In this document: positions 1-64,000 of the stretch, one piece after another
Position numbering within the stretch: the stretch's first letter is position 1
Layout: each line of letters begins with the position of its first letter
Source: Chryseobacterium indologenes
Lineage (GTDB): Bacteria; Bacteroidota; Bacteroidia; Flavobacteriales; Weeksellaceae
NCBI RefSeq assembly: GCF_002025665.1
Contig: NZ_CP018786.1
Coordinates: forward strand, 2,542,001-2,606,000
Length of the DNA stretch: 64,000 bases
Reading direction: 5' to 3'
Position numbers and translations under genes: made by a program
The notes under the pieces: model-generated
Database searches by the model: none
What the model saw: the letters and a program-made list of their open reading frames with translations, nothing else
Told to the model about the DNA's origin: nothing

Positions 1-846
1 AAATTCAGGGAAGGGAAGATAAAATGTGCCGTAATATTTCCCGCGAATTTCGGATCAGATCTCTATACCTCAGACGGAGCGCAGATACGGATTATTGCCG
101 ATGCTTCAGATCCGAATACAGCCACTATTCTTACCAATTATCTCAATGCAATGATTGCAGGGTACCAGCAGCAGCTCAATCCCAATATCAAACCTTCCTA
201 TAAGATTCTTCCTGAAATGAGGCAGCTTTATAATGAAGACCAGAATGGATCCCTTAATTTTATTCCGGGTGTTATTGCCCTTATCTTTATGATTGTAAGT
301 ACTGCTTTGACATCCGTAGCTGTTGTTCGCGAAAAAGAAATGGGAACCATGGAAATATTATTGGTGTCTCCTTTCAAACCTGTTATGGTATTGATAGCAA
401 AAGCTATCCCTTATCTTGTGCTGTCTCTTGTTAACTTTATCATTATTCTCCTTCTCTCTGTTTATTTATTAAATGTAGAGATCCGTGGCAGCCTTGTTCT
501 ATTGTTTGTAGAAAGCATATTATTCATTATCACATGTCTTTCATTAGGTCTATTGATATCTAATGTTACCAACTCCCAGCAGACCGCTATGCTTATTTCC
601 ATGATGGGAATGATGCTTCCTACCTTATTATTAACGGGATTTATGTTTCCCGTAGAAAATATGCCGGTAGTTTTTCAGGTGATATCCAGAATTCTTCCCT
701 CAAGATATTATTATGATATTGTAAAAGCAGTCATGCTGAAAGGTCTTGATTTCAGATATGTATGGAAAGAGACGTTGGTTTTACTGATCATGTCGGTAGG
801 ATTGCTGGCACTTGCCCTGAAGAAATTTAAAATCCGTCTGTCATGA
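1..846 (+). CDS. ABC-2 type transporter permease, C-terminal part (truncated by window edge)
   Basis: The reading frame is open from base 1, so the gene starts upstream of the window. The visible part begins in the periplasmic domain (QIRIIADASDPNT) and then has about five membrane segments. Between the first two lies REKEMGTMEILLVSPF, the cytoplasmic coupling motif typical of the YbhS/YhhJ-like ABC-2 permeases. These proteins form the membrane half of ATP-driven exporters that usually work with an HlyD-type periplasmic subunit. Its stop overlaps the start of the next permease by 4 bases (ATGA), so the two are translationally coupled and probably form a heterodimer. The ATPase and HlyD partners would be upstream, outside the window. 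The substrate is unknown. Confidence 0.9.
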   Translation, partial: KFREGKIKCAVIFPANFGSDLYTSDGAQIRIIADASDPNTATILTNYLNAMIAGYQQQLNPNIKPSYKILPEMRQLYNEDQNGSLNFIPGVIALIFMIVSTALTSVAVVREKEMGTMEILLVSPFKPVMVLIAKAIPYLVLSLVNFIIILLLSVYLLNVEIRGSLVLLFVESILFIITCLSLGLLISNVTNSQQTAMLISMMGMMLPTLLLTGFMFPVENMPVVFQVISRILPSRYYYDIVKAVMLKGLDFRYVWKETLVLLIMSVGLLALALKKFKIRLS

Positions 847-1967
847 GAATAATGGTATTCATATTGAGAAAAGAATTTCGTCAGATATTCAGGGATAAAA
901 CGATCCTTGCGATGATGTTTGTAATGCCTGTAGTACAGCTGATCATCATGCCTCTGGCCGCCAATTTTGAAGTAAAAAACATCAATATTGCCTATATAGA
1001 TCATGACCACAGCAGCTATTCTCAAAAATTACTTCATAAAATCATGTCTTCCGGTTACTTTAAACTGGCAGGAAATCCTGAATCCTATAAAAATGGATTA
1101 AAAATGATTGAAGAGGGAAATGCTGACCTTGTTTTGGAAATTCCTCCCGGATTTGAACGCAATCTTGTGCGGGAAGGAAGCCAGAAAGTGAATCTCTCTA
1201 TTGATGCAATTAATGGAACAAAATCAGCACTGGGAGGAAGCTATTTACTCTCTGTGATCAATGATTTCAACAGTAGTCTGGATGTGAATGTAAAATTATC
1301 AGCCCGAAAATCAGACAATACTCCTGCGAAAATTGTTATTAAAGAGACCAACTGGTATAACCCAAGAGCAGAATATAAATATTATATGGTTCCGGGTATA
1401 TTAGTACTGCTTCTTACTCTGATCGGAGGTTTTATCACTGCCTTAAACATTGTAAAAGAGAAGGAAATAGGAACGATTGAACAAATTAACGTAACTCCTA
1501 TAAAAAAATGGCAGTTTATTTTAGGTAAGCTGATTCCTTTCTGGATTGTAGGAATGATCGTTTTTACCATAGGACTCGTTGTAATGTATGTTATTTATGG
1601 TATTTTTCCGGAAGGGAGTCTTTTCACACTGTATGTTTTTGCAGCAATTTATCTTATTGCTTTACTGGGGTTGGGACTGCTCATATCCACCTTTGCAGAT
1701 ACCCAGCTGCAAGCCATGTTTATTGCATATTTTTTTATGATGGTATTTATGTTGATGAGCGGTTTTTTTACGAATACCGAAAGTATGCCGGACTGGGCTC
1801 GGAAAATGTCTAACCTTACTCCCGTAACTCATTTTATTAAAGTAGTAAGACTCATTGTCCTGAAAGGCAGTCGATTCTATGAAGTACAAACCGAATTCTA
1901 TTATCTGGTAGGTTTTGCAGTGGTACTTAACGGTCTTGCGATCTATAATTACAGAAAGGCCAATTAA
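843..1967 (+). CDS. ABC-2 type transporter permease
   Basis: A 374-residue permease of the same family as the gene just upstream. It has an N-terminal membrane anchor near residues 20-40 (MMFVMPVVQLIIMPLA), a large extracytoplasmic domain to about residue 175, then five membrane segments. KEKEIGTIEQINVTPIKKW at about residue 203 is the conserved coupling motif. The ATG overlaps the previous stop. The pair looks like the YhhJ/YbhR arrangement of exporters for drugs or small hydrophobic compounds, but nothing in the sequence identifies the substrate. It is the last gene of its operon and ends in a convergent terminator shared with the anti-sigma gene. Confidence 0.93.
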   Translation: MRIMVFILRKEFRQIFRDKTILAMMFVMPVVQLIIMPLAANFEVKNINIAYIDHDHSSYSQKLLHKIMSSGYFKLAGNPESYKNGLKMIEEGNADLVLEIPPGFERNLVREGSQKVNLSIDAINGTKSALGGSYLLSVINDFNSSLDVNVKLSARKSDNTPAKIVIKETNWYNPRAEYKYYMVPGILVLLLTLIGGFITALNIVKEKEIGTIEQINVTPIKKWQFILGKLIPFWIVGMIVFTIGLVVMYVIYGIFPEGSLFTLYVFAAIYLIALLGLGLLISTFADTQLQAMFIAYFFMMVFMLMSGFFTNTESMPDWARKMSNLTPVTHFIKVVRLIVLKGSRFYEVQTEFYYLVGFAVVLNGLAIYNYRKAN

Positions 1968-1971
1968 ATGA

Positions 1972-1999
1972 AATGGGTGAAACTTAAATTTCACCCATT
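1972..1999. terminator. Convergent bidirectional hairpin
   Basis: Perfect 11-bp inverted repeat AATGGGTGAAA / TTTCACCCATT with a 6-base loop between two convergent genes. The right arm is formed by the last codons of the minus-strand anti-sigma gene. There is no long T run, so termination on either strand is inferred from position. Confidence 0.6.
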
Positions 2000-2808
2000 A
2001 CAAACATATTTTCCATAGTCGGAACGCTGCTTCCACCTTCTTTTTCAAGCGTAATAGCAAAAGCCTGAGCTTCTGGTATACTGGCCAGAGCAATCCTACT
2101 GTCTTTATCTTCGGTGTACATTCCTGCATTTACCGGTTTTCCATCTTCTATAGCCCAAAGCTGATATTGCATACCTTCAGGGGCTTTAGGAAGTTTTTCT
2201 GCATTCAGATAGACTTCTTTCGTCTTTTTGTCCCAGAAAACCATGGCTTTGTCCTCTGTATGTTTTTCTACGCCCTTCAGCATTACCATCTGCATATCAG
2301 GATTGGAAAACATATCAATCTTAAGATTCATTTTCTCCATTGCCTGATCCTGATTCTTCTTGTCTGCCATCATTAGTGCTATTTTTTCCTGATTGTCAGA
2401 TTGCGTATTCATCCAGAATACATTTCCGCCAACACTTACCAGAAATAATACCGAAGCTGCTATAGCATATGTTTTCCAAGGAGTACTTCTCTGAATCTCC
2501 TTTCTGTCTGTATTATTTTCTCTCTGTCTTCCTACTTCAGGAATATCTGCTGAAAGAACAGGAGCTACTTCTTCAGCCACCTGTTCCTGTTGAATTTTAT
2601 TCCAAATCTTAGATTTCAAATCACTTGGAGGTGTTACAGCCTGAGCTGTAGCAAGATGTTCTAAAGTTTTCTGTGCTTCTTCAAAAGCCGCTTTTACTTC
2701 AGCATTATTTTTCATCACACACTCCAAAATCCCTGCTTCCTCGGGAGAAGCATGACCTAGAATATAAGATTCTATAATTCCGGATGATATGTATTCTTTA
2801 GTGTTCAA
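1984..2808 (-). CDS. Anti-sigma factor, RskA-type C-terminal domain
   Basis: The 274-residue protein has three parts: a cytoplasmic N-terminal region of about 75 residues (SGIIESYILGHASPEEAG), a single membrane helix near residues 112-132, and a periplasmic domain of about 110 residues with the anti-sigma-K (RskA) pattern YQLWAIEDGKPVNAG. No HxxxCxxC zinc motif is present in the N-terminus. It starts 1 base after the stop of the ECF sigma gene. This is the usual sigma/anti-sigma operon in which the membrane protein sequesters its sigma until an envelope signal triggers release. In mycobacteria, RskA responds to redox state through SigK; whether this one does is inference, though the divergent msrB gene fits. 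Confidence 0.9.
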   Translation of the reverse strand: MNTKEYISSGIIESYILGHASPEEAGILECVMKNNAEVKAAFEEAQKTLEHLATAQAVTPPSDLKSKIWNKIQQEQVAEEVAPVLSADIPEVGRQRENNTDRKEIQRSTPWKTYAIAASVLFLVSVGGNVFWMNTQSDNQEKIALMMADKKNQDQAMEKMNLKIDMFSNPDMQMVMLKGVEKHTEDKAMVFWDKKTKEVYLNAEKLPKAPEGMQYQLWAIEDGKPVNAGMYTEDKDSRIALASIPEAQAFAITLEKEGGSSVPTMENMFVMGEI

Positions 2809-2809
2809 T

Positions 2810-3409
2810 TTATTGATAATCTTTTAGCAAATCTTTTAATTTCATCAGTGCATTCCGCATTTTCGTTTTTACCGTTCCCAGCGGTATCTTCAGTTTTTCG
2901 GATATTTCATGCTGGGTATATCCCTGATAATAAGCAAGGTTTATAAGCTCCTGCTTGTCTGCTTCCAGACCTTCCAGCACGTTATTAAATCCGATATAAT
3001 CGGAAGAATTATTAGTGGTTGAAAGCTCTGCAGTATTATATACGAAATCCGGAAGTGATTGGTTTTTAAGTTCATTCTGGAATCCCTTAGATTTTAGATA
3101 GTCGATAGCTGTATTCCGGGCAATATTGATCATCCATGTATAAAACCTTCCTTTGGAAGAGTCATACTGATGGATGGAGTTCCATATTTTAACAAAAACA
3201 TCCTGAATAACTTCTTCGGTATATTCTTTAGACTGAACGATTCGAAGAATGATTCCATACAACGCACCGGAATAGTGGTCATACAGATAATGAAAACCGT
3301 TTTCGTTTTTTTCTTTTAATAAAACGATAAGTTCCTCTTCCGAATAGGTTGTTTTAATAGCGTTTATTTTTCTAGTCAAATGTAATAAAATAAAACATAT
3401 TCCCAACAA
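2810..3409 (-). CDS. ECF RNA polymerase sigma factor (start codon uncertain)
   Basis: Contains sigma-70 region 2 (YDHYSGALYGIILRIVQSKE, then DVFVKIW and TWMINIARNTAIDYL) and region 4 (YYQGYTQHEISEKLKIPLG, TVKTKMRNALMKLK), with no other domains, so it is an extracytoplasmic-function sigma. It lies directly upstream of its anti-sigma and divergent from msrB. The open frame runs up to a TTG at 3409, but a perfect housekeeping promoter (TTG-N19-TACATTTG, 3406 to 3377) lies inside the first 11 codons, so translation should begin later. No ATG or GTG lies in the first 30 codons. ATT at 3358 (giving I/M-KTTYSEEEL) is the plausible real start. Family assignment is firm; the N-terminus is not. Confidence 0.9.
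   Translation of the reverse strand: MLGICFILLHLTRKINAIKTTYSEEELIVLLKEKNENGFHYLYDHYSGALYGIILRIVQSKEYTEEVIQDVFVKIWNSIHQYDSSKGRFYTWMINIARNTAIDYLKSKGFQNELKNQSLPDFVYNTAELSTTNNSSDYIGFNNVLEGLEADKQELINLAYYQGYTQHEISEKLKIPLGTVKTKMRNALMKLKDLLKDYQ
3377..3406 (-). promoter_or_regulatory. Vegetative promoter of the ECF sigma operon
   Basis: On the minus strand TTG (3406-3404) is followed after exactly 19 bases by TACATTTG (3384-3377). This matches the published Bacteroidota RpoD consensus TTG-N19-TAnnTTTG. It abuts, back to back, the putative ECF promoter of msrB that begins at 3410. Confidence 0.75.
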
Positions 3410-3440
3410 AATCTACAACAACTTTTATTTCGTACATGAT
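3410..3440 (+). promoter_or_regulatory. Candidate ECF-type promoter of msrB
   Basis: AATCTA (3410-3415), a 15-base spacer, then CGTACATGAT (3431-3440). The same two blocks with the same 15-base spacing stand before the fasciclin gene (4029-4059). It does not resemble the vegetative TAnnTTTG element, and its CGTA core is like the -10 of many ECF-dependent promoters. It lies 30 bases before the msrB ATG. Recognition by the adjacent ECF sigma is inferred. Confidence 0.6.
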
Positions 3441-3469
3441 AATAAGAAAATAATTAAAAAATAGTCAAT

Positions 3470-3985
3470 ATGAAAACACCATTTTCAAAAACAATACTTG
3501 CTTTTTGCGTTGTCTTATCTTTCGGGACTTATCACGCACAAAGTACTCTTTTTAAAAGCAAAAATCCATATTACTCACACACTGCACAAAATACACTGAA
3601 AGTAAGCAATAATGAATGGAAAAAGATTTTAAAACCAGAACTCTATCAGGTGGCCAGAGAAGGAGCTACAGAAACGGCTTTTACCGGAAAATATTATGAA
3701 TTTGATGAAAAAGGGACTTATTATTGTGCCGTATGCGGGAATCCTCTTTTTATTTCAACCTCCAAATTCGCTACCACCTGCGGCTGGCCTTCTTTTTATC
3801 AGCCCATTGGTAAAAAAAGTGTCAAATACAGAAAAGATACTTCTTATCACATGGAACGTACGGAAGTACTATGCGGAAGATGTGATTCTCATTTGGGACA
3901 CGTCTTTGATGATGGTCCGAAACCTACAGGAAAACGTTTCTGCATGAACTCTATATGTCTTGAATTTATTCCAAATAAAAAATAA
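3470..3985 (+). CDS. msrB: Secreted peptide-methionine (R)-S-oxide reductase MsrB
   Basis: Reduces methionine-R-sulfoxide in oxidised proteins. A signal peptide (residues 1-23, cleaved after YHA) places it outside the cytoplasm. The MsrB fold follows: Cys86 and Cys89 (CAVC) and Cys135 and Cys138 (CGRC) are the structural zinc ligands, and Cys158 in RFCMNS is the catalytic cysteine. GWPSFY and HLGHVFDDGP are the other family signatures. It is the first gene divergent from the ECF sigma operon and has the promoter-like motif shared with the fasciclin gene. A periplasmic repair enzyme beside an ECF/anti-sigma pair suggests an envelope oxidative-stress response. A possible resolving partner (thioredoxin-like) is not encoded here. 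Confidence 0.95.
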   Translation: MKTPFSKTILAFCVVLSFGTYHAQSTLFKSKNPYYSHTAQNTLKVSNNEWKKILKPELYQVAREGATETAFTGKYYEFDEKGTYYCAVCGNPLFISTSKFATTCGWPSFYQPIGKKSVKYRKDTSYHMERTEVLCGRCDSHLGHVFDDGPKPTGKRFCMNSICLEFIPNKK

Positions 3986-4028
3986 TAAACTGATTTACAG
4001 TGAATTAAAAATAATTTTCATTTTTTTC

Positions 4029-4059
4029 AATCTAAAATAAAACCAACCTCGTAAATGAT
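4029..4059 (+). promoter_or_regulatory. Candidate ECF-type promoter of the fasciclin gene
   Basis: AATCTA (4029-4034), 15 bases, CGTAAATGAT (4050-4059). It differs at one position of 16 from the element before msrB and has identical spacing. The ATG is 39 bases downstream of the second block. Confidence 0.6.
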
Positions 4060-4098
4060 TTTAAAACACACCAGTATAATTAACTAAAAATCAACGCA

Positions 4099-4668
4099 AT
4101 GAACACACATTCAAAAATCACAGTTTTAGCAATGGTAGCTTTATCATTTGCTTTCAGCGGAAAGGTAACTGCACAAACGATGAAAGAAAAAACAGTAATG
4201 GTAGGAGGAGCCCCTATGTATCCATCCAAAAATATTATTGAAAACGCGGTCAACTCCAAAGATCACAAAACTCTTGTTGCAGCAGTGAAAGCAGCAGGTT
4301 TGGTAGAAACTCTACAGGGCGCAGGACCTTTTACTGTACTGGCACCTACAGATGCTGCCTTTGCAAAACTTCCGAAAGGAACAGTAGAAAACCTTGTAAA
4401 ACCTGAAAACAAAGCAATGCTTACTTCCATCTTAACTTATCACGTTCTTCCCGGAAGATACAGTGCTAAAGAAATATGGACAGCCGTAAAAGCAGGGAAC
4501 GGAAAAAGCATGATGAAAACAGTACAGGGTGAAAATCTTACATTCTGGACAAAAGGTAAAGATCTTTACATAAAAGATGCAAAAGGAAACAGTGCCAAAG
4601 TAACGATTGCTGATGTGAACCAATCTAATGGAGTGATTCATGTAATAGATACGGTATTGATGCCATAA
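4099..4668 (+). CDS. Secreted fasciclin (FAS1) domain protein
   Basis: A 189-residue protein with a signal peptide (residues 1-26, ending GKVTAQ) and one FAS1 domain from about residue 45 to the end. The domain shows its H1 box (FTVLAPTDAAFAKLP), the YHVLPGRY core and the H2-like C-terminal box (VIHVIDTVLMP). FAS1 domains are adhesion or binding modules in the envelope. The gene follows msrB and carries its own copy of the AATCTA-N15-CGTA promoter motif, so it is probably co-regulated with msrB. Bacteroidota commonly pair FAS1 proteins with ECF sigma loci; the biochemical role is not known. Confidence 0.92.
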   Translation: MNTHSKITVLAMVALSFAFSGKVTAQTMKEKTVMVGGAPMYPSKNIIENAVNSKDHKTLVAAVKAAGLVETLQGAGPFTVLAPTDAAFAKLPKGTVENLVKPENKAMLTSILTYHVLPGRYSAKEIWTAVKAGNGKSMMKTVQGENLTFWTKGKDLYIKDAKGNSAKVTIADVNQSNGVIHVIDTVLMP

Positions 4669-4684
4669 TAAATTCTAAGATTTC

Positions 4685-4711
4685 AAACAGCATATTCAGT
4701 ATGCTGTTTTT
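4685..4711 (+). terminator. Rho-independent terminator after the fasciclin gene
   Basis: Perfect 10-bp stem AAACAGCATA / TATGCTGTTT with a 5-base loop, followed by a T-rich tract. Confidence 0.85.
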
Positions 4712-4746
4712 CTTTCTTTTATATCTAACACTAAAAAATTAATAGT

Positions 4747-5457
4747 ATGAAAAAACCAATTCAGGTTTCTAATCAGGGTGCCACCCTTGATACCAGCAGA
4801 AGAAACTTTTTAAAATTAGGTGGAGTAGGATTAGCCATTGCAGGCCTTACCATCATCGGATGTAATGATGATGATGACTTCCAGATTATAGAAGAATCCA
4901 AGTATGATCTTGGCACAGGAGATGTAGGTGTACTCAATTATGCTTATGCTTTAGAACAGCTTGAAGCCGATTTTTACACGAAAGTGGTGAACAATTTTTA
5001 TACGGGAATTTCCAGTATTGAAAAAGAGGTTTTTACAGATCTCTATCATCATGAGGTGATTCATAGAGATTTCTTCAAAGTTGCCATTAGTGGCGCTACA
5101 GATCATGTGCTTCCTAAGCTTGAATTCCAGTATCCGAATGTGAATTTTAATGACAGGAATTCAGTATTGGCTACCGCAAAAGCATTGGAAGATACCGGTG
5201 TTGCAGCTTATAATGGAGCAGGAAAATATATTTCCAATCCTGCCTATCTTGTGATTGCCGGTAAAATAGTTTCTGTGGAAGCCAGACATGCCTCTGCCAT
5301 CAGAAATCTAATCAATCCCGGATCTGCCGATTTTTCGGGAGATGATGTGATAGATGCTAATGGACTTGATCTCGCCAAAGAGCCAAAAGATATTGTAATG
5401 GCTGCCGGAGCATTTATCAAAACACCTTTTACCTGGAAAGAAAGAGGAATCAACTAA
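4747..5457 (+). CDS. Tat-exported ferritin-like lipoprotein
   Basis: A 236-residue protein. RRNFLKLGGVGLAIAGL at residues 18-34 is a twin-arginine signal and ends in TIIGC, a lipobox, so the protein is probably exported folded and lipid-anchored. The rest is a four-helix ferritin-like domain: YALEQLEADFY, HHEVIHRDFF, ALEDTGVAAYNG and VEARHASAIR carry the Glu and Glu-x-x-His positions expected of a di-metal site. It is 24 bases upstream of a second ferritin-like gene and likely in one operon with it. Iron or peroxide handling in the envelope would fit the neighbouring msrB and ECF pair, but no reaction has been established for this family. Confidence 0.88.
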   Translation: MKKPIQVSNQGATLDTSRRNFLKLGGVGLAIAGLTIIGCNDDDDFQIIEESKYDLGTGDVGVLNYAYALEQLEADFYTKVVNNFYTGISSIEKEVFTDLYHHEVIHRDFFKVAISGATDHVLPKLEFQYPNVNFNDRNSVLATAKALEDTGVAAYNGAGKYISNPAYLVIAGKIVSVEARHASAIRNLINPGSADFSGDDVIDANGLDLAKEPKDIVMAAGAFIKTPFTWKERGIN

Positions 5458-5481
5458 TCATTCACCTTAAAAACTCACATT

Positions 5482-6297
5482 ATGAATATTCTTAGATTAC
5501 TGGACAAGCTTTCTGATGATAAATTTTTCACTTCAGAAGCTTCAAGACTGGAAACCATTACGAATATTTCTTTATTCGGAAAAAAAGCAGCTACAGCAGC
5601 TGTACCTCTTGGATTAGGAGCGATGATGGCTACTCCAGCCAAAGCAGAAGCTCCAAAAGCAAAATTAACAGGTATGGCTCTAAAAAGTACACTCACAGAT
5701 GCTTTACAGCTGGCATTGGTACTGGAATATCTGGAAAATGAGTACTACAGCATCGGATTGTCAACACCAGGATTAATTCCTAATGGAGACAGAACCGTTT
5801 TCATGCAGATTTCAAAACATGAATCTGCCCATGTAAGCTTCCTGAAAAGCACACTGACTTCTTTAGGAACAACTCCCGGAAATAAGCCTACGTTTGATTT
5901 TACAGCAGGCGGAAATTTCATGCCTTTTATAGATTATAACCAATTTCTTATCCTTGCTCAGGCCTTTGAAGATACCGGAGTAAGAGCTTATAAAGGACAG
6001 GCAGGAAATGTGATGTCCAACAAAGTGGTGCTTCAGGCAGCATTACAGATTCATTCCGTTGAAGCAAGACATGCTTCACAAGTAAGAAGAATGAGAGCCA
6101 ACAAAGGGTGGATTGAGCTTGCTAACGGAGGAAGTATGCCTTCAGCCACCAATCCTGTGTATGCAGGAGAAGACAATACCAATCAGGCAGGCTACAACAC
6201 AGCAACTCTATTTGGTGCTGCGGCAGGTTCTGCAGCTTATGATGAAATTTTAAGCGGCAGCGATGCACAGGCTATTGCTTCATTGTTCATAGTTTAG
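5482..6297 (+). CDS. Ferritin-like domain protein, second copy
   Basis: A 271-residue paralogue of the gene before it. Helix motifs correspond one to one: LVLEYLENEYYS, SKHESAHVSFL, AFEDTGVRAYKG and HSVEARHASQVRR, keeping the Glu/His pattern of a di-metal ferritin fold. The N-terminus lacks a clear Tat motif but has a hydrophobic Ala/Gly-rich stretch (residues 33-55) ending PAKAEA, so export is likely though the signal is atypical. It lacks a lipobox. It may be carried with its Tat-exported partner as a hetero-oligomer; that is speculation. The operon ends in a strong terminator at 6325. Confidence 0.87.
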   Translation: MNILRLLDKLSDDKFFTSEASRLETITNISLFGKKAATAAVPLGLGAMMATPAKAEAPKAKLTGMALKSTLTDALQLALVLEYLENEYYSIGLSTPGLIPNGDRTVFMQISKHESAHVSFLKSTLTSLGTTPGNKPTFDFTAGGNFMPFIDYNQFLILAQAFEDTGVRAYKGQAGNVMSNKVVLQAALQIHSVEARHASQVRRMRANKGWIELANGGSMPSATNPVYAGEDNTNQAGYNTATLFGAAAGSAAYDEILSGSDAQAIASLFIV

Positions 6298-6324
6298 TTG
6301 TGATTTGGATGATGATAAGTGGTG

Positions 6325-6359
6325 AGTCCATTTCCGAATTTTCCGGGAATGGACTTTTT
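6325..6359 (+). terminator. Rho-independent terminator of the ferritin-like operon
   Basis: Stem AGTCCATTTCC / GGAATGGACT with one bulged T, a short loop, then TTTTT. Confidence 0.8.
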
Positions 6360-6704
6360 GAAATAATAAATGATCTGCCTTCAAAAATATTCATATTTAA
6401 GATGTATTATACAACAGATTTCATTCATTAAGCATCTTATTATCAGACCAGGTACTTTTATCTTTATAATAGATATTACTTCTTTATTTATTTAAAAACT
6501 TTTCCTGGTTAATTTTAAATAAATACACATATAGCTTTATTATCAAATTTACTGTAACGGAATACGAAATAATTTCGTAATTTGGTTTACTTATTAAAAT
6601 AATAATTTAAAGCACTTAAAAATATTTAAAATATAAACTTTAATGCCTTGATTATCATTTTTTAATAATCAAAAAAGAAAAGTCTCTAATTGTTGATATA
6701 GTAT
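6360..6704. other. AT-rich intergenic region, no gene seen
   Basis: About 345 bases of very AT-rich DNA before the hybrid kinase. No ORF with codon-like composition and no strong hairpin. I could not assign a TAnnTTTG promoter with confidence. Confidence 0.5.
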
Positions 6705-9700
6705 ATGAAGAAGTATCCAATTCCTGCGAATGAAGAAGGGAGAATGAAGAAACTGGAGTATTTTGATCTTTTAAACCTTGAAAAAGATCCCCAGTTAGAC
6801 ATTTTTGCAGAAACCGCATGTCTGGTGACAGACTGTCCTGCAGCGCTTATTGCCATGATGGAAAGCGAAACCCAGACCATTCAGAGTTGCGTGGGAATGG
6901 CTCTTGATTTTGTAGACAGAAAAAATACGGTATGCCAATATTCAATTGCAAGTGGAGAAATTCTGATCATCAATGATACATTATTGGATGAAAGATCATC
7001 AGAAAATCCACTCATTCTGGCGGGCGGAATCCGGTTTTATGCAGGAGTTCCTTTGATTGATGATGAAGGTTTTGTATTGGGAACCATCTGCGTTATCGAC
7101 TATAAACCTAAAACCATCACAGAAGACCAGATATCTGCTCTAAAAAAGATAGGAGACGCGATCACAAAAATTCTGACGGGCAAAAGGAAAAATATCCAGG
7201 CTGAGTATTTTCAACAAACTTTTACCATTTCCAATAACCTGATCTGTGTTCTGGGTAAAGATTTCTCACTGAAAGAGATTAATCCGGCTTTTGAAAATAC
7301 ATTTCAAATGGATAAAGGTCAGATTCTCGGCCAGAATTTCCTGGACCTGATAGGGAATCATAATTCTCAACTCCAATTACTTTCCAAAAACCTTCCCAAT
7401 ACGGATGAAGAAGTAACATTTACTACTTCAACAAAAATAGATGATATCCAAACGATCATTATTGAATGGTATTTAAAGCTCAATCAAAATCATTCAGAGA
7501 TTTTTTGTTTTGGAATTAATATCACCCAACGTATTGAAGAAAAGCTTAAACTAGAAAGCTCTGAACGCCGCTTCAGAAGCTTCTTTGAAAATGCTATAGG
7601 CTTAATGAGTATGCATGATATGGAAGGAAATATCATTGCTGTCAACGAGAAAGGAAGAGAAACCCTTCAATATTCTGTCGAAGAGGTAGAAAGGTTGAAT
7701 TTAAAAGACCTTGTTCCCCAGAAAAACTGGCCTCTTCTTGAACAATACCTCGAAAGAATCAACAAAAATCAGGAAGATTTCGGAACCATGATCCTGAGAA
7801 CTAAAGGAGGTGAAGACATGATCTGGATGTACCATAATCTTGTGGAAATCAACAAAGAAGGAAATCCTTACGTGGTGAGTACCGCACTGAATGTTACCGA
7901 AAGAATAACTTTGGAAAAAGATCTTGTTCATACCAAAAAGATGTTGGAACAAACCAGTGCCGTTGCACAGGTGGGAGGATGGGAAGTCAACCTGAAAAAC
8001 AATACTGTTCTCTGGTCACAATCTACCAGAGAAATCCATAAAATAGATAAAAATTTCCAGCCTGATTTTGAAAATGCACTGGGGTTCTATAGTGAAAAAA
8101 GCCGTGAGAAACTGGAATTCTTATTCGAAAAAGCTATAAAAGAAGGGATTCCCTATGATGAAGAATTACAGCTTGTACAAAATGACGGCATGATGATCTG
8201 GGTAAGGGTAAAAGGTATCCCGGAATTTGAAGATGGAGTATGCACCAGAGTCTATGGAATTATTCAGAATATTGATACCTTCAAAAATATCTACCTGGAA
8301 CTGGCTAAAAAAGAAGCTATGCTGCAGTCTTTTGTAAAATATGTACCTTCTACAGTAGCCATGTTTGACAAAGATCTCAATTATGTTTCTGTAAGCAGAA
8401 GCTGGAAAGATGAGTTTCAGATGAATGACATCAGACTTATTGGTGAGAACATGTTTAAAATCTCACCCAATGTACCGGATGAGAGATTAAAAATATATCA
8501 GGATGCACTGGCAGGAAAGGCCTATAAAAATGAAGATATGGCCATAGAAGTTCCGGGTAAAGGAATCATTCAGCATTACAGTGTAGAAGTGACGCCTTGG
8601 TACCTTTCCAATAATGTTATCGGAGGAATTATTGTTTCTGCACAGAATATTACCCCTTCCGTAAGAATCAATAGAGAACTGAAAAATGCCAAGAAAATGG
8701 CAGATATTGCCAGCAAAGCAAAGTCTGAATTCTTAGCCAACATGAGCCATGAAATCCGGACTCCGCTGAACGGTGTTATTGGTTTTTCCGATCTTCTTTT
8801 AAAAACTCCGTTGAATGATATACAGACTCAATACCTCAATTATATCAATGAATCAGGAGAGAATTTATTGAATATCATCAATGATATTCTTGATTTTTCC
8901 AAGGTAGAATCCGGAAAAATGGATCTTATCATTGAAAAATCCAATATTTATGACATGGTAAGTCAGGTGATCAATGTAATCCTTTACCAGTCACAGAAAA
9001 AAAATATAGAATTACTCCTCAATATAGAACAGGGTCTTCCTGAAATCATGTGGCTGGATGAATCAAGACTGAAACAAATTTTAGTCAACCTTCTTGGAAA
9101 TGCCGTGAAATTTACACAACAGGGAGAAATAGAGCTTAAAGTAGAAAAGCTCAATATTGATAACAAGAATATCAAACTTAGATTTTCTGTAAGAGATACC
9201 GGAATTGGTATTCCTAAGGAAAAGCAACACCATATTTTCAATGCCTTTACGCAAGAAAACAGCTCTATCAGTAAAACGTATGGAGGAACGGGTCTCGGAT
9301 TGACCATTTCCAATAATATTCTGAAATATATGGGAAGCAGCCTGTCATTGGTAAGTGAACTTCAAAAAGGTTCTGTTTTCTATTTTGACTTAGAGGTTCC
9401 TTATGAACTATCTGATCGTCATGAAGACGAAGATCTGAAAATAAGCAAAGTACTTATTGTAGATGATAATGAAGCAAACAGAATTATCATTCAACACATG
9501 CTTGCTTATAAAAATATAGATTCAAAGCTTGCGGCCAATGGAATGGAGGCTCTTCAGATACTGCTTGCAGGAGAGCGTTTTGATGTCATTCTGATGGATT
9601 ATCATATGCCTATCATTTCCGGTCTGGAAACAATAGAAAAAATCAAGGAACTATTCAGCAAACAAAATGAATCTTCTCCTTTGATTATTCTCCACACGTC

Positions 9701-10613
9701 TTCCGAGGAACATGATGTGATCAATTCTTTCCGTCAGGAAAACAATTCATTCTTCCTGCTGAAGCCTATCAAGTCTGAAGAACTCTATAAAACATTGAGA
9801 CGAGCTGTAAAAAACACTGAAAAGGAGGTAACCAGCATTGCACAACCGGAAACAGAAGACTCTATACTGATGCAGGCACCGCAGGTTTTATTGGTGGATG
9901 ACAATCCTGTTAATATGGTTCTTAACCACAAAATGATGCGTTCATTGGTACCGGATGCACATCTTACAGAAGCTACGGATGGACTTCAGGCAGTTTTGCA
10001 GTGTAAAGAAAAGGCATTCAATATCATTTTAATGGATGTTCAGATGCCGGTAATGGATGGTATTGAAGCGACCAAACAAATCCGTTTACTCCCGGAATAT
10101 TCTAATGTTCCCATTATTGGGGTAACGGCAGGTAATGTACTGGGAGAGAAAGAAAAATGTCTGGATTCCGGGATGAATGACTTCCTTCCTAAACCTTTAA
10201 GGCAGGCAGATCTGCTGGAAATGCTTAAAAAGTACATCATTAACGAAAGTAATAACCCTGCTGAAGATTCTTCCCATCAGGAAAATTACCTTGATATAAA
10301 TCTTCTGAACGAACAAATAGGTGACGATGATGAAGATTTCAGGAAAATCTTCTTAAATCTTGTCATAGAACAACTTAATCAGGCTGAAGAAAATATCAAA
10401 AAAAGTACTGCTGAAAAAGACAGTGACCACCTGAAACTGATTCTTCACAAACTCAAAGGAACAGCAGGAACAGCAGGATTGGTAAAACTTACAGAACGTA
10501 CTGCCAGCTGGGAGAAAAAAGCAGAAACGAACATGGATTTTATGTCCATGGAAGAAGAAATTATCCGCGAAATAACAACAGGATTACAATTAATTAAAAA
10601 TCTAATACAATAA
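6705..10613 (+). CDS. Hybrid sensor histidine kinase: GAF-PAS4-HisKA-HATPase-REC-REC-Hpt
   Basis: A 1302-residue soluble hybrid kinase without obvious membrane helices. Domains in order: GAF (about 15-165), four PAS units (about 165-660), HisKA with phospho-acceptor His682 in MSHEIRTPLNG, HATPase with NLLGNAVKF, DTGIGIP and GGTGLGL, receiver 1 (Asp965), receiver 2 (Asp1111) and a C-terminal Hpt domain (His1248 in LHKLKGTAGT). A full intramolecular phosphorelay is present. It should sense a cytoplasmic signal through GAF/PAS and hand phosphate from Hpt to a separate receiver, most likely the stand-alone regulator 12 bases downstream. A second ATG at 6744 is possible. The gene leads the exopolysaccharide-like cluster, suggesting that the relay controls it. 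Confidence 0.96.
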   Translation: MKKYPIPANEEGRMKKLEYFDLLNLEKDPQLDIFAETACLVTDCPAALIAMMESETQTIQSCVGMALDFVDRKNTVCQYSIASGEILIINDTLLDERSSENPLILAGGIRFYAGVPLIDDEGFVLGTICVIDYKPKTITEDQISALKKIGDAITKILTGKRKNIQAEYFQQTFTISNNLICVLGKDFSLKEINPAFENTFQMDKGQILGQNFLDLIGNHNSQLQLLSKNLPNTDEEVTFTTSTKIDDIQTIIIEWYLKLNQNHSEIFCFGINITQRIEEKLKLESSERRFRSFFENAIGLMSMHDMEGNIIAVNEKGRETLQYSVEEVERLNLKDLVPQKNWPLLEQYLERINKNQEDFGTMILRTKGGEDMIWMYHNLVEINKEGNPYVVSTALNVTERITLEKDLVHTKKMLEQTSAVAQVGGWEVNLKNNTVLWSQSTREIHKIDKNFQPDFENALGFYSEKSREKLEFLFEKAIKEGIPYDEELQLVQNDGMMIWVRVKGIPEFEDGVCTRVYGIIQNIDTFKNIYLELAKKEAMLQSFVKYVPSTVAMFDKDLNYVSVSRSWKDEFQMNDIRLIGENMFKISPNVPDERLKIYQDALAGKAYKNEDMAIEVPGKGIIQHYSVEVTPWYLSNNVIGGIIVSAQNITPSVRINRELKNAKKMADIASKAKSEFLANMSHEIRTPLNGVIGFSDLLLKTPLNDIQTQYLNYINESGENLLNIINDILDFSKVESGKMDLIIEKSNIYDMVSQVINVILYQSQKKNIELLLNIEQGLPEIMWLDESRLKQILVNLLGNAVKFTQQGEIELKVEKLNIDNKNIKLRFSVRDTGIGIPKEKQHHIFNAFTQENSSISKTYGGTGLGLTISNNILKYMGSSLSLVSELQKGSVFYFDLEVPYELSDRHEDEDLKISKVLIVDDNEANRIIIQHMLAYKNIDSKLAANGMEALQILLAGERFDVILMDYHMPIISGLETIEKIKELFSKQNESSPLIILHTSSEEHDVINSFRQENNSFFLLKPIKSEELYKTLRRAVKNTEKEVTSIAQPETEDSILMQAPQVLLVDDNPVNMVLNHKMMRSLVPDAHLTEATDGLQAVLQCKEKAFNIILMDVQMPVMDGIEATKQIRLLPEYSNVPIIGVTAGNVLGEKEKCLDSGMNDFLPKPLRQADLLEMLKKYIINESNNPAEDSSHQENYLDINLLNEQIGDDDEDFRKIFLNLVIEQLNQAEENIKKSTAEKDSDHLKLILHKLKGTAGTAGLVKLTERTASWEKKAETNMDFMSMEEEIIREITTGLQLIKNLIQ

Positions 10614-10625
10614 AATACTAAAATT

Positions 10626-10982
10626 ATGCTGATTCTAATCGCCGAAGACGACGAACTGATTCTAAAAACGATTGAACACAAATTATTAAAAGAAGGGCAT
10701 GAAGTGATCCTGACCCGAAACGGGAAAGACGCTATCGAAACCCTTAAAACCAGAGATGTAGATCTGGCTATCACAGATATTATGATGCCGTTTGCCTCAG
10801 GAATTGAAATACTTTCAGCCATTAAAACCATGGGCAAGCAGGTACCAGTAATCATGCTTTCCAGCATGGGGCAGGAAGAAGTAGTACTGAATGCTTTTGA
10901 CCTCGGAGCTGCCGATTTTATTGTGAAACCATTCAGTCCCAATGAATTGATATTAAGAATAAAAAGATTCTCTTTAAAATAA
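10626..10982 (+). CDS. Stand-alone response regulator receiver protein
   Basis: 118 residues forming just one CheY-like receiver domain: acidic pair in AEDDELI, phospho-acceptor Asp51 in ITDIMMP, Ser near residue 80 and Lys in FIVKPFSP. There is no DNA-binding or enzymatic output domain. It sits between the Hpt-bearing kinase and the HEAT/glycosyltransferase genes, with 9-12 base gaps, so it probably accepts phosphate from the kinase and acts by protein contact. Allosteric control of the neighbouring HEAT protein or synthase is an attractive inference, since no transcription factor is encoded in the operon. Confidence 0.95.
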   Translation: MLILIAEDDELILKTIEHKLLKEGHEVILTRNGKDAIETLKTRDVDLAITDIMMPFASGIEILSAIKTMGKQVPVIMLSSMGQEEVVLNAFDLGAADFIVKPFSPNELILRIKRFSLK

Positions 10983-10991
10983 ACTAAAGCC

Positions 10992-12059
10992 ATGTTTCTC
11001 ACCACTTCTGTGCATTTTCTTTTTCTTGTTTTTCTGGGAATGCTATCTTTAGTACTCTTACTGATTATTGTTGTACTGATTTACAGCTTTTATCAGTACA
11101 GAGAATCTGTTCAGGCCTTCAGATGGTCTGAAGTGATCAATAAAAAAATCTCAGAAGTGATTGTATATGGCGAAGAGGAAATGTATGCAGACACTAACTT
11201 TTCAGTGGCTTCTGGCAGTCCTTCATTCAGAAATCTATTCCTTCAGAAACTGGCAGAATCCGAGAAAAAATTTTCCGGAGCAGCTCAAAATAAGCTCAAA
11301 GACTTATTCCGGGAATATGGCCTTCAGGAAGAAGCATTGAAAAAACTGAATCAAAAGAAAGAACATATTATTGCAGGAGGAATACAGGAGCTTACAGCAA
11401 TGCACGTGGAAGAAGCATTGCCAAAAATTTCTACATTTTTAACCCATCCTTCAGCTCAGGTGTATCAGGAGGCTCAATATGCGATGGTTAACTTTAAAGG
11501 ATTTGAAGGTCTTCATTTTCTGAACAGCATTTCCTCCAGAATATCAGAATGGCAGCAGCTTCGTTTGCTTATTTCAATCACCCACATTCCTGAAAAATCA
11601 GGGGATAGTATTAAAAAATGGATGGAAAGTTCTAATGAATCCGTAGTCATTTTTACCCTTAAGCTATTAAGAAAATTTCAGATATTATCACTCTATTCTA
11701 CAGTAATTGATCTGTTGAATCATCCTTCCGTTGAAGTAAGGGTACAAGCAGTACAGACTTTATTGTCACTGGAAAATTCTTCCACCATTGCTCATCTTAT
11801 GGAAATGTATCCAAATCAACCCATTGAAGTGCAGAAAGAGGTTCTGAAAGTCATGAAAAAGTCAAAAGAACAATGCAGTACGGATTTTCTGAAAAATCAA
11901 TTATTAAACAATGCTGATTCAGGGATAAAGGTGTATGCTGCAGAAGCTTTATGTGCTTTGGAGCAACAGGAATACCTGGCAGAAATATCTCAAAAAGAAA
12001 CCTCTTCAGAAGAACTCATTCAAATTATTAAATACGCATTACAGGAAAAAGTATGTTAG
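10992..12059 (+). CDS. Membrane-anchored HEAT-repeat protein
   Basis: 355 residues. A single membrane helix at about residues 9-35 anchors a long helical domain. From about residue 125 the helices come in HEAT-like pairs (LPKISTFLTHPSAQVYQEAQYAMVN, then VIDLLNHPSVEVRVQAVQTLL, then SGIKVYAAEALCAL). HEAT repeats are protein-binding scaffolds. The last codons overlap the start of the glycosyltransferase fusion by 7 bases, so the two are translationally coupled and probably interact. In this operon it is the natural candidate for a link between the receiver protein and the synthase; that role is inferred. Confidence 0.88.
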   Translation: MFLTTSVHFLFLVFLGMLSLVLLLIIVVLIYSFYQYRESVQAFRWSEVINKKISEVIVYGEEEMYADTNFSVASGSPSFRNLFLQKLAESEKKFSGAAQNKLKDLFREYGLQEEALKKLNQKKEHIIAGGIQELTAMHVEEALPKISTFLTHPSAQVYQEAQYAMVNFKGFEGLHFLNSISSRISEWQQLRLLISITHIPEKSGDSIKKWMESSNESVVIFTLKLLRKFQILSLYSTVIDLLNHPSVEVRVQAVQTLLSLENSSTIAHLMEMYPNQPIEVQKEVLKVMKKSKEQCSTDFLKNQLLNNADSGIKVYAAEALCALEQQEYLAEISQKETSSEELIQIIKYALQEKVC

Positions 12060-15000
12060 AATTCTCACACATCATCTATGAAGTTGTTATTTGGTTGTTT
12101 TTGGTTTACGGAACAGCAGTAACCCTTATCTATGGCTGGATAGGAATTTATGCGTTGGGTGCTGTATTGCGTTATAAAAAAGAAAATACATTCACAGACT
12201 ACAGCATCATTGCGGCTAATCCCAATGCTCCTGTATTCAGCGTTATTGCTCCGGCCTATAATGAAGGAATGACCATTGTGGAAAATGTACGTTCTCTCTT
12301 ATCTCTTTACTATCATAATCTTGAAATTATCATTGTAAATGACGGAAGTAAGGATGATTCTATCCAAAAGCTGATCGAAGCTTACGAACTTGAATCTGTA
12401 GTTTATTTTATTCAGGGAAAAATAGAAACCAATGCGGTAAGAGGAGTTTATAAAAGTAAAAACCCGGCCTTTAAAAAACTGATTGTTGTTGATAAAGAAA
12501 ACGGAGGAAAGGCAGATGCTTTAAATGTTGGCGTCAATATTTCTTCCGGTGAATATCTGGTCTGCATTGATGTTGACTGTATTCTGGAGCAGGACTCCAT
12601 TTTAAAGCTTGCAAAGCCCATGCTGGAGCAGACTGATAAAAAGTTCATTGCATGCGGTGGAGTGATTCGTCTGGCTAACAATTGCGTCATTGAAAACGGA
12701 AAAGTAGTAAGTGTCAATATGCCGAAAACCCTACTGGGAAGAACACAGGCATTGGAATATATCCGAGCTTTTGTATTGGGGCGTATGGCGTGGTCCAGAG
12801 CTTCAGGATTGATTCTGATCTCCGGTGCTTTTGGAGTCTTTGACCGAAAAATCGTACTGGCTTGCGGTGGTTATGATAAAAGTACAGTGGGAGAGGACAT
12901 GGAGCTGGTGGTAAGAATGAGGAAGTACATGGAAGAAAAAAATGAGCCTTACGAAGTACTTACTATTCCGGATCCTCTATGCTGGACAGAAGTTCCCGAA
13001 TCCAAAGATATTCTTAGAAAACAGCGAAACAGATGGATGCGCGGTACCATGGAAACCCTGTGGAAACACCGAAAAATGATGTTCAATCCAAAGTATAAAA
13101 AACTGGGAATGATCAGCCTTCCTTATTGGTTCTTCTTTGAATTTCTCGGTCCGCTCATCGAATTTTCAGGTTATATTATCTTTATCATCTTTTTATTACT
13201 GGGAATTATCAACTGGCCATTCTTTATCGTTCTGTTCGCCCTCGTGATCTCAATGGGATTCTTATATTCCATCTATGCGATACTGGTGGATCTCGTAAGC
13301 CATCAGGTCTACACCAAAAGAAAAGACTTCTTTAGATTAATTTTCACAGCTTTTTCCGAACCTTTTTATTTTCATCCAATTGTGGTAAAAGCAGGGGTTA
13401 ACGGATTTATAGATTATTTCAAAAAATCTCATGGCTGGGGCGAAATGACAAGACAAGGTTTCAACCAAAGTACACAACATTTACCGCTGAAAGAAAGAAT
13501 ATCTGCTATTCTTCAGGTAGGACTCAAAAAATGGGGAATGCTGGCGTTGGTTTTCTTTGCATTATTTTTAATAGGAGTAACCGCAGAATCTCTATGGTAC
13601 AAATATACCTTTCCAAAATTTGAAACATCAGCCATTATTGGGCGTCTTTTCTTTGAAAACATTTTATTTGCCCTGCAACTGACATTCTGTGTCGGAGTTA
13701 TATATCTGATTATTAATTTTATCAAAGAAGGCTGGGCAAGAATTCTGGGAATTTTAACCCTGGTTGTTGTAGCAGTTACACAGTATATCTTATTCCTATA
13801 TTTTTCTGAAAGCCGTAACGTATTGGGTGCAGATCTTTTATACTACAGTAAAGAAGAGATGAAGCAGATTTTGCAGGCAAGCGGAATGCTCAACTTCAAA
13901 AACTTTGCATTACTGGGAATTTTGATAACAGCTTCTCTTGTTCCTTTATGGATTGCAGGTAAAACAGCTTTAAAATCAATATATCCGGGAATGATATTAT
14001 TGATTTTCGGATTATCAGCATTCTTTATTCCTTCCAATTTAGTAGGAGCAAAGGTTTTGAATTCTGAGAGTGAGTTTAACCAAAATGCAGCAAAAAGTAA
14101 ATGGGCTTATTTCTTTAAATCCAATGAAGACAATTTCATCAGCGACCATCCGGAACTCACCGAATTGCTAAGCGATAATGAAGATTTTACCGCCAACGCA
14201 GAAATGATCGATAAAAACTTTCCGTTCTGGAGAAAAGAAAACACCCCGGATTTCTTAGGATCTTATATGAACAAATCTGAGAAAGTTCCTAATCTTGTTT
14301 TTCTTGTTATGGAAGGCTTCGGACATGCGTATACATCTCCGAAAGGATATATCGGCAACTTCACCCCTTATCTTGATTCTTTATCCAATAAAGGGTTGTA
14401 TTGGGAAAACAGTTTAAGCTCAGCAGGAAGAACATTCGGAGCATTACCATCATTAACGGGATCTCTTCCTTTCGGAAAAAACGGCTTCCTTGAAATAGAA
14501 AAAACACCGGAGAATTTCAATCTTTATAATATCCTTAAAGCGAACGGATTTGAAACAGGATTTTATTATGGAGGTCATGTATCATTTGACCGCTACCGTG
14601 AATTCCTGGAATACAGTGGAGTAGATCATATTGTGGACGAAGCCTCATTCACCATTCCATACCGTAAACTTCCTGCTAACAACGGGGAGAGTTGGGGATA
14701 TGAAGATCAGGCAGTCTTAAATAAAATGCAACAGCAACAGAAACCGCAGAATCAGCCGTATTTCAATATGATACTTACACTTTCAACACATAATCCTTTT
14801 TTAATCAACAATAAGGATTATTATGAAAAGTTGTACAACCAAAGGCTAAACTCAGGGATTTTAACCAAAGAACAGAAAAAATGGGCAGCCGCTCATAAAA
14901 ATCAGCTCATCTCCGTCTTGAATGCTGATGATGCTATGAAAGGGTTCTTTGAAAATTACAGCAAACGTCCGGATTTCAAAAACACAATTTTTGTCATTAC

Positions 15001-15490
15001 AGGAGATCACAGTATGCCTGAAATTACCTTAGAATCTAAAATTGACAGATTCCATGTGCCTTTATTAATCTATTCACCATTATTAAAAGAATCAAAACGT
15101 TTTCATAAAACAGTAAGTCATTTTGATATTGCACCTTCTATTTTAGCGTACTACAGAAATAATTATAAAATCACTACACCTTCTACAGTAACATGGGTTG
15201 GAAGAGGATTCTCCGCAGATGCTGAAATCAACAAAGCCGGAATTCCTATGATGCAAAGTAAAAACCAGCTTATAGATTTTGTTTCTGAAAAATATTATAT
15301 CCATGATGGGCAGCTTTTCACGCTTAAAGACATGGAAGAAGATGCTTCCAATGACGCTGCAGCCATGAGTAAGATCAATGGAAGGTTCAATCAGTATAAA
15401 AGCATGAATGCTCAGTTTTATTCCACGAAAAAACTGATGCCGGATTCAGTAATCGTCAATTTTAAGAAAAAAACAAAATCAAAGTTTTAA
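12053..15490 (+). CDS. Glycosyltransferase family 2 synthase fused to LtaS-type sulfatase/phosphotransferase
   Basis: A 1145-residue fusion. Residues 1-480 are a processive membrane GT2 of the PgaC/cellulose-synthase type: Asp in VNDGS (about 96), the DVD metal motif (about 173), catalytic Asp in GEDMEL (about 280) and QRNRW (323-327), with flanking membrane helices. Residues about 500-690 add five membrane helices, followed by an extracytoplasmic alkaline-phosphatase-fold domain resembling lipoteichoic acid synthase and OpgB. Metal-site residues are visible: Glu754 (VMEGFG), nucleophile Thr794 (AGRTFG), Asp985 and His986 (TGDHSM). The five-helix plus sulfatase arrangement copies LtaS topology. 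The protein could polymerise a glycan and decorate it with phosphoglycerol or phosphoethanolamine. Its stop overlaps that of the convergent YaiO gene. Confidence 0.93.
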   Translation: MLEFSHIIYEVVIWLFLVYGTAVTLIYGWIGIYALGAVLRYKKENTFTDYSIIAANPNAPVFSVIAPAYNEGMTIVENVRSLLSLYYHNLEIIIVNDGSKDDSIQKLIEAYELESVVYFIQGKIETNAVRGVYKSKNPAFKKLIVVDKENGGKADALNVGVNISSGEYLVCIDVDCILEQDSILKLAKPMLEQTDKKFIACGGVIRLANNCVIENGKVVSVNMPKTLLGRTQALEYIRAFVLGRMAWSRASGLILISGAFGVFDRKIVLACGGYDKSTVGEDMELVVRMRKYMEEKNEPYEVLTIPDPLCWTEVPESKDILRKQRNRWMRGTMETLWKHRKMMFNPKYKKLGMISLPYWFFFEFLGPLIEFSGYIIFIIFLLLGIINWPFFIVLFALVISMGFLYSIYAILVDLVSHQVYTKRKDFFRLIFTAFSEPFYFHPIVVKAGVNGFIDYFKKSHGWGEMTRQGFNQSTQHLPLKERISAILQVGLKKWGMLALVFFALFLIGVTAESLWYKYTFPKFETSAIIGRLFFENILFALQLTFCVGVIYLIINFIKEGWARILGILTLVVVAVTQYILFLYFSESRNVLGADLLYYSKEEMKQILQASGMLNFKNFALLGILITASLVPLWIAGKTALKSIYPGMILLIFGLSAFFIPSNLVGAKVLNSESEFNQNAAKSKWAYFFKSNEDNFISDHPELTELLSDNEDFTANAEMIDKNFPFWRKENTPDFLGSYMNKSEKVPNLVFLVMEGFGHAYTSPKGYIGNFTPYLDSLSNKGLYWENSLSSAGRTFGALPSLTGSLPFGKNGFLEIEKTPENFNLYNILKANGFETGFYYGGHVSFDRYREFLEYSGVDHIVDEASFTIPYRKLPANNGESWGYEDQAVLNKMQQQQKPQNQPYFNMILTLSTHNPFLINNKDYYEKLYNQRLNSGILTKEQKKWAAAHKNQLISVLNADDAMKGFFENYSKRPDFKNTIFVITGDHSMPEITLESKIDRFHVPLLIYSPLLKESKRFHKTVSHFDIAPSILAYYRNNYKITTPSTVTWVGRGFSADAEINKAGIPMMQSKNQLIDFVSEKYYIHDGQLFTLKDMEEDASNDAAAMSKINGRFNQYKSMNAQFYSTKKLMPDSVIVNFKKKTKSKF

Positions 15491-16722
15491 AACTTTCGGG
15501 TATAGCCTAAAGTAATGTCAAACTGATTTCCTTTCTCACCCGGACGGAATTCCTGGTTATAATACATTGTTCCTATAGAAAAAAGATTGACGGAGCGGTA
15601 AGAAAAGTTATACTCAGCGCCTACTTTAAAGGTTTTAAGCTTAAAGGTCTCGTTTTCCAGAAGATTATTTCGGTATTCTTCCGGGCTTATTCCTGTTCCA
15701 ATCTGAAAAGCAAAATAATCCTGAGCTCCTTTAGTATAATAACGCACCGTTCCTGTATAAGAATGTGAAATGTTTTTGCTGTCAGGAGTAATATAAGTAC
15801 GCAGGTTGAACCAGAAATTTTTATAATATTTTCCTACAGCAGCAGTATACATCCAGATGCTGTTGCTGAAATGAAGCTGGCGGTATCCCAATTCTGCTTC
15901 AAAACTGTGAGGAAGATTGGCATTCAGGGAAACACCGGTACGGTATTTCGGAAACAGACCTACATCATCAGAATATCCTCCGCCTACATAAAGGTAGAAC
16001 ATTTTGGAAAGTCTTGGATACGCTTCCAATTCAATCTGTGTACCGCCTTGTGCAAATTTGTTTGCATAGTTTCCGCGAAGGATCACAGAACCAATAGGTG
16101 TAATTCTTTTGTAACTTACTCCTACGATATGCCAGTCATCATCAAATTGTTTGTCAAAATGGGAATAGTTGTAAATAATTCCAACAGCATTTTTAGAAGA
16201 CAGATCCTTGATTCTTACTGCAAGAGCCCTTGCCTCTGTATTTTTTGGATTAATAGATAATAGAGTGGTTACTGCTTTGTCAGCTTCTTCATAATTATCC
16301 ATTCCAAAATATACTTTTGCTTTCAACAATAGTAATGCCTCAGATTTAGAATGATAAAAAAGTCCTTTATCTATAATTTCGATAGCTTTTGTATTCTGAT
16401 CATTCCAGTATTCCAATGAAGCATACGCCAGGAAATAATCTTCATCCTGAACCTCTCTTTTTCCGAGATCTTCAAACACAGCTCTTGCTGCCGCTACGTC
16501 TTTATTCCAGGTATATAATCTTCCTAGAAAAACGGAAATATCAGTATAATTAGGTGCTTTTTCCAATGCCTCTTTTGCCAGGGCAATAGATGTAGCATAG
16601 TCTTTCTGCTCAAAAGCAGTGGTACGGGCTTTAACAAACAATTCATCAGCAGTAAGATTCTGCTGGCTATATAGAGTAATTGGGAAAAGTAATGCTAATA
16701 AAAAAGTCGGATATCTTTTCAT
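15487..16722 (-). CDS. YaiO family outer-membrane protein with TPR domain
   Basis: 411 residues: signal peptide (1-19), tetratricopeptide-like helical repeats (about 20-165, e.g. ALEKAPNYTDISVFLGRLY and AVTTLLSINPKNTEARALAV), then a beta-rich barrel of about 240 residues ending in YTRKF with a terminal aromatic residue, the usual outer-membrane insertion signal. This TPR-plus-barrel plan is that of YaiO and, more distantly, PgaA, the poly-GlcNAc exporter. In E. coli yaiO lies in the same region as the glycosyltransferase yaiP. Here it is convergent with the GT2-LtaS fusion, the two stop codons sharing TTAA. A role in exporting or retaining the polymer is inferred. Confidence 0.88.
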   Translation of the reverse strand: MKRYPTFLLALLFPITLYSQQNLTADELFVKARTTAFEQKDYATSIALAKEALEKAPNYTDISVFLGRLYTWNKDVAAARAVFEDLGKREVQDEDYFLAYASLEYWNDQNTKAIEIIDKGLFYHSKSEALLLLKAKVYFGMDNYEEADKAVTTLLSINPKNTEARALAVRIKDLSSKNAVGIIYNYSHFDKQFDDDWHIVGVSYKRITPIGSVILRGNYANKFAQGGTQIELEAYPRLSKMFYLYVGGGYSDDVGLFPKYRTGVSLNANLPHSFEAELGYRQLHFSNSIWMYTAAVGKYYKNFWFNLRTYITPDSKNISHSYTGTVRYYTKGAQDYFAFQIGTGISPEEYRNNLLENETFKLKTFKVGAEYNFSYRSVNLFSIGTMYYNQEFRPGEKGNQFDITLGYTRKF

Positions 16723-16757
16723 CGAAGTTTATTATTAATGAGCTACATCTGGTATCA

Positions 16758-16765
16758 CAAATATA
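16758..16765 (-). promoter_or_regulatory. -7 box of the YaiO gene
   Basis: TATATTTG on the minus strand, 36 bases before the ATG. No consensus TTG stands at 19 bases upstream; the nearest (16784-16782) is 16 bases away. Confidence 0.5.
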
Positions 16766-16939
16766 TTGAACTTTTATCTCTCAAACCAGAGATTATTCAT
16801 TAAAACTTATTTTTTTGAGATTATTATTCCATAAAACATCAAATAATAGATATTTATGATGAAATAACTATTGCCGTAATTAAAAAGAATTGATTTTTGT
16901 AATACTCACATCATATACCGCTACAAAAAGATGCCATAT

Positions 16940-16970
16940 AAACAAAAATATCCCGGCTGTATGACCGGGA
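16940..16970 (-). terminator. Terminator of the LexA-like repressor gene
   Basis: On the minus strand TCCCGG / CCGGGA with an 8-base loop is followed by TATTTTTGTT. It lies 32 bases after the repressor stop. Confidence 0.65.
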
Positions 16971-17001
16971 GTATATTATATAATAAATATTTTACATATT
17001 A

Positions 17002-17787
17002 CTATTGTTTACGACGACGGCCGGAAACCTTTTTGTCAAGATCCCTGATGTCCTGTCTCAGTTCACGGAACATTTCTTTAAAATTGTAGCTTTCATAATC
17101 GCCCGGTTCAAAATCTTCAGGGAAAATTCCTGAAGCGTACTGCCAGATTTCCACTACTTCTTCAAAAGGAATATCATAAGGTTCATAAAAAGAATTGTCA
17201 GCACTTACTGAGATTGCATTTTCTTTTCTTTCTTTAAAACGCTTATAGGTAATTCCATCATTTAAGGTAACGAAAACATAGGTTTTACCTGGTTTCAATT
17301 CATTGATTCCCTCTACATATTTTCCTACAATATAAGATCCGTTTCTGAACGGAGGCATAGAATCCCCATCTGCAGGGAAAGCTCTGTATTTTCCATTGGT
17401 AAGAAATGGAAGAGCAATACGCTGAAGACTTTCAATATAATCTATATCGCTATAACCTTCCAGATAACCCATTGAAGCTTTCTGAGGAATAATTTCTATC
17501 GTATCATTTCCATGAGTATCTACCGCAACCGGAAGAACAATTCTGTTGTCCGGAAGCTTCAGCATTTCATCTATCGGATGCTTCTCAATATCTACAGACA
17601 GCATAAGATCAATACTTACATGGAAATATTTTGAGATTTTTACCAGCAGCTCAATAGGAGGTTCAGAAATTCCGTTTTCATATTTTGAATACCGGACTCT
17701 TGAAATCAATAATTCATCGGCTACATTTTGTTGGGAGAGCTTTCTCCTGGCTCTTAAAAAGCGTATATTATTTGAAAAAACTGACAT
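17002..17787 (-). CDS. XRE-family repressor with S24 (LexA/CI-like) peptidase domain
   Basis: Translated from the ATG at 17787 (261 residues). The frame extends upstream, but that part is unlike coding sequence and the HTH begins directly at MSVFSNNIRFLRARR. Residues 5-60 form an XRE helix-turn-helix (LSQQNVADELLISRVRYSKYENG). Residues about 110-225 form an S24 domain with the Ser of GDSMPPF and a lysine near GKTYVFVTLNDGITYKRF, the Ser-Lys dyad region of phage CI-like repressors. Such proteins repress stress or prophage genes until self-cleavage. No prophage is visible. A 9-bp dyad at 17979-18004 upstream is a possible binding site. Confidence 0.9.
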   Translation of the reverse strand: MSVFSNNIRFLRARRKLSQQNVADELLISRVRYSKYENGISEPPIELLVKISKYFHVSIDLMLSVDIEKHPIDEMLKLPDNRIVLPVAVDTHGNDTIEIIPQKASMGYLEGYSDIDYIESLQRIALPFLTNGKYRAFPADGDSMPPFRNGSYIVGKYVEGINELKPGKTYVFVTLNDGITYKRFKERKENAISVSADNSFYEPYDIPFEEVVEIWQYASGIFPEDFEPGDYESYNFKEMFRELRQDIRDLDKKVSGRRRKQ

Positions 17788-18236
17788 TGATATAAGTATG
17801 TCAGCAAAAATACAAAATTTGATTCCGTTATCAATGAACAGAATGGTTTTTACTACAAGAAGAACACAAATTTTATCTTCCTTTTCTCTTTTTTTCAAAA
17901 ATTAATCCTTCCGAGGACTTCAAATGGTCAATTTACACCTTAACAAAAGTCTGTTTATAGGCAAATTACAGAGATTTCATTGGTGTTGAAAAATAAACAC
18001 CAATAAAGAGCATTTAATGCAAAAATAATAACTCTAAAATCCACAAATTGAGTTATCATTTTTAACTTTTAGAAAATCAATCACATATAAGTGAAAATCA
18101 TATTTTTATTAAAATACACTTATATTAATGAAATATTAAATAATAAAAACATATAATTAATTTATTGAAAATAATTTGCAATTGTAAAGTTATTATTCAT
18201 ATATTCGTGATGTAATAATCATATAAAATTATAGTT
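17788..18236. other. Intergenic region with a 9-bp dyad
   Basis: A 449-base gap between the divergent repressor and peptide genes. The only notable structure is ATTGGTGTT (17979-17987), 8 bases, AACACCAAT (17996-18004), a perfect dyad that could be an operator or a hairpin. The rest is AT-rich with no ORF. Confidence 0.5.
18176..18207 (+). promoter_or_regulatory. Candidate promoter of the Gly-rich peptide gene
   Basis: TTG (18176-18178), 21 bases, TATATTCG (18200-18207), one mismatch from TAnnTTTG. It is 30 bases upstream of the ATG. Confidence 0.45.
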
Positions 18237-18521
18237 ATGAAAAACTTAAAAAAATTGGACAGAAACGAATTAAAAGCTATTTCAGGTAACGGATTACTAG
18301 ATCCAATCGGCGGTCTTCTAGGTGGACTAGGAGGTGTAGTTGGTGGAGTAGTAGGCGGTGTAGGTACTATCGTTGGAGGTGTTGTTTCTGGCGTAGGATC
18401 TACAGTAGGTGGAGTAGTAGGCGGTGTAAGCACTGTTGTAACTAACGCTTTATGCCAAACACAATGTGTTGTTAATGGTGTAATCCACATCAAATTACTT
18501 GAGTGCGGTTCTACTTGCTAA
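18237..18521 (+). CDS. Bacteriocin-like Gly/Val-rich peptide with two CX3C motifs
   Basis: 94 residues. The first 19 (MKNLKKLDRNELKAISGNG) resemble the short Lys-rich leaders of Bacteroidota bacteriocin-like peptides that end in a Gly-Gly-type site. Residues 20-66 are an almost pure Gly/Val tract built of GGVVGGV-like units, and the C-terminus carries four cysteines as CQTQC and CGSTC (two CX3C motifs about 15 residues apart). It has its own promoter and a strong terminator, so it is a real monocistronic gene. No peptidase-containing ABC exporter or modification enzyme lies nearby. The codons are not a shadow: the opposite strand gives only a Pro/Thr repeat. Function unknown; a secreted antimicrobial or structural/metal-binding peptide are both possible. 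Confidence 0.8.
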   Translation: MKNLKKLDRNELKAISGNGLLDPIGGLLGGLGGVVGGVVGGVGTIVGGVVSGVGSTVGGVVGGVSTVVTNALCQTQCVVNGVIHIKLLECGSTC

Positions 18522-18551
18522 TCAGCAAGCAAATTCACAGTAAAAAATCAG

Positions 18552-18577
18552 ACCGCTCTTTTTAGAGCGGTTTTTTT
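18552..18577 (+). terminator. Rho-independent terminator of the Gly-rich peptide gene
   Basis: Stem ACCGCTCT / AGAGCGGT with a 4-T loop followed by TTTTTTT. Confidence 0.92.
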
Positions 18578-18670
18578 ATATCCTTATAGACCACAGAAAC
18601 CTCATATAGAGCACTTATTTTCAAACACTTATATTCATTCAGAATATCTTTTCAATAAAAAATCAATAAA

Positions 18671-18683
18671 GCAACAATGTTGC
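18671..18683. promoter_or_regulatory. Palindromic operator overlapping the TonB-receptor promoter
   Basis: GCAACA-A-TGTTGC, a perfect 13-base palindrome. Its right arm contains the -33 TTG (18680-18682) of the receptor promoter, so a bound repressor would block RNA polymerase. Because the receptor is ZnuD-like, Zur or another Fur-family repressor is a reasonable guess. Confidence 0.65.
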
Positions 18684-18710
18684 ATTAATAAATTTAATTT
18701 TCTAGCTTTG
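18680..18710 (+). promoter_or_regulatory. Promoter of the TonB-dependent receptor
   Basis: TTG (18680-18682), 20 bases, TAGCTTTG (18703-18710): close to the Bacteroidota vegetative consensus. The ATG is 17 bases further. Confidence 0.75.
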
Positions 18711-18727
18711 CCGGATCATTAAAGTAT

Positions 18728-21118
18728 ATGCACATGAAAAGGACCGTTTATTTTTTGGTGGGTGGCACACTTATGTATTCACCATCTCTACTGAAAGCTC
18801 AGAAAATTACCCCTGAAAAAAAGATTGTAAAGGATATAGAATCCGTTCAGGTACAGGGAAAATCTAATTATAACACTGTAAATATTTCAAGAAAAAAGCT
18901 GGATTTTATTCAATCCAATACATTGGGAGAAACATTGAGTAAGATTCCCGGAATTCAAAATTCAGGATACGGACCGAATTCCGGAGCTCCTGTGATCAGA
19001 AGTCTAAGCGGAAACCGGGTAAAAATATTGGAAAACGGAACAGCAGTGAATGATCTTTCCGGGATAAGTCCAGATTTTAATACGGATATAGAGATGAACA
19101 ATGTTCAGAATATTACCGTTTATAAAAACTCAGCATCGGTTTTATATGGAGGAAAAGCTATTGGAGGAGCCTTAGATATTGAAACAGATTATATTGTCAG
19201 ACAATTGCCGGATAAAAAATTTAATGTAAAAGGACTTCTTGAAGGGGGAAGCAACAGTGGACAAAAACAGGCTTTTTCAGCGAAAGGAGTTATTGCTAAA
19301 AACTGGGTCTGGACGGTAGGAGCATCCAATCAGAAACAGGAAATGGTCAGAATTCCGGGAAAATCAAAAGACAGCAGATGCTATGATCCGAACCTTGTCG
19401 GTTTCAACAGTATCTTACAGTCGTTGTGCCAGATTGATGTAAATTCAAGACGGGTACTCAACAAGAGTCTTTTTCCCTACATCAGCCAGTTTGCCAAGGA
19501 TCATATGATTGAATATGAGCTGTCTGAAGATGATCTTTACACCTTCAGTTCTACGTACTACAATCCTGCTGATGGTAAATATTATCCTAATCCAAAGAAT
19601 GATCTGTATGTTCCTGGTCAGGATGCCGTGAAAGACCGTTATAAAAGTGAAGTAAACGGAATCAAGGATTATGTGGAAACAAAAGATGGAGTGATACCCA
19701 ACAGTCATTCGGAAAGCAATTCATTTTATGTTGGCACCAGTTATATTGGAAAATCATTGTATGTGGGAGGTGCTTATCAGAATTCTTATTCCTATTTTGG
19801 AGTTCCCGGGTATGCAATCCCTAAAATACCTAAACATAGCCATGGAAAACCACAGCCCAAAATAGAATATAGTCCCATTAATATCAGAAGCTTATCCCAT
19901 AAAGCCATGTTTGAATCCGGTTACAAGTTTACCCATTTTCCGATTTCAAGCATCAAACTGAATTATATGGGCGTATTTTCGAAAAACGCAGAACTTCTGG
20001 ATCGTTACCGCGCCAATCAGTTTGCCATAAACCAACACAATAGCCGTCTGGAAATCACACAGCAGAAATTGAGGTTTCTTACTGGAACTACAGGTCTTGA
20101 AGTACAATACAGAGATATGGAAGGAACTGGAGGCCAAAAATATCTGCCTAATACTATAAGCCGTGAAATTGGAGTCTTTACGATGCAGCATCTTGATTTT
20201 AATATCATTCAGTTTGATCTTGGGTATAGAAATGATCATGTACAACGTAGAGCGGAAGCAGATAATAAATATGTCAGAAGTCGTGGACTTTCCGGTGGAA
20301 AACTCAGCGACAGAGATTTTACCCTTCACCAATTTCATAGTTCCGCTCAATGGACTCTCTTTAAAAAAGGATATCTGAAAGTACAGTACAACCATTCAGA
20401 AAGAGCACCGGAAGTGAATGAGCTTTATTCAGGAAACAATCATTTTGCCATCCTGACGGAGGAAAATGGTGATGACAGACTGGATAAGGAAACTGCAAAT
20501 ACGGTTGAAATAGGAGGAGGGCTCAACCTGAAGAACTTCCGCGTATCGGCCAGCTGGTACAATACTTCTTATAAAAATTATATTTACCTTGCCCATACCG
20601 GGATTTCCAGAGAAATTTTTCTGGTAAAAGAATGGCGTTCTGATGATACAGAAATCAATGGAATTGAAGCTGAAGCTTCTTATAAAGCAGATCTTGGAAA
20701 AATAGGAAAGTGGGAGATAGGTGGATATTATGATTTGGTAAGAAATATAAGCGTTGCCGACAGCTCCATAAGAAAGTGGAGTGATGGTGATTATATGCCT
20801 AATATGCCTACAAGCCGTTTCGGATTCTCTCTGGAAGGAAATGTACAGAACTTCAGTATGAATGTAAGTTTAGACCATTATTTAAAACAAAAATATTTAG
20901 GAAAGAATATCAATCCTGAGCTTCCTATGCCAGCATTTTCATTGCTAAATGTACGTTTAGCCTATAAAGACAACAGTTTAGGCATAGGTGATCTGGAGTA
21001 TTATATTATAGGAAATAACCTGTTGAACACCGAAGCAAGACTTCAGAACTCTCAGTTAAAGTTTCTCAGCCCGCTTCCCGGAATTAATATTTCAGCCGGT
21101 GTGAAAATAACAATATAA
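18728..21118 (+). CDS. TonB-dependent outer-membrane receptor, ZnuD-like plug
   Basis: 796 residues. A signal peptide ends near residue 24 (LLKAQ). The plug domain (about 35-150) contains NTLGETLSKIPGIQNSGYGP and APVIRSLSGNRVKILENG, which resemble the plug of ZnuD-type zinc receptors rather than SusC proteins; there is no carboxypeptidase-like N-terminal domain. The remainder is a 22-strand barrel ending in an aromatic/hydrophobic pattern. A loop near residues 218-238 has two cysteines (RCYDPN, LCQID). TonB energises uptake of a metal or metallophore across the outer membrane. A palindromic operator on its promoter suggests metal repression. Zinc as substrate is an inference. A degraded copy of its 3' end lies at 23841. 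Confidence 0.9.
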   Translation: MHMKRTVYFLVGGTLMYSPSLLKAQKITPEKKIVKDIESVQVQGKSNYNTVNISRKKLDFIQSNTLGETLSKIPGIQNSGYGPNSGAPVIRSLSGNRVKILENGTAVNDLSGISPDFNTDIEMNNVQNITVYKNSASVLYGGKAIGGALDIETDYIVRQLPDKKFNVKGLLEGGSNSGQKQAFSAKGVIAKNWVWTVGASNQKQEMVRIPGKSKDSRCYDPNLVGFNSILQSLCQIDVNSRRVLNKSLFPYISQFAKDHMIEYELSEDDLYTFSSTYYNPADGKYYPNPKNDLYVPGQDAVKDRYKSEVNGIKDYVETKDGVIPNSHSESNSFYVGTSYIGKSLYVGGAYQNSYSYFGVPGYAIPKIPKHSHGKPQPKIEYSPINIRSLSHKAMFESGYKFTHFPISSIKLNYMGVFSKNAELLDRYRANQFAINQHNSRLEITQQKLRFLTGTTGLEVQYRDMEGTGGQKYLPNTISREIGVFTMQHLDFNIIQFDLGYRNDHVQRRAEADNKYVRSRGLSGGKLSDRDFTLHQFHSSAQWTLFKKGYLKVQYNHSERAPEVNELYSGNNHFAILTEENGDDRLDKETANTVEIGGGLNLKNFRVSASWYNTSYKNYIYLAHTGISREIFLVKEWRSDDTEINGIEAEASYKADLGKIGKWEIGGYYDLVRNISVADSSIRKWSDGDYMPNMPTSRFGFSLEGNVQNFSMNVSLDHYLKQKYLGKNINPELPMPAFSLLNVRLAYKDNSLGIGDLEYYIIGNNLLNTEARLQNSQLKFLSPLPGINISAGVKITI

Positions 21119-21314
21119 ATCAATCTTACTTCTGCAGTTCTTAGTCATTAATAGCTGCAGATTTTTTTAGGTTATCTATTCAAAATCCTTCTTAGAATGC
21201 AGACTATTTCTGACGGCTTTTACCCTGTCTATTTATACAAAAAATAATCAACAAAAAAACTAAAAAAAAGAGGTCATAACTTTTAATACGACGAGTTCTG
21301 TCGCTATGCGTAAG

Positions 21315-21322
21315 TACCTTTG
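21315..21322 (+). promoter_or_regulatory. -7 box of the DUF285-repeat surface protein gene
   Basis: TACCTTTG, 82 bases before the ATG. No TTG at the expected distance was found, so only the -7 element is supported. Confidence 0.45.
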
Positions 21323-21404
21323 TATTAGAGATAAGATAAAGAATCCCGGGAAATTAATTGTCTTACTAAACCCAATTTTAACCTAACAAAACCTCTTTTA
21401 ATTT

Positions 21405-22898
21405 ATGTGTAAAAAACAACTAATAATCATTTTTCTTCTTTTATTTTGCATTTCCTATGCGCAGAATGAATTTACTACCATCTGGAAACCCAATGCAAAC
21501 GGCATTATCGATCATTCCATAAGGTTCGGTGGCACAGGAACCGATTACACCATTCACTGGGAAGAAGTAGGATATCCTGAGCATAACGGGATGTTTGATT
21601 ATGTAACCTCTAGCAGCAATGAACCTCTACTCATCTATTTTGGGCCATCATTCCATCCAGATCCTCTGCAGGCCACTTACCAATTAAAAGTATTCAGTGG
21701 TAACGGATTATTTTACGGGTTCAGGGCCAATACCGACATGGTGCCTCCAGGTGGAAATCAGGAACTCATAGAACTCAGCCAGTGGGGAAATACGACATGG
21801 CTTCAGCAATTCGACAGAGCATTCGCCAACTGTCCCAATCTTAACGTAACCGCTGCAGACGGTCCAGATCTTACACAGATTACCAGTTTATCACAAATGT
21901 TTCTTAATTGTTCATCTTTGACAGGACACACTTCATTTTCTTACTGGAATCCATACAATGTTACAGACATGAGTGGTATGTTCAGTGGAGCAACTCTGTT
22001 TAATCAGAATATTGCAAACTGGTATACAGCCAAAGTAACCAATTTCAGCAGCATGTTTTCTTCTGCATCTTCTTTCAATCAAGATATTTCTGCTTGGAAT
22101 ACAATATCCGGAACTGATTTCTCCTCCATGTTTGCAGATGCCACAGCTTTCAACCAGCCATTAAATTCATGGAATACAGAAAATGCGACTAATTTCCGCT
22201 ATACATTCTATAATGCAGCAGCGTTTAATCAGCCACTTGATAACTGGAACACAGGTAAAGTGACAGATTTTGAGCATATGTTTGAAAATGCAGTATCATT
22301 CAATCAGCCCATCGGAAACTGGGATGTAAGTAAGATTGATTATTTCGCCGGATTTAATATGTTTGCAGGTGCTTCAAATTTTGACCAGGATATTTCTTCA
22401 TGGAATATCAAGCTTCAGAACTTCAGCTGGAATTCAATCTATTTGGGATTTAAAAATGTCGGCTTATCATGTACAAATTACAGCAATTTTCTCATCGCTC
22501 TGAATAATAATCCTACATGGGCGAACTCAACAATAACATCCGGAACTATAGATGCAACAGGATTGGTTTATTCTACACCGCAAGCAATGCTGGCGAGAGC
22601 CCAACTGATCAACAAAGGCTTTAATATTATTGGAGATTCCTATATTTCCGGTTGTTATCTGTCAACAAGAGAAGCTTCACCAAAAACGAAAACTTCCGCT
22701 TATCCTAATCCAACGACAGGAGTGATCAATGTGGAATCCTCAGTAGACGAAAATGTTTATTTATATGATAATAACGGTAACCTCATTAAAAATATATTAT
22801 TTAGAAAAGGGAAAAATACCATCGATCTGACTGAATATCCTGCAGGAGACTATATCTTTAAAGGTGATACTTTTTTCAATAAAATCACCAAGCAATAA
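21405..22898 (+). CDS. T9SS-secreted surface protein with BspA/DUF285-type repeats
   Basis: 497 residues. A signal peptide (1-19, ending SYAQ) is followed by a region of about 25-residue repeats between residues 150 and 345, each with the pattern W-N-T..VTDFSSMF..A..FNQ.I..W (for example NFSSMFSSASSFNQDISAWNT). This is the repeat of the DUF285 / BspA-like surface proteins. The C-terminal 70 residues (AYPNPTTGVINVES to TEYPAGDYIFKG) are a type A sorting domain for the type IX secretion system, so the protein should be exported across the outer membrane and attached or released. Adhesion is a likely role. A fragment of this gene recurs at 23946. Confidence 0.9.
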   Translation: MCKKQLIIIFLLLFCISYAQNEFTTIWKPNANGIIDHSIRFGGTGTDYTIHWEEVGYPEHNGMFDYVTSSSNEPLLIYFGPSFHPDPLQATYQLKVFSGNGLFYGFRANTDMVPPGGNQELIELSQWGNTTWLQQFDRAFANCPNLNVTAADGPDLTQITSLSQMFLNCSSLTGHTSFSYWNPYNVTDMSGMFSGATLFNQNIANWYTAKVTNFSSMFSSASSFNQDISAWNTISGTDFSSMFADATAFNQPLNSWNTENATNFRYTFYNAAAFNQPLDNWNTGKVTDFEHMFENAVSFNQPIGNWDVSKIDYFAGFNMFAGASNFDQDISSWNIKLQNFSWNSIYLGFKNVGLSCTNYSNFLIALNNNPTWANSTITSGTIDATGLVYSTPQAMLARAQLINKGFNIIGDSYISGCYLSTREASPKTKTSAYPNPTTGVINVESSVDENVYLYDNNGNLIKNILFRKGKNTIDLTEYPAGDYIFKGDTFFNKITKQ

Positions 22899-22930
22899 TA
22901 GGACAGCCGAAAGGTTAGCTATTTAAATTT

Positions 22931-22958
22931 AGCTCCAAAGTCATTGTACTTTGGAGCT
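22931..22958 (+). terminator. Terminator of the DUF285-repeat gene
   Basis: Perfect 11-bp stem AGCTCCAAAGT / ACTTTGGAGCT with a 6-base loop; the T tract is weak. A close relative of this hairpin terminates the scar region at 24021-24053. Confidence 0.8.
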
Positions 22959-22997
22959 TTATGGTTTTCCTCAATTTATATATAAATAAGTGTGTTA

Positions 22998-23005
22998 TAT
23001 TTGTG
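22998..23005 (+). promoter_or_regulatory. -7 box deciding the start of the next gene
   Basis: TATATTTG. It overlaps the first codons of the longest frame (GTG at 22992), so translation must start at the later ATG at 23046. Confidence 0.6.
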
Positions 23006-23045
23006 TAAAGTATGGATTGAATTCCAATATATTAAAATAACAATT

Positions 23046-23753
23046 ATGAAAAAAACAATTACTTTTTTTACTATTCTTTTATCGATAGTACATATTCAGG
23101 CACAAGAAAATATTAATTTATTGACCTACGAAAACACTCAGGATATTAATTTTTTCAATACTATTAAAAACGGCGCTCAGGTTAAGGAATATCTTACAAC
23201 GAGTAAAAATAGTGTGAAGGTGGGTGATACTTTAATATTAGGATCTCCTACCTCGGAAGAACTGAATACAAGAACTTATTCGGGGAGTTATGGTAATAAA
23301 GCAAGAGGGGGAATTTCACAATCAAGAAGTACTTCAAAAAAAACTTATGAATTTATACAAATGGGAAGACCCGCTGGATTTGGAAGTATTATGTCTGCTA
23401 TGGGTGGTGAAGCACAAAATATGGCAGACAACAGCTTAAAAAACACTAAAGTTATTGTCAGAGAGATAAAAACATATCACAGAGGCAGTAAAAATAAGCC
23501 CCTGTATGTGGTAATGGTTTTGGGAGAAATAAATGACAGAGCTTTTGGAATCAATAAATATTTAAGCGTTATGGATACTGAGTTAGGAATTGAATCTGGT
23601 GAAATTCTTTTAAAAAACAGAAAAATGACCAGAGATGAAGCAATTGCAAAATTAAAAGAGGCAAAAGAGTTAGTGGAAATTGATATGATGAGCAAAGAAA
23701 AGTTTGAAGAATTAAAAAAAGAACTGGCTCCGATTATTAACAATAATAACTAA
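23046..23753 (+). CDS. Secreted protein of unknown function
   Basis: 235 residues from the ATG at 23046, the start that gives a signal peptide (MKKTITFFTILLSIVHIQAQ) and leaves the promoter outside the gene. I do not recognise a family. The middle holds a Gly/Ser/Arg-rich segment (SGSYGNKARGGISQSRSTSKK) and the C-terminus (SKEKFEELKKELAP) looks like the short SHOCT-type helix that often closes bacterial membrane or secreted oligomers. It stands alone between two terminators. The following 90 bases contain no gene. Confidence 0.7.
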   Translation: MKKTITFFTILLSIVHIQAQENINLLTYENTQDINFFNTIKNGAQVKEYLTTSKNSVKVGDTLILGSPTSEELNTRTYSGSYGNKARGGISQSRSTSKKTYEFIQMGRPAGFGSIMSAMGGEAQNMADNSLKNTKVIVREIKTYHRGSKNKPLYVVMVLGEINDRAFGINKYLSVMDTELGIESGEILLKNRKMTRDEAIAKLKEAKELVEIDMMSKEKFEELKKELAPIINNNN

Positions 23754-23840
23754 GAACATGTTTATCTTTTATAACAGGAGATCAACCTATAATCAATCTT
23801 ATTGGCAATACAACTGATGATGAAGGATTTACTCAGTGAA

Positions 23841-23940
23841 AATTATTAAGTCCGCTTCCCGAAATTAATATTTCAGCCTGTGTGAAAATAACGATATAAA
23901 TCAATCTCATTTCTGCACGTTAATAACTGCAGATTTTTTT
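23841..23940 (+). pseudogene. Scar of a second TonB-receptor gene (3' end and downstream DNA)
   Basis: Bases 23841-23940 align with the last codons and downstream sequence of the ZnuD-like receptor (21061-21170). The remnant still reads SPLPEINISACVKITI followed by TAA at 23897, against SPLPGINISAGVKITI in the intact gene, then continues into the same CTGCAGATTTTTTT sequence. Everything upstream of the last 20 codons is missing. Confidence 0.85.
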
Positions 23941-23945
23941 AATCA

Positions 23946-24020
23946 TACATGGACAAATTCAACAATAACATCCGGAATTATAGATGAAAGTAGGTCAGCC
24001 GAAAGACCAGTTATAAAATC
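23946..24020 (+). pseudogene. Scar of a second DUF285-repeat gene and its 3' flank
   Basis: Bases 23946-23986 match 22514-22553 inside the surface protein gene (the codons for NSTITSGTID), then jump to 23992-24020, which match the sequence just after that gene's stop (GGTCAGCCGAAAG...). The terminator that follows is a relative of the one at 22931. With the receptor scar this shows that the whole receptor/surface-protein unit once existed in a second copy. Confidence 0.8.
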
Positions 24021-24053
24021 AGCTCCAAAATCTACGGATTTTGGAGCTTTTTT
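24021..24053 (+). terminator. Strong rho-independent terminator at the end of the scar region
   Basis: Perfect 12-bp stem AGCTCCAAAATC / GATTTTGGAGCT with a TACG loop and six T. Confidence 0.9.
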
Positions 24054-24109
24054 GTGAATAAAATCGAAAAACATTATCATCATTGCAAATTTTATATAAA
24101 CACAATCCG

Positions 24110-24117
24110 TACATTTG
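24110..24117 (+). promoter_or_regulatory. -7 box of the esterase gene
   Basis: TACATTTG, 29 bases before the ATG; a TTG lies 24 bases upstream, longer than the usual spacing. Confidence 0.5.
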
Positions 24118-24146
24118 AGTCTTAACTGATATTTACACCAATTACC

Positions 24147-25304
24147 ATGATAAAAAAGTATTTACTCTTTCTTTTAATTTTCACTTCAGCAACTTCTTCA
24201 CTGCTTGCCCAGAACTATGAAAGATATAAAATACTAAAAGACACAATATTAAAATCAACTAGTCTTGGTTTTGAGAAAAAAATTTCAGTAATGGTTCCCA
24301 TAGAATGGCAGAAAAAGTCCGGGAACAAATTTCCTTTAATCATTATATTTGACAGGCAAAATAAAAGGAGTAATCATTATATTCTCAATACCATTGACTA
24401 TTTAACGAGTAATGAACAGATTCCTTCCTCTATCATAATAAGCGTTGAATCAGAACAAAGATACCGCTATCTTGAAACACAGTATAAAATTTCTGATCCC
24501 AACGGCCTTGCCCTGGAAAATGAAAAATTTATTTTTGAACAACTCATCCCATTAGCTGAAAGAGAGTACAAAGCCTCTGCTTTTAGAGTGTTAATTGGTC
24601 ATTCCCGATATGGGTATTTTACAACATCATTATGGAATTCAAGAATAAATGATTTGAATGCCATTATCTCTATGAGCCCGTTTTTTACTCAGAAAAATGT
24701 TGACTTAACAGATTCTATAAGCCAATTCAATAAGCGCTCTTTTCGTACAAAAAAATATTATCGTTTTGGAATCGGAAACGATTATCCTGAAGATTTCATG
24801 AAGATGGATTCTATCATTAAGAAAATTAACAATCCTTTTCTGGATATGAAAGGATATGAGTTTAAAAAAGCAGATCATAATGCAACGCCAGGCCTACTTA
24901 TTAATACAGCTCTTTATGAAATATTTGAAGATTGGTCTGCCATTCAGTCGAAGTATATATCAAATAAGCAAACAGACTTGAGTATTAAATCATTATTGGA
25001 TAAAGAAATACGATCCAATTACGGGGTTAATCTAAATTTTTCCCTGGGTATTTTAAATGGAAAAGGATGGGCATTTTATAATGAAAAACAATACGATAAA
25101 GCTCTTCAAGCCTGGAAAATCCTCACAGATTCTTATCCAAATTTTTCAGAGGCTTATTTGAATATTATAAAAGCTAAAATCTTACTACACCAGGATTATT
25201 CTGCAACTGTCAAAGAATTTAATATTTCGTTAGCAAATTCTGAATTTTATAAAGAAAAGGAAAAAAAGGATTTAGAAGTTGAATTGCAGGAAATAGTTAA
25301 ATAA
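24147..25304 (+). CDS. Secreted esterase of the Fes/esterase-D-like alpha/beta hydrolase family with TPR tail
   Basis: 385 residues with a signal peptide (ending SLLAQ). The central 270 residues are a putative-esterase fold: FPLIIIFDRQ near the start and a nucleophile elbow GHSRYG with Ser153, followed by a conserved His late in the domain (KKADHNATPG). The last 90 residues contain a TPR-like pair (KGWAFYNEKQYDKALQAWKILTDSYPNFSEAYLNI). Relatives include siderophore esterases and IroE-like hydrolases, but with no siderophore genes nearby the substrate cannot be named. It is transcribed alone. Confidence 0.85.
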   Translation: MIKKYLLFLLIFTSATSSLLAQNYERYKILKDTILKSTSLGFEKKISVMVPIEWQKKSGNKFPLIIIFDRQNKRSNHYILNTIDYLTSNEQIPSSIIISVESEQRYRYLETQYKISDPNGLALENEKFIFEQLIPLAEREYKASAFRVLIGHSRYGYFTTSLWNSRINDLNAIISMSPFFTQKNVDLTDSISQFNKRSFRTKKYYRFGIGNDYPEDFMKMDSIIKKINNPFLDMKGYEFKKADHNATPGLLINTALYEIFEDWSAIQSKYISNKQTDLSIKSLLDKEIRSNYGVNLNFSLGILNGKGWAFYNEKQYDKALQAWKILTDSYPNFSEAYLNIIKAKILLHQDYSATVKEFNISLANSEFYKEKEKKDLEVELQEIVK

Positions 25305-25381
25305 AAGGATTAATAGGTGTAAAATAGAAAAATGTTAACGAAATTGCACAAACTATATAACCAGCTACGAACGAGAATTAA

Positions 25382-26374
25382 ATGACAGAGAAATTTCCGA
25401 CCATAAACAGCACGCTTTCACCTGATAGACTTGGTCAACTTATTCAAGAAAAATATGGATTTACCGACAAAACGGAATGCAGCATCTTTCGGCTTGCAAT
25501 GAACCATTTATACATTGTTCATGATGGCGAAAACAAATACGTTTTTAGAGTCTACACCCATCATTGGCGAACTGAATTAGAAATTCAAGAAGAATTAAGA
25601 CTTCTCAACCATCTGAAAGAAGCAGACCGACAAGTTGCTTTTCCTATAGCAGATCAATCCAATAAGTTTATCCAGGAAATTGAAGCTCCGGAAGGAACAA
25701 GATTTGGGGTTCTATTTTCATATGCTAAAGGTATAAAGACAGCAAAATTCTCCCCAGAAACAAGCTTTCTGATTGGAAAAGCATTAGCGAAAGTTCATCA
25801 ATCAACAGAACATGTCGAACTGATGAGAATGTCTTATAATTCTCAAAATCTGCTCAAGAACCCTGTTATAAGGACAAAAAATTTCTATAGTAAAAACACT
25901 GCCGAAATTGAATTTTTAGAGAACGTTTCCGATTTTTTAACGCTAAAAATGGAAAAAGCAGACCAACAGAACATGAGATATGGAGCGGTTCATCTTGACG
26001 TGTGGTTTGATAATTTACATATTGATAACGAAGAAAAAATCACATTTTTTGATTTTGATTTCTGTGGGAACGGTTATTTATGCTTTGATATTTCTTATTT
26101 TCTATTTCAGTTATTTACAACCCATTTGAACCAAGAAGAGTATGAGGCAAAAGCAGATCATTTCATAAGAGGCTATGAAACTGTCACTAAAATTAGTCAT
26201 GAAGAGAAACAGTTTTTACCTTACGCATGTCTGGCCATTATGAACTATTATATAAGTGTTCAGTGCGACAGATTTGAATATTGGACCAATATTTTCCTGA
26301 ATGAAGATCATTTAAAAAGAATGGTGGGCAATCTCAAACGATGGATTGCTTATCATAAAATTGAGGTAAAATAA
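25382..26374 (+). CDS. Aminoglycoside-phosphotransferase-fold kinase
   Basis: 330 residues with the APH/choline-kinase fold. The catalytic loop is HLDVWFDN (Asp base and Asn metal ligand) and the DFG-equivalent is FFDFDFCG. ENKYVFRVYTHHWRTELEIQEE carries the nucleotide-binding lysine/arginine region and the alpha-C Glu. This subfamily includes homoserine kinase II-like and antibiotic kinases. No partner gene indicates the substrate, and resistance should not be assumed. The downstream DUF2625 gene is close but probably not functionally linked. Confidence 0.88.
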   Translation: MTEKFPTINSTLSPDRLGQLIQEKYGFTDKTECSIFRLAMNHLYIVHDGENKYVFRVYTHHWRTELEIQEELRLLNHLKEADRQVAFPIADQSNKFIQEIEAPEGTRFGVLFSYAKGIKTAKFSPETSFLIGKALAKVHQSTEHVELMRMSYNSQNLLKNPVIRTKNFYSKNTAEIEFLENVSDFLTLKMEKADQQNMRYGAVHLDVWFDNLHIDNEEKITFFDFDFCGNGYLCFDISYFLFQLFTTHLNQEEYEAKADHFIRGYETVTKISHEEKQFLPYACLAIMNYYISVQCDRFEYWTNIFLNEDHLKRMVGNLKRWIAYHKIEVK

Positions 26375-26423
26375 TGACAGAAAAATGTATACAATTAATT
26401 ATCATTTTAGAAAACTAAACAAC

Positions 26424-27173
26424 ATGATAAAATATTTGACAATTATTATATTATCCTTATTCTCATTAACAACTTATGGACAAACAAAAATGCGCTCTAT
26501 TGATGAATTAATAAACGATAAAGATCCAGGCTGGATTCTTGTAAAAGAATGGATAGACACCGCAAAAAATAAAGTGGAAATATTGCCAGTAGATAGCAAC
26601 AAAGCAAAGGATGCTTTATATAAAACCCAAGTTACAACCAAATCTCCAATGGGTTCAATTGTATACATGACAGGGGGGCTTTTGGTTGATAATGGCTGGA
26701 TAAGAATTCTTGGCTCAGGTAGTGAGAAGCTACGCAGGTCATTGCCGGAATGGAATAGAGGAAAAACATTTGAGGATTATGGGCAGCCCATTCCATATCT
26801 TTTAATTGCCGACGATGCAATAGGAGGTATTTTCATCCTTAATGGTGGAGGACTTGGAAACGATTTAGGGAAAGTGTATTATTTGGCACCAGATAATTTG
26901 GAATATGAACCTCTTGATATTACTTACACGGAATTTCTGAATTTTTGTTTTAATAAAAATCTTGATGAATTTTACAAAGAATACAGATGGGCAAATTGGA
27001 AAAAAGATGTAGCAAAACTTAAAGGCGACCAGGTATTCAGCTTTTTTCCTTACTTATGGACAGAACAAGGTAAGGATATTAGTAAAGGATCGAAAAAGGA
27101 AGTTCCAATTGAAGAAAGTTACAAGCTAACTCTTGAATTTAGAAAGAAGCTTGGATTTGATACAGAGAAATAA
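26424..27173 (+). CDS. Secreted DUF2625 family protein
   Basis: 249 residues from the ATG at 26424, chosen because it gives a signal peptide (IIILSLFSLTTYGQ); the frame opens 13 codons earlier. The rest matches my memory of DUF2625: GGLLVDNGWIRILGSGSEKL, SLPEWNRG, LLIADDAIGGIFILNGGG, GKVYYLAPDNLEYEPL and FSFFPYLWTEQ. The family has no known function; most members are cytoplasmic, so the signal peptide is notable. It follows the kinase by 49 bases. Confidence 0.85.
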   Translation: MIKYLTIIILSLFSLTTYGQTKMRSIDELINDKDPGWILVKEWIDTAKNKVEILPVDSNKAKDALYKTQVTTKSPMGSIVYMTGGLLVDNGWIRILGSGSEKLRRSLPEWNRGKTFEDYGQPIPYLLIADDAIGGIFILNGGGLGNDLGKVYYLAPDNLEYEPLDITYTEFLNFCFNKNLDEFYKEYRWANWKKDVAKLKGDQVFSFFPYLWTEQGKDISKGSKKEVPIEESYKLTLEFRKKLGFDTEK

Positions 27174-27272
27174 ATGATAGAGCTTTTAAATTTTACCCAA
27201 AATATATCAAAAACGATCTAAAAATTTATATGATTAAAGCAAGCTTTTTTATCTTAAATAAATATTATTAAT

Positions 27273-28511
27273 ATGGATACAAAACCGATCAGTTTTCCCA
27301 ATCAACGAAAGCACAATACTGTACTACGTTTCCTGCATTTGTTTGTTATTTCTTATGTGTATCTTTTTATTTTCACCTCCCAGTTTTCACCTTTAGCAGG
27401 AATATATAAGAGCGGAGTCTTGTGGTTGTGTAAAAATGTTTTTCAGCAAACACAGGTAGAATATATTATAATGACTGGCAGCGGCGATACTACATTAGAT
27501 TATTGGGTAGTGATTGTCAATATTGGCTTAGCGCTGGTGGCTGCACTCATTATACTTCTTGCAGATAAAAAACAGCGGACATTTAAAGATCTTCATTGGT
27601 TTACGGTAGTAGTAGCACGCTATTACGTAGCTATGATAATGCTTTCATACGGTTTTGCAAAACTACACGACGGACAGTTTCCTCCTAATTCAATTGGCAG
27701 ACTGGAAGAAAAGGTTGGAGATATGTCACCAATGGGCATGGTATGGACTATGATGGGAGCTTCCACTGGTTATACATTTGTTTCCGGATTGTTGGAAGTT
27801 ATGGGTGGACTTTTACTTCTTTTCAGGAGAACCAAAACTTTTGGTGCGCTTTTTTCCATGACAGTGATGATTAATGTAGCTCTGTTGAATTTTTTTTATG
27901 ATGTGCCGGTTAAAATATTTTCCAGTCATATTGTTTTGTTCTGTCTCTTTATTGTTAGCGGTGATGCAATGGCGTTATATCGTTTTTTTATCTTGCATCA
28001 GCCATCGCAGTTACGTTTTCAAAAAAGAACATTTGACAAAAAGTGGAAGAGTATTACCGTTATTGTATTCAAATGGCTTGTAGTAGCATTTTTCATATTG
28101 AGCTCTTCATCAGCACTATTCTATACACCTCCGGCCGCTCCAATGGAGGGTGCGTATATTGTGGATAAATTTATCATAAACAACCAGGAAATACCATGCA
28201 ACGATTCTATTGGCTGGAAAAAAATATTGATAAGTTCTCCAAGCCGGGCAAAAGTTATCCTGAACAATGACAGTACTAAAACGTTTCAGAGTGTTGTAGA
28301 TACTGAAAAGAAAACACTTATGCTTCGTAAAACAGATCATCAGGAACTATATGCTTACCTGCATTACAATACCCAAAAAGACAGTATCATTTTTACAGGA
28401 AATAAGGGTCGCGATTCTGTAAAAATAAAAACAATAAAAAAGAAAAAGGAAGATTATCCTTTAAACAAAAGGAGTTTTCATTGGATTAATGAATATCCGT
28501 TTAACAGGTAA
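27273..28511 (+). CDS. DoxX-like membrane protein with extracytoplasmic C-terminal domain
   Basis: 412 residues with seven or more membrane helices in the first 285. The segment YVAMIMLSYGFAKLHDGQF and the helix LLEVMGGLLLLFRRTKTFG follow the DoxX pattern. The last 110 residues (after YTPPAAPMEGAYIVDKF) are soluble, beta-rich and probably periplasmic. DoxX-like proteins are associated with redox or thiol stress in other bacteria, but no function can be inferred here. It lies alone between a gene of unknown function and a bidirectional terminator. Confidence 0.8.
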   Translation: MDTKPISFPNQRKHNTVLRFLHLFVISYVYLFIFTSQFSPLAGIYKSGVLWLCKNVFQQTQVEYIIMTGSGDTTLDYWVVIVNIGLALVAALIILLADKKQRTFKDLHWFTVVVARYYVAMIMLSYGFAKLHDGQFPPNSIGRLEEKVGDMSPMGMVWTMMGASTGYTFVSGLLEVMGGLLLLFRRTKTFGALFSMTVMINVALLNFFYDVPVKIFSSHIVLFCLFIVSGDAMALYRFFILHQPSQLRFQKRTFDKKWKSITVIVFKWLVVAFFILSSSSALFYTPPAAPMEGAYIVDKFIINNQEIPCNDSIGWKKILISSPSRAKVILNNDSTKTFQSVVDTEKKTLMLRKTDHQELYAYLHYNTQKDSIIFTGNKGRDSVKIKTIKKKKEDYPLNKRSFHWINEYPFNR

Positions 28512-28559
28512 GAGATATCTAGTTTAGCGGGAACAATATAAATAAGTGATTATACTTGA

Positions 28560-28592
28560 AAGAAGACATGTAATTTTAGTACATGTCTTCTT
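28560..28592. terminator. Bidirectional terminator
   Basis: Perfect 13-bp stem AAGAAGACATGTA / TACATGTCTTCTT with a 7-base loop between convergent genes, flanked by A-rich and T-rich tracts. Confidence 0.88.
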
Positions 28593-28608
28593 ATTTTCCG
28601 GGGTATTT

Positions 28609-29016
28609 TTATTTCAAATTCTCCACATTGTTCAGGATATAACACTGTTCCCACTGTTTCATCCCGATTTTAGGATAATAACCTACAGCTTTTGGTGCTG
28701 CCAATAGAATCAATGTAGCTTTTGGAGTGTGTTCTTTTGTCAATCGGATTAATTCTTTTCCAATGCCTTTCTTTTGATAATTCTCATCAACAGCTAGGTC
28801 TGAAAGATAAGTGCAGAAGGCAAAATCGGTTAACGATCTTGATATTCCAATCAATTTCCCATTATCCCGGGCTGTTGCAATAAGATTGGCATGCTGCAGC
28901 ATCTCTGTTATTCTTTCCGGTTCGTTGATCGGACGTCTTTCTCCTAATGTAGAGTTTTCCAACACCTGGATGAATTCTTCTATTCCAATTTTTTCTTCAA
29001 TTTGGTACGTAATCAT
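28609..29016 (-). CDS. GNAT family N-acetyltransferase
   Basis: 135 residues with the acetyl-CoA-binding pattern VDENYQKKGIGKELI (motif A, Q/R-x-x-G-x-G) and a preceding beta strand YLSDLAV. GYYPKIGM near the end is typical of the C-terminal substrate-side strand. The acceptor is unknown. It follows the ABM monooxygenase gene by 22 bases, so both form a small operon divergent from the MocR regulator, which probably controls them. Confidence 0.9.
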   Translation of the reverse strand: MITYQIEEKIGIEEFIQVLENSTLGERRPINEPERITEMLQHANLIATARDNGKLIGISRSLTDFAFCTYLSDLAVDENYQKKGIGKELIRLTKEHTPKATLILLAAPKAVGYYPKIGMKQWEQCYILNNVENLK

Positions 29017-29038
29017 TTTTTATTTTTTTACTATTATT

Positions 29039-29374
29039 TTAAAAGATATTATCCGTAGGGGCTTCCTGTCTTTCAGACATTCCATAATCCCGTATGACGG
29101 AAGCTACACGCAATCTGTAATCTTCAAACACAGAATTCCGTCCTGCCTGTTGTGCTTTCCTGTGCGTGGTTCTGTTGCGCCATTCTTTTATACTATATTC
29201 ATCTTCCCAAAAAGACAGGGAGAGGATTTTCTTTGGATCTACAAGACTTTGAAACCGTTCAATCGAAATAAATCCGGGAATCATTTCCAGCTCAGATTTT
29301 AGTGATCTCGCTATATTCAGGTATTCATCTTTTTTTCCTTCTTCAGGAACGACTTCAAATATTACAGCTATCAT
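29039..29374 (-). CDS. Antibiotic biosynthesis monooxygenase (ABM) domain protein
   Basis: 111 residues of the dimeric alpha-beta barrel type: IAVIFEVVPEEGKKDEYL, then FISIERFQSLVDPKKILSLS, FWEDEYSIKEWRN and a C-terminal strand DYRLRVASVIRDYG. Members oxidise quinones or act on haem, others have no known activity. It is the first gene of the pair with GNAT and its start faces that of the MocR regulator 93 bases away. Confidence 0.88.
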   Translation of the reverse strand: MIAVIFEVVPEEGKKDEYLNIARSLKSELEMIPGFISIERFQSLVDPKKILSLSFWEDEYSIKEWRNRTTHRKAQQAGRNSVFEDYRLRVASVIRDYGMSERQEAPTDNIF

Positions 29375-29422
29375 ACTTTTAATTAAATTTATTGGGTTTA
29401 CAGGACAAAATTATAGGTAATT

Positions 29423-29465
29423 TGGACTACATTTGTATACCAGATTAAACATATAGAGTAGTCCA
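29423..29465. promoter_or_regulatory. Dyad overlapping the MocR promoter
   Basis: TGGACTAC (29423-29430) and GTAGTCCA (29458-29465) form a perfect 8-bp inverted repeat with a 27-base gap. A -7 box TACATTTG (29428-29435) overlaps the left arm. The site lies between the divergent ABM/GNAT and MocR genes, as expected for an autoregulatory operator. Confidence 0.55.
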
Positions 29466-29467
29466 GA

Positions 29468-30925
29468 ATGTTTCCGTTTGAACACATCATCAATATTGAT
29501 AAAGAAAAAAAGCTTCCTGTTTACAGACAGATAGCCATCTCTATTATTAATACAATAAGAAATGGTAATTTAAAGGCTGGAATGGCTCTTCCCGGCACCA
29601 GAGAACTTGCAAAAACACTGGGTGTACATCGTAAAACGGTAATCGCTGCATATGAAGAGCTCAATGCCCAGGATTGGATCTTGATTATTCCCCGAAAACA
29701 GGTTAGAGTATCTGAGCATATTCCCACTCTACAACCTCAAAAGTGGAACGCTCAAGATTCATCTGTATCCTATGAAAATAATTTCGATCTTCCGCTTCAT
29801 ATCTCAAAGAAAGATCCGTCACTGCAGGAGCTGACTGTTCTTCCTGAGGTTTTCATTGATGATGGACATCCCGATATTCGGCTTTCTCCTATAGATGAGC
29901 TGTTGAAAATTTACCGTAGTTATACATCAAGAAGCTTTAGCATTAAAAAAGCAGTTGTAGGGACAACTCAAGGTACGCTAAAACTAAGAGAAGAGTTATC
30001 GAGATATTTATCTGTAACAAGGGGACTGAATATTTCCGCTGATAATCTGTTGATTACCCATGGTGCACAAATGAGCATTTATCTGGCGGCTCAGTTGCTT
30101 TTACAGGCAGAAGATATTATTATTTGCGGAAAACCAGGATATCCTATTGCGAACAGTGCTTTTGAAAAAACAAAGGCGTCTGTGATAGAAATTCCTGTAG
30201 ATGAAAACGGGCTGGACATCAATGCTCTAGAAAAAATATGTAAAAAGAAAAAAATAACTGCTGTATACCTCATTCCTCATCATCATTATCCTACAACTGT
30301 CACTTTGAGCGTTGAAAGAAGAATGAAACTATTGGAGCTTTCCAATCAATATTCGTTTGCTATTATTGAGGATGATTACGATTATGATTATCATTATTCC
30401 TCTTCACCATATCTACCTTTGGCAAGTGGAGCTCATAAGGGGAATGTCATTTACATAGGTTCATTTTCAAAAATATTGGGTTCTTCCATTCGTATTGGTT
30501 TTATGGTAGCTCCTAAAAATTTCATTCAGGAAGCTGTTGTTTTACGAAAAGCAATAGATGTAGGAGGGGATGGATATATGCAGAATGCATTAGCAGAATT
30601 GATTAAAAGTGGTGATTTGGGAAGATACCTAAAGAAAGCCAAAAAATCTTACCATCAACGCAGAGATTATCTGAATATACTTTTGCAACAGCATCTGAGT
30701 CCTTATATATCTTTTACTTTACCAGACGGAGGCCTGTCGGTTTGGTTACAACTAAAAGATTCCTACAGCGTTAATACATTGAAAACTCATCCACAATTGA
30801 AAATCAAGCAAATAGATGAAAAAGAGAATGCTTTTCGATTAGGTTTTGCTTCAAAGAATGAAAAAGAACTTGAAGATGCTGTTTTACTTATAAAAAAAAT
30901 TCTTACAAATAGCTATTCAATATGA
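29468..30925 (+). CDS. MocR/PdxR-type transcription regulator (GntR HTH fused to aminotransferase domain)
   Basis: 485 residues. Residues 10-80 are a GntR winged helix (LPVYRQIAISIINTIRNGNL, TRELAKTLGVHRKTVIAAYEEL). Residues about 110-480 are a fold-type I aminotransferase with IIEDDYDYDY and the PLP lysine Lys335 in SFSKILG. MocR proteins use PLP as an effector; PdxR members control pyridoxal phosphate synthesis. Since the divergent genes are GNAT and ABM and not pdxST, this one more likely regulates that pair. A dyad on the shared intergenic region supports local control. Confidence 0.93.
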   Translation: MFPFEHIINIDKEKKLPVYRQIAISIINTIRNGNLKAGMALPGTRELAKTLGVHRKTVIAAYEELNAQDWILIIPRKQVRVSEHIPTLQPQKWNAQDSSVSYENNFDLPLHISKKDPSLQELTVLPEVFIDDGHPDIRLSPIDELLKIYRSYTSRSFSIKKAVVGTTQGTLKLREELSRYLSVTRGLNISADNLLITHGAQMSIYLAAQLLLQAEDIIICGKPGYPIANSAFEKTKASVIEIPVDENGLDINALEKICKKKKITAVYLIPHHHYPTTVTLSVERRMKLLELSNQYSFAIIEDDYDYDYHYSSSPYLPLASGAHKGNVIYIGSFSKILGSSIRIGFMVAPKNFIQEAVVLRKAIDVGGDGYMQNALAELIKSGDLGRYLKKAKKSYHQRRDYLNILLQQHLSPYISFTLPDGGLSVWLQLKDSYSVNTLKTHPQLKIKQIDEKENAFRLGFASKNEKELEDAVLLIKKILTNSYSI

Positions 30926-31068
30926 TGATTTAATTTAAAAACAAAAAAATTCGTCAATCCAACGAAAACATAGTATAATTTCTTTTTTGTGATCTCTTAA
31001 CAATCCAATCATCAAAATAAATTTTATATTAGTAGAATAATAACCATAAAAATTTAAATACAGAAAAC

Positions 31069-32028
31069 ATGAGAAGCACTATTTATACTTTGTTATTATT
31101 ATTTTTATTTGTAAACGTGAATGCTCAGGAATATTTAAAATTAATAAGTGAAGCTAATAAATTATATGAATCAAAAGATTATAAAATGTCTGCAGATTTA
31201 TATAATAAGGCTTTTAAAATCGAAAGCGAAAATCCAAGTCATTTATACAATGGTGCATGTTCATCTTCTTTAGCAGGAAATGAAAAGCAAGCATTTAAAT
31301 GGTTGAACTTATCAATAGAAAAAGGCTGGACTAATCTAAAACACTTAAATTCTGATACTGATTTAGAAAATTTGCATTCAAAAAAAGAGTGGGGGAAAAC
31401 CATTGAAAAGTTAGAGAAAAAAATAGCATCAATAGAAGCAAATTATGACAAGCCATTGCAGGCTGAATTATTGGCAATTCTTGAAGAAGACCAAAAATAT
31501 AGAATGCAAATGAGTGAAACTCAAAAAAAATTCGGTCCAAATTCTAAAGAAATGAATGATCTTTGGAAAATAACCAATCAGAAAGACTCCATTAATTTAA
31601 TAAAAGTAAAAAAGATATTAGATGAAAAAGGCTGGGTGGGTAAAGACAAAGTAGGCGCACAAGCCAATAGTGCATTATTTCTTGTCATTCAGCATTCAGA
31701 TCTGGAAACGCAGAAAAAATATTTACCCATGATGAAAGAAGCGGTAACAAAAGGCAATGCAAATCCAGGTTCTTTAGCTTTGTTAATTGACAGAATAGAA
31801 ATTCGGGAAGGTAGAAAACAAATCTACGGAAGCCAGATAGGAATCAATCAAAGTAATAATACTTACTATGTTTTACCTTTAACTGATCCTGACAATGTAG
31901 ATAAAAGAAGAACAGAAGTTGGCTTAGATCCAATTTCTAACTATATTAAAAATTGGGATTTAGTTTGGGACGTTGAAAAGTATAAAAGAGAATTACCCGA
32001 ATTAGAAAAATTAAATAAAATTAAATAA
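31069..32028 (+). CDS. Secreted TPR protein with DUF6624-type domain
   Basis: 319 residues: signal peptide (ending VNAQ), a TPR-like pair (ANKLYESKDYKMSADLYNKAFKIESENPSHLYNGACSS, about 20-80), then a helical domain from residue 125 with LLAILEEDQKYRMQ, KKILDEKGWVGKDKVGAQANSALFLVIQHSD and ALLIDRIEIREGRKQIYGSQI. This matches the family I know as DUF6624, seen in many Bacteroidota secreted proteins of unknown function. The stop codon lies inside a 10-base tandem repeat at 32011-32050. Confidence 0.82.
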   Translation: MRSTIYTLLLLFLFVNVNAQEYLKLISEANKLYESKDYKMSADLYNKAFKIESENPSHLYNGACSSSLAGNEKQAFKWLNLSIEKGWTNLKHLNSDTDLENLHSKKEWGKTIEKLEKKIASIEANYDKPLQAELLAILEEDQKYRMQMSETQKKFGPNSKEMNDLWKITNQKDSINLIKVKKILDEKGWVGKDKVGAQANSALFLVIQHSDLETQKKYLPMMKEAVTKGNANPGSLALLIDRIEIREGRKQIYGSQIGINQSNNTYYVLPLTDPDNVDKRRTEVGLDPISNYIKNWDLVWDVEKYKRELPELEKLNKIK

Positions 32029-32050
32029 AATTAAATAAAATTAAATAAAC
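32011..32050 (+). repeat. Four tandem copies of TTAAATAAAA at a stop codon
   Basis: Three perfect copies and one with a final C. The DUF6624 gene ends within copy 2 (TAA at 32026). Gain or loss of one unit would shift the frame but stops recur in all phases. Confidence 0.9.
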
Positions 32051-32083
32051 AGAAAAATATCTGTTCATAGCAGTTTGTACAAG

Positions 32084-32132
32084 TGGCGGATTAAGGCTTC
32101 ATTTAAGATTCCTTAATCCGCCATTTATTTTG
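32084..32132 (+). terminator. Rho-independent terminator after the DUF6624 gene
   Basis: Perfect 13-bp stem TGGCGGATTAAGG / CCTTAATCCGCCA, 14-base loop, followed by TTTATTTTG. Confidence 0.85.
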
Positions 32133-32185
32133 TAGGCTGTTTATACAATACCTAGATTTAATACATAGCTCAAAATTACACTAAA

Positions 32186-32794
32186 ATGAAAAATATTATA
32201 ATAGTAACAATACTTTTTCTTTTTGTAGCTTGTGAACAAAAAGGAAAAAAAGCATTTAATCTGAAATATATTAACAGTAATAATGAACTGTCACTTATAT
32301 TTGAAAATAATACTTCTCAAGATATTATTTTTCCCGCACCTAATACGCTTCAATTTAAAGATATAAATTTAAAAGATGATATGAAACATCGTGATCCAAT
32401 TATAGTTTATGCAACAATAAAGGATAACCCATCTTCAAAATTTTATCAAAAAAAATTAGATAGTATTTATGATGGGTATTTGACTGAAATTGGTGATTCT
32501 GGTTTGATTACTTATAAAAAGCCTGATGAAGGCAATTCGATATTTTATTTAAAAGGAAAGGAAAAATTGAATATAAAATATAAGGTAACTGTCAAGAGAT
32601 TTTATCCACTAAATTATTCTTCAAAATTTAAACAAAGTTATTATCCCTATGATAAAGGATTAAAGGGAAATTATTCTGAAACTGAATATTTAAGAAGGTT
32701 TTCAAAGCTAAATTTAGGTAAAGCAAAGTTTGTAGCACAACCTGAAATAGAGGATAGTTTGTTTTTGAATATCTCACAAAATGGTTATAAATAA
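32186..32794 (+). CDS. Lipoprotein of unknown function
   Basis: 202 residues beginning MKNIIIVTILFLFVACEQKG, a lipoprotein signal with the lipobox FVAC. The remainder (NSNNELSLIFENNTSQDIIFPAPNTL) is beta-rich and reads like an immunoglobulin-like or DUF-type periplasmic domain, but I do not recognise a family. The codons are more AT-rich than the core genes around it. It is followed by 580 bases of broken coding sequence, so it stands in a decaying accessory patch. Confidence 0.72.
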   Translation: MKNIIIVTILFLFVACEQKGKKAFNLKYINSNNELSLIFENNTSQDIIFPAPNTLQFKDINLKDDMKHRDPIIVYATIKDNPSSKFYQKKLDSIYDGYLTEIGDSGLITYKKPDEGNSIFYLKGKEKLNIKYKVTVKRFYPLNYSSKFKQSYYPYDKGLKGNYSETEYLRRFSKLNLGKAKFVAQPEIEDSLFLNISQNGYK

Positions 32795-32996
32795 ATCTCA
32801 CAACTCGGATTGATCAGAGCAACATTTTACAGGTATGCTAAAATTCTGGACCATCATACAGGTGAAGAAATTAATAATATAGCAGTCAAAAAATAATCAA
32901 AAAGATTTATTGTTTTTTTGAATATACCACAAAAGGGTTATTTCATATTGTAGATTTTGATTTTAACTTTAACAAACCTTTAAAATTATTTAATTG

Positions 32997-33291
32997 AATT
33001 TAAAACCAAATCCTTTTATTATAACCCACAGACCTTTTACCGTAGATCCTATTACAGGAAATTACAACTGAATAGGCGAAGAAATAACATATTTGATATC
33101 TGTAATTTCGCAAACACTAGTTATTCATAAACAAATAATTGACGGCATAGGATCTCATTGCTACAGATTATACAGCTAAAGGCCTGGTAAAAGTATCTGA
33201 AGAATATGCTGGAATCCTTAAACTAATAATACCAGATTCAATAGCTGATAGTGTTCGTGAAAATGTTTGTGAAAACCAATTAAATAAATAA
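32997..33291 (+). pseudogene. Frameshifted and interrupted gene remnant
   Basis: Frame 1 reads NLKPNPFIITHRPFTVDPIT, hits TGA at 33069, continues IGEEITYLISVISQTLVIHK to 33149, and then needs a +1 shift to continue DLIATDYTAKGLVKVSEEYA and ILKLIIPDSIADSVRENVCE to TAA at 33289. Coding-like composition across two frames with a single stop and a single shift indicates a recently broken gene. A further scrap at 32813-32896 (ATFYRYAKILDHHTGEEINN) lies upstream. No family recognised. The remaining DNA between 32795 and 33374 holds nothing else. Confidence 0.6.
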
Positions 33292-33374
33292 GATAGATAC
33301 GGTTTACCGTAAAGAAGTTTAATTTTTTAAAGATAATTTTAAAGACTAAAAATTAATACTAAATCTTAAAAAAG

Positions 33375-33833
33375 ATGAAAAAACTAGAATTTATTTTAAT
33401 TTTCTTTGCTTTTAATTTAGCACTAACTAATTCTAAAGCACAAACAAAGAAAATAATTTGTTATAATGTTCCTGTTCCTAAAGGTTATGTTATAATTGGA
33501 AATGCTATGGAAAGCAGTTGTCCCAATTTTGGTTCATATGCTCCAAATGCTAATGTAATTGATTTAGCGAAAGATAATCTCGAAATTTGTTATAATTCAC
33601 CAATTCCCGAAGAATATGTTTTTGTTGCTTCTCTAAGAAGTTTATCTTGTAATACGTTAGGAACAGCAACAACCAACAATGCTATGATACTTAAAAAAGC
33701 TTTAGATAAAATGGAAATCTGTTATAATTCTCCAATTCCAAATGGGTTTCGTGTTATTTATTATGGAAATGGTATGCAATGTTCAAATTATACAGCAACA
33801 GGAAAAAACACAAAAATTATTTCAAATAAATAA
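33375..33833 (+). CDS. Secreted protein with three ICYN repeats
   Basis: 152 residues. A signal peptide (residues 1-23, ending SKAQ) is followed by three repeats of about 43 residues that begin ICYNVPVPKGYVII, ICYNSPIPEEYVFV and ICYNSPIPNGFRVI, each with a second cysteine 16-17 residues after the first (SSCPNFG, LSCNTLG, MQCSNYT). One disulfide per repeat is plausible. I do not recognise the family; the small repeated disulfide module suggests an extracellular binding or toxin/immunity-like protein. It lies among remnants of other secreted proteins. Confidence 0.72.
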   Translation: MKKLEFILIFFAFNLALTNSKAQTKKIICYNVPVPKGYVIIGNAMESSCPNFGSYAPNANVIDLAKDNLEICYNSPIPEEYVFVASLRSLSCNTLGTATTNNAMILKKALDKMEICYNSPIPNGFRVIYYGNGMQCSNYTATGKNTKIISNK

Positions 33834-33998
33834 TCTCAAAAAATGATCAGAATAAAGTTTTATATTACTAATATAAATAGATTTACGAAAGTTATTTTAC
33901 AATGAACAAATTATACACCATATCAAATTTAACATAATATAAATTATAGGACTTTTATTATTGTCCAGAAATAGAGTAATTAACCGCCTGAGAATCTC

Positions 33999-34443
33999 TT
34001 ATTCTGTCATTTTCCCTATCAAATATTCTTTAACCGTTTCTAAGAACTCTTCCTGGGTCATAAAATGATCCAGAAACTCTTCCAGCTTTCCTTCATTCTC
34101 AATTTCCTGAAAATACATTTCATGAAATCCATCTCTTTGCCTTGTACGATTTTTTTTACTTCATATTCCTCTACAAGTCCATCCAGTTCTTCATAATCCT
34201 CTGAGTTTTTTTTAAATGGCGTGAAAATCCAATCTTAAAAAAAATATTGACCGCACGGCAATTCATCGTCACAAAAATAATGTTCCAGTATGTTATTATA
34301 AAAACTTTTCTGATTCGCTGCATATAAATCTTTATACTCTTCATAATACTGTCTATACCATAGACATCCCAATCTTTGTCATAGAGATGATGACTAAAGC
34401 TGAGACTCTTCCAGTTTTCAACAAAACTTTGATCAGCCCGCAA
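33999..34443 (-). pseudogene. Frameshifted gene remnant
   Basis: Reading the minus strand from 34443: ADQSFVENWKSLSFSHHLYD, then a shift to YYEEYKDLYAANQKSFYNNI and LEHYFCDDELPCGQYFF, a stop, then EDYEELDGLVEEYEVKKIVQ in continuing frames, and finally EMYFQEIENEGKLEEFLDHF and MTQEEFLETVKEYLIGKMTE to the stop at 33999. At least two frame changes are needed, so the gene is dead. The 90-residue open frame at 34171-34443 is only one part of it. Family not recognised. The DNA at 33834-33998 shows no feature. Confidence 0.65.
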
Positions 34444-34590
34444 ACCCTCTGTATTTCATCCTAACTGCTTAATCTTAATCTGCAATACTCTTATTCATGT
34501 ATTATAATTTCATTATATTATGTTAAATTTAAACCATTCAAAGTCTCTTATTAATCTTAAAAATACAAAATCTTGCCACATGGCAGGTTT

Positions 34591-34610
34591 TATTCTGTAA
34601 AAACAGAATA
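34591..34610. promoter_or_regulatory. 8-bp dyad upstream of the VOC gene
   Basis: TATTCTGT-AAAA-ACAGAATA, perfect, followed directly by TACCTTTA, one base from the -7 consensus. A possible operator; no regulator is adjacent. Confidence 0.4.
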
Positions 34611-34639
34611 CCTTTATCCTAACCAAAAAATAAAATAGT

Positions 34640-35035
34640 ATGAAACCTAAAATGATCTGGGCCAATCTGGCCGTAACCGACCTTGAACGCACGCAGAAGT
34701 TCTATACTGAGCTGGGATTCAAACCCAATAATCCTCACAGTTCCAATGAGCTGGTAAGTTTTTTTATGGCTGGAAATGAATTGATTGTTCACTTTTTCTT
34801 AAAAAATGTCATAGAAAACAACCTGAAAAGCATGAAATTTGGAGATCCGCAAAGCTCCAACGAAATTATATTCACCCTTTCTGCAGAAAGTAAAAATCAG
34901 GTGGATGAATGGGCTGAAGAAGTAAAAAATGCTGGTGGAACCATTGTTTCAGAGCCTGAGAGCTTTGGAGAAAACTACTATGGTTTTGTATTTGCAGATC
35001 CGGATGGACACAAATTCAATGTATTTTTTATGTAG
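34640..35035 (+). CDS. VOC (glyoxalase/bleomycin-resistance fold) family protein
   Basis: 131 residues with two beta-alpha-beta-beta-beta units: IWANLAVTDLERTQKFYTEL at the N-terminus and FADPDGHKFNVFF at the end, both typical of the vicinal-oxygen-chelate superfamily. The usual metal-ligand positions are only partly filled, so it may bind rather than convert its ligand. It stands alone; function not assignable beyond the fold. Confidence 0.9.
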   Translation: MKPKMIWANLAVTDLERTQKFYTELGFKPNNPHSSNELVSFFMAGNELIVHFFLKNVIENNLKSMKFGDPQSSNEIIFTLSAESKNQVDEWAEEVKNAGGTIVSEPESFGENYYGFVFADPDGHKFNVFFM

Positions 35036-35055
35036 ACTTTCAACATATTTTTCCC

Positions 35056-35063
35056 TATATTTG
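35056..35063 (+). promoter_or_regulatory. -7 box of the leader peptide/EamA transcript
   Basis: TATATTTG, a perfect TAnnTTTG. It is 170 bases upstream of the EamA ATG but only 17 bases before the ATG of the 12-codon leader ORF, leaving room for a long leader RNA. Confidence 0.6.
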
Positions 35064-35080
35064 ACATTCAACAGATCAAT

Positions 35081-35119
35081 ATGAACCGCTCGAACTGTCT
35101 GCCTCCTCCGGCACCTTAA
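35081..35119 (+). CDS. Putative 12-residue proline-rich leader peptide MNRSNCLPPPAP
   Basis: ATG at 35081, stop TAA at 35117. It begins 17 bases after a perfect -7 box and ends about 30 bases before a hairpin followed by a T run, upstream of the EamA transporter. The run of three prolines is a classical ribosome-stalling sequence. Promoter, short ORF, hairpin and transporter in that order resemble a transcription-attenuation leader. Translation is not proven. Confidence 0.45.
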   Translation: MNRSNCLPPPAP

Positions 35120-35149
35120 TATTTTCAATCTAATTTGAAGCGTACTCAT

Positions 35150-35178
35150 GTCGTTAACTTATTAACGACCTAGTTTTT
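35150..35178 (+). terminator. Attenuator-like hairpin before the EamA gene
   Basis: GTCGTTAA-CTTA-TTAACGAC (35150-35169), perfect 8-bp stem, then CTAGTTTTT. TGAAGC (35136-35141) and GCTTCA (35182-35187) bracket it and could form an alternative pairing. Confidence 0.5.
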
Positions 35179-35232
35179 CGTGCTTCACATTCTAACAAAA
35201 ATATTAATTCCAATTTTACAGTTCATTCTCTA

Positions 35233-36102
35233 ATGAAAAAATCATATTTATTATTACATCTGGCCGTAATTCTGGCCGGATTTACAGGTGTATTCGGGAA
35301 ATTGATCACTCTTAACGAAGGTTTGCTGGTCTGGTACAGACTCCTCTTCTCCTCTATTATTTTGTTCTTTATTGTAAAGCTCTTGAAAATTCCAACGGAT
35401 ATTCCTTTCCGGGAAAAAATTCAGATTTCAAAAGCCGGCTTACTGCTTACGCTCCATTGGCTTCTTTTTTATGCCAGTATAAAATATGCCAATATATCCA
35501 TTGGTGTGGTATGCTACTGCCTGACAAGTTTTTTCACAGCCGTATTCAAACCTGTTCTTGATAAAGAGAAATTCAAGCTTTCAGAATTACTTCTCAGTAC
35601 GTTAACTATTGCAGGAATCAGTTTAATATTTCATTTTGATACTTCCTATCAGTTTGGGATTATATTAGGTGTCTTTTCATCGGCATTCGGGGCTTTGTAT
35701 ACGATTTATAATAAACGTCTTGTAAGTCATTTTGATACCAAAATCATCAACTATTATCAGATGATTGCCGGCACTTTATGCTGGGGAGCGTTTTTGCCCG
35801 TATATCTCCTCTATTTTCAGTCAGATAGCATAGTTACTGACTTAAAAAACACGGCTTATTTGGGCATTTTATCGCTTTTTTGTACTGTTGGCTTATATGT
35901 GATGTTTGCAGAGGTTTTGAAGAAAATTCCGGCATTTACCGTCAACTTAACCTACAATCTGGAACCTGTGTATGCTATCATTATGGCATTCTTATTTTTC
36001 GGAGAAAGCAAAGAAGTAAATCTTTCGTTTTATATAGGATTGGTGTTTATTATTGCTTCCGTGGTTTTGCAGACGGTAATTTCTATTAATAAAAAACATT
36101 AA
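35233..36102 (+). CDS. EamA family (drug/metabolite superfamily) transporter
   Basis: 289 residues with ten membrane helices arranged as two EamA repeats; the first starts LLHLAVILAGFTGVFGKLIT and the second ILGVFSSAFGALYTIYNKRL. NLTYNLEPVYAIIMAFLFFGE is the conserved helix 9/10 region. These permeases export amino acids or other small metabolites. The leader ORF upstream, with one cysteine and four prolines, might report on a translation-related signal. Substrate unknown. Confidence 0.92.
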   Translation: MKKSYLLLHLAVILAGFTGVFGKLITLNEGLLVWYRLLFSSIILFFIVKLLKIPTDIPFREKIQISKAGLLLTLHWLLFYASIKYANISIGVVCYCLTSFFTAVFKPVLDKEKFKLSELLLSTLTIAGISLIFHFDTSYQFGIILGVFSSAFGALYTIYNKRLVSHFDTKIINYYQMIAGTLCWGAFLPVYLLYFQSDSIVTDLKNTAYLGILSLFCTVGLYVMFAEVLKKIPAFTVNLTYNLEPVYAIIMAFLFFGESKEVNLSFYIGLVFIIASVVLQTVISINKKH

Positions 36103-36169
36103 AACGTCAAAATATAAATAAAAACATTCTAAAATAGTTTATTTTCGGTTATTTTTTTACATAAAATTA

Positions 36170-36177
36170 TAAATTTG
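36170..36177 (+). promoter_or_regulatory. -7 box of the SRA-HNH gene
   Basis: TAAATTTG, 19 bases before the GTG start, leaving a very short 5' leader. Confidence 0.5.
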
Positions 36178-36196
36178 TACTTAAATAAAAATAACC

Positions 36197-37072
36197 GTGA
36201 GTAAACCTATCATATTTGGTGAGATAGAAGGTATTGAAGAAGGATATCATTTTAAGAATAGAAGAGAAATGATGTCTACAAGTTTTCATAGAAATTGGGC
36301 AGCAGGAATTGATGGAAACTCAAACGAAGGCACTGCTGCTATTGTTCTTTCTGGTGGATATGAAGATGATTTAGATTTTGGAGAAGAAATTGTCTATACA
36401 GGAGTAGGCGGCAATGATAGTAATACTGGAAAGCAAATAAAAGATCAAGTCTGGGAAAAAGGAAATGCAGGACTAAGAATAAGTATGGACCAAGGATTAC
36501 CCGTAAGAGTTATTCGAGGAGCATCTCATAAGTCTGAGCACTCACCTAAAGAAGGATATTTATATGCGGGGTTATATAGCGTTGTAGATGCATGGGAAGA
36601 AATTGGTAAAAGTGGCTTCAAAATTTGTAGATTTCGTCTAGAATATTCAGGTAATAATCAATCTAAAAAAACAGTACAGCAAATTGAATTAGACTATTCT
36701 GAAAGAGCCAAAAGAATTATAGAGAGTACTGTTCTAAGAATTGTACGAGATACAAAAGTCGCATGGCAGATAAAAAAATTATATGATTTTAAATGTCAAG
36801 TTTGCCAGATTTCTATTCCTACCAAATTAGGCCATTATGCGGAAGGTGCCCATATTAAACCATTGGGCAAACCTCATAATGGAGATGATAATCCTGATAA
36901 TCTTATTTGCCTTTGTCCTAATCATCATATTATGTTTGACAAAGGAGTATTTTCGATTAATGATAACTTACAATTAATTGGATGTTTATCAGGTCACTTA
37001 ATAATTCACAATCATCATAAATTGAATCTCTCAAATCTAAAATATCACCGTCAAACCCACGGTTTGGAATAA
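36197..37072 (+). CDS. SRA (YDG) domain - HNH endonuclease, type IV modification-dependent restriction enzyme
   Basis: 291 residues starting at GTG. The N-terminal 150 residues are an SRA/YDG domain: FHRNWAAGIDGNSNEGTAAI, VLSGGYEDDLDFGEEIVYTG and LPVRVIRG, with YLYAGLYSV following. SRA domains flip out and read 5-methyl- or 5-hydroxymethylcytosine. The C-terminus is an HNH nuclease with CQVC, GAHIKPLG, DNPDNLICLCPNHHIMFDKG. Such SRA-HNH proteins cut modified DNA and defend against phages with modified cytosine. No methyltransferase is next to it, as expected for type IV. Terminated by a strong hairpin. Confidence 0.92.
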   Translation: MSKPIIFGEIEGIEEGYHFKNRREMMSTSFHRNWAAGIDGNSNEGTAAIVLSGGYEDDLDFGEEIVYTGVGGNDSNTGKQIKDQVWEKGNAGLRISMDQGLPVRVIRGASHKSEHSPKEGYLYAGLYSVVDAWEEIGKSGFKICRFRLEYSGNNQSKKTVQQIELDYSERAKRIIESTVLRIVRDTKVAWQIKKLYDFKCQVCQISIPTKLGHYAEGAHIKPLGKPHNGDDNPDNLICLCPNHHIMFDKGVFSINDNLQLIGCLSGHLIIHNHHKLNLSNLKYHRQTHGLE

Positions 37073-37079
37073 AAAAATG

Positions 37080-37107
37080 GGCCACTCAATAATTTTATTG
37101 AGTGGCC
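37080..37107. terminator. Terminator of the SRA-HNH gene, probably bidirectional
   Basis: Perfect 12-bp stem GGCCACTCAATA / TATTGAGTGGCC with a 4-base loop, preceded by seven A and followed by a T-rich tract. Confidence 0.85.
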
Positions 37108-37170
37108 TTAATATTTAATTTTTTATAGATGTCTTATTAAACACCATTCTTTATAAGCAAAAACATATAA

Positions 37171-37953
37171 CTATCCATTCAATCCCAGGCTATTATACAG
37201 CTGCACCTGCCATATTCCCAACACTTCTTTGAGCATCACAAAAGTAAATGCCGCATTATAGCTGTTAGGAAATACAGTAGTTTCAGTATCTATAAAATCT
37301 GAGGCTTGTGGAACTGGGTTTAATCCAAATGTCTGAAACAAAGCCATAGACCTTTTCATATGAAACCCGGAAGTAACCAGGTATACATCAGAAGGAGCCA
37401 TCTGTTGTAAGATCTTGCTGGAATATTTTGCATTTTCATACGTATTCATGCTTTTATCTTCTTTTATGATATCAGCATCTGATACGCCCATTCTTTTAAA
37501 ATTTTCACTGAATAATTCTGCTTCACTTTTGTGCCCTCTTCCTTTTCCGGAAATCAGGATTTTACAAGTCAGATTATTGGCCTTGTATTCATGATACAGC
37601 TGATAAGCCATTACCATTCTGGAATAAGACATGGTATGCAGCTTTTCTGTATATTCAAAATCTACAACTCCACCACCCAATACAACAATAACAGGATTTT
37701 GAGGAGCTCTATTTTTACTCACAACCGTACTCACGTAATTTTTCTGCAGATATCTGGAAATCAGTTTTCCCAGAAAGCCATTTCCTATAAACAGGACCAT
37801 TAAAACAGCAAAAAAGCCAACTCCTATCCTCAGATTTTTGCTTTTGTTTTTTCTTTTGAGGAGAGCAATGATAACTACTGCAAGAAATACTAAAAAATAA
37901 GGTTCTGTAAAAAGCTGAACAACACGGAATAAAAGGTCTAATAAAAATTTCAT
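37171..37953 (-). CDS. YdcF/ElyC-family (DUF218) membrane protein
   Basis: 260 residues: two N-terminal membrane helices (about 15-35 and 42-62), then a DUF218 domain with VIVVLGGGV, ILISGKGRGHKSEAELF, EDKSMNTYENAKYSSKIL and LVTSGFHMKRSMALF. The family includes E. coli SanA, ElyC and YdcF, linked to envelope integrity and lipid-carrier metabolism, but no catalytic reaction is agreed. It is transcribed alone towards the SRA-HNH gene. Confidence 0.9.
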   Translation of the reverse strand: MKFLLDLLFRVVQLFTEPYFLVFLAVVIIALLKRKNKSKNLRIGVGFFAVLMVLFIGNGFLGKLISRYLQKNYVSTVVSKNRAPQNPVIVVLGGGVVDFEYTEKLHTMSYSRMVMAYQLYHEYKANNLTCKILISGKGRGHKSEAELFSENFKRMGVSDADIIKEDKSMNTYENAKYSSKILQQMAPSDVYLVTSGFHMKRSMALFQTFGLNPVPQASDFIDTETTVFPNSYNAAFTFVMLKEVLGIWQVQLYNSLGLNG

Positions 37954-38100
37954 TTTCGAATACTATTGATTAATGCCAGAAAGCATAGAAACCCCAAAGA
38001 TAGGGCAATTTCCTGAGTATAGCTTTCCGCAGCCATAAACCCTTGAAAATTATCCTGATAATTTGGTCTCATTTTTCTTTCTGTTTATACAATTATTTTA

Positions 38101-38133
38101 TACATTTGCAAACAACACACTTTTTAGTGTGTT
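38101..38133 (+). promoter_or_regulatory. Orphan promoter with adjacent 8-bp dyad
   Basis: TACATTTG (38101-38108) is followed by AACACACT-TTTT-AGTGTGTT (38114-38133), a perfect dyad at the expected transcription start. This is the arrangement of a self-repressing regulator, but only 13 codons follow before a stop. Confidence 0.5.
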
Positions 38134-38348
38134 AATGAAAAACAAAATACCTACCCCCAGTGAAAAAGCAGAATAGTATTGCCGTTTTTATGACCGTACT
38201 CCATATATTTTTGGACAGACATTTTTGTAAAGAGAAAAGCAAAAACTCTTCCTCCAATATAAAGAAATGATTTCTCCCTTAAACAGATGAGAATCAAAGA
38301 ATACTATCTTTTGCGAATCAAAGAGATCCCGCAAGTTATTCTATAAAC

Positions 38349-38375
38349 ATCTGCCTAATCATCCAAATCTGCGAG
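38349..38375 (+). repeat. Dispersed ATCTGC-type intergenic repeat, copy 1
   Basis: 27 bases of the form ATCTGC-11-AATCTGC-(G/A)AG, 21 of 27 identical to copy 2 at 39423-39449. The two copies flank the methyltransferase gene. Confidence 0.6.
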
Positions 38376-38569
38376 CGACTCTCATAGCACGTTCACTTAC
38401 CCATCATTAGTTTTTTTTAAACAAAGCAAATCAATGCTTTAAAACTTAATATTTATATCAAAATAAGATATTTCACTGATCTATTACCGGACTCTATTTA
38501 TTAAAAAATCTTAAACAGATTTACTCTCAAAATTAATATTGCATCAATGTAATATGGTTTTTAATAGGA

Positions 38570-38577
38570 TACATTTG
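38570..38577 (+). promoter_or_regulatory. -7 box of the methyltransferase gene
   Basis: TACATTTG. It lies inside the longest open frame (first codon 38539) and therefore favours the ATG at 38605 as the start. Confidence 0.6.
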
Positions 38578-38604
38578 TCTTGTAACTTTAATACAATCAA
38601 TGAA

Positions 38605-39366
38605 ATGTCAACAGTTCTCAAAACATTTGTAGCTTATCTTAAAAGACCTGCTCTTTATCCTGAACTGGGCAGAAAAATCATTAAAAATACGGTAAGCAGA
38701 AGAAGTCCGTTCAAAGGAAAAGCAAAAACAAATTCCTGGGCTGCCTCCATAGCAGTTTCCCAAAAAGAAGCAGTTTCCAGACTTTTCGCTATGAATACAG
38801 ATCCTTTCAGATCTACCTATGCTGACATCCTGGAAAAAGCCAGCTCAAAAGAAAAAGAATGCCCTATTACAATGGGTGGACCTGGTGCTCTGGAGCTCAT
38901 TTATTACGCCTGCGAATTTACCAAAGCACAAAATGTTCTGGAAACAGGTGTGGCTTATGGATGGTCTTCTCTGGCCATATTACTTTCGCTTCAAAAAAGA
39001 AATGGTACACTCTATAGCTCAGACATGCCTTATCTTGCTCAGGATGGTGATCAGTATGTAGGATATGTTGTTCCGGAAAATCTTACAAAATATTGGCAGT
39101 TATTCCGTTTTGCAGATAGGGAATCATTACCTAAAATTTTTAAAAAGGTTTCCTCTTTTGATGTTTTCCACTATGATTCTGACAAAAGTTACCACGGAAG
39201 AATGTGGGCTTACCAGCAGATTTATAAAAAACTGAAGTCTGGGGCAGTCTTTATTAGTGATGATATTGGCGACAATTCTGCTTATCAGGATTTTTGTATC
39301 AAAAAAAACATAGAAACGACTGTAGTAGAATACAATGGAAAATATATCGGTGTTTTTATAAAATAA
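38605..39366 (+). CDS. Class I SAM-dependent O-methyltransferase-like protein
   Basis: 253 residues from the ATG at 38605 (the preceding 22 codons overlap the promoter). VLETGVAYGWSSLAILLSL is the glycine-containing motif I of a Rossmann methyltransferase, and DVFHYDSDKSYHGRM with AVFISDDIGDN matches the acidic motifs of the CmcI/macrocin-O-methyltransferase type (Methyltransf_24). The acceptor is unknown. It stands alone, flanked by two copies of an intergenic repeat. Confidence 0.87.
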   Translation: MSTVLKTFVAYLKRPALYPELGRKIIKNTVSRRSPFKGKAKTNSWAASIAVSQKEAVSRLFAMNTDPFRSTYADILEKASSKEKECPITMGGPGALELIYYACEFTKAQNVLETGVAYGWSSLAILLSLQKRNGTLYSSDMPYLAQDGDQYVGYVVPENLTKYWQLFRFADRESLPKIFKKVSSFDVFHYDSDKSYHGRMWAYQQIYKKLKSGAVFISDDIGDNSAYQDFCIKKNIETTVVEYNGKYIGVFIK

Positions 39367-39384
39367 ACAATCTAAAAATCTTCC

Positions 39385-39449
39385 GCAGATCAAGCAGATA
39401 TCGCAGATAATAACTAATAAAAATCTGCTCAATCTCCTAAATCTGCAAG
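39385..39449 (+). repeat. Dispersed ATCTGC-type repeat, copy 2, with inverted half
   Basis: 39423-39449 matches copy 1 (38349-38375). Just before it GCAGATCAAGCAGAT (39385-39399) is an inverted version, so this copy could fold into a hairpin after the methyltransferase stop. Confidence 0.55.
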
Positions 39450-39464
39450 AAACTATCAAAAAAA

Positions 39465-39704
39465 TCATACTGATCCTTCATAATCCACTTCCCTTTCCAA
39501 AATAATCTGGTTTCTGCTCACCGTAACCAGTATTTTATCTCCTGCCTTAAAACCACATTGCTGTACCCACTTCCCTGCTATTCTTATTTCGGGGAAGTAG
39601 ACTATTTTGCCATACGCTCTTGAAAATGATTTGAGGAAAACCGTAAGGTAACGATTGTTCAGTTCATTATATTTGCTGCTGTTCATTCTTCTTTTTCTTT
39701 TCAT
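39465..39704 (-). CDS. SymE-like type I toxin family protein
   Basis: 79 residues from the ATG at 39704; the frame opens 16 codons earlier. The C-terminal half reads PEIRIAGKWVQQCGFKAGDK then ILVTVSRNQIILE, which matches the SymE family pattern (R-L/I-x-G-K-W-L-x-x-A-G-F-x-x-G). SymE is an AbrB-fold SOS-induced protein of E. coli repressed by the antisense RNA SymR. An antisense RNA was not identifiable here. It is divergent from an XRE regulator. A non-toxic AbrB-like DNA-binding role cannot be excluded. Confidence 0.78.
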   Translation of the reverse strand: MKRKRRMNSSKYNELNNRYLTVFLKSFSRAYGKIVYFPEIRIAGKWVQQCGFKAGDKILVTVSRNQIILEREVDYEGSV

Positions 39705-39841
39705 AGGTGTTATTTTTCTACAAATGAAGGGATAATAGGAAGGATAAACCATCTGAGGAAAGGATATTTTATTCTGAAACAGGGATATTTTAGAATAGTA
39801 TTTATTTTAAAACAGCGCTTTATTTTTTTGATCTAAAGCTT

Positions 39842-39849
39842 TATATTTG
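39842..39849 (+). promoter_or_regulatory. -7 box of the XRE/coiled-coil operon
   Basis: TATATTTG. Only 5 bases separate it from the ATG at 39855, so the mRNA is either leaderless or translation starts at the next ATG (39870). Confidence 0.55.
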
Positions 39850-39854
39850 TTATT

Positions 39855-40259
39855 ATGAGTTACACAGATATGCAAAATAAAAAAATACACCAAGGTAGAA
39901 ATATAAAGCGTTTCCGCGAAATGCTGGGCATCAAACAGGAAGCATTGGCTTTTGAACTGGGCGACGACTGGAACCAGAAGAAAATCTCCCTTTTAGAACA
40001 AAAAGAAACCGTAGAATCTGATATTCTGGCGCAGGTAGCACAAATATTGAAAGTTCCCGCGGAAGCGATTGAGAATTTTGATGAGGAGCAGGCGGTGAAT
40101 ATTATTTCTAATACGTTCAATGATCAATCGAATGGTTATAACTATTATCCTAATTTCAATTTCAATCCTCTTGATAAAATGGTGGAGCTTTATGAGCGTA
40201 TGCTTCAGCAGCAGAAAGAGATGATTGAGAAGTTGGAAACTTTGATTGAGAAGAAATAA
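39855..40259 (+). CDS. XRE-family helix-turn-helix regulator
   Basis: 134 residues. Residues 14-75 form the HTH (GRNIKRFREMLGIKQEALAFELGDDWNQKKISLLEQKE); the second half has a coiled coil (KMVELYERMLQQQKEMIEKLETLIEKK). The alternative start at 39870 would remove five residues before the HTH and leaves a more normal 5' leader. It is divergent from the SymE-like gene and 28 bases upstream of a coiled-coil membrane protein; it probably regulates one or both. Confidence 0.88.
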   Translation: MSYTDMQNKKIHQGRNIKRFREMLGIKQEALAFELGDDWNQKKISLLEQKETVESDILAQVAQILKVPAEAIENFDEEQAVNIISNTFNDQSNGYNYYPNFNFNPLDKMVELYERMLQQQKEMIEKLETLIEKK

Positions 40260-40287
40260 TTTATAAGAAATCTAATCTGAAAAAACT

Positions 40288-41535
40288 ATGATCCTAGAAA
40301 ATTTCAAAAATCATTCTGTTTTTGAGAAGCTCGACCAACTTCAAAATGCACTTAATAATGAGAATGCAGAGACGTCAATAGGAATTGAAAACTTTACATT
40401 TTTTAAAACGGTTCATCAATATATCATTGATAAATTACGAATAACTATACCAATTCTTATTACAGACGCAGAACTTTTAAGTATAGCTACTGAAATTGAG
40501 GCTGGGACATCTCAAATCAATACATTTTATGGAAATAAAAATACAGGACATATATCAAATGCTATAAATAATTTCCAATCAGCTTTAAGCAGAGTTCGTA
40601 ATCTTCCTTTTGCAGTTTCTAAGAATGACTTTAATTTTTCTAAAGCAATTTCAAGTTTTCAAAGCACCATTGAAAGCGCTTACCAAAAGCTACAAGATAA
40701 TAATAAAAAAATACAGGCAGAATTACTTAAAACACAGCAAGATTTATCAAATAAAAATACAAAATTACAAGACTTTGAAAGACAACTCGTAGCAAAAGAA
40801 GCTGAGATCCAGAATGTAATGGCAACTTACAACAATGAATTTGAGACAATAAAAGTTAATAATAGTAACATTTTCGAGGCTGAGCAGAAAAGATTCAATG
40901 AAGAAATTTCATTAGACAGAAAATCGTTCAAAGAACAATTAAATACTGATATAGAGACTAATAGTAAAATATTTGAAAATCAGAAAACTGAACTTAAAGA
41001 AGCATCTGATCTAATAATTAATAATTTAAATACAAAATTAGAAGAAGCAAAAAAAATTGTCAATATTGTAGGGAATGTAGGGGTAACAGGAAATTATCAG
41101 AAAATTGCCAATCAGAATAATAAAAGTGCAAATTTTTTCCGATGGATAGCACTAGGATTTATGATTTTAATGTCTGTATTATTAATTAAGTCAATTCTAG
41201 ATTTAAGCAATGGAGAATTTAATTTGTATAAATCATTAGTAAGAATATTAGCTGCTGCTGTACTTACTTATCCAGCTGTATATGCAGCAAAAGAGTCCAA
41301 TAAACATCGCAATCTAGAAACGAAGAATCGAAATTTAGAATTAGAATTGGCATCTATAGGTCCGTTTATTGAACTTTTACCAGATGATAAAAAACAACAA
41401 ATTAAAGAAGAACTAGTAGCTAAGTATTTTGGAAACAATGTTTCTTATACTGATGATAAAAATGATAATGAAGACATTTCAATTAATGCTCTGGAAAAAA
41501 TAGTGAAAGCCATTCTTCCATTTATAAAGAAATAA
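40288..41535 (+). CDS. Coiled-coil protein with two C-proximal membrane helices
   Basis: 415 residues, no family recognised. Residues about 130-265 are predicted coiled coil (KKIQAELLKTQQDLSNKNTK and KEAEIQNVMATYNNEFETIK are Leu/Glu/Lys-rich). Two membrane helices follow near residues 290-312 (FFRWIALGFMILMSVLLIKS) and 325-345 (ILAAAVLTYPAVYAAKES), then a cytoplasmic tail. The gene forms an operon with the XRE regulator. Such regulator/coiled-coil-membrane pairs occur in mobile defence or stress loci, but nothing here proves that. The base composition is more AT-rich than the prc gene downstream. Confidence 0.8.
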   Translation: MILENFKNHSVFEKLDQLQNALNNENAETSIGIENFTFFKTVHQYIIDKLRITIPILITDAELLSIATEIEAGTSQINTFYGNKNTGHISNAINNFQSALSRVRNLPFAVSKNDFNFSKAISSFQSTIESAYQKLQDNNKKIQAELLKTQQDLSNKNTKLQDFERQLVAKEAEIQNVMATYNNEFETIKVNNSNIFEAEQKRFNEEISLDRKSFKEQLNTDIETNSKIFENQKTELKEASDLIINNLNTKLEEAKKIVNIVGNVGVTGNYQKIANQNNKSANFFRWIALGFMILMSVLLIKSILDLSNGEFNLYKSLVRILAAAVLTYPAVYAAKESNKHRNLETKNRNLELELASIGPFIELLPDDKKQQIKEELVAKYFGNNVSYTDDKNDNEDISINALEKIVKAILPFIKK

Positions 41536-41819
41536 GAAATACAGTAATTGATTTAATATAAAAAGAATAATTTAGCTAATAAGAACAGTTTTGCTCGTAT
41601 CATTTATTTTAATATGGATGGCTGTTATTAAACCTTAAACTTATCTTAAAATCCTCCTCCCCAACTCCTTATTATCAATATTTTTCATACATTCACATGA
41701 TTTTATAAAAGCACATTGAAAACTCTTGTTTATTGCTGTTTTCAATTATTACATTGAAAAAAGATCAATTAATGACAACAAAATAAAGATAGTTTTCAAT
41801 TAAAAGCACAATCAGAGAT

Positions 41820-43934
41820 ATGTTGAAAAATTTTAGAACCGTTCGTTTATTACTTCTTCTCCCGCTTACATTTTTCGTGTTCGGTTTCCGTCCTCCTCTC
41901 AATGAAGAAGAAAAGATGCAGATCATCATGGTCAATACAAAGAATATTTTGTCTTATCTGCATTACAGCCCCAAACCTATTAATGATGCGTATTCAAAAG
42001 AAGTGTATAAGCAGTATTTTGAATCAATAGATCCTACAAAAACCTATTTTCTGCAATCTGACATGGATGAGTTTCGTAAATATGAAACCAAACTGGACGA
42101 TTATCTGAACACCGGAGATCTGACTTTTTATAAACTGACGGTCGATAAATTGTATCAAAGGATTGATGAAATTGATAAAATGACGAAGGATATCTTCAGC
42201 AAGCCCATCAATCTCCAAGAGGATGAAATATTAACATTGGAACCCAAACTAAAAAATGCACCTGCCAACAAGCAGCAGCAATATAATGAGTGGAGGAAAT
42301 ATGTGAAATACAATATTCTCCAGGAAATAGAATCCCTGAACAGGAAAAGCGAAGAAAAAAAGAAGGATGATTCTACCAATAAAGATAACAACAGCAAGCC
42401 CGAAGTACTGAGCCAGGATGAAAAGGTAAAAAAAGCGACAGAAAATGTGAAAGATCTTCTGGAAGAAAAATTTATCAGATTCAGGAAAAGACAAAAAATG
42501 GATTGGTTTACCGTCTATATGAATGCTTATACTCATATTTTTGATCCGCATACCAATTATTATTCGCCGCAGGGAAAGAAAGATTTTGATATGGACTTCA
42601 AAGGAAAGATCATCGGGATAGGTGCAGTCATACAGGAGAAGAAAGGAAACCTCTATATTGGCACATTATCCATTGGAGCTCCGGCATGGAAAACCAAACA
42701 GCTGACGGAAGGTGATAAAATCTTAAAAATAAAATCTACCCCCGATACTGATCCTGTCAATGTTGTGGATATGCTTTCCAGTGAAGCCATCAAATTAATC
42801 AGAGGTGAAAAAGGAACTCCGATCACTTTAACCGTACAGAAAAAAGACGGAACGATTCAGGATGTGACCATTATCCGTGAAGAAATATCGATTGAAGATA
42901 CTTTTGCTAAAAGTATTATCATCAATACATCCGATAAAAAATACGGACTTATTAATTTACCTAAGTTCAATGCTGATTTTGAAGATAAAGACGGCAGAAA
43001 TGCTTCTGATGATATTAAAAAAGAAATCATCAAACTTAAAGAACAAAATATCCAGGGAATTGTTCTCGATCTGAGAGGTAATTCCGGAGGTTCTTTAACG
43101 GAAGTTGGTGATATTATGGGACTTTTCATGGATGCAGGCCCGTATGTGCAGGTGAAGGATGGAAATGGAAAGATTACCACGTTAAAAAATAAAAATGAAG
43201 CGCCCATTTGGAACGGTCCGCTTGTGATTCTGCAAAATGAATTATCCGCTTCTGCAGCAGAAATTTTAGCCGGCGTAATGCAGGATTACGGAAGAGCGGT
43301 TATCATGGGCTCTCCTGTATCGTATGGAAAAGGAACCGTACAGGTATTTGTAGATTTGAACAGGTTTTTAAATACTGAAGAAGATTTCGGTTCGGTAAAA
43401 CTAACGATTCAGAAATATTATAGAATTACCGGAGAGTCTACCCAGAGAAAAGGCGTAAGCTCGGATATCCAGATGAAAGATGTTTTTTCTTATGCAGACA
43501 TCGGAGAAAAATATGATGACTATGCATTAGCGTGGGATAAAATACCGGGAACGAGCTTCAACAAACAAAACGTCTTCAATATTCAGGCTTTGCAGAAAGT
43601 AAGCGCAGAGCGAATTGCTAAAAATGATAATTATAAACTGTTACTTGAGTACGCCCAATGGAAAGAAAATCTGGGTAAGGAAAAAACTGTGCCTTTGAGT
43701 ATTCAAAAATATAGTGACCTGATGAAGCAGAGAAAAACTCAGGATGATAAATTCAAAGTGTTAAAAACATTAGAAAGCGGCCTTACATTCACTATGTATC
43801 CAAAGGATATCGAAAGAGAAAAAAATGACGCAGCATTCAAAAACAAATCGGAGGTATGGATTAAAAATCTGCAAAAAGACCTCTATTTACAGGAAGCCAT
43901 AAATATCGTTGAAGATCTGGAAGTAAGATCTTAA
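41820..43934 (+). CDS. prc: Carboxy-terminal processing protease Prc/Tsp (S41)
   Basis: 704 residues with an N-terminal signal/anchor (LLLLPLTFFVFGF). The long helical N-terminal domain (about 25-235) is that of Prc. A PDZ domain (about 245-345, GKIIGIGAVIQEKKGNLYIG) follows, then the S41 protease domain with GIVLDLRGNSGGSLTEV, the nucleophile Ser478 in LSASAAEIL and the general base Lys504 in SYGKGTVQ. The C-terminal DUF3340-type tail is present. The enzyme degrades or trims periplasmic proteins from their C-termini. Full length for the family. Transcribed alone and ended by a strong terminator. Confidence 0.96.
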   Translation: MLKNFRTVRLLLLLPLTFFVFGFRPPLNEEEKMQIIMVNTKNILSYLHYSPKPINDAYSKEVYKQYFESIDPTKTYFLQSDMDEFRKYETKLDDYLNTGDLTFYKLTVDKLYQRIDEIDKMTKDIFSKPINLQEDEILTLEPKLKNAPANKQQQYNEWRKYVKYNILQEIESLNRKSEEKKKDDSTNKDNNSKPEVLSQDEKVKKATENVKDLLEEKFIRFRKRQKMDWFTVYMNAYTHIFDPHTNYYSPQGKKDFDMDFKGKIIGIGAVIQEKKGNLYIGTLSIGAPAWKTKQLTEGDKILKIKSTPDTDPVNVVDMLSSEAIKLIRGEKGTPITLTVQKKDGTIQDVTIIREEISIEDTFAKSIIINTSDKKYGLINLPKFNADFEDKDGRNASDDIKKEIIKLKEQNIQGIVLDLRGNSGGSLTEVGDIMGLFMDAGPYVQVKDGNGKITTLKNKNEAPIWNGPLVILQNELSASAAEILAGVMQDYGRAVIMGSPVSYGKGTVQVFVDLNRFLNTEEDFGSVKLTIQKYYRITGESTQRKGVSSDIQMKDVFSYADIGEKYDDYALAWDKIPGTSFNKQNVFNIQALQKVSAERIAKNDNYKLLLEYAQWKENLGKEKTVPLSIQKYSDLMKQRKTQDDKFKVLKTLESGLTFTMYPKDIEREKNDAAFKNKSEVWIKNLQKDLYLQEAINIVEDLEVRS

Positions 43935-43964
43935 GCATACTTCCCTATTCTCCTATAAAAATTC

Positions 43965-44005
43965 AAAGCTCAACAATGTATTACCTTATATTGTTGAGCT
44001 TTTTT
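43965..44005 (+). terminator. Rho-independent terminator of prc
   Basis: Perfect 13-bp stem AAAGCTCAACAAT / ATTGTTGAGCTTT, 12-base loop, then six T in all. Confidence 0.9.
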
Positions 44006-44084
44006 CATTATAATCAAAAATTTATTGCAAAATATTTGCGTAGCTGAATAACTACACATATATTTATAGTCAAATAACTACACG

Positions 44085-44411
44085 ATGAATTTAAGAAGAG
44101 ATGTATTTCAGGCGATAGCAGATCCTACAAGACGATCTATATTGATATTGGTAGCAACACAGTCGATGACAGCAGGAGCGATTGCCTCCAATTTTGATAC
44201 GGCAAGACCCACTGTTTCAAAACATCTCCAGATCCTTACAGAATGTGAACTGCTACGATCTGAACAAAACGGCAGAGAAATTATCTATCACCTAAATCCC
44301 AATAAAATGAAAGAAATAGCCGATTTTATAGAACCTTTCCGCAAGATGTGGGATGAAAAGTTCAACAAACTGGAGGATGTTATGAAAGCGTATCAGAATA
44401 GAGAAGCGTGA
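44085..44411 (+). CDS. ArsR-family winged-helix regulator
   Basis: 108 residues: [20 protein letters not shown], then [20 protein letters not shown] (recognition helix) and [20 protein letters not shown]. It lacks the Cys pairs of metal-sensing ArsR/SmtB proteins. It belongs to the subgroup that is typically followed by an AHSA1/SRPBCC gene, as here. It is the first gene of a five-gene run on the + strand, but its spacer to the SRPBCC gene has been filled with low-complexity repeat DNA. Confidence 0.93.
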
Positions 44412-44597
44412 TGCCAGGTGCGAGATACGTGTTTCGGGGTGCAAAGTTCCAAGATAAATTGGATAAATGAATTGCAATTTAAAAATCTACAATACCTCGA
44501 ACCTCGCAAACACAAAACCCCGAAACACGTATCAAACTCTCCCACTCTAACACTCTCAAACCCTCAAACCCTCAAACTTAAACACCAAACTCAAAAT
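44412..44597 (+). repeat. Low-complexity repeat with 17-bp inverted arms between ArsR and SRPBCC genes
   Basis: GATACGTGTTTCGGGGT (44424-44440) and its exact inverse ACCCCGAAACACGTATC (44517-44533) enclose 76 bases. The strand switches from G-rich to C-rich and ends in heptamer-like ACTCTCA/CCCTCAAA tandem units. Closely related sequence fills the next gap (45063-45279). Confidence 0.85.
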
Positions 44598-45062
44598 ATG
44601 GAACTTAAAACAAAAATCCAGGCAGAAGACGGCCAGCAGGAAATCTTCATCATCAGAGAATTTGATCTTCCTGTAGAACTTCTTTTTAAAGCGTATACAG
44701 AAGCTGAACTGTTCGAACAATGGATGGGAACGAAAGTAACCCACTTCGAAAACAAACAACATGGAAGTTACCGCTTCGAAACCTCAAATCCTCAGGGAGA
44801 TGTAGTTTTCAGTGCCAATGGAACTATTCATGATATTGTTCAGAATGAAAAAATTATAAGAACTTTCCAGATGGAAAATACTCCTTTTCCGGCTCAGATC
44901 GAGTTTTTAACATTTGAAAAATTAACGGATACCACCAGCAAGATTACCATCCAAACCATTTATAAATCTGTAGACTTCAGAGATCAGCATCTGAAAATGC
45001 CATTCGCACAAGGTATTAATATGGCGCATAATCGTTTGCAGGAATTGTTAGGTGGAAGGTAG
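44598..45062 (+). CDS. SRPBCC (AHSA1-like) domain protein
   Basis: 154 residues from the ATG at 44598; an upstream extension of the frame runs through repeat DNA and is not coding. IREFDLPVELLFKAYTEAELFEQWMG and the late helix HLKMPFAQGINMAHNRLQEL are the hallmarks of the AHSA1 branch of the START-like fold. It binds a hydrophobic ligand. It is the usual partner of an ArsR gene of this type, pointing to a shared regulon. Confidence 0.92.
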   Translation: MELKTKIQAEDGQQEIFIIREFDLPVELLFKAYTEAELFEQWMGTKVTHFENKQHGSYRFETSNPQGDVVFSANGTIHDIVQNEKIIRTFQMENTPFPAQIEFLTFEKLTDTTSKITIQTIYKSVDFRDQHLKMPFAQGINMAHNRLQELLGGR

Positions 45063-45279
45063 CAGATTATAGATAAAAGATAATAGACGAAGAGATGATA
45101 GACGATACGAGTTTCGAGGTGCGAGGTTTATATACTACCCTGAATAACTTGCATCCCGAAACCCGAAACTCTCCCAATCAATACTCTCAAACACTCTAAC
45201 CTGAATAACCCGAATCTCACATCCCGAAACCCCAAACTCTCTCACTCTAATACTCCCAAACCCTCAAACAAACCACACA
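45063..45279 (+). repeat. Low-complexity repeat between SRPBCC and YdeI genes
   Basis: 217 bases without coding potential. The end (CAAACTCTCTCACTCTAATA to CCCTCAAAC) nearly repeats 44540-44575. GAGTTTCGAGGTGCGAGGT (45110-45128) is G-rich while later parts (CATCCCGAAACCC repeated) are C-rich, the same switch as in the copy at 44412. Confidence 0.75.
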
Positions 45280-45858
45280 ATGAATCCAAAAGTTAATTTT
45301 TTCTTCGAAAATGCCGGACAGTGGCAGGAAGAATTTGAAAAGTTAAGAGCTATTGCCCTTCGTACTGAGCTTGTAGAAGATCTAAAATGGGGCTGTCCCT
45401 GCTATACCTATGAAGGGAAAAATATTTTCCTTATCCACGGTTTTAAAGAATACTGTGCACTTCTCTTCTTTAAGGGAGCTTTGATGAAAGATCCTGACAA
45501 TATCCTGATTCAGCAGTCTAAAAATGTACAGGCTGCAAGGCAGATTCGTTTTACTGAGGTAGCGCAAATTAATGATTTGGAGGAAATTCTTCGGGCTTAT
45601 ATGTTTCAAGCTGTTGAAATAGAAGAATCAGGTGCAAAAGTGGAAATGAAGAAAACAAAAGAGTTTGAAATGGCTGAAGAGTTTCAAGAGAAGCTGGATC
45701 AAAATCCTGCATTACAGGAGGCTTTTAAAGCATTAACTCCCGGAAGACAAAGAGCCTATCTACTCCACTTTTCTTCTGCAAAACAATCAAAAACCCGTGA
45801 AGCGCGCATTGAAAAATGCATTCCACAAATCATGGACGGAATAGGATTAAACGACTAA
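45280..45858 (+). CDS. YdeI/OmpD-associated family protein (DUF1801 plus YdeI C-terminal domain)
   Basis: 192 residues. The first 115 follow DUF1801 (VEDLKWGCPCYTYEGKNIFLIHGFKEYCALLFFKG). The C-terminal part FQEKLDQNPALQEAFKALTPGRQRAYLLHFSSAKQSKTREARIEKCIPQIMDG is the YdeI bacteriocin-protection-like domain. Bacterial YdeI has been linked to polymyxin and acid stress tolerance; the role in this genus is unknown. Third gene of the ArsR run. Confidence 0.9.
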   Translation: MNPKVNFFFENAGQWQEEFEKLRAIALRTELVEDLKWGCPCYTYEGKNIFLIHGFKEYCALLFFKGALMKDPDNILIQQSKNVQAARQIRFTEVAQINDLEEILRAYMFQAVEIEESGAKVEMKKTKEFEMAEEFQEKLDQNPALQEAFKALTPGRQRAYLLHFSSAKQSKTREARIEKCIPQIMDGIGLND

Positions 45859-45875
45859 TTATATAAAAAACAATC

Positions 45876-46274
45876 ATGAACACACCACAACCATCACAAA
45901 AAAGAACAAAAATCATCTATTGGATATTCACCCTTTGGATGGCTTTGGGAATGGTTTCAACAGCCATTGTCCAACTAATGAAAAACAAAGATGAACTGGC
46001 CAATTTTACCAATCTCGGCTACCCTTCTTATCTGATGACCATCATCGGAGTCTGGAAAATTCTGGGCGTTATTGCCATCTTAATTCCTAAGCGTCTGCTT
46101 TTAAAAGAATGGGCTTATGCAGGATTTTTCTTTGTCATGTCAGGAGCTGTAATCTCTCATCTTATCGTGGGTGATACAGTTGGCAGAACTTTTCCGGCCG
46201 TATTATTATTGGTGTTGGTTCTTATTTCATGGTATTTCAGACCTGCAGACAGAAAAATCACTATTATTGATTAA
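45876..46274 (+). CDS. DoxX family membrane protein
   Basis: 132 residues with four membrane helices; IIGVWKILGVIAILIPKRLLLKEWAYAGFFFVMSGA is the DoxX signature region. It is separated by 17 bases from YdeI and is probably co-transcribed. DoxX proteins are small redox-associated membrane proteins of uncertain activity. Confidence 0.9.
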   Translation: MNTPQPSQKRTKIIYWIFTLWMALGMVSTAIVQLMKNKDELANFTNLGYPSYLMTIIGVWKILGVIAILIPKRLLLKEWAYAGFFFVMSGAVISHLIVGDTVGRTFPAVLLLVLVLISWYFRPADRKITIID

Positions 46275-46314
46275 TAGTTTTAAAGAATAACAGTCAGAAA
46301 TTTTATCGAAGATA

Positions 46315-46373
46315 AAATCTTTGCGTCTTAAGAAATATTCTCACTAAGAAAGTTGCGCCTTTGCGATTTCAAA
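46315..46373 (+). repeat. Dispersed TTTGCG-type intergenic repeat
   Basis: CTTTGCGTCTTAAGAAA and GTTGCGCCTTTGCGATTT occur in the gap. A degenerate relative stands at 63573-63602 (GAAGTTGCTTCTTTGCCTTC). Not coding. Confidence 0.5.
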
Positions 46374-46407
46374 CAGCACAACACAATAAATTATAAAAAA
46401 ATTTGAC

Positions 46408-46962
46408 ATGAAAAATAAACTAACCCAGGAACAAATCAACGAACTTTTAAAAACATTAAAAACCCGTTTCGAAAAAAATATGTCCCGTCATAAAGACATG
46501 AAATGGGAAAAAATCCAGCAAAAACTGGAATCCCACCCCGAAAAAATCCGGTCTTTACACGAAATGGAAGCCACAGAAGGTGAACCCGACGTGGTAGATT
46601 ACAATAAAAAAACGGATGAATATTCCTTTGTGGACTGCTCTCCGGAAAGCCCAAAACGCAGAAGTTTATGCTATGATTATCATGCCTGGGATGCCAGAAA
46701 AGCCAACAAACCGGAAAGCAATGTCATTGATACCGCTTCCGAAATGGGTATTGAACTTTTGACAGAAGAACAATACCGCCATCTTCAGGAATTAGGAAAG
46801 TTTGATCAAAAAACTTCAAGCTGGATCAAGACACCCTCTCCAATACGAGAGCTTGGAGGCGCTCTTTTCTGTGACAGACGATACAACACTGTATTCACCT
46901 ATCACAATGGTGCAGATTCTTATTATGCAGCAAGAGGCTTTAGAGGATTATTAAAAATATAA
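46408..46962 (+). CDS. DUF4256 family protein
   Basis: 184 residues matching the DUF4256 pattern as I know it: LLKTLKTRFEKNMSRHKDM, EMEATEGEPDVVDYNK, FVDCSPESPKRRSLCYD, MGIELLTEEQYRHLQELGKFD and LGGALFCDRRYNTVFTYHNG. The family has no assigned function. It is often found near AHSA1 and YdeI genes, so it probably belongs to the same stress-type operon although 130 bases of repeat DNA precede it. Confidence 0.9.
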   Translation: MKNKLTQEQINELLKTLKTRFEKNMSRHKDMKWEKIQQKLESHPEKIRSLHEMEATEGEPDVVDYNKKTDEYSFVDCSPESPKRRSLCYDYHAWDARKANKPESNVIDTASEMGIELLTEEQYRHLQELGKFDQKTSSWIKTPSPIRELGGALFCDRRYNTVFTYHNGADSYYAARGFRGLLKI

Positions 46963-46972
46963 GGGAGAATTG

Positions 46973-47935
46973 TTAATTGGGATCTCTCAACCAGGGAGAT
47001 TCCACACTCCAGAAAATAATGTTAACGCCAAGATAGTTTTCGGCATATTCTGTAAATTCTTCTTTGGTAAAAGGTTTGTTCGTTTTCGGGTTTTTGTAAG
47101 TCAGCGTCGGCTCCTGAACGGCCATGGCTACCAAAGAAAGCTTTCCTTTATATTGATTAAAAAAAGGATAAGAATTTTTCATTTGTGCTTTTTTATCCGG
47201 AACAATATCGGGTCCACCCAATCCGATATTATTTTTATAAGCAAACTCGAACAGCCTGGACATATACTGGTGATCATTTCCCCATTCACACGGAAAGAAA
47301 TTGACATATTGCAATACGTAAGAATGATGGAAAGCAGTTCTTGCAAATTGTAAATTTTCCAATTCGGCCTGAAAATAACGGTCGCAGCTAAAACCTGTTT
47401 TATCCTTTTTCATATCAATATCGATCACTGTTTCCGGAAGATTAATCCCCTGAATTTTTCCGTCAAATCGCTTTGCCAGCTCTCCTATCAGTTTCTGAAA
47501 TCTCATTCGGACTGCTGGATTCCATTGCTGGGTAGCCCAGCCGTTTCCAACAGGTTTATTTTCACCCGGATTATCATACTGAGGAACCAGTCCTCCTGTA
47601 TATTCTTTATCTTTCAACACATAGTCAGGGATATATTTTGCCTGTGGTTCAAAAAACCTGTCCTGAAGCTGGATAAATAGTTTTTTATTGAGGCTTGTCA
47701 GATAATTCAGATCTTTCTCAATAACAGAAAAATCATACACATCTTTTGAAGTTTCCAAAGCCTTCCAGTTGTAAACAATCTGTACTCCGCCAATATCTTT
47801 GCGGGTAATCATCTTTTCAATTCCATGCAGATCTCCCGAGGACGTATAAATATAATTCTGAGGAGCCTGTCCTTGTACAAAGTATAAACCCAACATACAT
47901 AATCCCAAGCCTAGTACTTTAGCGATCTTTTTCAT
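46973..47935 (-). CDS. Secreted TIM-barrel protein, glycoside-hydrolase-like
   Basis: 320 residues from the ATG at 47935, which gives a signal peptide (VLGLGLCMLGLYFVQG); the frame opens 15 codons earlier. The alternating strand/helix pattern (GGVQIVYNWKALETSKDVYD, KLFIQLQDRF, GKIQGINLPETVID, LSLVAMAVQEPTL, GVNIIFWSVESPW) is that of a retaining beta/alpha-barrel hydrolase, with candidate acid/base and nucleophile glutamates in NLPET and VQEPT about 105 residues apart. I cannot assign a GH family. It is convergent with the DUF4256 gene. Confidence 0.72.
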   Translation of the reverse strand: MKKIAKVLGLGLCMLGLYFVQGQAPQNYIYTSSGDLHGIEKMITRKDIGGVQIVYNWKALETSKDVYDFSVIEKDLNYLTSLNKKLFIQLQDRFFEPQAKYIPDYVLKDKEYTGGLVPQYDNPGENKPVGNGWATQQWNPAVRMRFQKLIGELAKRFDGKIQGINLPETVIDIDMKKDKTGFSCDRYFQAELENLQFARTAFHHSYVLQYVNFFPCEWGNDHQYMSRLFEFAYKNNIGLGGPDIVPDKKAQMKNSYPFFNQYKGKLSLVAMAVQEPTLTYKNPKTNKPFTKEEFTEYAENYLGVNIIFWSVESPWLRDPN

Positions 47936-48063
47936 TAAATCAATTTTAAAAAGTAGATCATTTTTCGTGCCTAAAAACATTAGACATTTTAAAGAGCATT
48001 AAAATAGTATTTCATTATGAGCAATATTTTTAAACATTGTTGTCCAATTAGATTAAAGTATAA

Positions 48064-48220
48064 TTAACAGATCGCTCCTCTGGAGCTATAATTTTAAAGC
48101 GAATACGTACTATTAACAGTTAGCTCCTATTGGAACTGAATTTGATCCCATCGGAATCTACTGTTAATAGAAAAAATGAAGTCTCCGTAATAATAAAGCT
48201 CCGGAGGAGCGACCTGTTAA
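48064..48220. repeat. MITE-like palindromic element with 24-bp terminal inverted repeats
   Basis: The left end (48064-48087, TTAACAGATCGCTCCTC then TGGAGCT) and the right end (48197-48220) are inverse complements with two mismatches in 24. A second inverted pair CTATTAACAG (48110-48119) / CTGTTAATAG (48161-48170) lies inside. The element is 157 bases, has no ORF, and sits between divergent genes. The rest of the 464-base gap (47936-48399) is featureless AT-rich DNA. Confidence 0.75.
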
Positions 48221-48399
48221 TTCATGCCGTAAGTATTGATAATTTCAATGTATTTTTCAATTAATATTTTCCTTAAAATTCATTTTCTGAAATATTAATT
48301 TTCATCATAAAATCATTATCTCTTCATATCCTATTTTTAATATACAAATACTATTATTATTTTAGCAGAATAGAAATTTGATTTTTAACAATTAAGGAT

Positions 48400-48903
48400 A
48401 TGAAAAAATTAATCTTATTGGGCGCTGTATCAGCTTTTTTAATCAATTGTAATAAGAAAACTGAAGCACCGGCTCCCAAAGTGGAAGCAGATACCATTGC
48501 TGTGGAAGAACCTGTAATAGATACTCTTGGGCCAAAATCGTTCTGTTATATCGGGGCTACAGGAAAAGACAGTGTTTTTGCTTCTATTGATGACAATTTA
48601 GGAACAATCACCGGAAAATTATCTTATAAAAACAGTGAAAAAGACAGCTCAAAAGGAGATGTAACGGGTTTCAAATCCGGAGATACCCTGAAACTAACTT
48701 ATGAATTCAGCTCTGAAGGAAAAAAGAGTAAAAGAGATATCTACTTCCTTCAAAAGGATAATGTTTTGACGGAAGGTATTGGTGATCATAAAGAAGAAGA
48801 CGGACAGTCTAAATATGCTGATGAGAAAAAGATAAGCTATAAAGACGGACAGAAGCTAAGCCCTGCAGATTGTAAGGCCGTAAGTGAAGCTTTGAAAAAA
48901 TAA
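48400..48903 (+). CDS. Lipoprotein of unknown function
   Basis: 167 residues with lipobox LINC (MKKLILLGAVSAFLINCNKK). A short Pro/Glu-rich linker leads to a domain SFCYIGATGKDSVFASIDDN and GTITGKLSYKNSEKDSSKGD, beta-strand rich and typical of small Bacteroidota periplasmic lipoproteins. No family assigned. The gene is monocistronic. Confidence 0.82.
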   Translation: MKKLILLGAVSAFLINCNKKTEAPAPKVEADTIAVEEPVIDTLGPKSFCYIGATGKDSVFASIDDNLGTITGKLSYKNSEKDSSKGDVTGFKSGDTLKLTYEFSSEGKKSKRDIYFLQKDNVLTEGIGDHKEEDGQSKYADEKKISYKDGQKLSPADCKAVSEALKK

Positions 48904-48920
48904 TCTGTTATAAAATAAAA

Positions 48921-48966
48921 AAAGGCTGTCTCAAAAGTTCTCTATGGCACTTTCGAGACAGCCTTT
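48921..48966. terminator. Bidirectional terminator
   Basis: 12-bp stem AAAGGCTGTCTC / GAGACAGCCTTT between convergent genes, flanked by A-rich and T-rich tracts; the 22-base loop has a small internal stem. Confidence 0.88.
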
Positions 48967-48976
48967 TCATTTTATA

Positions 48977-50005
48977 TTAATTCTGTTCAATAATTTCAAT
49001 AAAACGGTTTACAGCTTCATCTCCTGTGCTCCATGAAGTAATAAGACGAATGGCTGAAAAATTTTCATCTACTTTTTTCCAGACATAGAATTCAAAATTC
49101 TCTGATAATACCTCAATAAGATCATTATTTAAAATAGGAAAAATCTGGTTGGTATAGGTATCTGAAAGAAAAGCTGTTCCTTTTTCCTGCAAAGCCTTTT
49201 TAATTTTCATCGCCTGCTGATTGGCATGTCTTGCCAGATCAAAATACAGATTGTCTTTCATGAGTTCCATAAACTGAATTCCCAACAGTCTACCTTTTGC
49301 CAGTAACGCTCCTTTTTGTTTGATATTAAAAGCAAAATCTTCCTGCAGCACAGGATTATTTATTACAATTGCCTCTCCTATCAAAGCTCCGTTTTTAGTT
49401 CCTCCAAGATAGAAAATATCAGTAAGAGCAGCTACTTTTTCAAGGGTCAGATCACTGATCTCTGCTGTCAGTCCATGCCCCAGCCTTGCTCCATCCATAA
49501 ACAGGTATAATTTATTTTCCTTACAAAATGCGGAGAGTTCTTCCAGTTCTTTTGCCTGGTAGATTGTTCCCAACTCTGTAGAATTCGAGATATATACCAG
49601 TTTAGGCATCACCTGATGCGGAACATTACTGTGGCCCTCTAAAATTGGAACAATATCTGAAGGTTTTATTTTTCCATCTGCTGTTTCAATACCCAATATT
49701 TTATGGCCTGTAGCTTCAATAGCTCCTGTTTCATTATTCAGTATATGCCCGGGAGCAGCAGAAATAACACACTGATAAGGTTTTAGAATGGCAGAAATAA
49801 CAATTAAGTTCGCCTGCGTTCCACCAGAAACTAAAAAAACTTCCGAATCCGGATTGTTGATTTTTTCTTTAATTAATGCTTTCGCTTTTAATGAATACTC
49901 ATCTTCTCCATAGCCAGCCTGCTGTACAAGATTATACTGTGAAAGTGCCTGTAAAATATTAGGATGGCAGCCTTCAGAATAATCGTTTTTGAATGAAAAT
50001 TTCAT
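48977..50005 (-). CDS. ltaE: Low-specificity L-threonine aldolase
   Basis: 342 residues of the beta-eliminating lyase / threonine aldolase family. It splits threonine or allo-threonine to glycine and acetaldehyde. FLVSGGTQANLIVISAI is the PLP-phosphate region, LFMDGARLGHGLT carries the PLP Asp/His environment and Lys204 in GGTKNGALIG is the Schiff-base lysine. Full family length. Divergent from the DtxR-type regulator gene, with 85 bases between starts. Confidence 0.92.
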   Translation of the reverse strand: MKFSFKNDYSEGCHPNILQALSQYNLVQQAGYGEDEYSLKAKALIKEKINNPDSEVFLVSGGTQANLIVISAILKPYQCVISAAPGHILNNETGAIEATGHKILGIETADGKIKPSDIVPILEGHSNVPHQVMPKLVYISNSTELGTIYQAKELEELSAFCKENKLYLFMDGARLGHGLTAEISDLTLEKVAALTDIFYLGGTKNGALIGEAIVINNPVLQEDFAFNIKQKGALLAKGRLLGIQFMELMKDNLYFDLARHANQQAMKIKKALQEKGTAFLSDTYTNQIFPILNNDLIEVLSENFEFYVWKKVDENFSAIRLITSWSTGDEAVNRFIEIIEQN

Positions 50006-50059
50006 AGAGTAAAAGTAAAAAAAGTTAAAATAACAAGAGTCAACTTTTCATTTTATTTT

Positions 50060-50087
50060 GTTAGATTTGTACTGAAAATCATCTAAC
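50060..50087. promoter_or_regulatory. Dyad over the DtxR-family gene promoter
   Basis: GTTAGAT (50060-50066) and ATCTAAC (50081-50087) form a perfect 7-bp inverted repeat. The -7 box TAGATTTG (50062-50069) lies on its left arm. It is also the upstream region of ltaE on the other strand. Autorepression by the DtxR-family protein is the likely use. Confidence 0.6.
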
Positions 50088-50090
50088 ATT

Positions 50091-50744
50091 TTGAAAACAA
50101 CCCTAACAGAAGAGAATTACCTGAAAGCTTTGTTTCATTTAGTTGACAATGAAGGAAAGGTTACGATTAATGAGCTCAGCAAATTTTTAAATGTAAAAAT
50201 GCCGAGTGTCAATAACATGATGAAGAAATTTGCGGAAAAAAAATGGGTCATTTATGAAACCTACAAACCCTTAATCGTGACAGAAAGCGGGAGACGTGAA
50301 GCTGCCCTGGTTGTTCGTAAACACCGGCTTACCGAAATGTTCCTGGTTAAGAAAATGAATTTCGGCTGGGAAAACGTTCATGAGATTGCAGAACAGCTTG
50401 AGCATGTGCATTCTCAAATCTTTTTTGATAAAATGGACGAAATTCTGGATCATCCTAAATTCGATCCTCATGGAGAACCTATTCCTGATAAAGACGGTAA
50501 TATTATCGCCCAGGATCTGCAAAAATTAAGCAGTTGTGAACCGGGAGAAAATGTAACTTTCGCCTCTGTTACCCTTTCCGATGATGCTTTCCTGACGTAT
50601 CTGAACGACAGAAAATTACTTCTCAATACAAAAGTAAAAATTGTAAAAATAGAAAGTTTTGATAAATCAATGACGATAGAAATTGAGGGCAAAACAGAAA
50701 TTTTAAGCAAAAAGGCGACTGAGAAAATACTGGTTAAGAAATAA
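50091..50744 (+). CDS. DtxR/MntR-family metal-dependent regulator
   Basis: 217 residues, starting at TTG (50091) because that gives the usual N-terminus KTTLTEENYLKALFHLVDN. Residues 1-70 hold the winged HTH (VTINELSKFLNVKMPSVNNMMKKFAEKKWVIYE), 70-140 the dimer/metal domain (RKHRLTEMFLV, HEIAEQLEHVHSQIFFDKMDEIL and HPKFDPHGEPIP), and the rest an FeoA/SH3-like domain (EPGENVTFASVTLSD). Metal ligand residues His, Glu and Cys-like positions are present but Mn versus Fe cannot be decided. Overlap of its promoter with a dyad fits self-control. Confidence 0.92.
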   Translation: MKTTLTEENYLKALFHLVDNEGKVTINELSKFLNVKMPSVNNMMKKFAEKKWVIYETYKPLIVTESGRREAALVVRKHRLTEMFLVKKMNFGWENVHEIAEQLEHVHSQIFFDKMDEILDHPKFDPHGEPIPDKDGNIIAQDLQKLSSCEPGENVTFASVTLSDDAFLTYLNDRKLLLNTKVKIVKIESFDKSMTIEIEGKTEILSKKATEKILVKK

Positions 50745-50764
50745 GTCATTAAAACTGAGAAAAT

Positions 50765-50797
50765 AAACCTCACACGTTTTTATAACCTGTGAGGTTT
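50765..50797 (+). terminator. Terminator of the DtxR-family gene
   Basis: 10-bp stem AAACCTCACA / TGTGAGGTTT with a 13-base loop, followed by GTTATTTT. Confidence 0.8.
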
Positions 50798-50811
50798 GTT
50801 ATTTTACAAAA

Positions 50812-51069
50812 AGCATCATAAACAACTTAATTGACCAGATAGATCAAGCACAGACATTATTCACCTCTGCTCCTGAAGTTCAGCAATGTTACTACGTGAC
50901 GGGAGAGTCAGATTTTGTATTGATTATTGTTGTTTCTTCTATGAAAGACTATGAACAGCTTACCCGCAGAATATTTTATGGTAATGATAATATCAAACAT
51001 TTCAGAACGTTAGTTTCTATGAATACAGTAAAATCAGGACTTGAAATTCCTATTCATATGTTGTTGTAA
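50812..51069 (+). pseudogene. Lrp/AsnC family regulator remnant (C-terminal ligand-binding domain only)
   Basis: The frame 50812-51069 reads INNLIDQIDQAQTLFTSAPE, VQQCYYVTGESDFVLIIVVS, YEQLTRRIFYGNDNIKHFRT and MNTVKSGLEIPIHML to a TAA. This is the C-terminal half of an Lrp/AsnC protein (RAM domain), with no start codon and no HTH half. The upstream DNA is the terminator of the DtxR gene. It is a truncated relic without a promoter. Confidence 0.82.
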
Positions 51070-51158
51070 CATTATAAATGTGAAGAAGTAATTTTACCTG
51101 AAATCGTTAAAAAACGGTTAAACTCCCTTTTTACATTATCCGGAAAATTATTTTTAGT

Positions 51159-51166
51159 TAGGTTTG
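51159..51166 (+). promoter_or_regulatory. -7 box of the metallo-beta-lactamase gene
   Basis: TAGGTTTG, 67 bases before the ATG. No TTG in the standard window upstream. Confidence 0.5.
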
Positions 51167-51233
51167 CAAAACAATCTACCGACTTTGTCTTTTCTGACAA
51201 ATACAAACATTTTAATTATTACTTTAAAAAATT

Positions 51234-51962
51234 ATGAAAAAAAGCATTCCGTTTTTTATTATTTCGATGTTGCTAAGCCCATTGGCAAATGCCCAAACCA
51301 CTCAGATAAGAGACTTTGTAATTGAACCACAGATTCAACCCAATTTTTATATTTATAAAACTTTCGGGGTATTCGGAGGTAAAGAATATTCTACCAATGC
51401 CGTTTATCTGGTGACCAAAAAAGGGGTTGTTTTGTTTGATGTTCCCTGGCAGAAAACACAGTATCAAAGTCTTTTGGATACAATTCAAAAACGTCATCAT
51501 CTTCCTGTGATAGCTGTATTTGCAACGCATTCACATGAAGACAGAGCCGGAGATTTAAGCTTTTATAATAAGAAAGGGATCAAAACCTACGCTACAGCGA
51601 AAACCAACGAGCTTTTGAAGAAAGATGGAAAAGCAACTTCTACAGAACTTATTAAAACAGGAAAACCTTACCATATTGGTGGAGAAGAATTTATAGTAGA
51701 CTTTCTTGGTGAAGGACATACTGCTGATAATGTAGTGGTTTGGTTTCCAAAATATAAAATACTTGATGGAGGATGTCTTGTCAAGAGCAAAGCAGCCGTT
51801 GATCTTGGCTACACGGGAGAAGCCAACGTTGCACAATGGCCGCAAACCATGACAAAACTTAAAAACAAATATTCACAAGCTACCCTGATTATTCCTGGAC
51901 ACGATGAATGGAAAGGAGGCGGACACGTAGAACATACGCTTGATCTTCTGAACAAAAAATAA
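51234..51962 (+). CDS. bla: Subclass B1 metallo-beta-lactamase (IND/CGB/CIA type)
   Basis: 242 residues with a signal peptide (residues 1-20, ending ANA). It hydrolyses beta-lactams including carbapenems with two zinc ions. All six B1 ligands are visible: His99, His101 and Asp103 in HSHED, His162 in GEGHTADN, Cys181 in DGGCLVKS and His223 in PGHDEW. The wording of the sequence is very like the chromosomal enzymes of Chryseobacterium that I know (IND, CGB-1, CIA-1); I cannot give the identity without a search. The gene stands alone with no integron or insertion sequence, so it is intrinsic. Confidence 0.95.
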   Translation: MKKSIPFFIISMLLSPLANAQTTQIRDFVIEPQIQPNFYIYKTFGVFGGKEYSTNAVYLVTKKGVVLFDVPWQKTQYQSLLDTIQKRHHLPVIAVFATHSHEDRAGDLSFYNKKGIKTYATAKTNELLKKDGKATSTELIKTGKPYHIGGEEFIVDFLGEGHTADNVVVWFPKYKILDGGCLVKSKAAVDLGYTGEANVAQWPQTMTKLKNKYSQATLIIPGHDEWKGGGHVEHTLDLLNKK

Positions 51963-51968
51963 AATCGG

Positions 51969-51994
51969 AGCGCCCTGACGAATGCCAGGGCGCT
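51969..51994 (+). terminator. Terminator of the beta-lactamase gene
   Basis: Perfect 9-bp GC-rich stem AGCGCCCTG / CAGGGCGCT with an 8-base loop; only a short T tract follows. Confidence 0.75.
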
Positions 51995-52009
51995 TCAAAT
52001 TTTAAACCA

Positions 52010-53179
52010 TCATATATTTTCTAAAAGTTGTGATACTTTTTCAATTTCTTCCATCGTATTGAAATAATGGGGAGATAGCCGGATCGCGTGGTCTACATTT
52101 TTATAGGAAAAATCAATTAAAGCATCCTCTCTGTGGTTTTCCTTAAAAAACACCTTATGATCACTCAAAGCCTTATGGATTTTTTCTACCTTTCCATCTG
52201 CCTGGCAAAAAGTAACAATACTGCTTAACCTGTTTCCTTTATCCAACACTCTGAAATCATTATTCTGCAGATTGATTCTTAATGTATCTGCCAACTTCCG
52301 GTTGTAGCTCTCAATCTGATCCATTCCAATGACATTGGCATAGCGCAAAGCTTCTGCAAATCCCACCAAAGCAGCATAAGGTCTTTCAAAAAGCTCAAAT
52401 CTTTTGGCTGTGTCATAAAGCTGAAAATCATTAAATGCGGTCCATTGAGCACCAAAACTATCTAAAAACAATGGATACATTTTCTGGTTTAATACTTTAT
52501 CTGAAACGTATAAAAATCCAGTTCCTCTTGGTCCTCGCATAAATTTCCTTCCGGTTGCCGTCAGAAAATCACAATGGATTTTTTCTACATCCACCACAAT
52601 CTGTCCTACTGACTGACAAGCATCCACAAGATACAGAACATCATATTGTTTACACAACTTCCCCACTCCTTCTACATTCTGAATTAAACCGGAATTAGTT
52701 GGAATATGAGTAACAGCAATTAATTTAGGATTATGTTTTTTAATTAATCTTTCGAAATCTTCAAGATCCAATTCATGGTCAGGAAGATTGGCGACCCTGA
52801 TGATTTCAATTTGATACCTTTTCTGCAAAGAAATAAAAGCAATCTGATTGGAAATATAATCATCATTGGTGGTAATGATAGAGTCTCCTTCTTTAAAATC
52901 AATACTGGACAAAGCTTTTGCATATCCATCTGTAGAACTGCCTGCAAATGCAATATTGGAAGGCTTTGTATTAATCAATTTTGCCGTCTCTTCGTAAAAC
53001 TGATTGATGAGACCTGGGTTTTGCACCGCTGCCGCATAGCCTCCCAATTCCTGTTCCTGATATAAAAACTTAATGGTAGCCTCCACAACGGTTTTAGGCA
53101 TTAATGATGCGCCTGCACTGTTTAAAAATATTTTATCCGAACATCCCGGAGTATCTTTTCTTATAAACTCTGAATTCAT
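52010..53179 (-). CDS. Class V aminotransferase-fold PLP enzyme (cysteine desulfurase/epimerase-like)
   Basis: 389 residues. IFLNSAGASLMPKTVV and IAFAGSSTDGYAKAL are the early motifs; LYLVDACQSVGQI carries the PLP Asp and Gln, and Lys212 in TATGRKFMRGPRG is the Schiff-base lysine. The wording SVGQIVVDVEKIHCDFLTATG is of the isopenicillin-N-epimerase/NifS-like group rather than IscS, and the active-site cysteine loop is not evident. Substrate unknown. It follows the tss operon on the same strand but a terminator stands between. Confidence 0.88.
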   Translation of the reverse strand: MNSEFIRKDTPGCSDKIFLNSAGASLMPKTVVEATIKFLYQEQELGGYAAAVQNPGLINQFYEETAKLINTKPSNIAFAGSSTDGYAKALSSIDFKEGDSIITTNDDYISNQIAFISLQKRYQIEIIRVANLPDHELDLEDFERLIKKHNPKLIAVTHIPTNSGLIQNVEGVGKLCKQYDVLYLVDACQSVGQIVVDVEKIHCDFLTATGRKFMRGPRGTGFLYVSDKVLNQKMYPLFLDSFGAQWTAFNDFQLYDTAKRFELFERPYAALVGFAEALRYANVIGMDQIESYNRKLADTLRINLQNNDFRVLDKGNRLSSIVTFCQADGKVEKIHKALSDHKVFFKENHREDALIDFSYKNVDHAIRLSPHYFNTMEEIEKVSQLLENI

Positions 53180-53236
53180 TTTATCAATCCTTACAACAAA
53201 TTTACTTTTAATTTTTTCAAAATAAGCCTATAAAAA

Positions 53237-53257
53237 ATCCCGAATTTTCATCCGGGA
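53237..53257 (-). terminator. Terminator of the tssG-tssN-tssK operon
   Basis: On the minus strand TCCCG / CGGGA with a 10-base loop followed by ATTTTTTA. Short but GC-rich stem, immediately after tssK. Confidence 0.65.
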
Positions 53258-53278
53258 CTCTATTTTTACTTAATAATT

Positions 53279-54418
53279 TTAATCTAAAACACTCCAACCT
53301 CTTTTTGGGTTCGTGTTGGTAGAAACTTCCTGCTCATTAACAATGATATTTTCTTTTCTCTGACCGATATAATCAAGCTCGCTCAGTTTAGAGAAGATAA
53401 TTTCAAGGCTTCTCAACATCTGTTGAATATAAAGCAATGGCTCTCCACAATTATGGTGATCATAGTTTGTTTCTGCTACAATAGACAACTGGTTCAATAA
53501 GGTATGAGGAGCAATCTCACTCCATTCCAAACTGTAGTTCAGCATTTCCTCCAATTCTGCAGGAACAAGAAGCTGGGTTGAATTGTATAAATGAAGCGCC
53601 AGTCTTGCAAAAGACTCAATTAAAAATACAGGTGGCTGCCAAGGCGTAATATTTCTGAACTGGAAATACATATCTCCAAAAGTATTCACCATGGTAGTAC
53701 ACAAGAACTTAACGTTTTGTGCCAACGCGGTATTCTGATTTTTATGAGATGCTTTCTGAATGATTTTAAAAGCATACTGCTGAAGATTTCCGATAGATTT
53801 CGCATAGCTGCTGTAATAATCTACCAAAGCCGGATGACTCTGTACAGAAGTACAGGGCGGAATAAAATTGGAATCCACCTGAGCAATATTTCCTTTTAAA
53901 TCTACCTTACCAATGATAAGATAATTTCCACCTGAATAGCTGCTGTTTAAAGACGTTACAGGAAGAAGTTCAATATGGTGATTCGGTTGTGCACTTGGGT
54001 GGCGTGGTGGAATTTCCTCAGGATCAATATCTCCAAAAGGTACTTTATCAAAAGGATTTACAGAGATCAAAATATAATATTCCCCATCAGCCTGTTCTTC
54101 GTTCATTGATTTTGCCAATGATTTCACGCTGATTCGTCTGTCTGTCAACTCAATACGGTATCCTGCCATCGTAACAGCACTGCAACGCTTAATGACAAGC
54201 TGTACATCATTGGTTGCCGTGTTATGAACATCAAAAATGGTACGGTCTGTAAATTCATTGGAAATAGGTAAAAGTCCGTAGTTATATGTAGTAATTCCAA
54301 GGGAATTGGAATCTCTGATGGTATCAATTAAGAAATTATCCTGATCATTAAGGTGCCTCTGGGACACTTTCATCCCATCCACCCAATTGATTGCAAAATG
54401 TTTAATAGGCTGTATCAT
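53279..54418 (-). CDS. tssK: Type VI secretion baseplate protein TssK (Bacteroidota type)
   Basis: 379 residues matching TssK of the T6SS-iii subtype: INWVDGMKVSQRHLNDQDNF at the start is its N-terminal signature, and YDHHNCGEPLLYIQQMLRSLEIIFSKL the C-terminal helical domain. TssK trimers connect the baseplate to the membrane complex. It is the last of three tss genes, 27 bases after tssN. Confidence 0.88.
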   Translation of the reverse strand: MIQPIKHFAINWVDGMKVSQRHLNDQDNFLIDTIRDSNSLGITTYNYGLLPISNEFTDRTIFDVHNTATNDVQLVIKRCSAVTMAGYRIELTDRRISVKSLAKSMNEEQADGEYYILISVNPFDKVPFGDIDPEEIPPRHPSAQPNHHIELLPVTSLNSSYSGGNYLIIGKVDLKGNIAQVDSNFIPPCTSVQSHPALVDYYSSYAKSIGNLQQYAFKIIQKASHKNQNTALAQNVKFLCTTMVNTFGDMYFQFRNITPWQPPVFLIESFARLALHLYNSTQLLVPAELEEMLNYSLEWSEIAPHTLLNQLSIVAETNYDHHNCGEPLLYIQQMLRSLEIIFSKLSELDYIGQRKENIIVNEQEVSTNTNPKRGWSVLD

Positions 54419-54444
54419 GTTTAATACTTTTTAATTTTTTGTGT

Positions 54445-55347
54445 TTATGATTTTCTTGTGACTCCCTCCTCTTCATGCTGAATAACTCTCTTACAAATCA
54501 CCACTTCATTTTCAGAAATGTTGTTTGTCGTAATGTCGTGGTCGAAATCTATATATTTTCTAAAGCTGAAAAACGATTTTTTAGTGTAAAAGATCCAGTA
54601 GTAAGGCTCATTTCCTTCGTCTGAAAGGTGAATAATAGAACCTGGATTTTTGTGGTTGTAATCATCCACCACTCTGTAGAACCAATCTCCGAAAGTAACT
54701 CCTGTAGGAAGCGTTTTTGCTTTAATTCTGAAACGGTTGGTATCTTCTAATTTTTTGCTCAGTTCAACATTCAGTACCATCAATCTGTCAAAATCTGCAC
54801 CTTCAAAATCAGGAAGTTTCTGCTCCGGTGAATATCTCCAAGTTTTATAAATATCAAAAGGAATACTGATAAACTGAATATAGCAGTAATAAAATACCAT
54901 CGGAACCACAAAGATGACCATACTTGTAGCTGCCATTACAGCATATCCTGTGCCTTTGCTCATCCAGTTAAAAATCAGAGTGAAAAGATATCCTCCCAAA
55001 GCCATACACGTTAATGAAAGAATAGACTCAAACAGAATACTCATTGCCAGAGAATCAATATGCTTTTTGAAATATTTATGTAACAGATTCACATGAATAA
55101 TCCCAAAAATAAGATAAATAACCTGTGCAATAAGGTACCAGTACGGATTAAAAAGGTTTCCCGCAAATCCAAAAACACCCGGGATAGCCAGACATAAGCT
55201 GCAAAGCAGTACGTATATAATAATTACTTTAATTTTGATCGCAGGTTTATTTCTCCTGATTACACCGAGTATAACCATCATAATAATTGCGATTAAAGGC
55301 ATTAAGATATACCTTAAAAAAATACCTTTTACTGAAGAAATTTCCAT
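54445..55347 (-). CDS. tssN: Type VI secretion membrane protein TssN (T6SS-iii specific)
   Basis: 300 residues with five N-terminal membrane helices (to about residue 170) and a soluble C-terminal domain (DFEGADFDRLMVLNVELSKK and YYWIFYTKKSFFSFRKYID). TssN is found only in the Bacteroidota T6SS and lies between TssK and TssG there, as here. It probably replaces part of the TssJLM membrane complex. Confidence 0.82.
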   Translation of the reverse strand: MEISSVKGIFLRYILMPLIAIIMMVILGVIRRNKPAIKIKVIIIYVLLCSLCLAIPGVFGFAGNLFNPYWYLIAQVIYLIFGIIHVNLLHKYFKKHIDSLAMSILFESILSLTCMALGGYLFTLIFNWMSKGTGYAVMAATSMVIFVVPMVFYYCYIQFISIPFDIYKTWRYSPEQKLPDFEGADFDRLMVLNVELSKKLEDTNRFRIKAKTLPTGVTFGDWFYRVVDDYNHKNPGSIIHLSDEGNEPYYWIFYTKKSFFSFRKYIDFDHDITTNNISENEVVICKRVIQHEEEGVTRKS

Positions 55348-55401
55348 TTGTTTCTTTTCGAATTTATACTTTGTTGGTAGCTGTAAATATAATAAAATAA
55401 T

Positions 55402-56343
55402 TTAGAGGAATGTAGAGTATCCAAGGCGGCTGGCATTTCTTTCATCGTCTTCAAGACTGAATGAATATTCCTCTTTTTCTGTAACAAAATTCTCTTCCAC
55501 ATCTACTGTTACAGGAAGAAAATAATCATACAGTGCCTGAAGCACATTTCTGAAAGGACTTCCAGGAATATACTTCTTCATATCCCCATAAGGAATAGGT
55601 CCAATGTTCACCACCCAATTTCGCTGTCCATCCATATGAGGCCCGCTTGGAATATAGGTGACTCCTAATCTCGAATTTCCCAATAACATGGAATCGTCAT
55701 TTTTCTCAATTCCGTCAATAATATTAGGAGAAAAAGTAACTTGTACCGGTACCTGCAGAAAAGCAGTCATGCATCTTTCAAACCATCTTTTGTCTCCTCT
55801 TATCTGGTGGAAAAATGGTAAAATATGCATAAAAATATAGGCACTCTGCTTGTCCAGCATTTTGATCATAGGCCAAAGCTCACTTACTGTTTCCAGTAAA
55901 GAATCTGTACTGCTTGTAATATCAAATTCTGATTCTTTAAGCAAAGCACTGATTTCTGTAAAAAATACTTCCAGCTCAAAAGGTCGGAAAAACTTACGGG
56001 CATCATCTTCTACCCTTTTCTGTTTCCGGATTTCCCTTACCACAGTATCTACATTCTTTCTGGAAGCCCCGAGAGACGGCGGATGAAATAAACCTTCCGG
56101 AAGATAATCGTAAATACCTTCTCTGTAGCTCTCTATAGTAAAGACTTCCTCATCAAATCCTAAATAACTGCTTGAAATACTTTTAATGTCTTTCAGGTAA
56201 GCACGGTCGTTTACACCAACCCTCTCTATGAATATATTGCTTACCGCACGGTGGTATTTCAAAAGGTTAACAGCTACAGCTTCAGCCTTAAAGTCTGTCT
56301 GCAGCTTATTGTAATGCATATCTACAATATTACTCTCATACAT
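55402..56343 (-). CDS. tssG: Type VI secretion baseplate protein TssG (Bacteroidota type)
   Basis: 313 residues. KFFRPFELEVFFTEI, PHMDGQRNWVVNIGPIPYGDMKKYIPGS and the terminal RLGYSTFL (the LG-x-T-x-L end of TssG proteins) identify it. It is a baseplate wedge protein together with TssF. The gene starts the three-gene operon. Assignment is less certain than TssK because this subtype is divergent. tssF, tssB, tssC and tssE, tssH, hcp and vgrG are not in the window. Confidence 0.78.
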   Translation of the reverse strand: MYESNIVDMHYNKLQTDFKAEAVAVNLLKYHRAVSNIFIERVGVNDRAYLKDIKSISSSYLGFDEEVFTIESYREGIYDYLPEGLFHPPSLGASRKNVDTVVREIRKQKRVEDDARKFFRPFELEVFFTEISALLKESEFDITSSTDSLLETVSELWPMIKMLDKQSAYIFMHILPFFHQIRGDKRWFERCMTAFLQVPVQVTFSPNIIDGIEKNDDSMLLGNSRLGVTYIPSGPHMDGQRNWVVNIGPIPYGDMKKYIPGSPFRNVLQALYDYFLPVTVDVEENFVTEKEEYSFSLEDDERNASRLGYSTFL

Positions 56344-56550
56344 AGTGTTTCCTCTGATTATGACTTGTAAAGATAATATATCTCATAAGTTTGAAAAAAT
56401 ATTTTTACAACAATTTTATTTTAAAAGTAGTAATTTATTGACATTAATAGGAATAATTTTCTACAAATTCCGTGAAAATACGGTAAATAGACTATTTATT
56501 TGTTTTTTAGAATTTAAAATTAACTATTCAGAACCAATTGTTTAGAGTGT

Positions 56551-56600
56551 GAGGTTCAAGGTTCAAGGTTCAAGGTTTAAAGTTTAAAATTTAAAATTCG
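56551..56600 (+). repeat. Short tandem repeat of GGTTCAA units
   Basis: GAGGTTCAAGGTTCAAGG, then TTCAAGGTTTAAAG and similar degenerate units; related in style to the G-rich strands of the repeats at 44412 and 45063. Confidence 0.7.
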
Positions 56601-56778
56601 GGAGTTAAGGTTTTAATTTAGGTTTATATAGAATATGAAGAGTTTTACACCTTTATCTTCAATGTTTTCTATTCTTTTCAAACCTAAGATTATTATGTAT
56701 TTATTTACATTAAATTTTATTAACATTATCTTATAGAATAAATTCAGCATTATGTATGCTCATTCCGAAAGTGGGCCG

Positions 56779-56786
56779 TATCTTTG
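56779..56786 (+). promoter_or_regulatory. -7 box of the S1/P1 nuclease gene
   Basis: TATCTTTG, 23 bases before the ATG at 56810. Confidence 0.6.
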
Positions 56787-56809
56787 CAGACTGAAAATTG
56801 TTATTTAAA

Positions 56810-57601
56810 ATGAAAAGTATTTATTCTAAAATTCTGATTTTAGCATTCATGGCCTCTTCACTTTATTCTTATGCGTGGGGATTAACGGGACACAGGGTGA
56901 TTGCAGACATTGCACAAAACCACCTTTCCCGCAAAGCAAGAAGAGAGATTAAAAAAATCATGGGAAAAGAGCGTCTGGCTTATTGGGCGAACTGGCCGGA
57001 TTTTATAAAATCTGACACTACAGGTGCATGGAAGCAGGCTTCTTCATGGCATTATGTAAACATTGATCCGATGACTGATTTTAAAGCTTTTGAACAAAAT
57101 CTAAAAGCACAGGCAGGACCAAGCCTTTATACTCAGGTAAATACATTGTCCAGCCAGATCAAAGACAAAAACACTTCTGAAAAAGACAGAAAAATTGCCT
57201 TAATCTTCCTTATCCACATTATGGGAGACCTTGCACAGCCACTTCACGTAGGAAGAGCTGAAGATTTGGGTGGAAACAAAATCAATGTTACCTATTTCGG
57301 GGAAAAAACCAATTTACACTCTGTTTGGGATGGAAAATTAGTAGATTCTCAAAAATACAGCTACACTGAATATTCCAAGCTTTTAGATATCAAATCTAAA
57401 GAAGAAGTAGCACAGATTCAATCCGGAACACTGGAAGACTGGTTGTATGATTCTCATAAAATCGCCAACAAGATTTATGCACAGACTCCAAACGATTCTA
57501 AGTTATCTTATGACTATCAGTATAAATTCAATGAAACAATGGAAAGACAATTGTTGTACGGAGGATTGAGACTGGCAAAAGTATTGAATGAGCTTTTCTA
57601 A
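56810..57601 (+). CDS. Secreted S1/P1-type nuclease
   Basis: 263 residues from the ATG at 56810 (a TTG lies four codons upstream). A signal peptide (1-22) is removed to expose Trp23, the N-terminal zinc ligand characteristic of the family: WGLTGHRVIADIAQ. Further zinc ligands are in WANWPDFIKSD, ASSWHYVNID, FLIHIMGDLAQPLHVG and GGNKINVTYFG with HSVWDGKLVD. These enzymes cut single-stranded DNA and RNA outside the cell and may release phosphate or nucleosides. Monocistronic with a UUCG-loop terminator. Confidence 0.94.
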   Translation: MKSIYSKILILAFMASSLYSYAWGLTGHRVIADIAQNHLSRKARREIKKIMGKERLAYWANWPDFIKSDTTGAWKQASSWHYVNIDPMTDFKAFEQNLKAQAGPSLYTQVNTLSSQIKDKNTSEKDRKIALIFLIHIMGDLAQPLHVGRAEDLGGNKINVTYFGEKTNLHSVWDGKLVDSQKYSYTEYSKLLDIKSKEEVAQIQSGTLEDWLYDSHKIANKIYAQTPNDSKLSYDYQYKFNETMERQLLYGGLRLAKVLNELF

Positions 57602-57939
57602 GTAGAATTTCGAGTTGCAGGTTTCGGGTTTTTAACCCAATACAATTTAAAATATAACTCTTAGAGATAAAAACGGGACTTCGGTTTCGTTTTTTTTGTT
57701 TAAAGTTTAAGGAATTGACAGGTTTCTCGAATGAATGCCAGGGTTTTGATTACTAATTTAAATTTTATTTTCAAAACAAGAAATAACATAAAACACTTTA
57801 TATCAGTGAATTAAATTATTTTAAATGTACATTAATGTATTTTACTTTATATATTGTACAAAAAATATTGCACCTTGTGTAACCTTTTTACCTTTTCATA
57901 CGTATATATTATAGTAACTCTTTTTTGAGGATAAAATAA
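57602..57939. other. Gap between the nuclease and rpoD
   Basis: Starts with a G-rich degenerate repeat (57606-57638), then the nuclease terminator at 57669-57698, then AT-rich DNA. A TTGCACCTTGTGTAACC stretch near 57868 may belong to the rpoD promoter, but no TAnnTTTG was found. Confidence 0.45.
57669..57698 (+). terminator. UUCG-loop terminator of the S1/P1 nuclease gene
   Basis: AAACGGGAC-TTCG-GTTTCGTTT (with G-U pairs) followed by a run of T. Confidence 0.75.
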
Positions 57940-58806
57940 ATGAGACAATTAAAAATCACTAAGCAGGTTACCAACCGGGAAACTGCTTCATTAGACAAGT
58001 ATTTGCAGGAAATTGGTAAAGTGGAACTGATCACTGCGGACGAGGAAGTAGAATTGGCACAAAGAATACGTGCAGGTGACAGAGCCGCACTTGAGAAATT
58101 AATCAAAGCCAACCTTCGTTTCGTAGTATCTGTATCTAAGCAATACCAAAATCAAGGTCTTTCTTTACCCGATTTGATTAATGAAGGTAACTTAGGATTA
58201 ATGAAAGCGGCAAAAAGGTACGATGAAACTAGAGGTTTCAAATTTATCTCTTATGCAGTATGGTGGATCCGTCAATCAATCCTACAGGCATTGGCTGAAC
58301 AGTCAAGAATTGTAAGACTACCATTGAACAAGATTGGTTCTATCAACAAAATCAATAAAGCATACGCTCACCTTGAACAGGAAAATGAAAGACCACCTTC
58401 TCCGGAAGAATTGGCTGAAGTTCTTGACATGAGCGAGGAAGATATCAAAGAATCTATGAAAAACTCCGGAAGACACCTGTCTATGGATGCACCTTTAGTA
58501 GAAGGTGAAGATTCTAATCTTTATGATGTATTACGTTCAGGAGAATCTCCAAGTCCTGATAAAGATCTGATGCTGGAATCTCTACAAATCGAGATTGAAA
58601 GAGCATTGAATACTTTGACGCCAAGAGAGGCTGATCTGGTAAGATTGTACTTCGGACTGAACGGAAAACACCCAATGACTTTAGAAGAAATTGGTGAAAC
58701 TTTCGATCTTACAAGAGAGAGAGTTCGTCAGATCAAAGAAAAAGCAATTAAGAGACTAAAACACAATACCAGAAGCAAGATTCTTAAATCTTATCTGGGT
58801 AAATAA
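57940..58806 (+). CDS. rpoD: Primary RNA polymerase sigma factor RpoD (SigA)
   Basis: 288 residues with regions 1.2 ([20 protein letters not shown]), 2 ([37 protein letters not shown]), 3 ([21 protein letters not shown]) and 4 ([39 protein letters not shown]). It lacks region 1.1 and the non-conserved region, the normal size for Bacteroidota sigma-A. It directs transcription from the TTG/TAnnTTTG promoters seen through this window. Monocistronic. Confidence 0.98.
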
Positions 58807-58830
58807 TTTTAGCGTAAAAAATTTTATAGG

Positions 58831-58858
58831 CGGAGTCTGGTTTCAGGCTCCGTTTTTT
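58831..58858 (+). terminator. Rho-independent terminator of rpoD
   Basis: CGGAG-T-CTG and CAG-G-CTCCG pair around a GTTT loop with one mismatch; seven T follow. Confidence 0.85.
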
Positions 58859-58992
58859 TATTGATGTAACATTTTTCAAGGTTTGTTCAACTAATTAAAA
58901 TCATATCCTTTAATCTCTTGTGTTAGAATTGAAATGATTAATTTTAGTTGCTTTGGATATGAAGCTGATTTTCAACCAAAACAAAACATACT

Positions 58993-59601
58993 ATGAAAAA
59001 AATACTTTTCGCTTCTATTCTGGCTTTATCTCTGCTTTCCTGCGGAGAAAACAAATCGCAGCAGGCTCCTGTGATAGAAAACGCAGTTGACAATGCTGAG
59101 TCTTCAGTTTCAGGAACTATTAAAAAAAATACCAGATACTCCTCACGTGAAGGAAACCTTGTTCATGAAATCTATCAGGAGCTGATAAAAAATGATAAAA
59201 CTTTACAGGATCTTGATACAAGAATAGAAAATATTCAAAAGGAAGCTGAAAACTCCATTTCGGAATATGATGATATTATCGGTAAATCGGAAACCTACTA
59301 TAATGATGCAATGGCACTATCAAATTCGGTAACCGATTCTGTTACAAAAAAACAAATTGAAAAAGAGATAAAAGCAAGCTCTGAAAAATACGATATAAAA
59401 ACACAAACTATCCGAGACCTCATCGCCAAAATAAAAGCAAATAGGACCACACTTCATGATCAATACCTTGTATTCAAAATCAGAAAAACGCTTCCTGAAA
59501 TTGAAAAATACCAAACCGCTCATCCACTGAAAGCAGACAACCTCAATCAATTTATCAATAAGCAGAATCAACTTCTAGAAGAATTGAAAAAATTAAAATA
59601 A
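58993..59601 (+). CDS. Coiled-coil lipoprotein of unknown function
   Basis: 202 residues with lipobox LLSC (MKKILFASILALSLLSCGEN). The mature part is almost entirely helical and coiled-coil-like (LQDLDTRIENIQKEAENSIS, KQIEKEIKASSEKYDIKTQT). No family recognised. It is followed after 15 bases by a GNAT gene in what looks like an operon with the FAD monooxygenase further on. Confidence 0.8.
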   Translation: MKKILFASILALSLLSCGENKSQQAPVIENAVDNAESSVSGTIKKNTRYSSREGNLVHEIYQELIKNDKTLQDLDTRIENIQKEAENSISEYDDIIGKSETYYNDAMALSNSVTDSVTKKQIEKEIKASSEKYDIKTQTIRDLIAKIKANRTTLHDQYLVFKIRKTLPEIEKYQTAHPLKADNLNQFINKQNQLLEELKKLK

Positions 59602-59616
59602 AAACCATTACACCTC

Positions 59617-60117
59617 ATGAAATATACTACCCAATGGCTTACCGATAAAAGCCGAGTGAAAGAACTCGTAGACTTTTTCATTACCCATAAAACAGATGCT
59701 TACATTTCTCATGGCGAAATGATGTCAGGAAGAGCTATAGATTCACACCACTGGAATCCAGATCTTGAACTGATTCTGACAGAACAACTAATCACTGATT
59801 TTAATTCTGACGGGAACTCCAAACTGAATATTCTGATCGCTGAAAATGAAAATGGAGAAATTGTCGGCATGATGGTTTTCAACGTCATCAACAGTCCTTT
59901 TAAAAAATATGCAATTCTGGAGGATATGCTCCTGGATCAGTCTGTGAGAGGTCAATCCCTGGGAAGTACTCTTTTGGAGAAAGCCATTCATGAATCTAAA
60001 AACTGGAATATCAGTTTCATTTTGCTGGAAAGCGGAGTCAATAATCATGGTGCTCACAACTTTTTCAGCCGATATGGTTTTAAAAAGGTATCAGAGAGTT
60101 ATATTTTAACGCTATAA
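59617..60117 (+). CDS. GNAT family N-acetyltransferase
   Basis: 166 residues: MLLDQSVRGQSLGSTLLEKAI is motif A for acetyl-CoA, and FILLESGVNNHGAHNFFSRY with GFKKVSESYIL the C-terminal part. Acceptor unknown. Confidence 0.9.
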   Translation: MKYTTQWLTDKSRVKELVDFFITHKTDAYISHGEMMSGRAIDSHHWNPDLELILTEQLITDFNSDGNSKLNILIAENENGEIVGMMVFNVINSPFKKYAILEDMLLDQSVRGQSLGSTLLEKAIHESKNWNISFILLESGVNNHGAHNFFSRYGFKKVSESYILTL

Positions 60118-60195
60118 GTTACCATTAGACTGTCATAAAAAGATATACCAATAAGAATCTTTCACCTCTTTACGTTTTAAATAAAACTAAGCCTT

Positions 60196-61314
60196 ATGAA
60201 CACCATTTCAATCATCGGAGCCGGAATCGGAGGACTTACCCTCGGAAATGTACTGAAAAAGCATCAATATGATTTTACGATCTATGAATCTGCTCCCGAA
60301 ATAAAACCTGTAGGAGCCGGAATTATGATGGCCGTCAATGCCATGCAGGTTTTTGATCGTTTGGGCTTAAAAGAAAAGATTGAAAATGCAGGTAATAAAG
60401 TTCATAGAATCGTTATCGCCAATGAATCTTTACAGACCATCACCAAAACAGAGATTATGGAACTGGAATTTCAGTACAATTCCTGTAACGTTGCCATTCA
60501 CCGGGCTGAGCTTCAGAAAATTATGGCTGAAAATTTAAACCCAGATTCTATACAACTGAACCATTCATTACAAAAAATAAGAAAAGAAGAAAACTATATT
60601 TTAGATTTTGAAAATGGAAAACGGATTGAAAGTACAATCGTTTTTGGAGCCGACGGTATAAAATCTCCTATCCGTAATCAGATCCTGAAAACAGGTATCA
60701 TACGGAACTCTGGGCAGAAATGCTGGCGTGGCCTGGTAGATTTTGACCTTCCGGAAAAACACCATCAGGAAGCTTTTGAAATGTGGGGAAAAGGAAAACG
60801 TTTCGGTTTTGTAAAAATTTCTGATAAAAAAGTGTACTGGTATGCCTGTGTCAATGAAAAAAGCTTTGGAAAGGATTTGAAAATTGCAGAGATCTTTAAA
60901 GATTTTGATGCTTTGGTTTTAAAAATTATTGAAGCTACCACCAACGAAAATATTATCTGCAACACAATTTCTGACCTCGCTCCTATTCCTCAATGGTATT
61001 CTGAAAATCTTTGTCTGATTGGTGATGCGGCCCACGCTACAACTCCCAATATGGGACAAGGTGCCTGCCAGGCCATTGAAGATGCTTATATCATTGGAAG
61101 ATTACTGGAAGATCATCAGGATTTCAATGCTATTTTCAAAAAGTTTCAAGGGATCAGAAGAAAAAAAGTTGACTCTATCGTCAATACAAGCCGTACCATC
61201 GGAAAGGTTTCTCAATGGGAAAGAGGAAATTCAATCCGGAATTTTCTGATGGGCTTACTACCGGAAAGTATGAATCAGAAAATGGCGAGAAAAATCATAG
61301 AACTGGAAATGTAG
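60196..61314 (+). CDS. FAD-dependent aromatic-ring-type monooxygenase
   Basis: 372 residues of the PHBH/UbiH-type flavin monooxygenase fold: SIIGAGIGGLTLGNVLKK at the N-terminus binds ADP of FAD, FGADGIKSPIRNQ is the DG motif, and NLCLIGDAAHATTPNMGQGACQAIEDA the GD motif. Uses NAD(P)H and O2 to hydroxylate a small molecule. TetX-like enzymes share the fold, but the substrate cannot be told and resistance should not be assumed. Last gene of a short run after the lipoprotein and GNAT. Confidence 0.9.
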   Translation: MNTISIIGAGIGGLTLGNVLKKHQYDFTIYESAPEIKPVGAGIMMAVNAMQVFDRLGLKEKIENAGNKVHRIVIANESLQTITKTEIMELEFQYNSCNVAIHRAELQKIMAENLNPDSIQLNHSLQKIRKEENYILDFENGKRIESTIVFGADGIKSPIRNQILKTGIIRNSGQKCWRGLVDFDLPEKHHQEAFEMWGKGKRFGFVKISDKKVYWYACVNEKSFGKDLKIAEIFKDFDALVLKIIEATTNENIICNTISDLAPIPQWYSENLCLIGDAAHATTPNMGQGACQAIEDAYIIGRLLEDHQDFNAIFKKFQGIRRKKVDSIVNTSRTIGKVSQWERGNSIRNFLMGLLPESMNQKMARKIIELEM

Positions 61315-61387
61315 GTCATTATTGTTAGAATCGATAAAAATTAAAAAATCATAAACAATTTATTAATAACAACTAAAACTTAAAAAC

Positions 61388-63421
61388 ATGAAAAAAATCT
61401 TTTATGTATTGCTCCTGCTCATAGGAGTACATACAGCACGAGCACAGGAGGTCCCGGTACTGGACAGAGGTTTATTCTTTGGTAACCCGGAAATTTCAGG
61501 AGGACAACTGAGCCCGGATGGAAAATGGATTTCCTTTACAAAAGAATATGAGGGGATTATGAATATCTGGGTAAAAAAAATTGATGAGCCTTTTGAAAAA
61601 GCACGTCCTTTAACAAACAGCAAACGCCCGTTGAATGGATATTTCTGGACAGAAGACGGAAAATATATCCTGTATGTAAAAGATAATAACGGAGATGAAA
61701 ACATGAATATTTTTGCAGTAGATCCTATGGCAAAAGTGACAAAAGGAGTTCCGGAATCAAGAAATATAACACCGCTTAAAGACGTTACTGCAAGTATTTA
61801 TCTGGCAAGCAGAAAAGATCCTGATTTACTAATGATTGGTTTGAATAACCGTGATAAAGCATGGCACGATTTATATTCACTGAAGATTTCTACAGGACAG
61901 CTGAAAAAGATTTACGAAAATACAGACCGTATTACAAGCTATGAATTTGACTGGGATGAAAAATTGAGGGTTCTTTCTAAAACGGATGATAAAGGAACCA
62001 CACAGTTTTTTTACAAAGAAGGCGATAAGCTGACTCCTATTTACGAAACATTGGTAACGGAAAGTGCTTATATATCAAACTGGAACGAAGACAATTCTAA
62101 GTTTTATCTGGTAACCAATAAAGGAGATCTGGATAAATCTGCACTATTCCTGATGGATCCGAAAACAAAACAGATTACAAAAATAGAAAGTGATCCTAAA
62201 GATAAAGTAGATTTTGGAGGACTGTTTATGGACAGAAATACAAGAAAGATGATTTATACGTCTTATACAGGAGATAAAACAGAATATTACTGGAAAGATA
62301 AAGCGTGGGAAGCTAATTATAAATTCCTGCAAAGTAAATTCCCAGGAAGAGAGGTTGGTTTTGCAAGTTCTACCAATGATTATTCTAAGTTTCTGGTTTC
62401 TGTGGGAGGAGATAAATATGCTTCAGAAGCGTATTTCTTCGATGCAAAGACAAAACAGCTCATATTCCAGTATACGCCAAGAACAGAATTGAAAAAGGTT
62501 GAGAAGTATCTGGCTGCAATGACTCCTATCAGCTATAAAAGCAGTGACGGACTTGAAATTCCGGCTTATCTGACTTTACCTGTAGGTTCATCTGGCAAGA
62601 ATGTTCCTGTTGTTGTTTTGGTTCACGGAGGCCCAAAAGGTCCAAGAGATTATTGGGGATATAACTCAACAGTACAGTTTTTAGCCAACAGAGGGTATGC
62701 CGTGCTTCAGCCTAACTTCAGAGCAAGTGGCGGTTATGGTAAAAAGTTCCAGAATGGCGGAGACCTTCAATGGGGAAAACTGATGCAGGATGACATTACC
62801 TGGGGCGTAAAATACCTTATTGATCAGGGAATTGCAGATAAAAATAAAGTAGTCATCATGGGAGGAAGCTACGGTGGCTATGCAACACTGGCAGGTCTGG
62901 CTTTCACTCCGGATGTATATGCTGCGGGAGTAGATATCGTAGGACCAAGTAACTTATTTACGTTACTGGATTCAGTTCCTGCTTACTGGGAAGCTGCCCG
63001 TGCTTTCCTTTATGGGATGGTAGGTGATCCTAAAACGGAAGAAGGTAAAAAACGTATGCATGAGGCAAGCCCTTTATTCAGTGTAGATAAAATCAACAAA
63101 CCTTTACTGATTGTTCAGGGAGCTAATGATCCAAGAGTAAAGCAGGCTGAGGCAGATCAGATTGTCATCGCGCTTCGTGATAAAGGTAAAAAGGTTAATT
63201 ATATCTTAGCGGATGATGAAGGTCACGGATTCCGTAAACCGGTAAATAGTATGGCGATGTATGCTGAAACAGAGAAATTCCTCGCTGAAGTAATCGGAGG
63301 AAGATATCAGAAAGAAATGCCTGAAAATGTAGCAAAACGTCTGAAAGAAATGACGGTTGATATTTCGAAAGTTACTTATACACCAGCAAAGACTGAAAAA
63401 GCCGCAGGAGCTTCTAAATAA
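61388..63421 (+). CDS. Secreted S9-family serine peptidase (prolyl oligopeptidase/acylaminoacyl-peptidase type)
   Basis: 677 residues with a signal peptide (ending ARAQ). The first 390 residues form a WD40-like beta-propeller ([18 protein letters not shown] and [20 protein letters not shown]). The C-terminal alpha/beta-hydrolase domain has the catalytic Ser494 in GGSYGGYA, Asp581 in GANDPRV and His613 in EGHGF, with [14 protein letters not shown] (oxyanion region). It cleaves short peptides, probably imported or extracellular ones. Full length; monocistronic. Confidence 0.94.
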
Positions 63422-63442
63422 AAGCATTTGCATCAATTATAT

Positions 63443-63477
63443 AAAGCCATCTCGTGAAAATGAGATGGCTTTTTTTA
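63443..63477 (+). terminator. Rho-independent terminator of the S9 peptidase gene
   Basis: Perfect 11-bp stem AAAGCCATCTC / GAGATGGCTTT, 8-base loop, then TTTTT. Confidence 0.92.
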
Positions 63478-63572
63478 TTGATTCCGGTCTATATAGAATA
63501 TATCTTTAGGACCTATAAAAGGGAATAAACAAACTCTTTTTCTAAGCAAATGTATTACATAAAGCTTCTTCA

Positions 63573-63602
63573 GCGACGAAGTTGCTTCTTTGCCTTCTAA
63601 AA
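63573..63602 (+). repeat. Degenerate TTTGC-type intergenic repeat
   Basis: GACGAAGTTGCTTCTTTGCC and flanks resemble 46348-46373. The rest of 63478-63660 is AT-rich with no gene. Confidence 0.4.
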
Positions 63603-63670
63603 TTAAACATTACAATTATCTATTCTTTGTGTTTATATACAGTTTGGCAATAACTAACATCTATTTGATC

Positions 63671-63702
63671 AAAAAAAGCTGCCTCAATGAGACAGCTTTT
63701 TT
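63671..63702. terminator. Terminator at the 3' end of the barrel gene, likely bidirectional
   Basis: AAAAAAGCTG-C-CTC and GAG-A-CAGCTTTTTT pair with a single mismatch; A and T runs on both sides. Confidence 0.8.
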
Positions 63703-63721
63703 GAATATAATTTATTTGTAA

Positions 63722-64000
63722 TTAATAAGTTAAAGTAACACCCGCACCCCAACCTATTTCTTTATCATAGTTTCCGGAAAAGGATAACCATTTCTGCACA
63801 ATGTACCGAAGTCCTGTAGAAAACTCACCGTCCGAATTGATGCTAAAGTTCCCTCTCAGCCTTCTGGAAAGCGGTATATCTTCACGACTAAGCTCTAATA
63901 ATACTTTTCCGTTCTGATCAACACTTGCATCAGCAGTAATCAGCATTGGCAATACATACTGCATACCCACCATCAATGCAAATCTGTTTTTTGAAGCCTT
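63722..64000 (-). CDS. Outer-membrane beta-barrel protein, C-terminal end (truncated by window edge)
   Basis: The frame is open to base 64000, so the gene begins beyond the window; the 92 visible residues include KNRFALMVGMQYVLPMLITA and end LSFSGNYDKEIGWGAGVTLT-Y, with alternating strands and a terminal aromatic residue typical of a barrel. The family cannot be fixed from this part; copper-resistance (CopB-like) barrels in multicopper loci are one possibility. Terminated by the hairpin at 63671. Confidence 0.7.
   Translation of the reverse strand, partial: KASKNRFALMVGMQYVLPMLITADASVDQNGKVLLELSREDIPLSRRLRGNFSINSDGEFSTGLRYIVQKWLSFSGNYDKEIGWGAGVTLTY

Follow-up and report, generated by a model that had tools for sequence, protein, structure and literature searches.

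Organisation of the locus

The window, a 64,000-nucleotide stretch of Chryseobacterium indologenes contig NZ_CP018786.1, holds a run of genes that a sequence-only reading had grouped as one system, and the open reading frames confirm the places it gave them. A single-domain response regulator of 118 aa (10626..10982, + strand; Pfam Response_reg, 5.8e-29) is followed by a HEAT-repeat protein (10992..12059, +; HEAT_2, 2.8e-10) with one N-terminal membrane helix, the hydrophobic segment lying inside residues 1-38. The third gene (12053..15490, +) encodes a protein of 1145 aa in which Pfam, NCBIfam, alignment and fold together identify a GT2 synthase joined to an LtaS/OpgB-type phosphotransferase domain with a membrane anchor. 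Convergent with it is the gene for a YaiO-family outer-membrane beta-barrel protein with N-terminal TPRs (15487..16722, -). The HEAT and fusion genes share 7 nt at their ends, and the fusion and YaiO genes overlap convergently by 4 nt. A Pfam search of the five proteins matched Response_reg, HEAT_2, Glycos_transf_2 with Sulfatase, and YaiO with TPRs, as the sequence-only reading had led us to expect.

Outside the region covered by that reading, a gene for a hybrid histidine kinase of 1302 aa (6705..10613, +; GAF, PAS, HisKA, HATPase_c, two receivers and Hpt by Pfam) stops 12 nt short of the receiver gene and likely belongs to the same operon. A promoter and terminator scan of the locus gave nothing decisive.

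The fusion protein and YaiO

The GT2 half (12053..13480, +) combines processive-type motifs with membrane segments. The Glycos_transf_2 match (2e-20) covers residues 63-192, and N70/E71, D97, D173/D175, E281/D282 and the QRxRW motif at 324-328 are each invariant in 162/162 GT2 sequences. The D, D, D and QxxRW motifs and the membrane helices are those of a synthase-dependent exopolysaccharide enzyme, for which processivity is predicted. Its nearest curated NCBIfam models are PgaC/IcaA and the XrtG-associated synthases, both under cut-off; for PgaC/IcaA (TIGR03937) the score is 128.1 bits and the equivalog cut-off, 422.3, is not reached. The list of 24 NCBIfam families for the fusion contains no OpgH model, and the match to Escherichia coli YaiP (26% over 257 positions, E 5e-11) is at a generic GT2 level.

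The sulfatase-fold half (13493..15487, +) consists of five membrane helices and an alkaline-phosphatase-superfamily domain, with a Pfam Sulfatase match (1.4e-34) at fusion residues 746-1032. The five helices that had been proposed from the sequence are seen in an AlphaFold2 model (pLDDT 93.1, pTM 0.90), where five long helices precede the globular domain, and hydropathy flags the same five stretches. The modelled fold is nearest to VP1736 (3lxq; Z 37.8, rmsd 2.9, 374 aligned), with LtaP/LtaS at Z 33.5-35.0 and sulfatases at 28.5 and below. Foldseek matches include MCR-1, ranked below LtaS; BcsG and EptA are both absent among the 50 structural matches listed (VIA-align), which excludes nothing. 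The residues singled out from the sequence in both halves (D173/D175, E281/D282, QRxRW, E754, T794, D985 and H986) lie at the positions given for them and are invariant in 11 aligned fusions; H913 is listed with the last four in the active-site set. The model and the sequence thus point to an LtaS/OpgB-type enzyme both in fold, on the LtaS branch of the superfamily, and in its metal ligands and Thr nucleophile.

The metal site is kept in homologues, 91/101 of which have the strict E/T/D/H set. Four more have Ser for Thr. The remaining six look catalytically altered, and in certain species the domain may therefore lack enzymatic activity. When the sulfatase half is aligned with the residues that we take to form the glycerol-phosphate pocket of LtaS (H347, D349, W354, R356 and H416), only the equivalent of H416 (H913) is kept; the aligned residues mostly differ in VP1736 too, and in OpgB, which is annotated as phosphoglycerol transferase I, most of them are likewise missing. 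The family profile gives 47 bits with OpgB and only 1.7 with BcsG, and the NCBIfam list for the fusion includes OpgB models. The host genome encodes two CDP-alcohol phosphatidyltransferases, one PssA-like (87 bits, cut-off 107) and the other scoring 22.9 bits to PgsA (cut-off 109).

The assignment of YaiO is strong at the profile level (PF19413, 225 bits against a cut-off of 23.9, 8.1e-67; TIGR04390, 202.7 bits against 32, 8e-60), and the PgaA model gives 16 bits against a cut-off of 367. Pairwise BLASTP between the window YaiO and E. coli YaiO found nothing significant, their common family being assigned by profile only. At the gene level, a TPR/beta-barrel protein encoded beside a synthase is the arrangement of an exporter, and export is predicted.

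Recurrence across Bacteroidota

Homologues of these genes form a recurrent Bacteroidota module with tight phyletic coupling. The GT2 clade, delimited at E 1e-60 after a gap had been seen between 1e-74 and 1e-40, occurs in 94 of the 395 Bacteroidota genomes sampled. YaiO occurs in 93 (92 genomes with both, 2 with GT2 only, 1 with YaiO only and 300 with neither) and the HEAT family in 91 (89 with both, 5 with GT2 only, 2 with HEAT only and 299 with neither). The HEAT, YaiO, GT2 and sulfatase-half profiles were iterated on the loci themselves, and because the genomes are related, p-values overstate their independence. A whole-protein YaiO profile also matched Flavobacteriaceae sulfatase-fold proteins, probably through their C-terminal TPRs; with a barrel-only profile those matches disappear.

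Gene neighbourhoods were followed in 80 named loci, which are the best 80 among the matches listed and are therefore biased to close relatives, and in 80 sampled regions from 72 genomes, hand-picked down the GT2-clade list with the host's genus and some lower-placed or near-duplicate entries omitted; 22 of the 94 GT2-clade genomes, the host's included, lie outside the sampled regions. Genes in these loci were counted on stop-to-stop frames. The HEAT gene is present in all 80 sampled regions, on the same strand and directly upstream of GT2 in 69. A lone receiver accompanies it in 70, YaiO in 63 and a sulfatase-fold gene in 29. Where YaiO (17/80) or the lone receiver (10/80) was not found, it is absent from the fetched stretch. 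A distant family of nine loci outside the 80 (L208-L216) has HEAT in 8 and YaiO in 3, and a receiver match was found in none of the nine.

The fusion is one variant of this wider module, the GT2 and the enzyme being separate in other lineages. They are fused in 51 loci, 44 of which also hold YaiO; three of the seven that do not (L052, L064 and L094) are truncated by the end of a contig. Where unfused, the sulfatase-fold gene lies directly downstream of GT2 in 28/29 named and 11/22 sampled loci, and in two genomes (G296 and G328) it adjoins YaiO, away from GT2. One locus, L138, contains two GT2 genes. The fused state requires at least eight changes on a 155-row tree, five of them forced by well-supported branches; this tree came from a quick search with support from a single method, and leaves out seven named loci (near-duplicates and truncated entries) and identical or short rows. 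Such repeated fusion and splitting supports joint action of the two proteins. The sequence-only reading had tied the idea of a joint system to the active site and to the co-occurrence of fusion and YaiO, and with the former conserved and the latter recurring across the phylum, the idea passes both checks. The reading as a whole is supported in part: the fusion is not universal and, with the sulfatase-fold gene not found in 51/80 sampled regions, decoration is not core to the module.

Regulatory genes

The receiver and the HEAT protein, for which a regulatory part had been suggested, also recur. Among 149 lone receivers nearest HEAT, 121 lie within 400 nt of the HEAT gene, and D51 is kept in 141, S/T79 in 144 and K101 in 145. 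The window protein has the phospho-accepting Asp, the T/S and the Lys and, Response_reg being its sole Pfam family above cut-off, no output domain, as in single-domain response regulators. The kinase was the part missing from the earlier view of these regulators; from its sequence and its position 12 nt upstream, it completes a predicted phosphorelay. Its counterparts are less constant, a same-strand kinase frame lying within 4.5 kb upstream of GT2 in 49/81 named and window loci and in 21/80 sampled regions, with none found in the other 59.

Control of synthase-dependent polysaccharides frequently involves c-di-GMP, as passages of PMC12802240 describe. Such control, frequent but not universal in these systems, is not indicated in the host genome, scans of which gave no GGDEF and no PilZ match, and 65/94 GT2-clade genomes are likewise without a GGDEF match. 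In three loci (L175, L190 and L195) a GGDEF-motif protein is encoded just upstream of receiver-HEAT-GT2.

A proposed mechanism and its alternatives

On balance, the locus probably encodes a synthase-dependent exopolysaccharide system in which phospho-decoration takes place in line and the receiver and HEAT protein, not c-di-GMP, serve as the gate. We infer the polymer, its decoration and the transferred group, the role of YaiO in export, and contact between receiver, HEAT protein and synthase. At the inner membrane, the GT2 half would build a polymer from a nucleotide-sugar and thread the chain through its membrane segments. As the chain emerges, the periplasmic LtaS/OpgB-type domain would move a phosphorus-containing head group onto it from a membrane lipid by way of Thr794, phosphoglycerol and phosphoethanolamine being the candidates. 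YaiO, with its TPRs and outer-membrane barrel, would take up the chain and export it. The hybrid kinase would pass phosphate along a His-Asp-His(Hpt)-Asp route to the lone receiver which, once phosphorylated, would switch the synthase through the membrane-anchored HEAT protein, replacing the role of c-di-GMP known from the Pga, cellulose and Nfr systems. More tentatively, and with somewhat less than an even chance, the same may apply across the phylum: a phospho-receiver acting via a HEAT adaptor would gate the GT2 allosterically and independently of c-di-GMP, the input (a phosphorelay or a GGDEF protein) would be swapped between lineages, and polymerisation and phospho-decoration could be combined in one polypeptide.

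Some of the evidence on the sulfatase-fold half can be read otherwise. Its profile lies nearer OpgB than BcsG and OpgB models appear in its NCBIfam list, as would suit a GT2 glucan that carries phosphoglycerol and stays periplasmic, like the OpgH/OpgB osmoregulated periplasmic glucans, with YaiO structural or serving other transport; but the GT2 has an outer-membrane barrel family as its close phyletic companion (92/94), the list contains no OpgH and the nearest models are of the PgaC/IcaA and XrtG types, so we consider a periplasmic product decidedly improbable. The domain might instead be a sensor or scaffold, with an undecorated polymer exported. The fold member YejM/PbgA is a sensor or scaffold and is a structural relative of the modelled half (Z about 30), and both the six altered active sites and the regions in which the gene was not found would fit such a role. 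Against this, the E, T/S, D and H positions are retained in 95/101 homologues and none of the four residues is missing from the window protein, which makes a non-enzymatic role unlikely. The Pfam Sulfatase match could in principle denote a true sulfatase that desulfates the polymer or another substrate. S1 sulfatases carry the formylglycine signature C/S-x-P-x-R, which was not found anywhere in the fusion, and with fold and residues of LtaS type this identity was rejected, its chances being vanishingly small.

Receiver and HEAT protein might never touch the synthase, being merely co-transcribed with it and controlling gene expression or some other membrane process. Lone receivers can serve in phosphorelays that regulate genes, according to parts of PMC12802240, and 10/80 sampled regions lack a lone receiver in the fetched stretch. 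However, no DNA-binding family is among the Pfam families listed for either protein, and the HEAT gene is membrane-anchored in its product, present in every sampled region and coupled to GT2 (89/94). There is thus only a small chance that the two act elsewhere, and control of the synthase itself is the reading we retain.

Comparison with known systems

The phosphotransferase half resembles LtaS/LtaP, OpgB and VP1736 in fold and in the E/T/D/H catalytic set, and LtaS has a membrane anchor of five helices; unlike in those proteins, the catalytic domain is here fused to a GT2. BcsG adds a lipid-derived phospho-group to a polymer leaving a GT2 synthase, a likeness in concept only, since the family profile does not match it. 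The PNAG synthase PgaABCD/IcaA provides the best-scoring model for the GT2 half, and the exporter of the PNAG system is likewise a TPR-barrel protein; the score is nevertheless under the equivalog cut-off, the barrel here is of the YaiO family and, unlike in the PNAG system, no deacetylase domain was found by Pfam in the five locus proteins scanned.

E. coli NfrB-NfrA, a c-di-GMP-controlled exopolysaccharide synthase, also pairs an inner-membrane processive GT2 with an outer-membrane TPR protein with a C-terminal pore and is controlled post-translationally, as proposed here; in the sections of PMC8669469 on which this comparison draws, NfrB binds c-di-GMP via an MshEN domain and is described with only GT and MshEN domains, in place of the receiver and HEAT genes and the phosphotransferase fusion of the present locus. 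In Myxococcus EpsW-EpsZ, the single-domain response regulator EpsW, when phosphorylated, switches on a polysaccharide enzyme at the post-translational level, as we propose for the receiver here; EpsZ belongs to a Wzx/Wzy pathway as a phosphoglycosyl transferase and is not a GT2 synthase, and a HEAT adaptor is unmentioned in the abstract and passages that describe the pair (PMC12802240).

In line with the view that no Bacteroidota system of this complete architecture has been described, no description of the module was found among the open-access PMC papers that the literature searches listed. A locus of this type, present in 94/395 genomes of the phylum, would provide a direct and testable explanation of how a polysaccharide synthase is switched in such bacteria, and the GT2-phosphotransferase fusion is an obvious starting point in the search for a phosphorylated surface glycan. 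YaiO, which is named in 41 open-access papers and, in the titles and abstract openings of 30 of them, figures mostly as an E. coli detection marker, would gain a defined partner from a locus of the present kind. The E. coli yaiS-yaiP-yaiX-yaiO cluster also encodes a GT2 (YaiP) together with a YaiO barrel, and the earlier remark that the two genes share a region is correct. No HEAT, receiver or phosphotransferase is annotated in that cluster and, unlike the window YaiO, E. coli YaiO gave no TPR match. The cluster differs further from the window locus in having a PIG-L deacetylase gene, beyond yaiP, and between yaiP and yaiO a putative acyltransferase gene (yaiX) that is split by IS2 in K-12.

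Gene organization of the locus

Four genes run head to tail on the forward strand of the window, encoding a hybrid histidine kinase (6705-10613; HisKA, two receivers and Hpt), a lone receiver (10626-10982), a HEAT protein (10992-12059) and the GT2-sulfatase-fold fusion (12053-15490); their successive junctions are gaps of 12 nt and 9 nt and a 7-nt overlap. The gene for YaiO, with TPRs (15487-16722, reverse strand), is convergent with that for the fusion and overlaps it by 4 nt. The genes reported in the sequence-only reading were thus correctly placed. With these kinase domains and the lone receiver, the locus encodes a complete His-Asp-His-Asp relay. Judged by eye, the window also holds a small glycine-rich ORF of 94 aa whose start resembles a double-glycine leader peptide (18237-18521) and, downstream of it, a TonB-receptor-like gene (18728-21118).

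A broader module within the Bacteroidota

The fusion was searched against an even draw of 395 genomes across the phylum. It had matches in 201 at E 1e-10, of which 94 were set apart at E 1e-60 or better (the GT2 clade, a cut set after a gap in the list was seen). An independent search of the same genomes found YaiO (PF19413) in 93, and 92 have both, though kinship among genomes inflates the significance of such co-occurrence. The exceptions are G140 and G384, with the GT2 clade and no YaiO, and G340, the reverse, which has a GT2 of greater divergence (83 bits) at a distance of about 2.4 kb from YaiO. Comparison of the two result lists placed YaiO in none of the 107 genomes having only weaker GT2 matches. 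An alignment-based search found the HEAT family in 91 genomes, and 89 of these also have the GT2 clade. The C. indologenes genome has a single YaiO match and a single HEAT match at the thresholds used, both within the window locus; its second GT2 is far from it, in a 1132-aa GH18-polysaccharide deacetylase-GT2 protein (L201:2273-5668).

Gene order was compared in 80 regions hand-chosen from 72 of these genomes and in the window plus 80 named loci, the best among the matches listed and biased to close relatives. The HEAT gene is present in all 80 sampled regions (in 69 of them immediately upstream of GT2 and in the same orientation) and in 80 of the 81 loci (directly upstream in 72), the lone receiver in 70 and 79, and YaiO in 63 and 72, respectively. 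Some regions lacking YaiO are second copies, with YaiO elsewhere in the genome (e.g. L129 in G343, L131 in G021). A sulfatase-fold gene occurs in 29 sampled regions (7 fused, 22 separate, 11 of these directly downstream) and in 73 of the 81 loci (44 fused, 29 separate, 28 directly downstream); in G296 and G328 it adjoins YaiO, apart from GT2. A same-strand upstream kinase is found in only 49 of the 81 loci and 21 of the 80 regions, placing it outside the strict core. A counter-pattern is seen in a distant family (L208-L216), fetched later and excluded from these counts: HEAT is present in eight of its nine loci and YaiO in only three, and none has a receiver match. HEAT-GT2 is kept there, with GGDEF matches nearby in several contigs. 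In a group of Flavobacteriaceae the HEAT protein has grown to about 700-1190 aa (L078:6427-9990 and relatives).

The proposal that fusion, receiver, HEAT protein and YaiO form a joint system is considerably stronger than could have been known from the window, but the module is broader, and the fusion is one of its variants. A 155-row GT2 tree requires at least eight changes of the fused state, five being forced by well-supported branches. Fused genes are seen in the Weeksellaceae sampled, in many of the Sphingobacteriaceae and Chitinophagaceae, and at a few loci of Flavobacteriaceae; elsewhere the genes are separate. Such repeated change is a classical sign of two proteins sharing one task, and fusion would put the phosphotransferase beside the growing chain.

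Searches of open-access papers listed no description of the module; subscription journals may still contain one. The nearest two-part system known from experiment is NfrB-NfrA (PMC8669469). In E. coli, yaiO is grouped with yaiX (IS2-split in K-12), yaiP (GT2) and yaiS (PIG-L deacetylase), so that YaiO is associated with GT2 in a second phylum, which supports a role for YaiO in polysaccharide handling.

The two enzymes

The catalytic residues named in the sequence-only reading were all found, and are invariant across 11 aligned fusions. In the GT2 half, N/E (70-71), D97, D173, D175, E281, D282, Q324, R325, R327 and W328 are kept in 162 of 162 sequences. The model of the sulfatase half, built with 59 input sequences (pLDDT 93.1, pTM 0.90), combines five membrane helices with a globular domain closest to VP1736 (Z 37.8), then LtaP/LtaS (Z 33.5-35.0), with YejM (Z 31.5) and sulfatases (Z 28.5 and below) behind. 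Its family profile scores E. coli OpgB at 47 bits against 1.7 for BcsG. The strict E/T/D/H set is kept in 91 of 101 homologues, with Ser for Thr in four and an altered active site in six (L090, L093, L098, L120, L140, L143), whose neighbouring HEAT and GT2 are kept.

Residues lining the LtaS glycerol pocket are mostly not conserved in the sulfatase half, nor for the most part in E. coli OpgB. The C. indologenes genome has a PssA-like enzyme, scoring under its cut-off, and no PgsA above cut-off, which leans only weakly towards phosphatidylethanolamine as the putative donor. The nature of the polymer and of the transferred group we infer. One Flavobacteriaceae sulfatase-fold protein of 785 aa (L078:11423-13780) has a C-terminal TPR match, as relatives of similar length probably do; this is perhaps a link to YaiO.

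Possible control of the synthase

Of the 149 nearest lone receivers, 141 keep the phospho-acceptor D51 and 145 keep K101, and 121 lie within 400 nt of HEAT. A regulatory contact may be envisaged, for which EpsW-EpsZ, where a phosphorylated lone receiver acts directly on a polysaccharide enzyme, is a published precedent (PMC12802240). Synthase-dependent pathways frequently involve control by c-di-GMP (PMC12802240, introduction). The C. indologenes genome gave no match to GGDEF or PilZ; among the 94 genomes with the GT2 clade, 65 had no GGDEF match. Three loci of one other family (L175, L190, L195) have, in place of the kinase, a GGDEF-motif protein immediately before receiver-HEAT-GT2; in another (L169, L180, L185, L188) a receiver-GGDEF protein, its motif not intact, lies directly upstream of HEAT (by Pfam in L169). 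GGDEF-type proteins upstream in two families suggest that HEAT-GT2 is a constant core whose inputs can be exchanged.

Accessory families

F390, a family of about 390 aa with one N-terminal membrane helix, often lies between the sulfatase-fold gene and YaiO. It occurs in 12 of the 80 sampled regions and 15 of the 81 loci, its members including L107:13570-14772, L061:13465-14619 and those at 25 other loci. Three members had no Pfam match above cut-off, and one had no NCBIfam match. The model (pLDDT 90.7) has a glutamine-amidotransferase (GATase1)/ThuA-like fold (best Z about 14), also a domain of GH42 enzymes and of the deacetylase Agd3. DUF4838 (PF16126) proteins flank some loci; the two checked adjoin YaiO (L121:3826-6051, L155:3141-5465), one with an F5/8-type C domain, and are possible polymer-handling enzymes. 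Both families look like lineage-specific add-ons for polymer handling.
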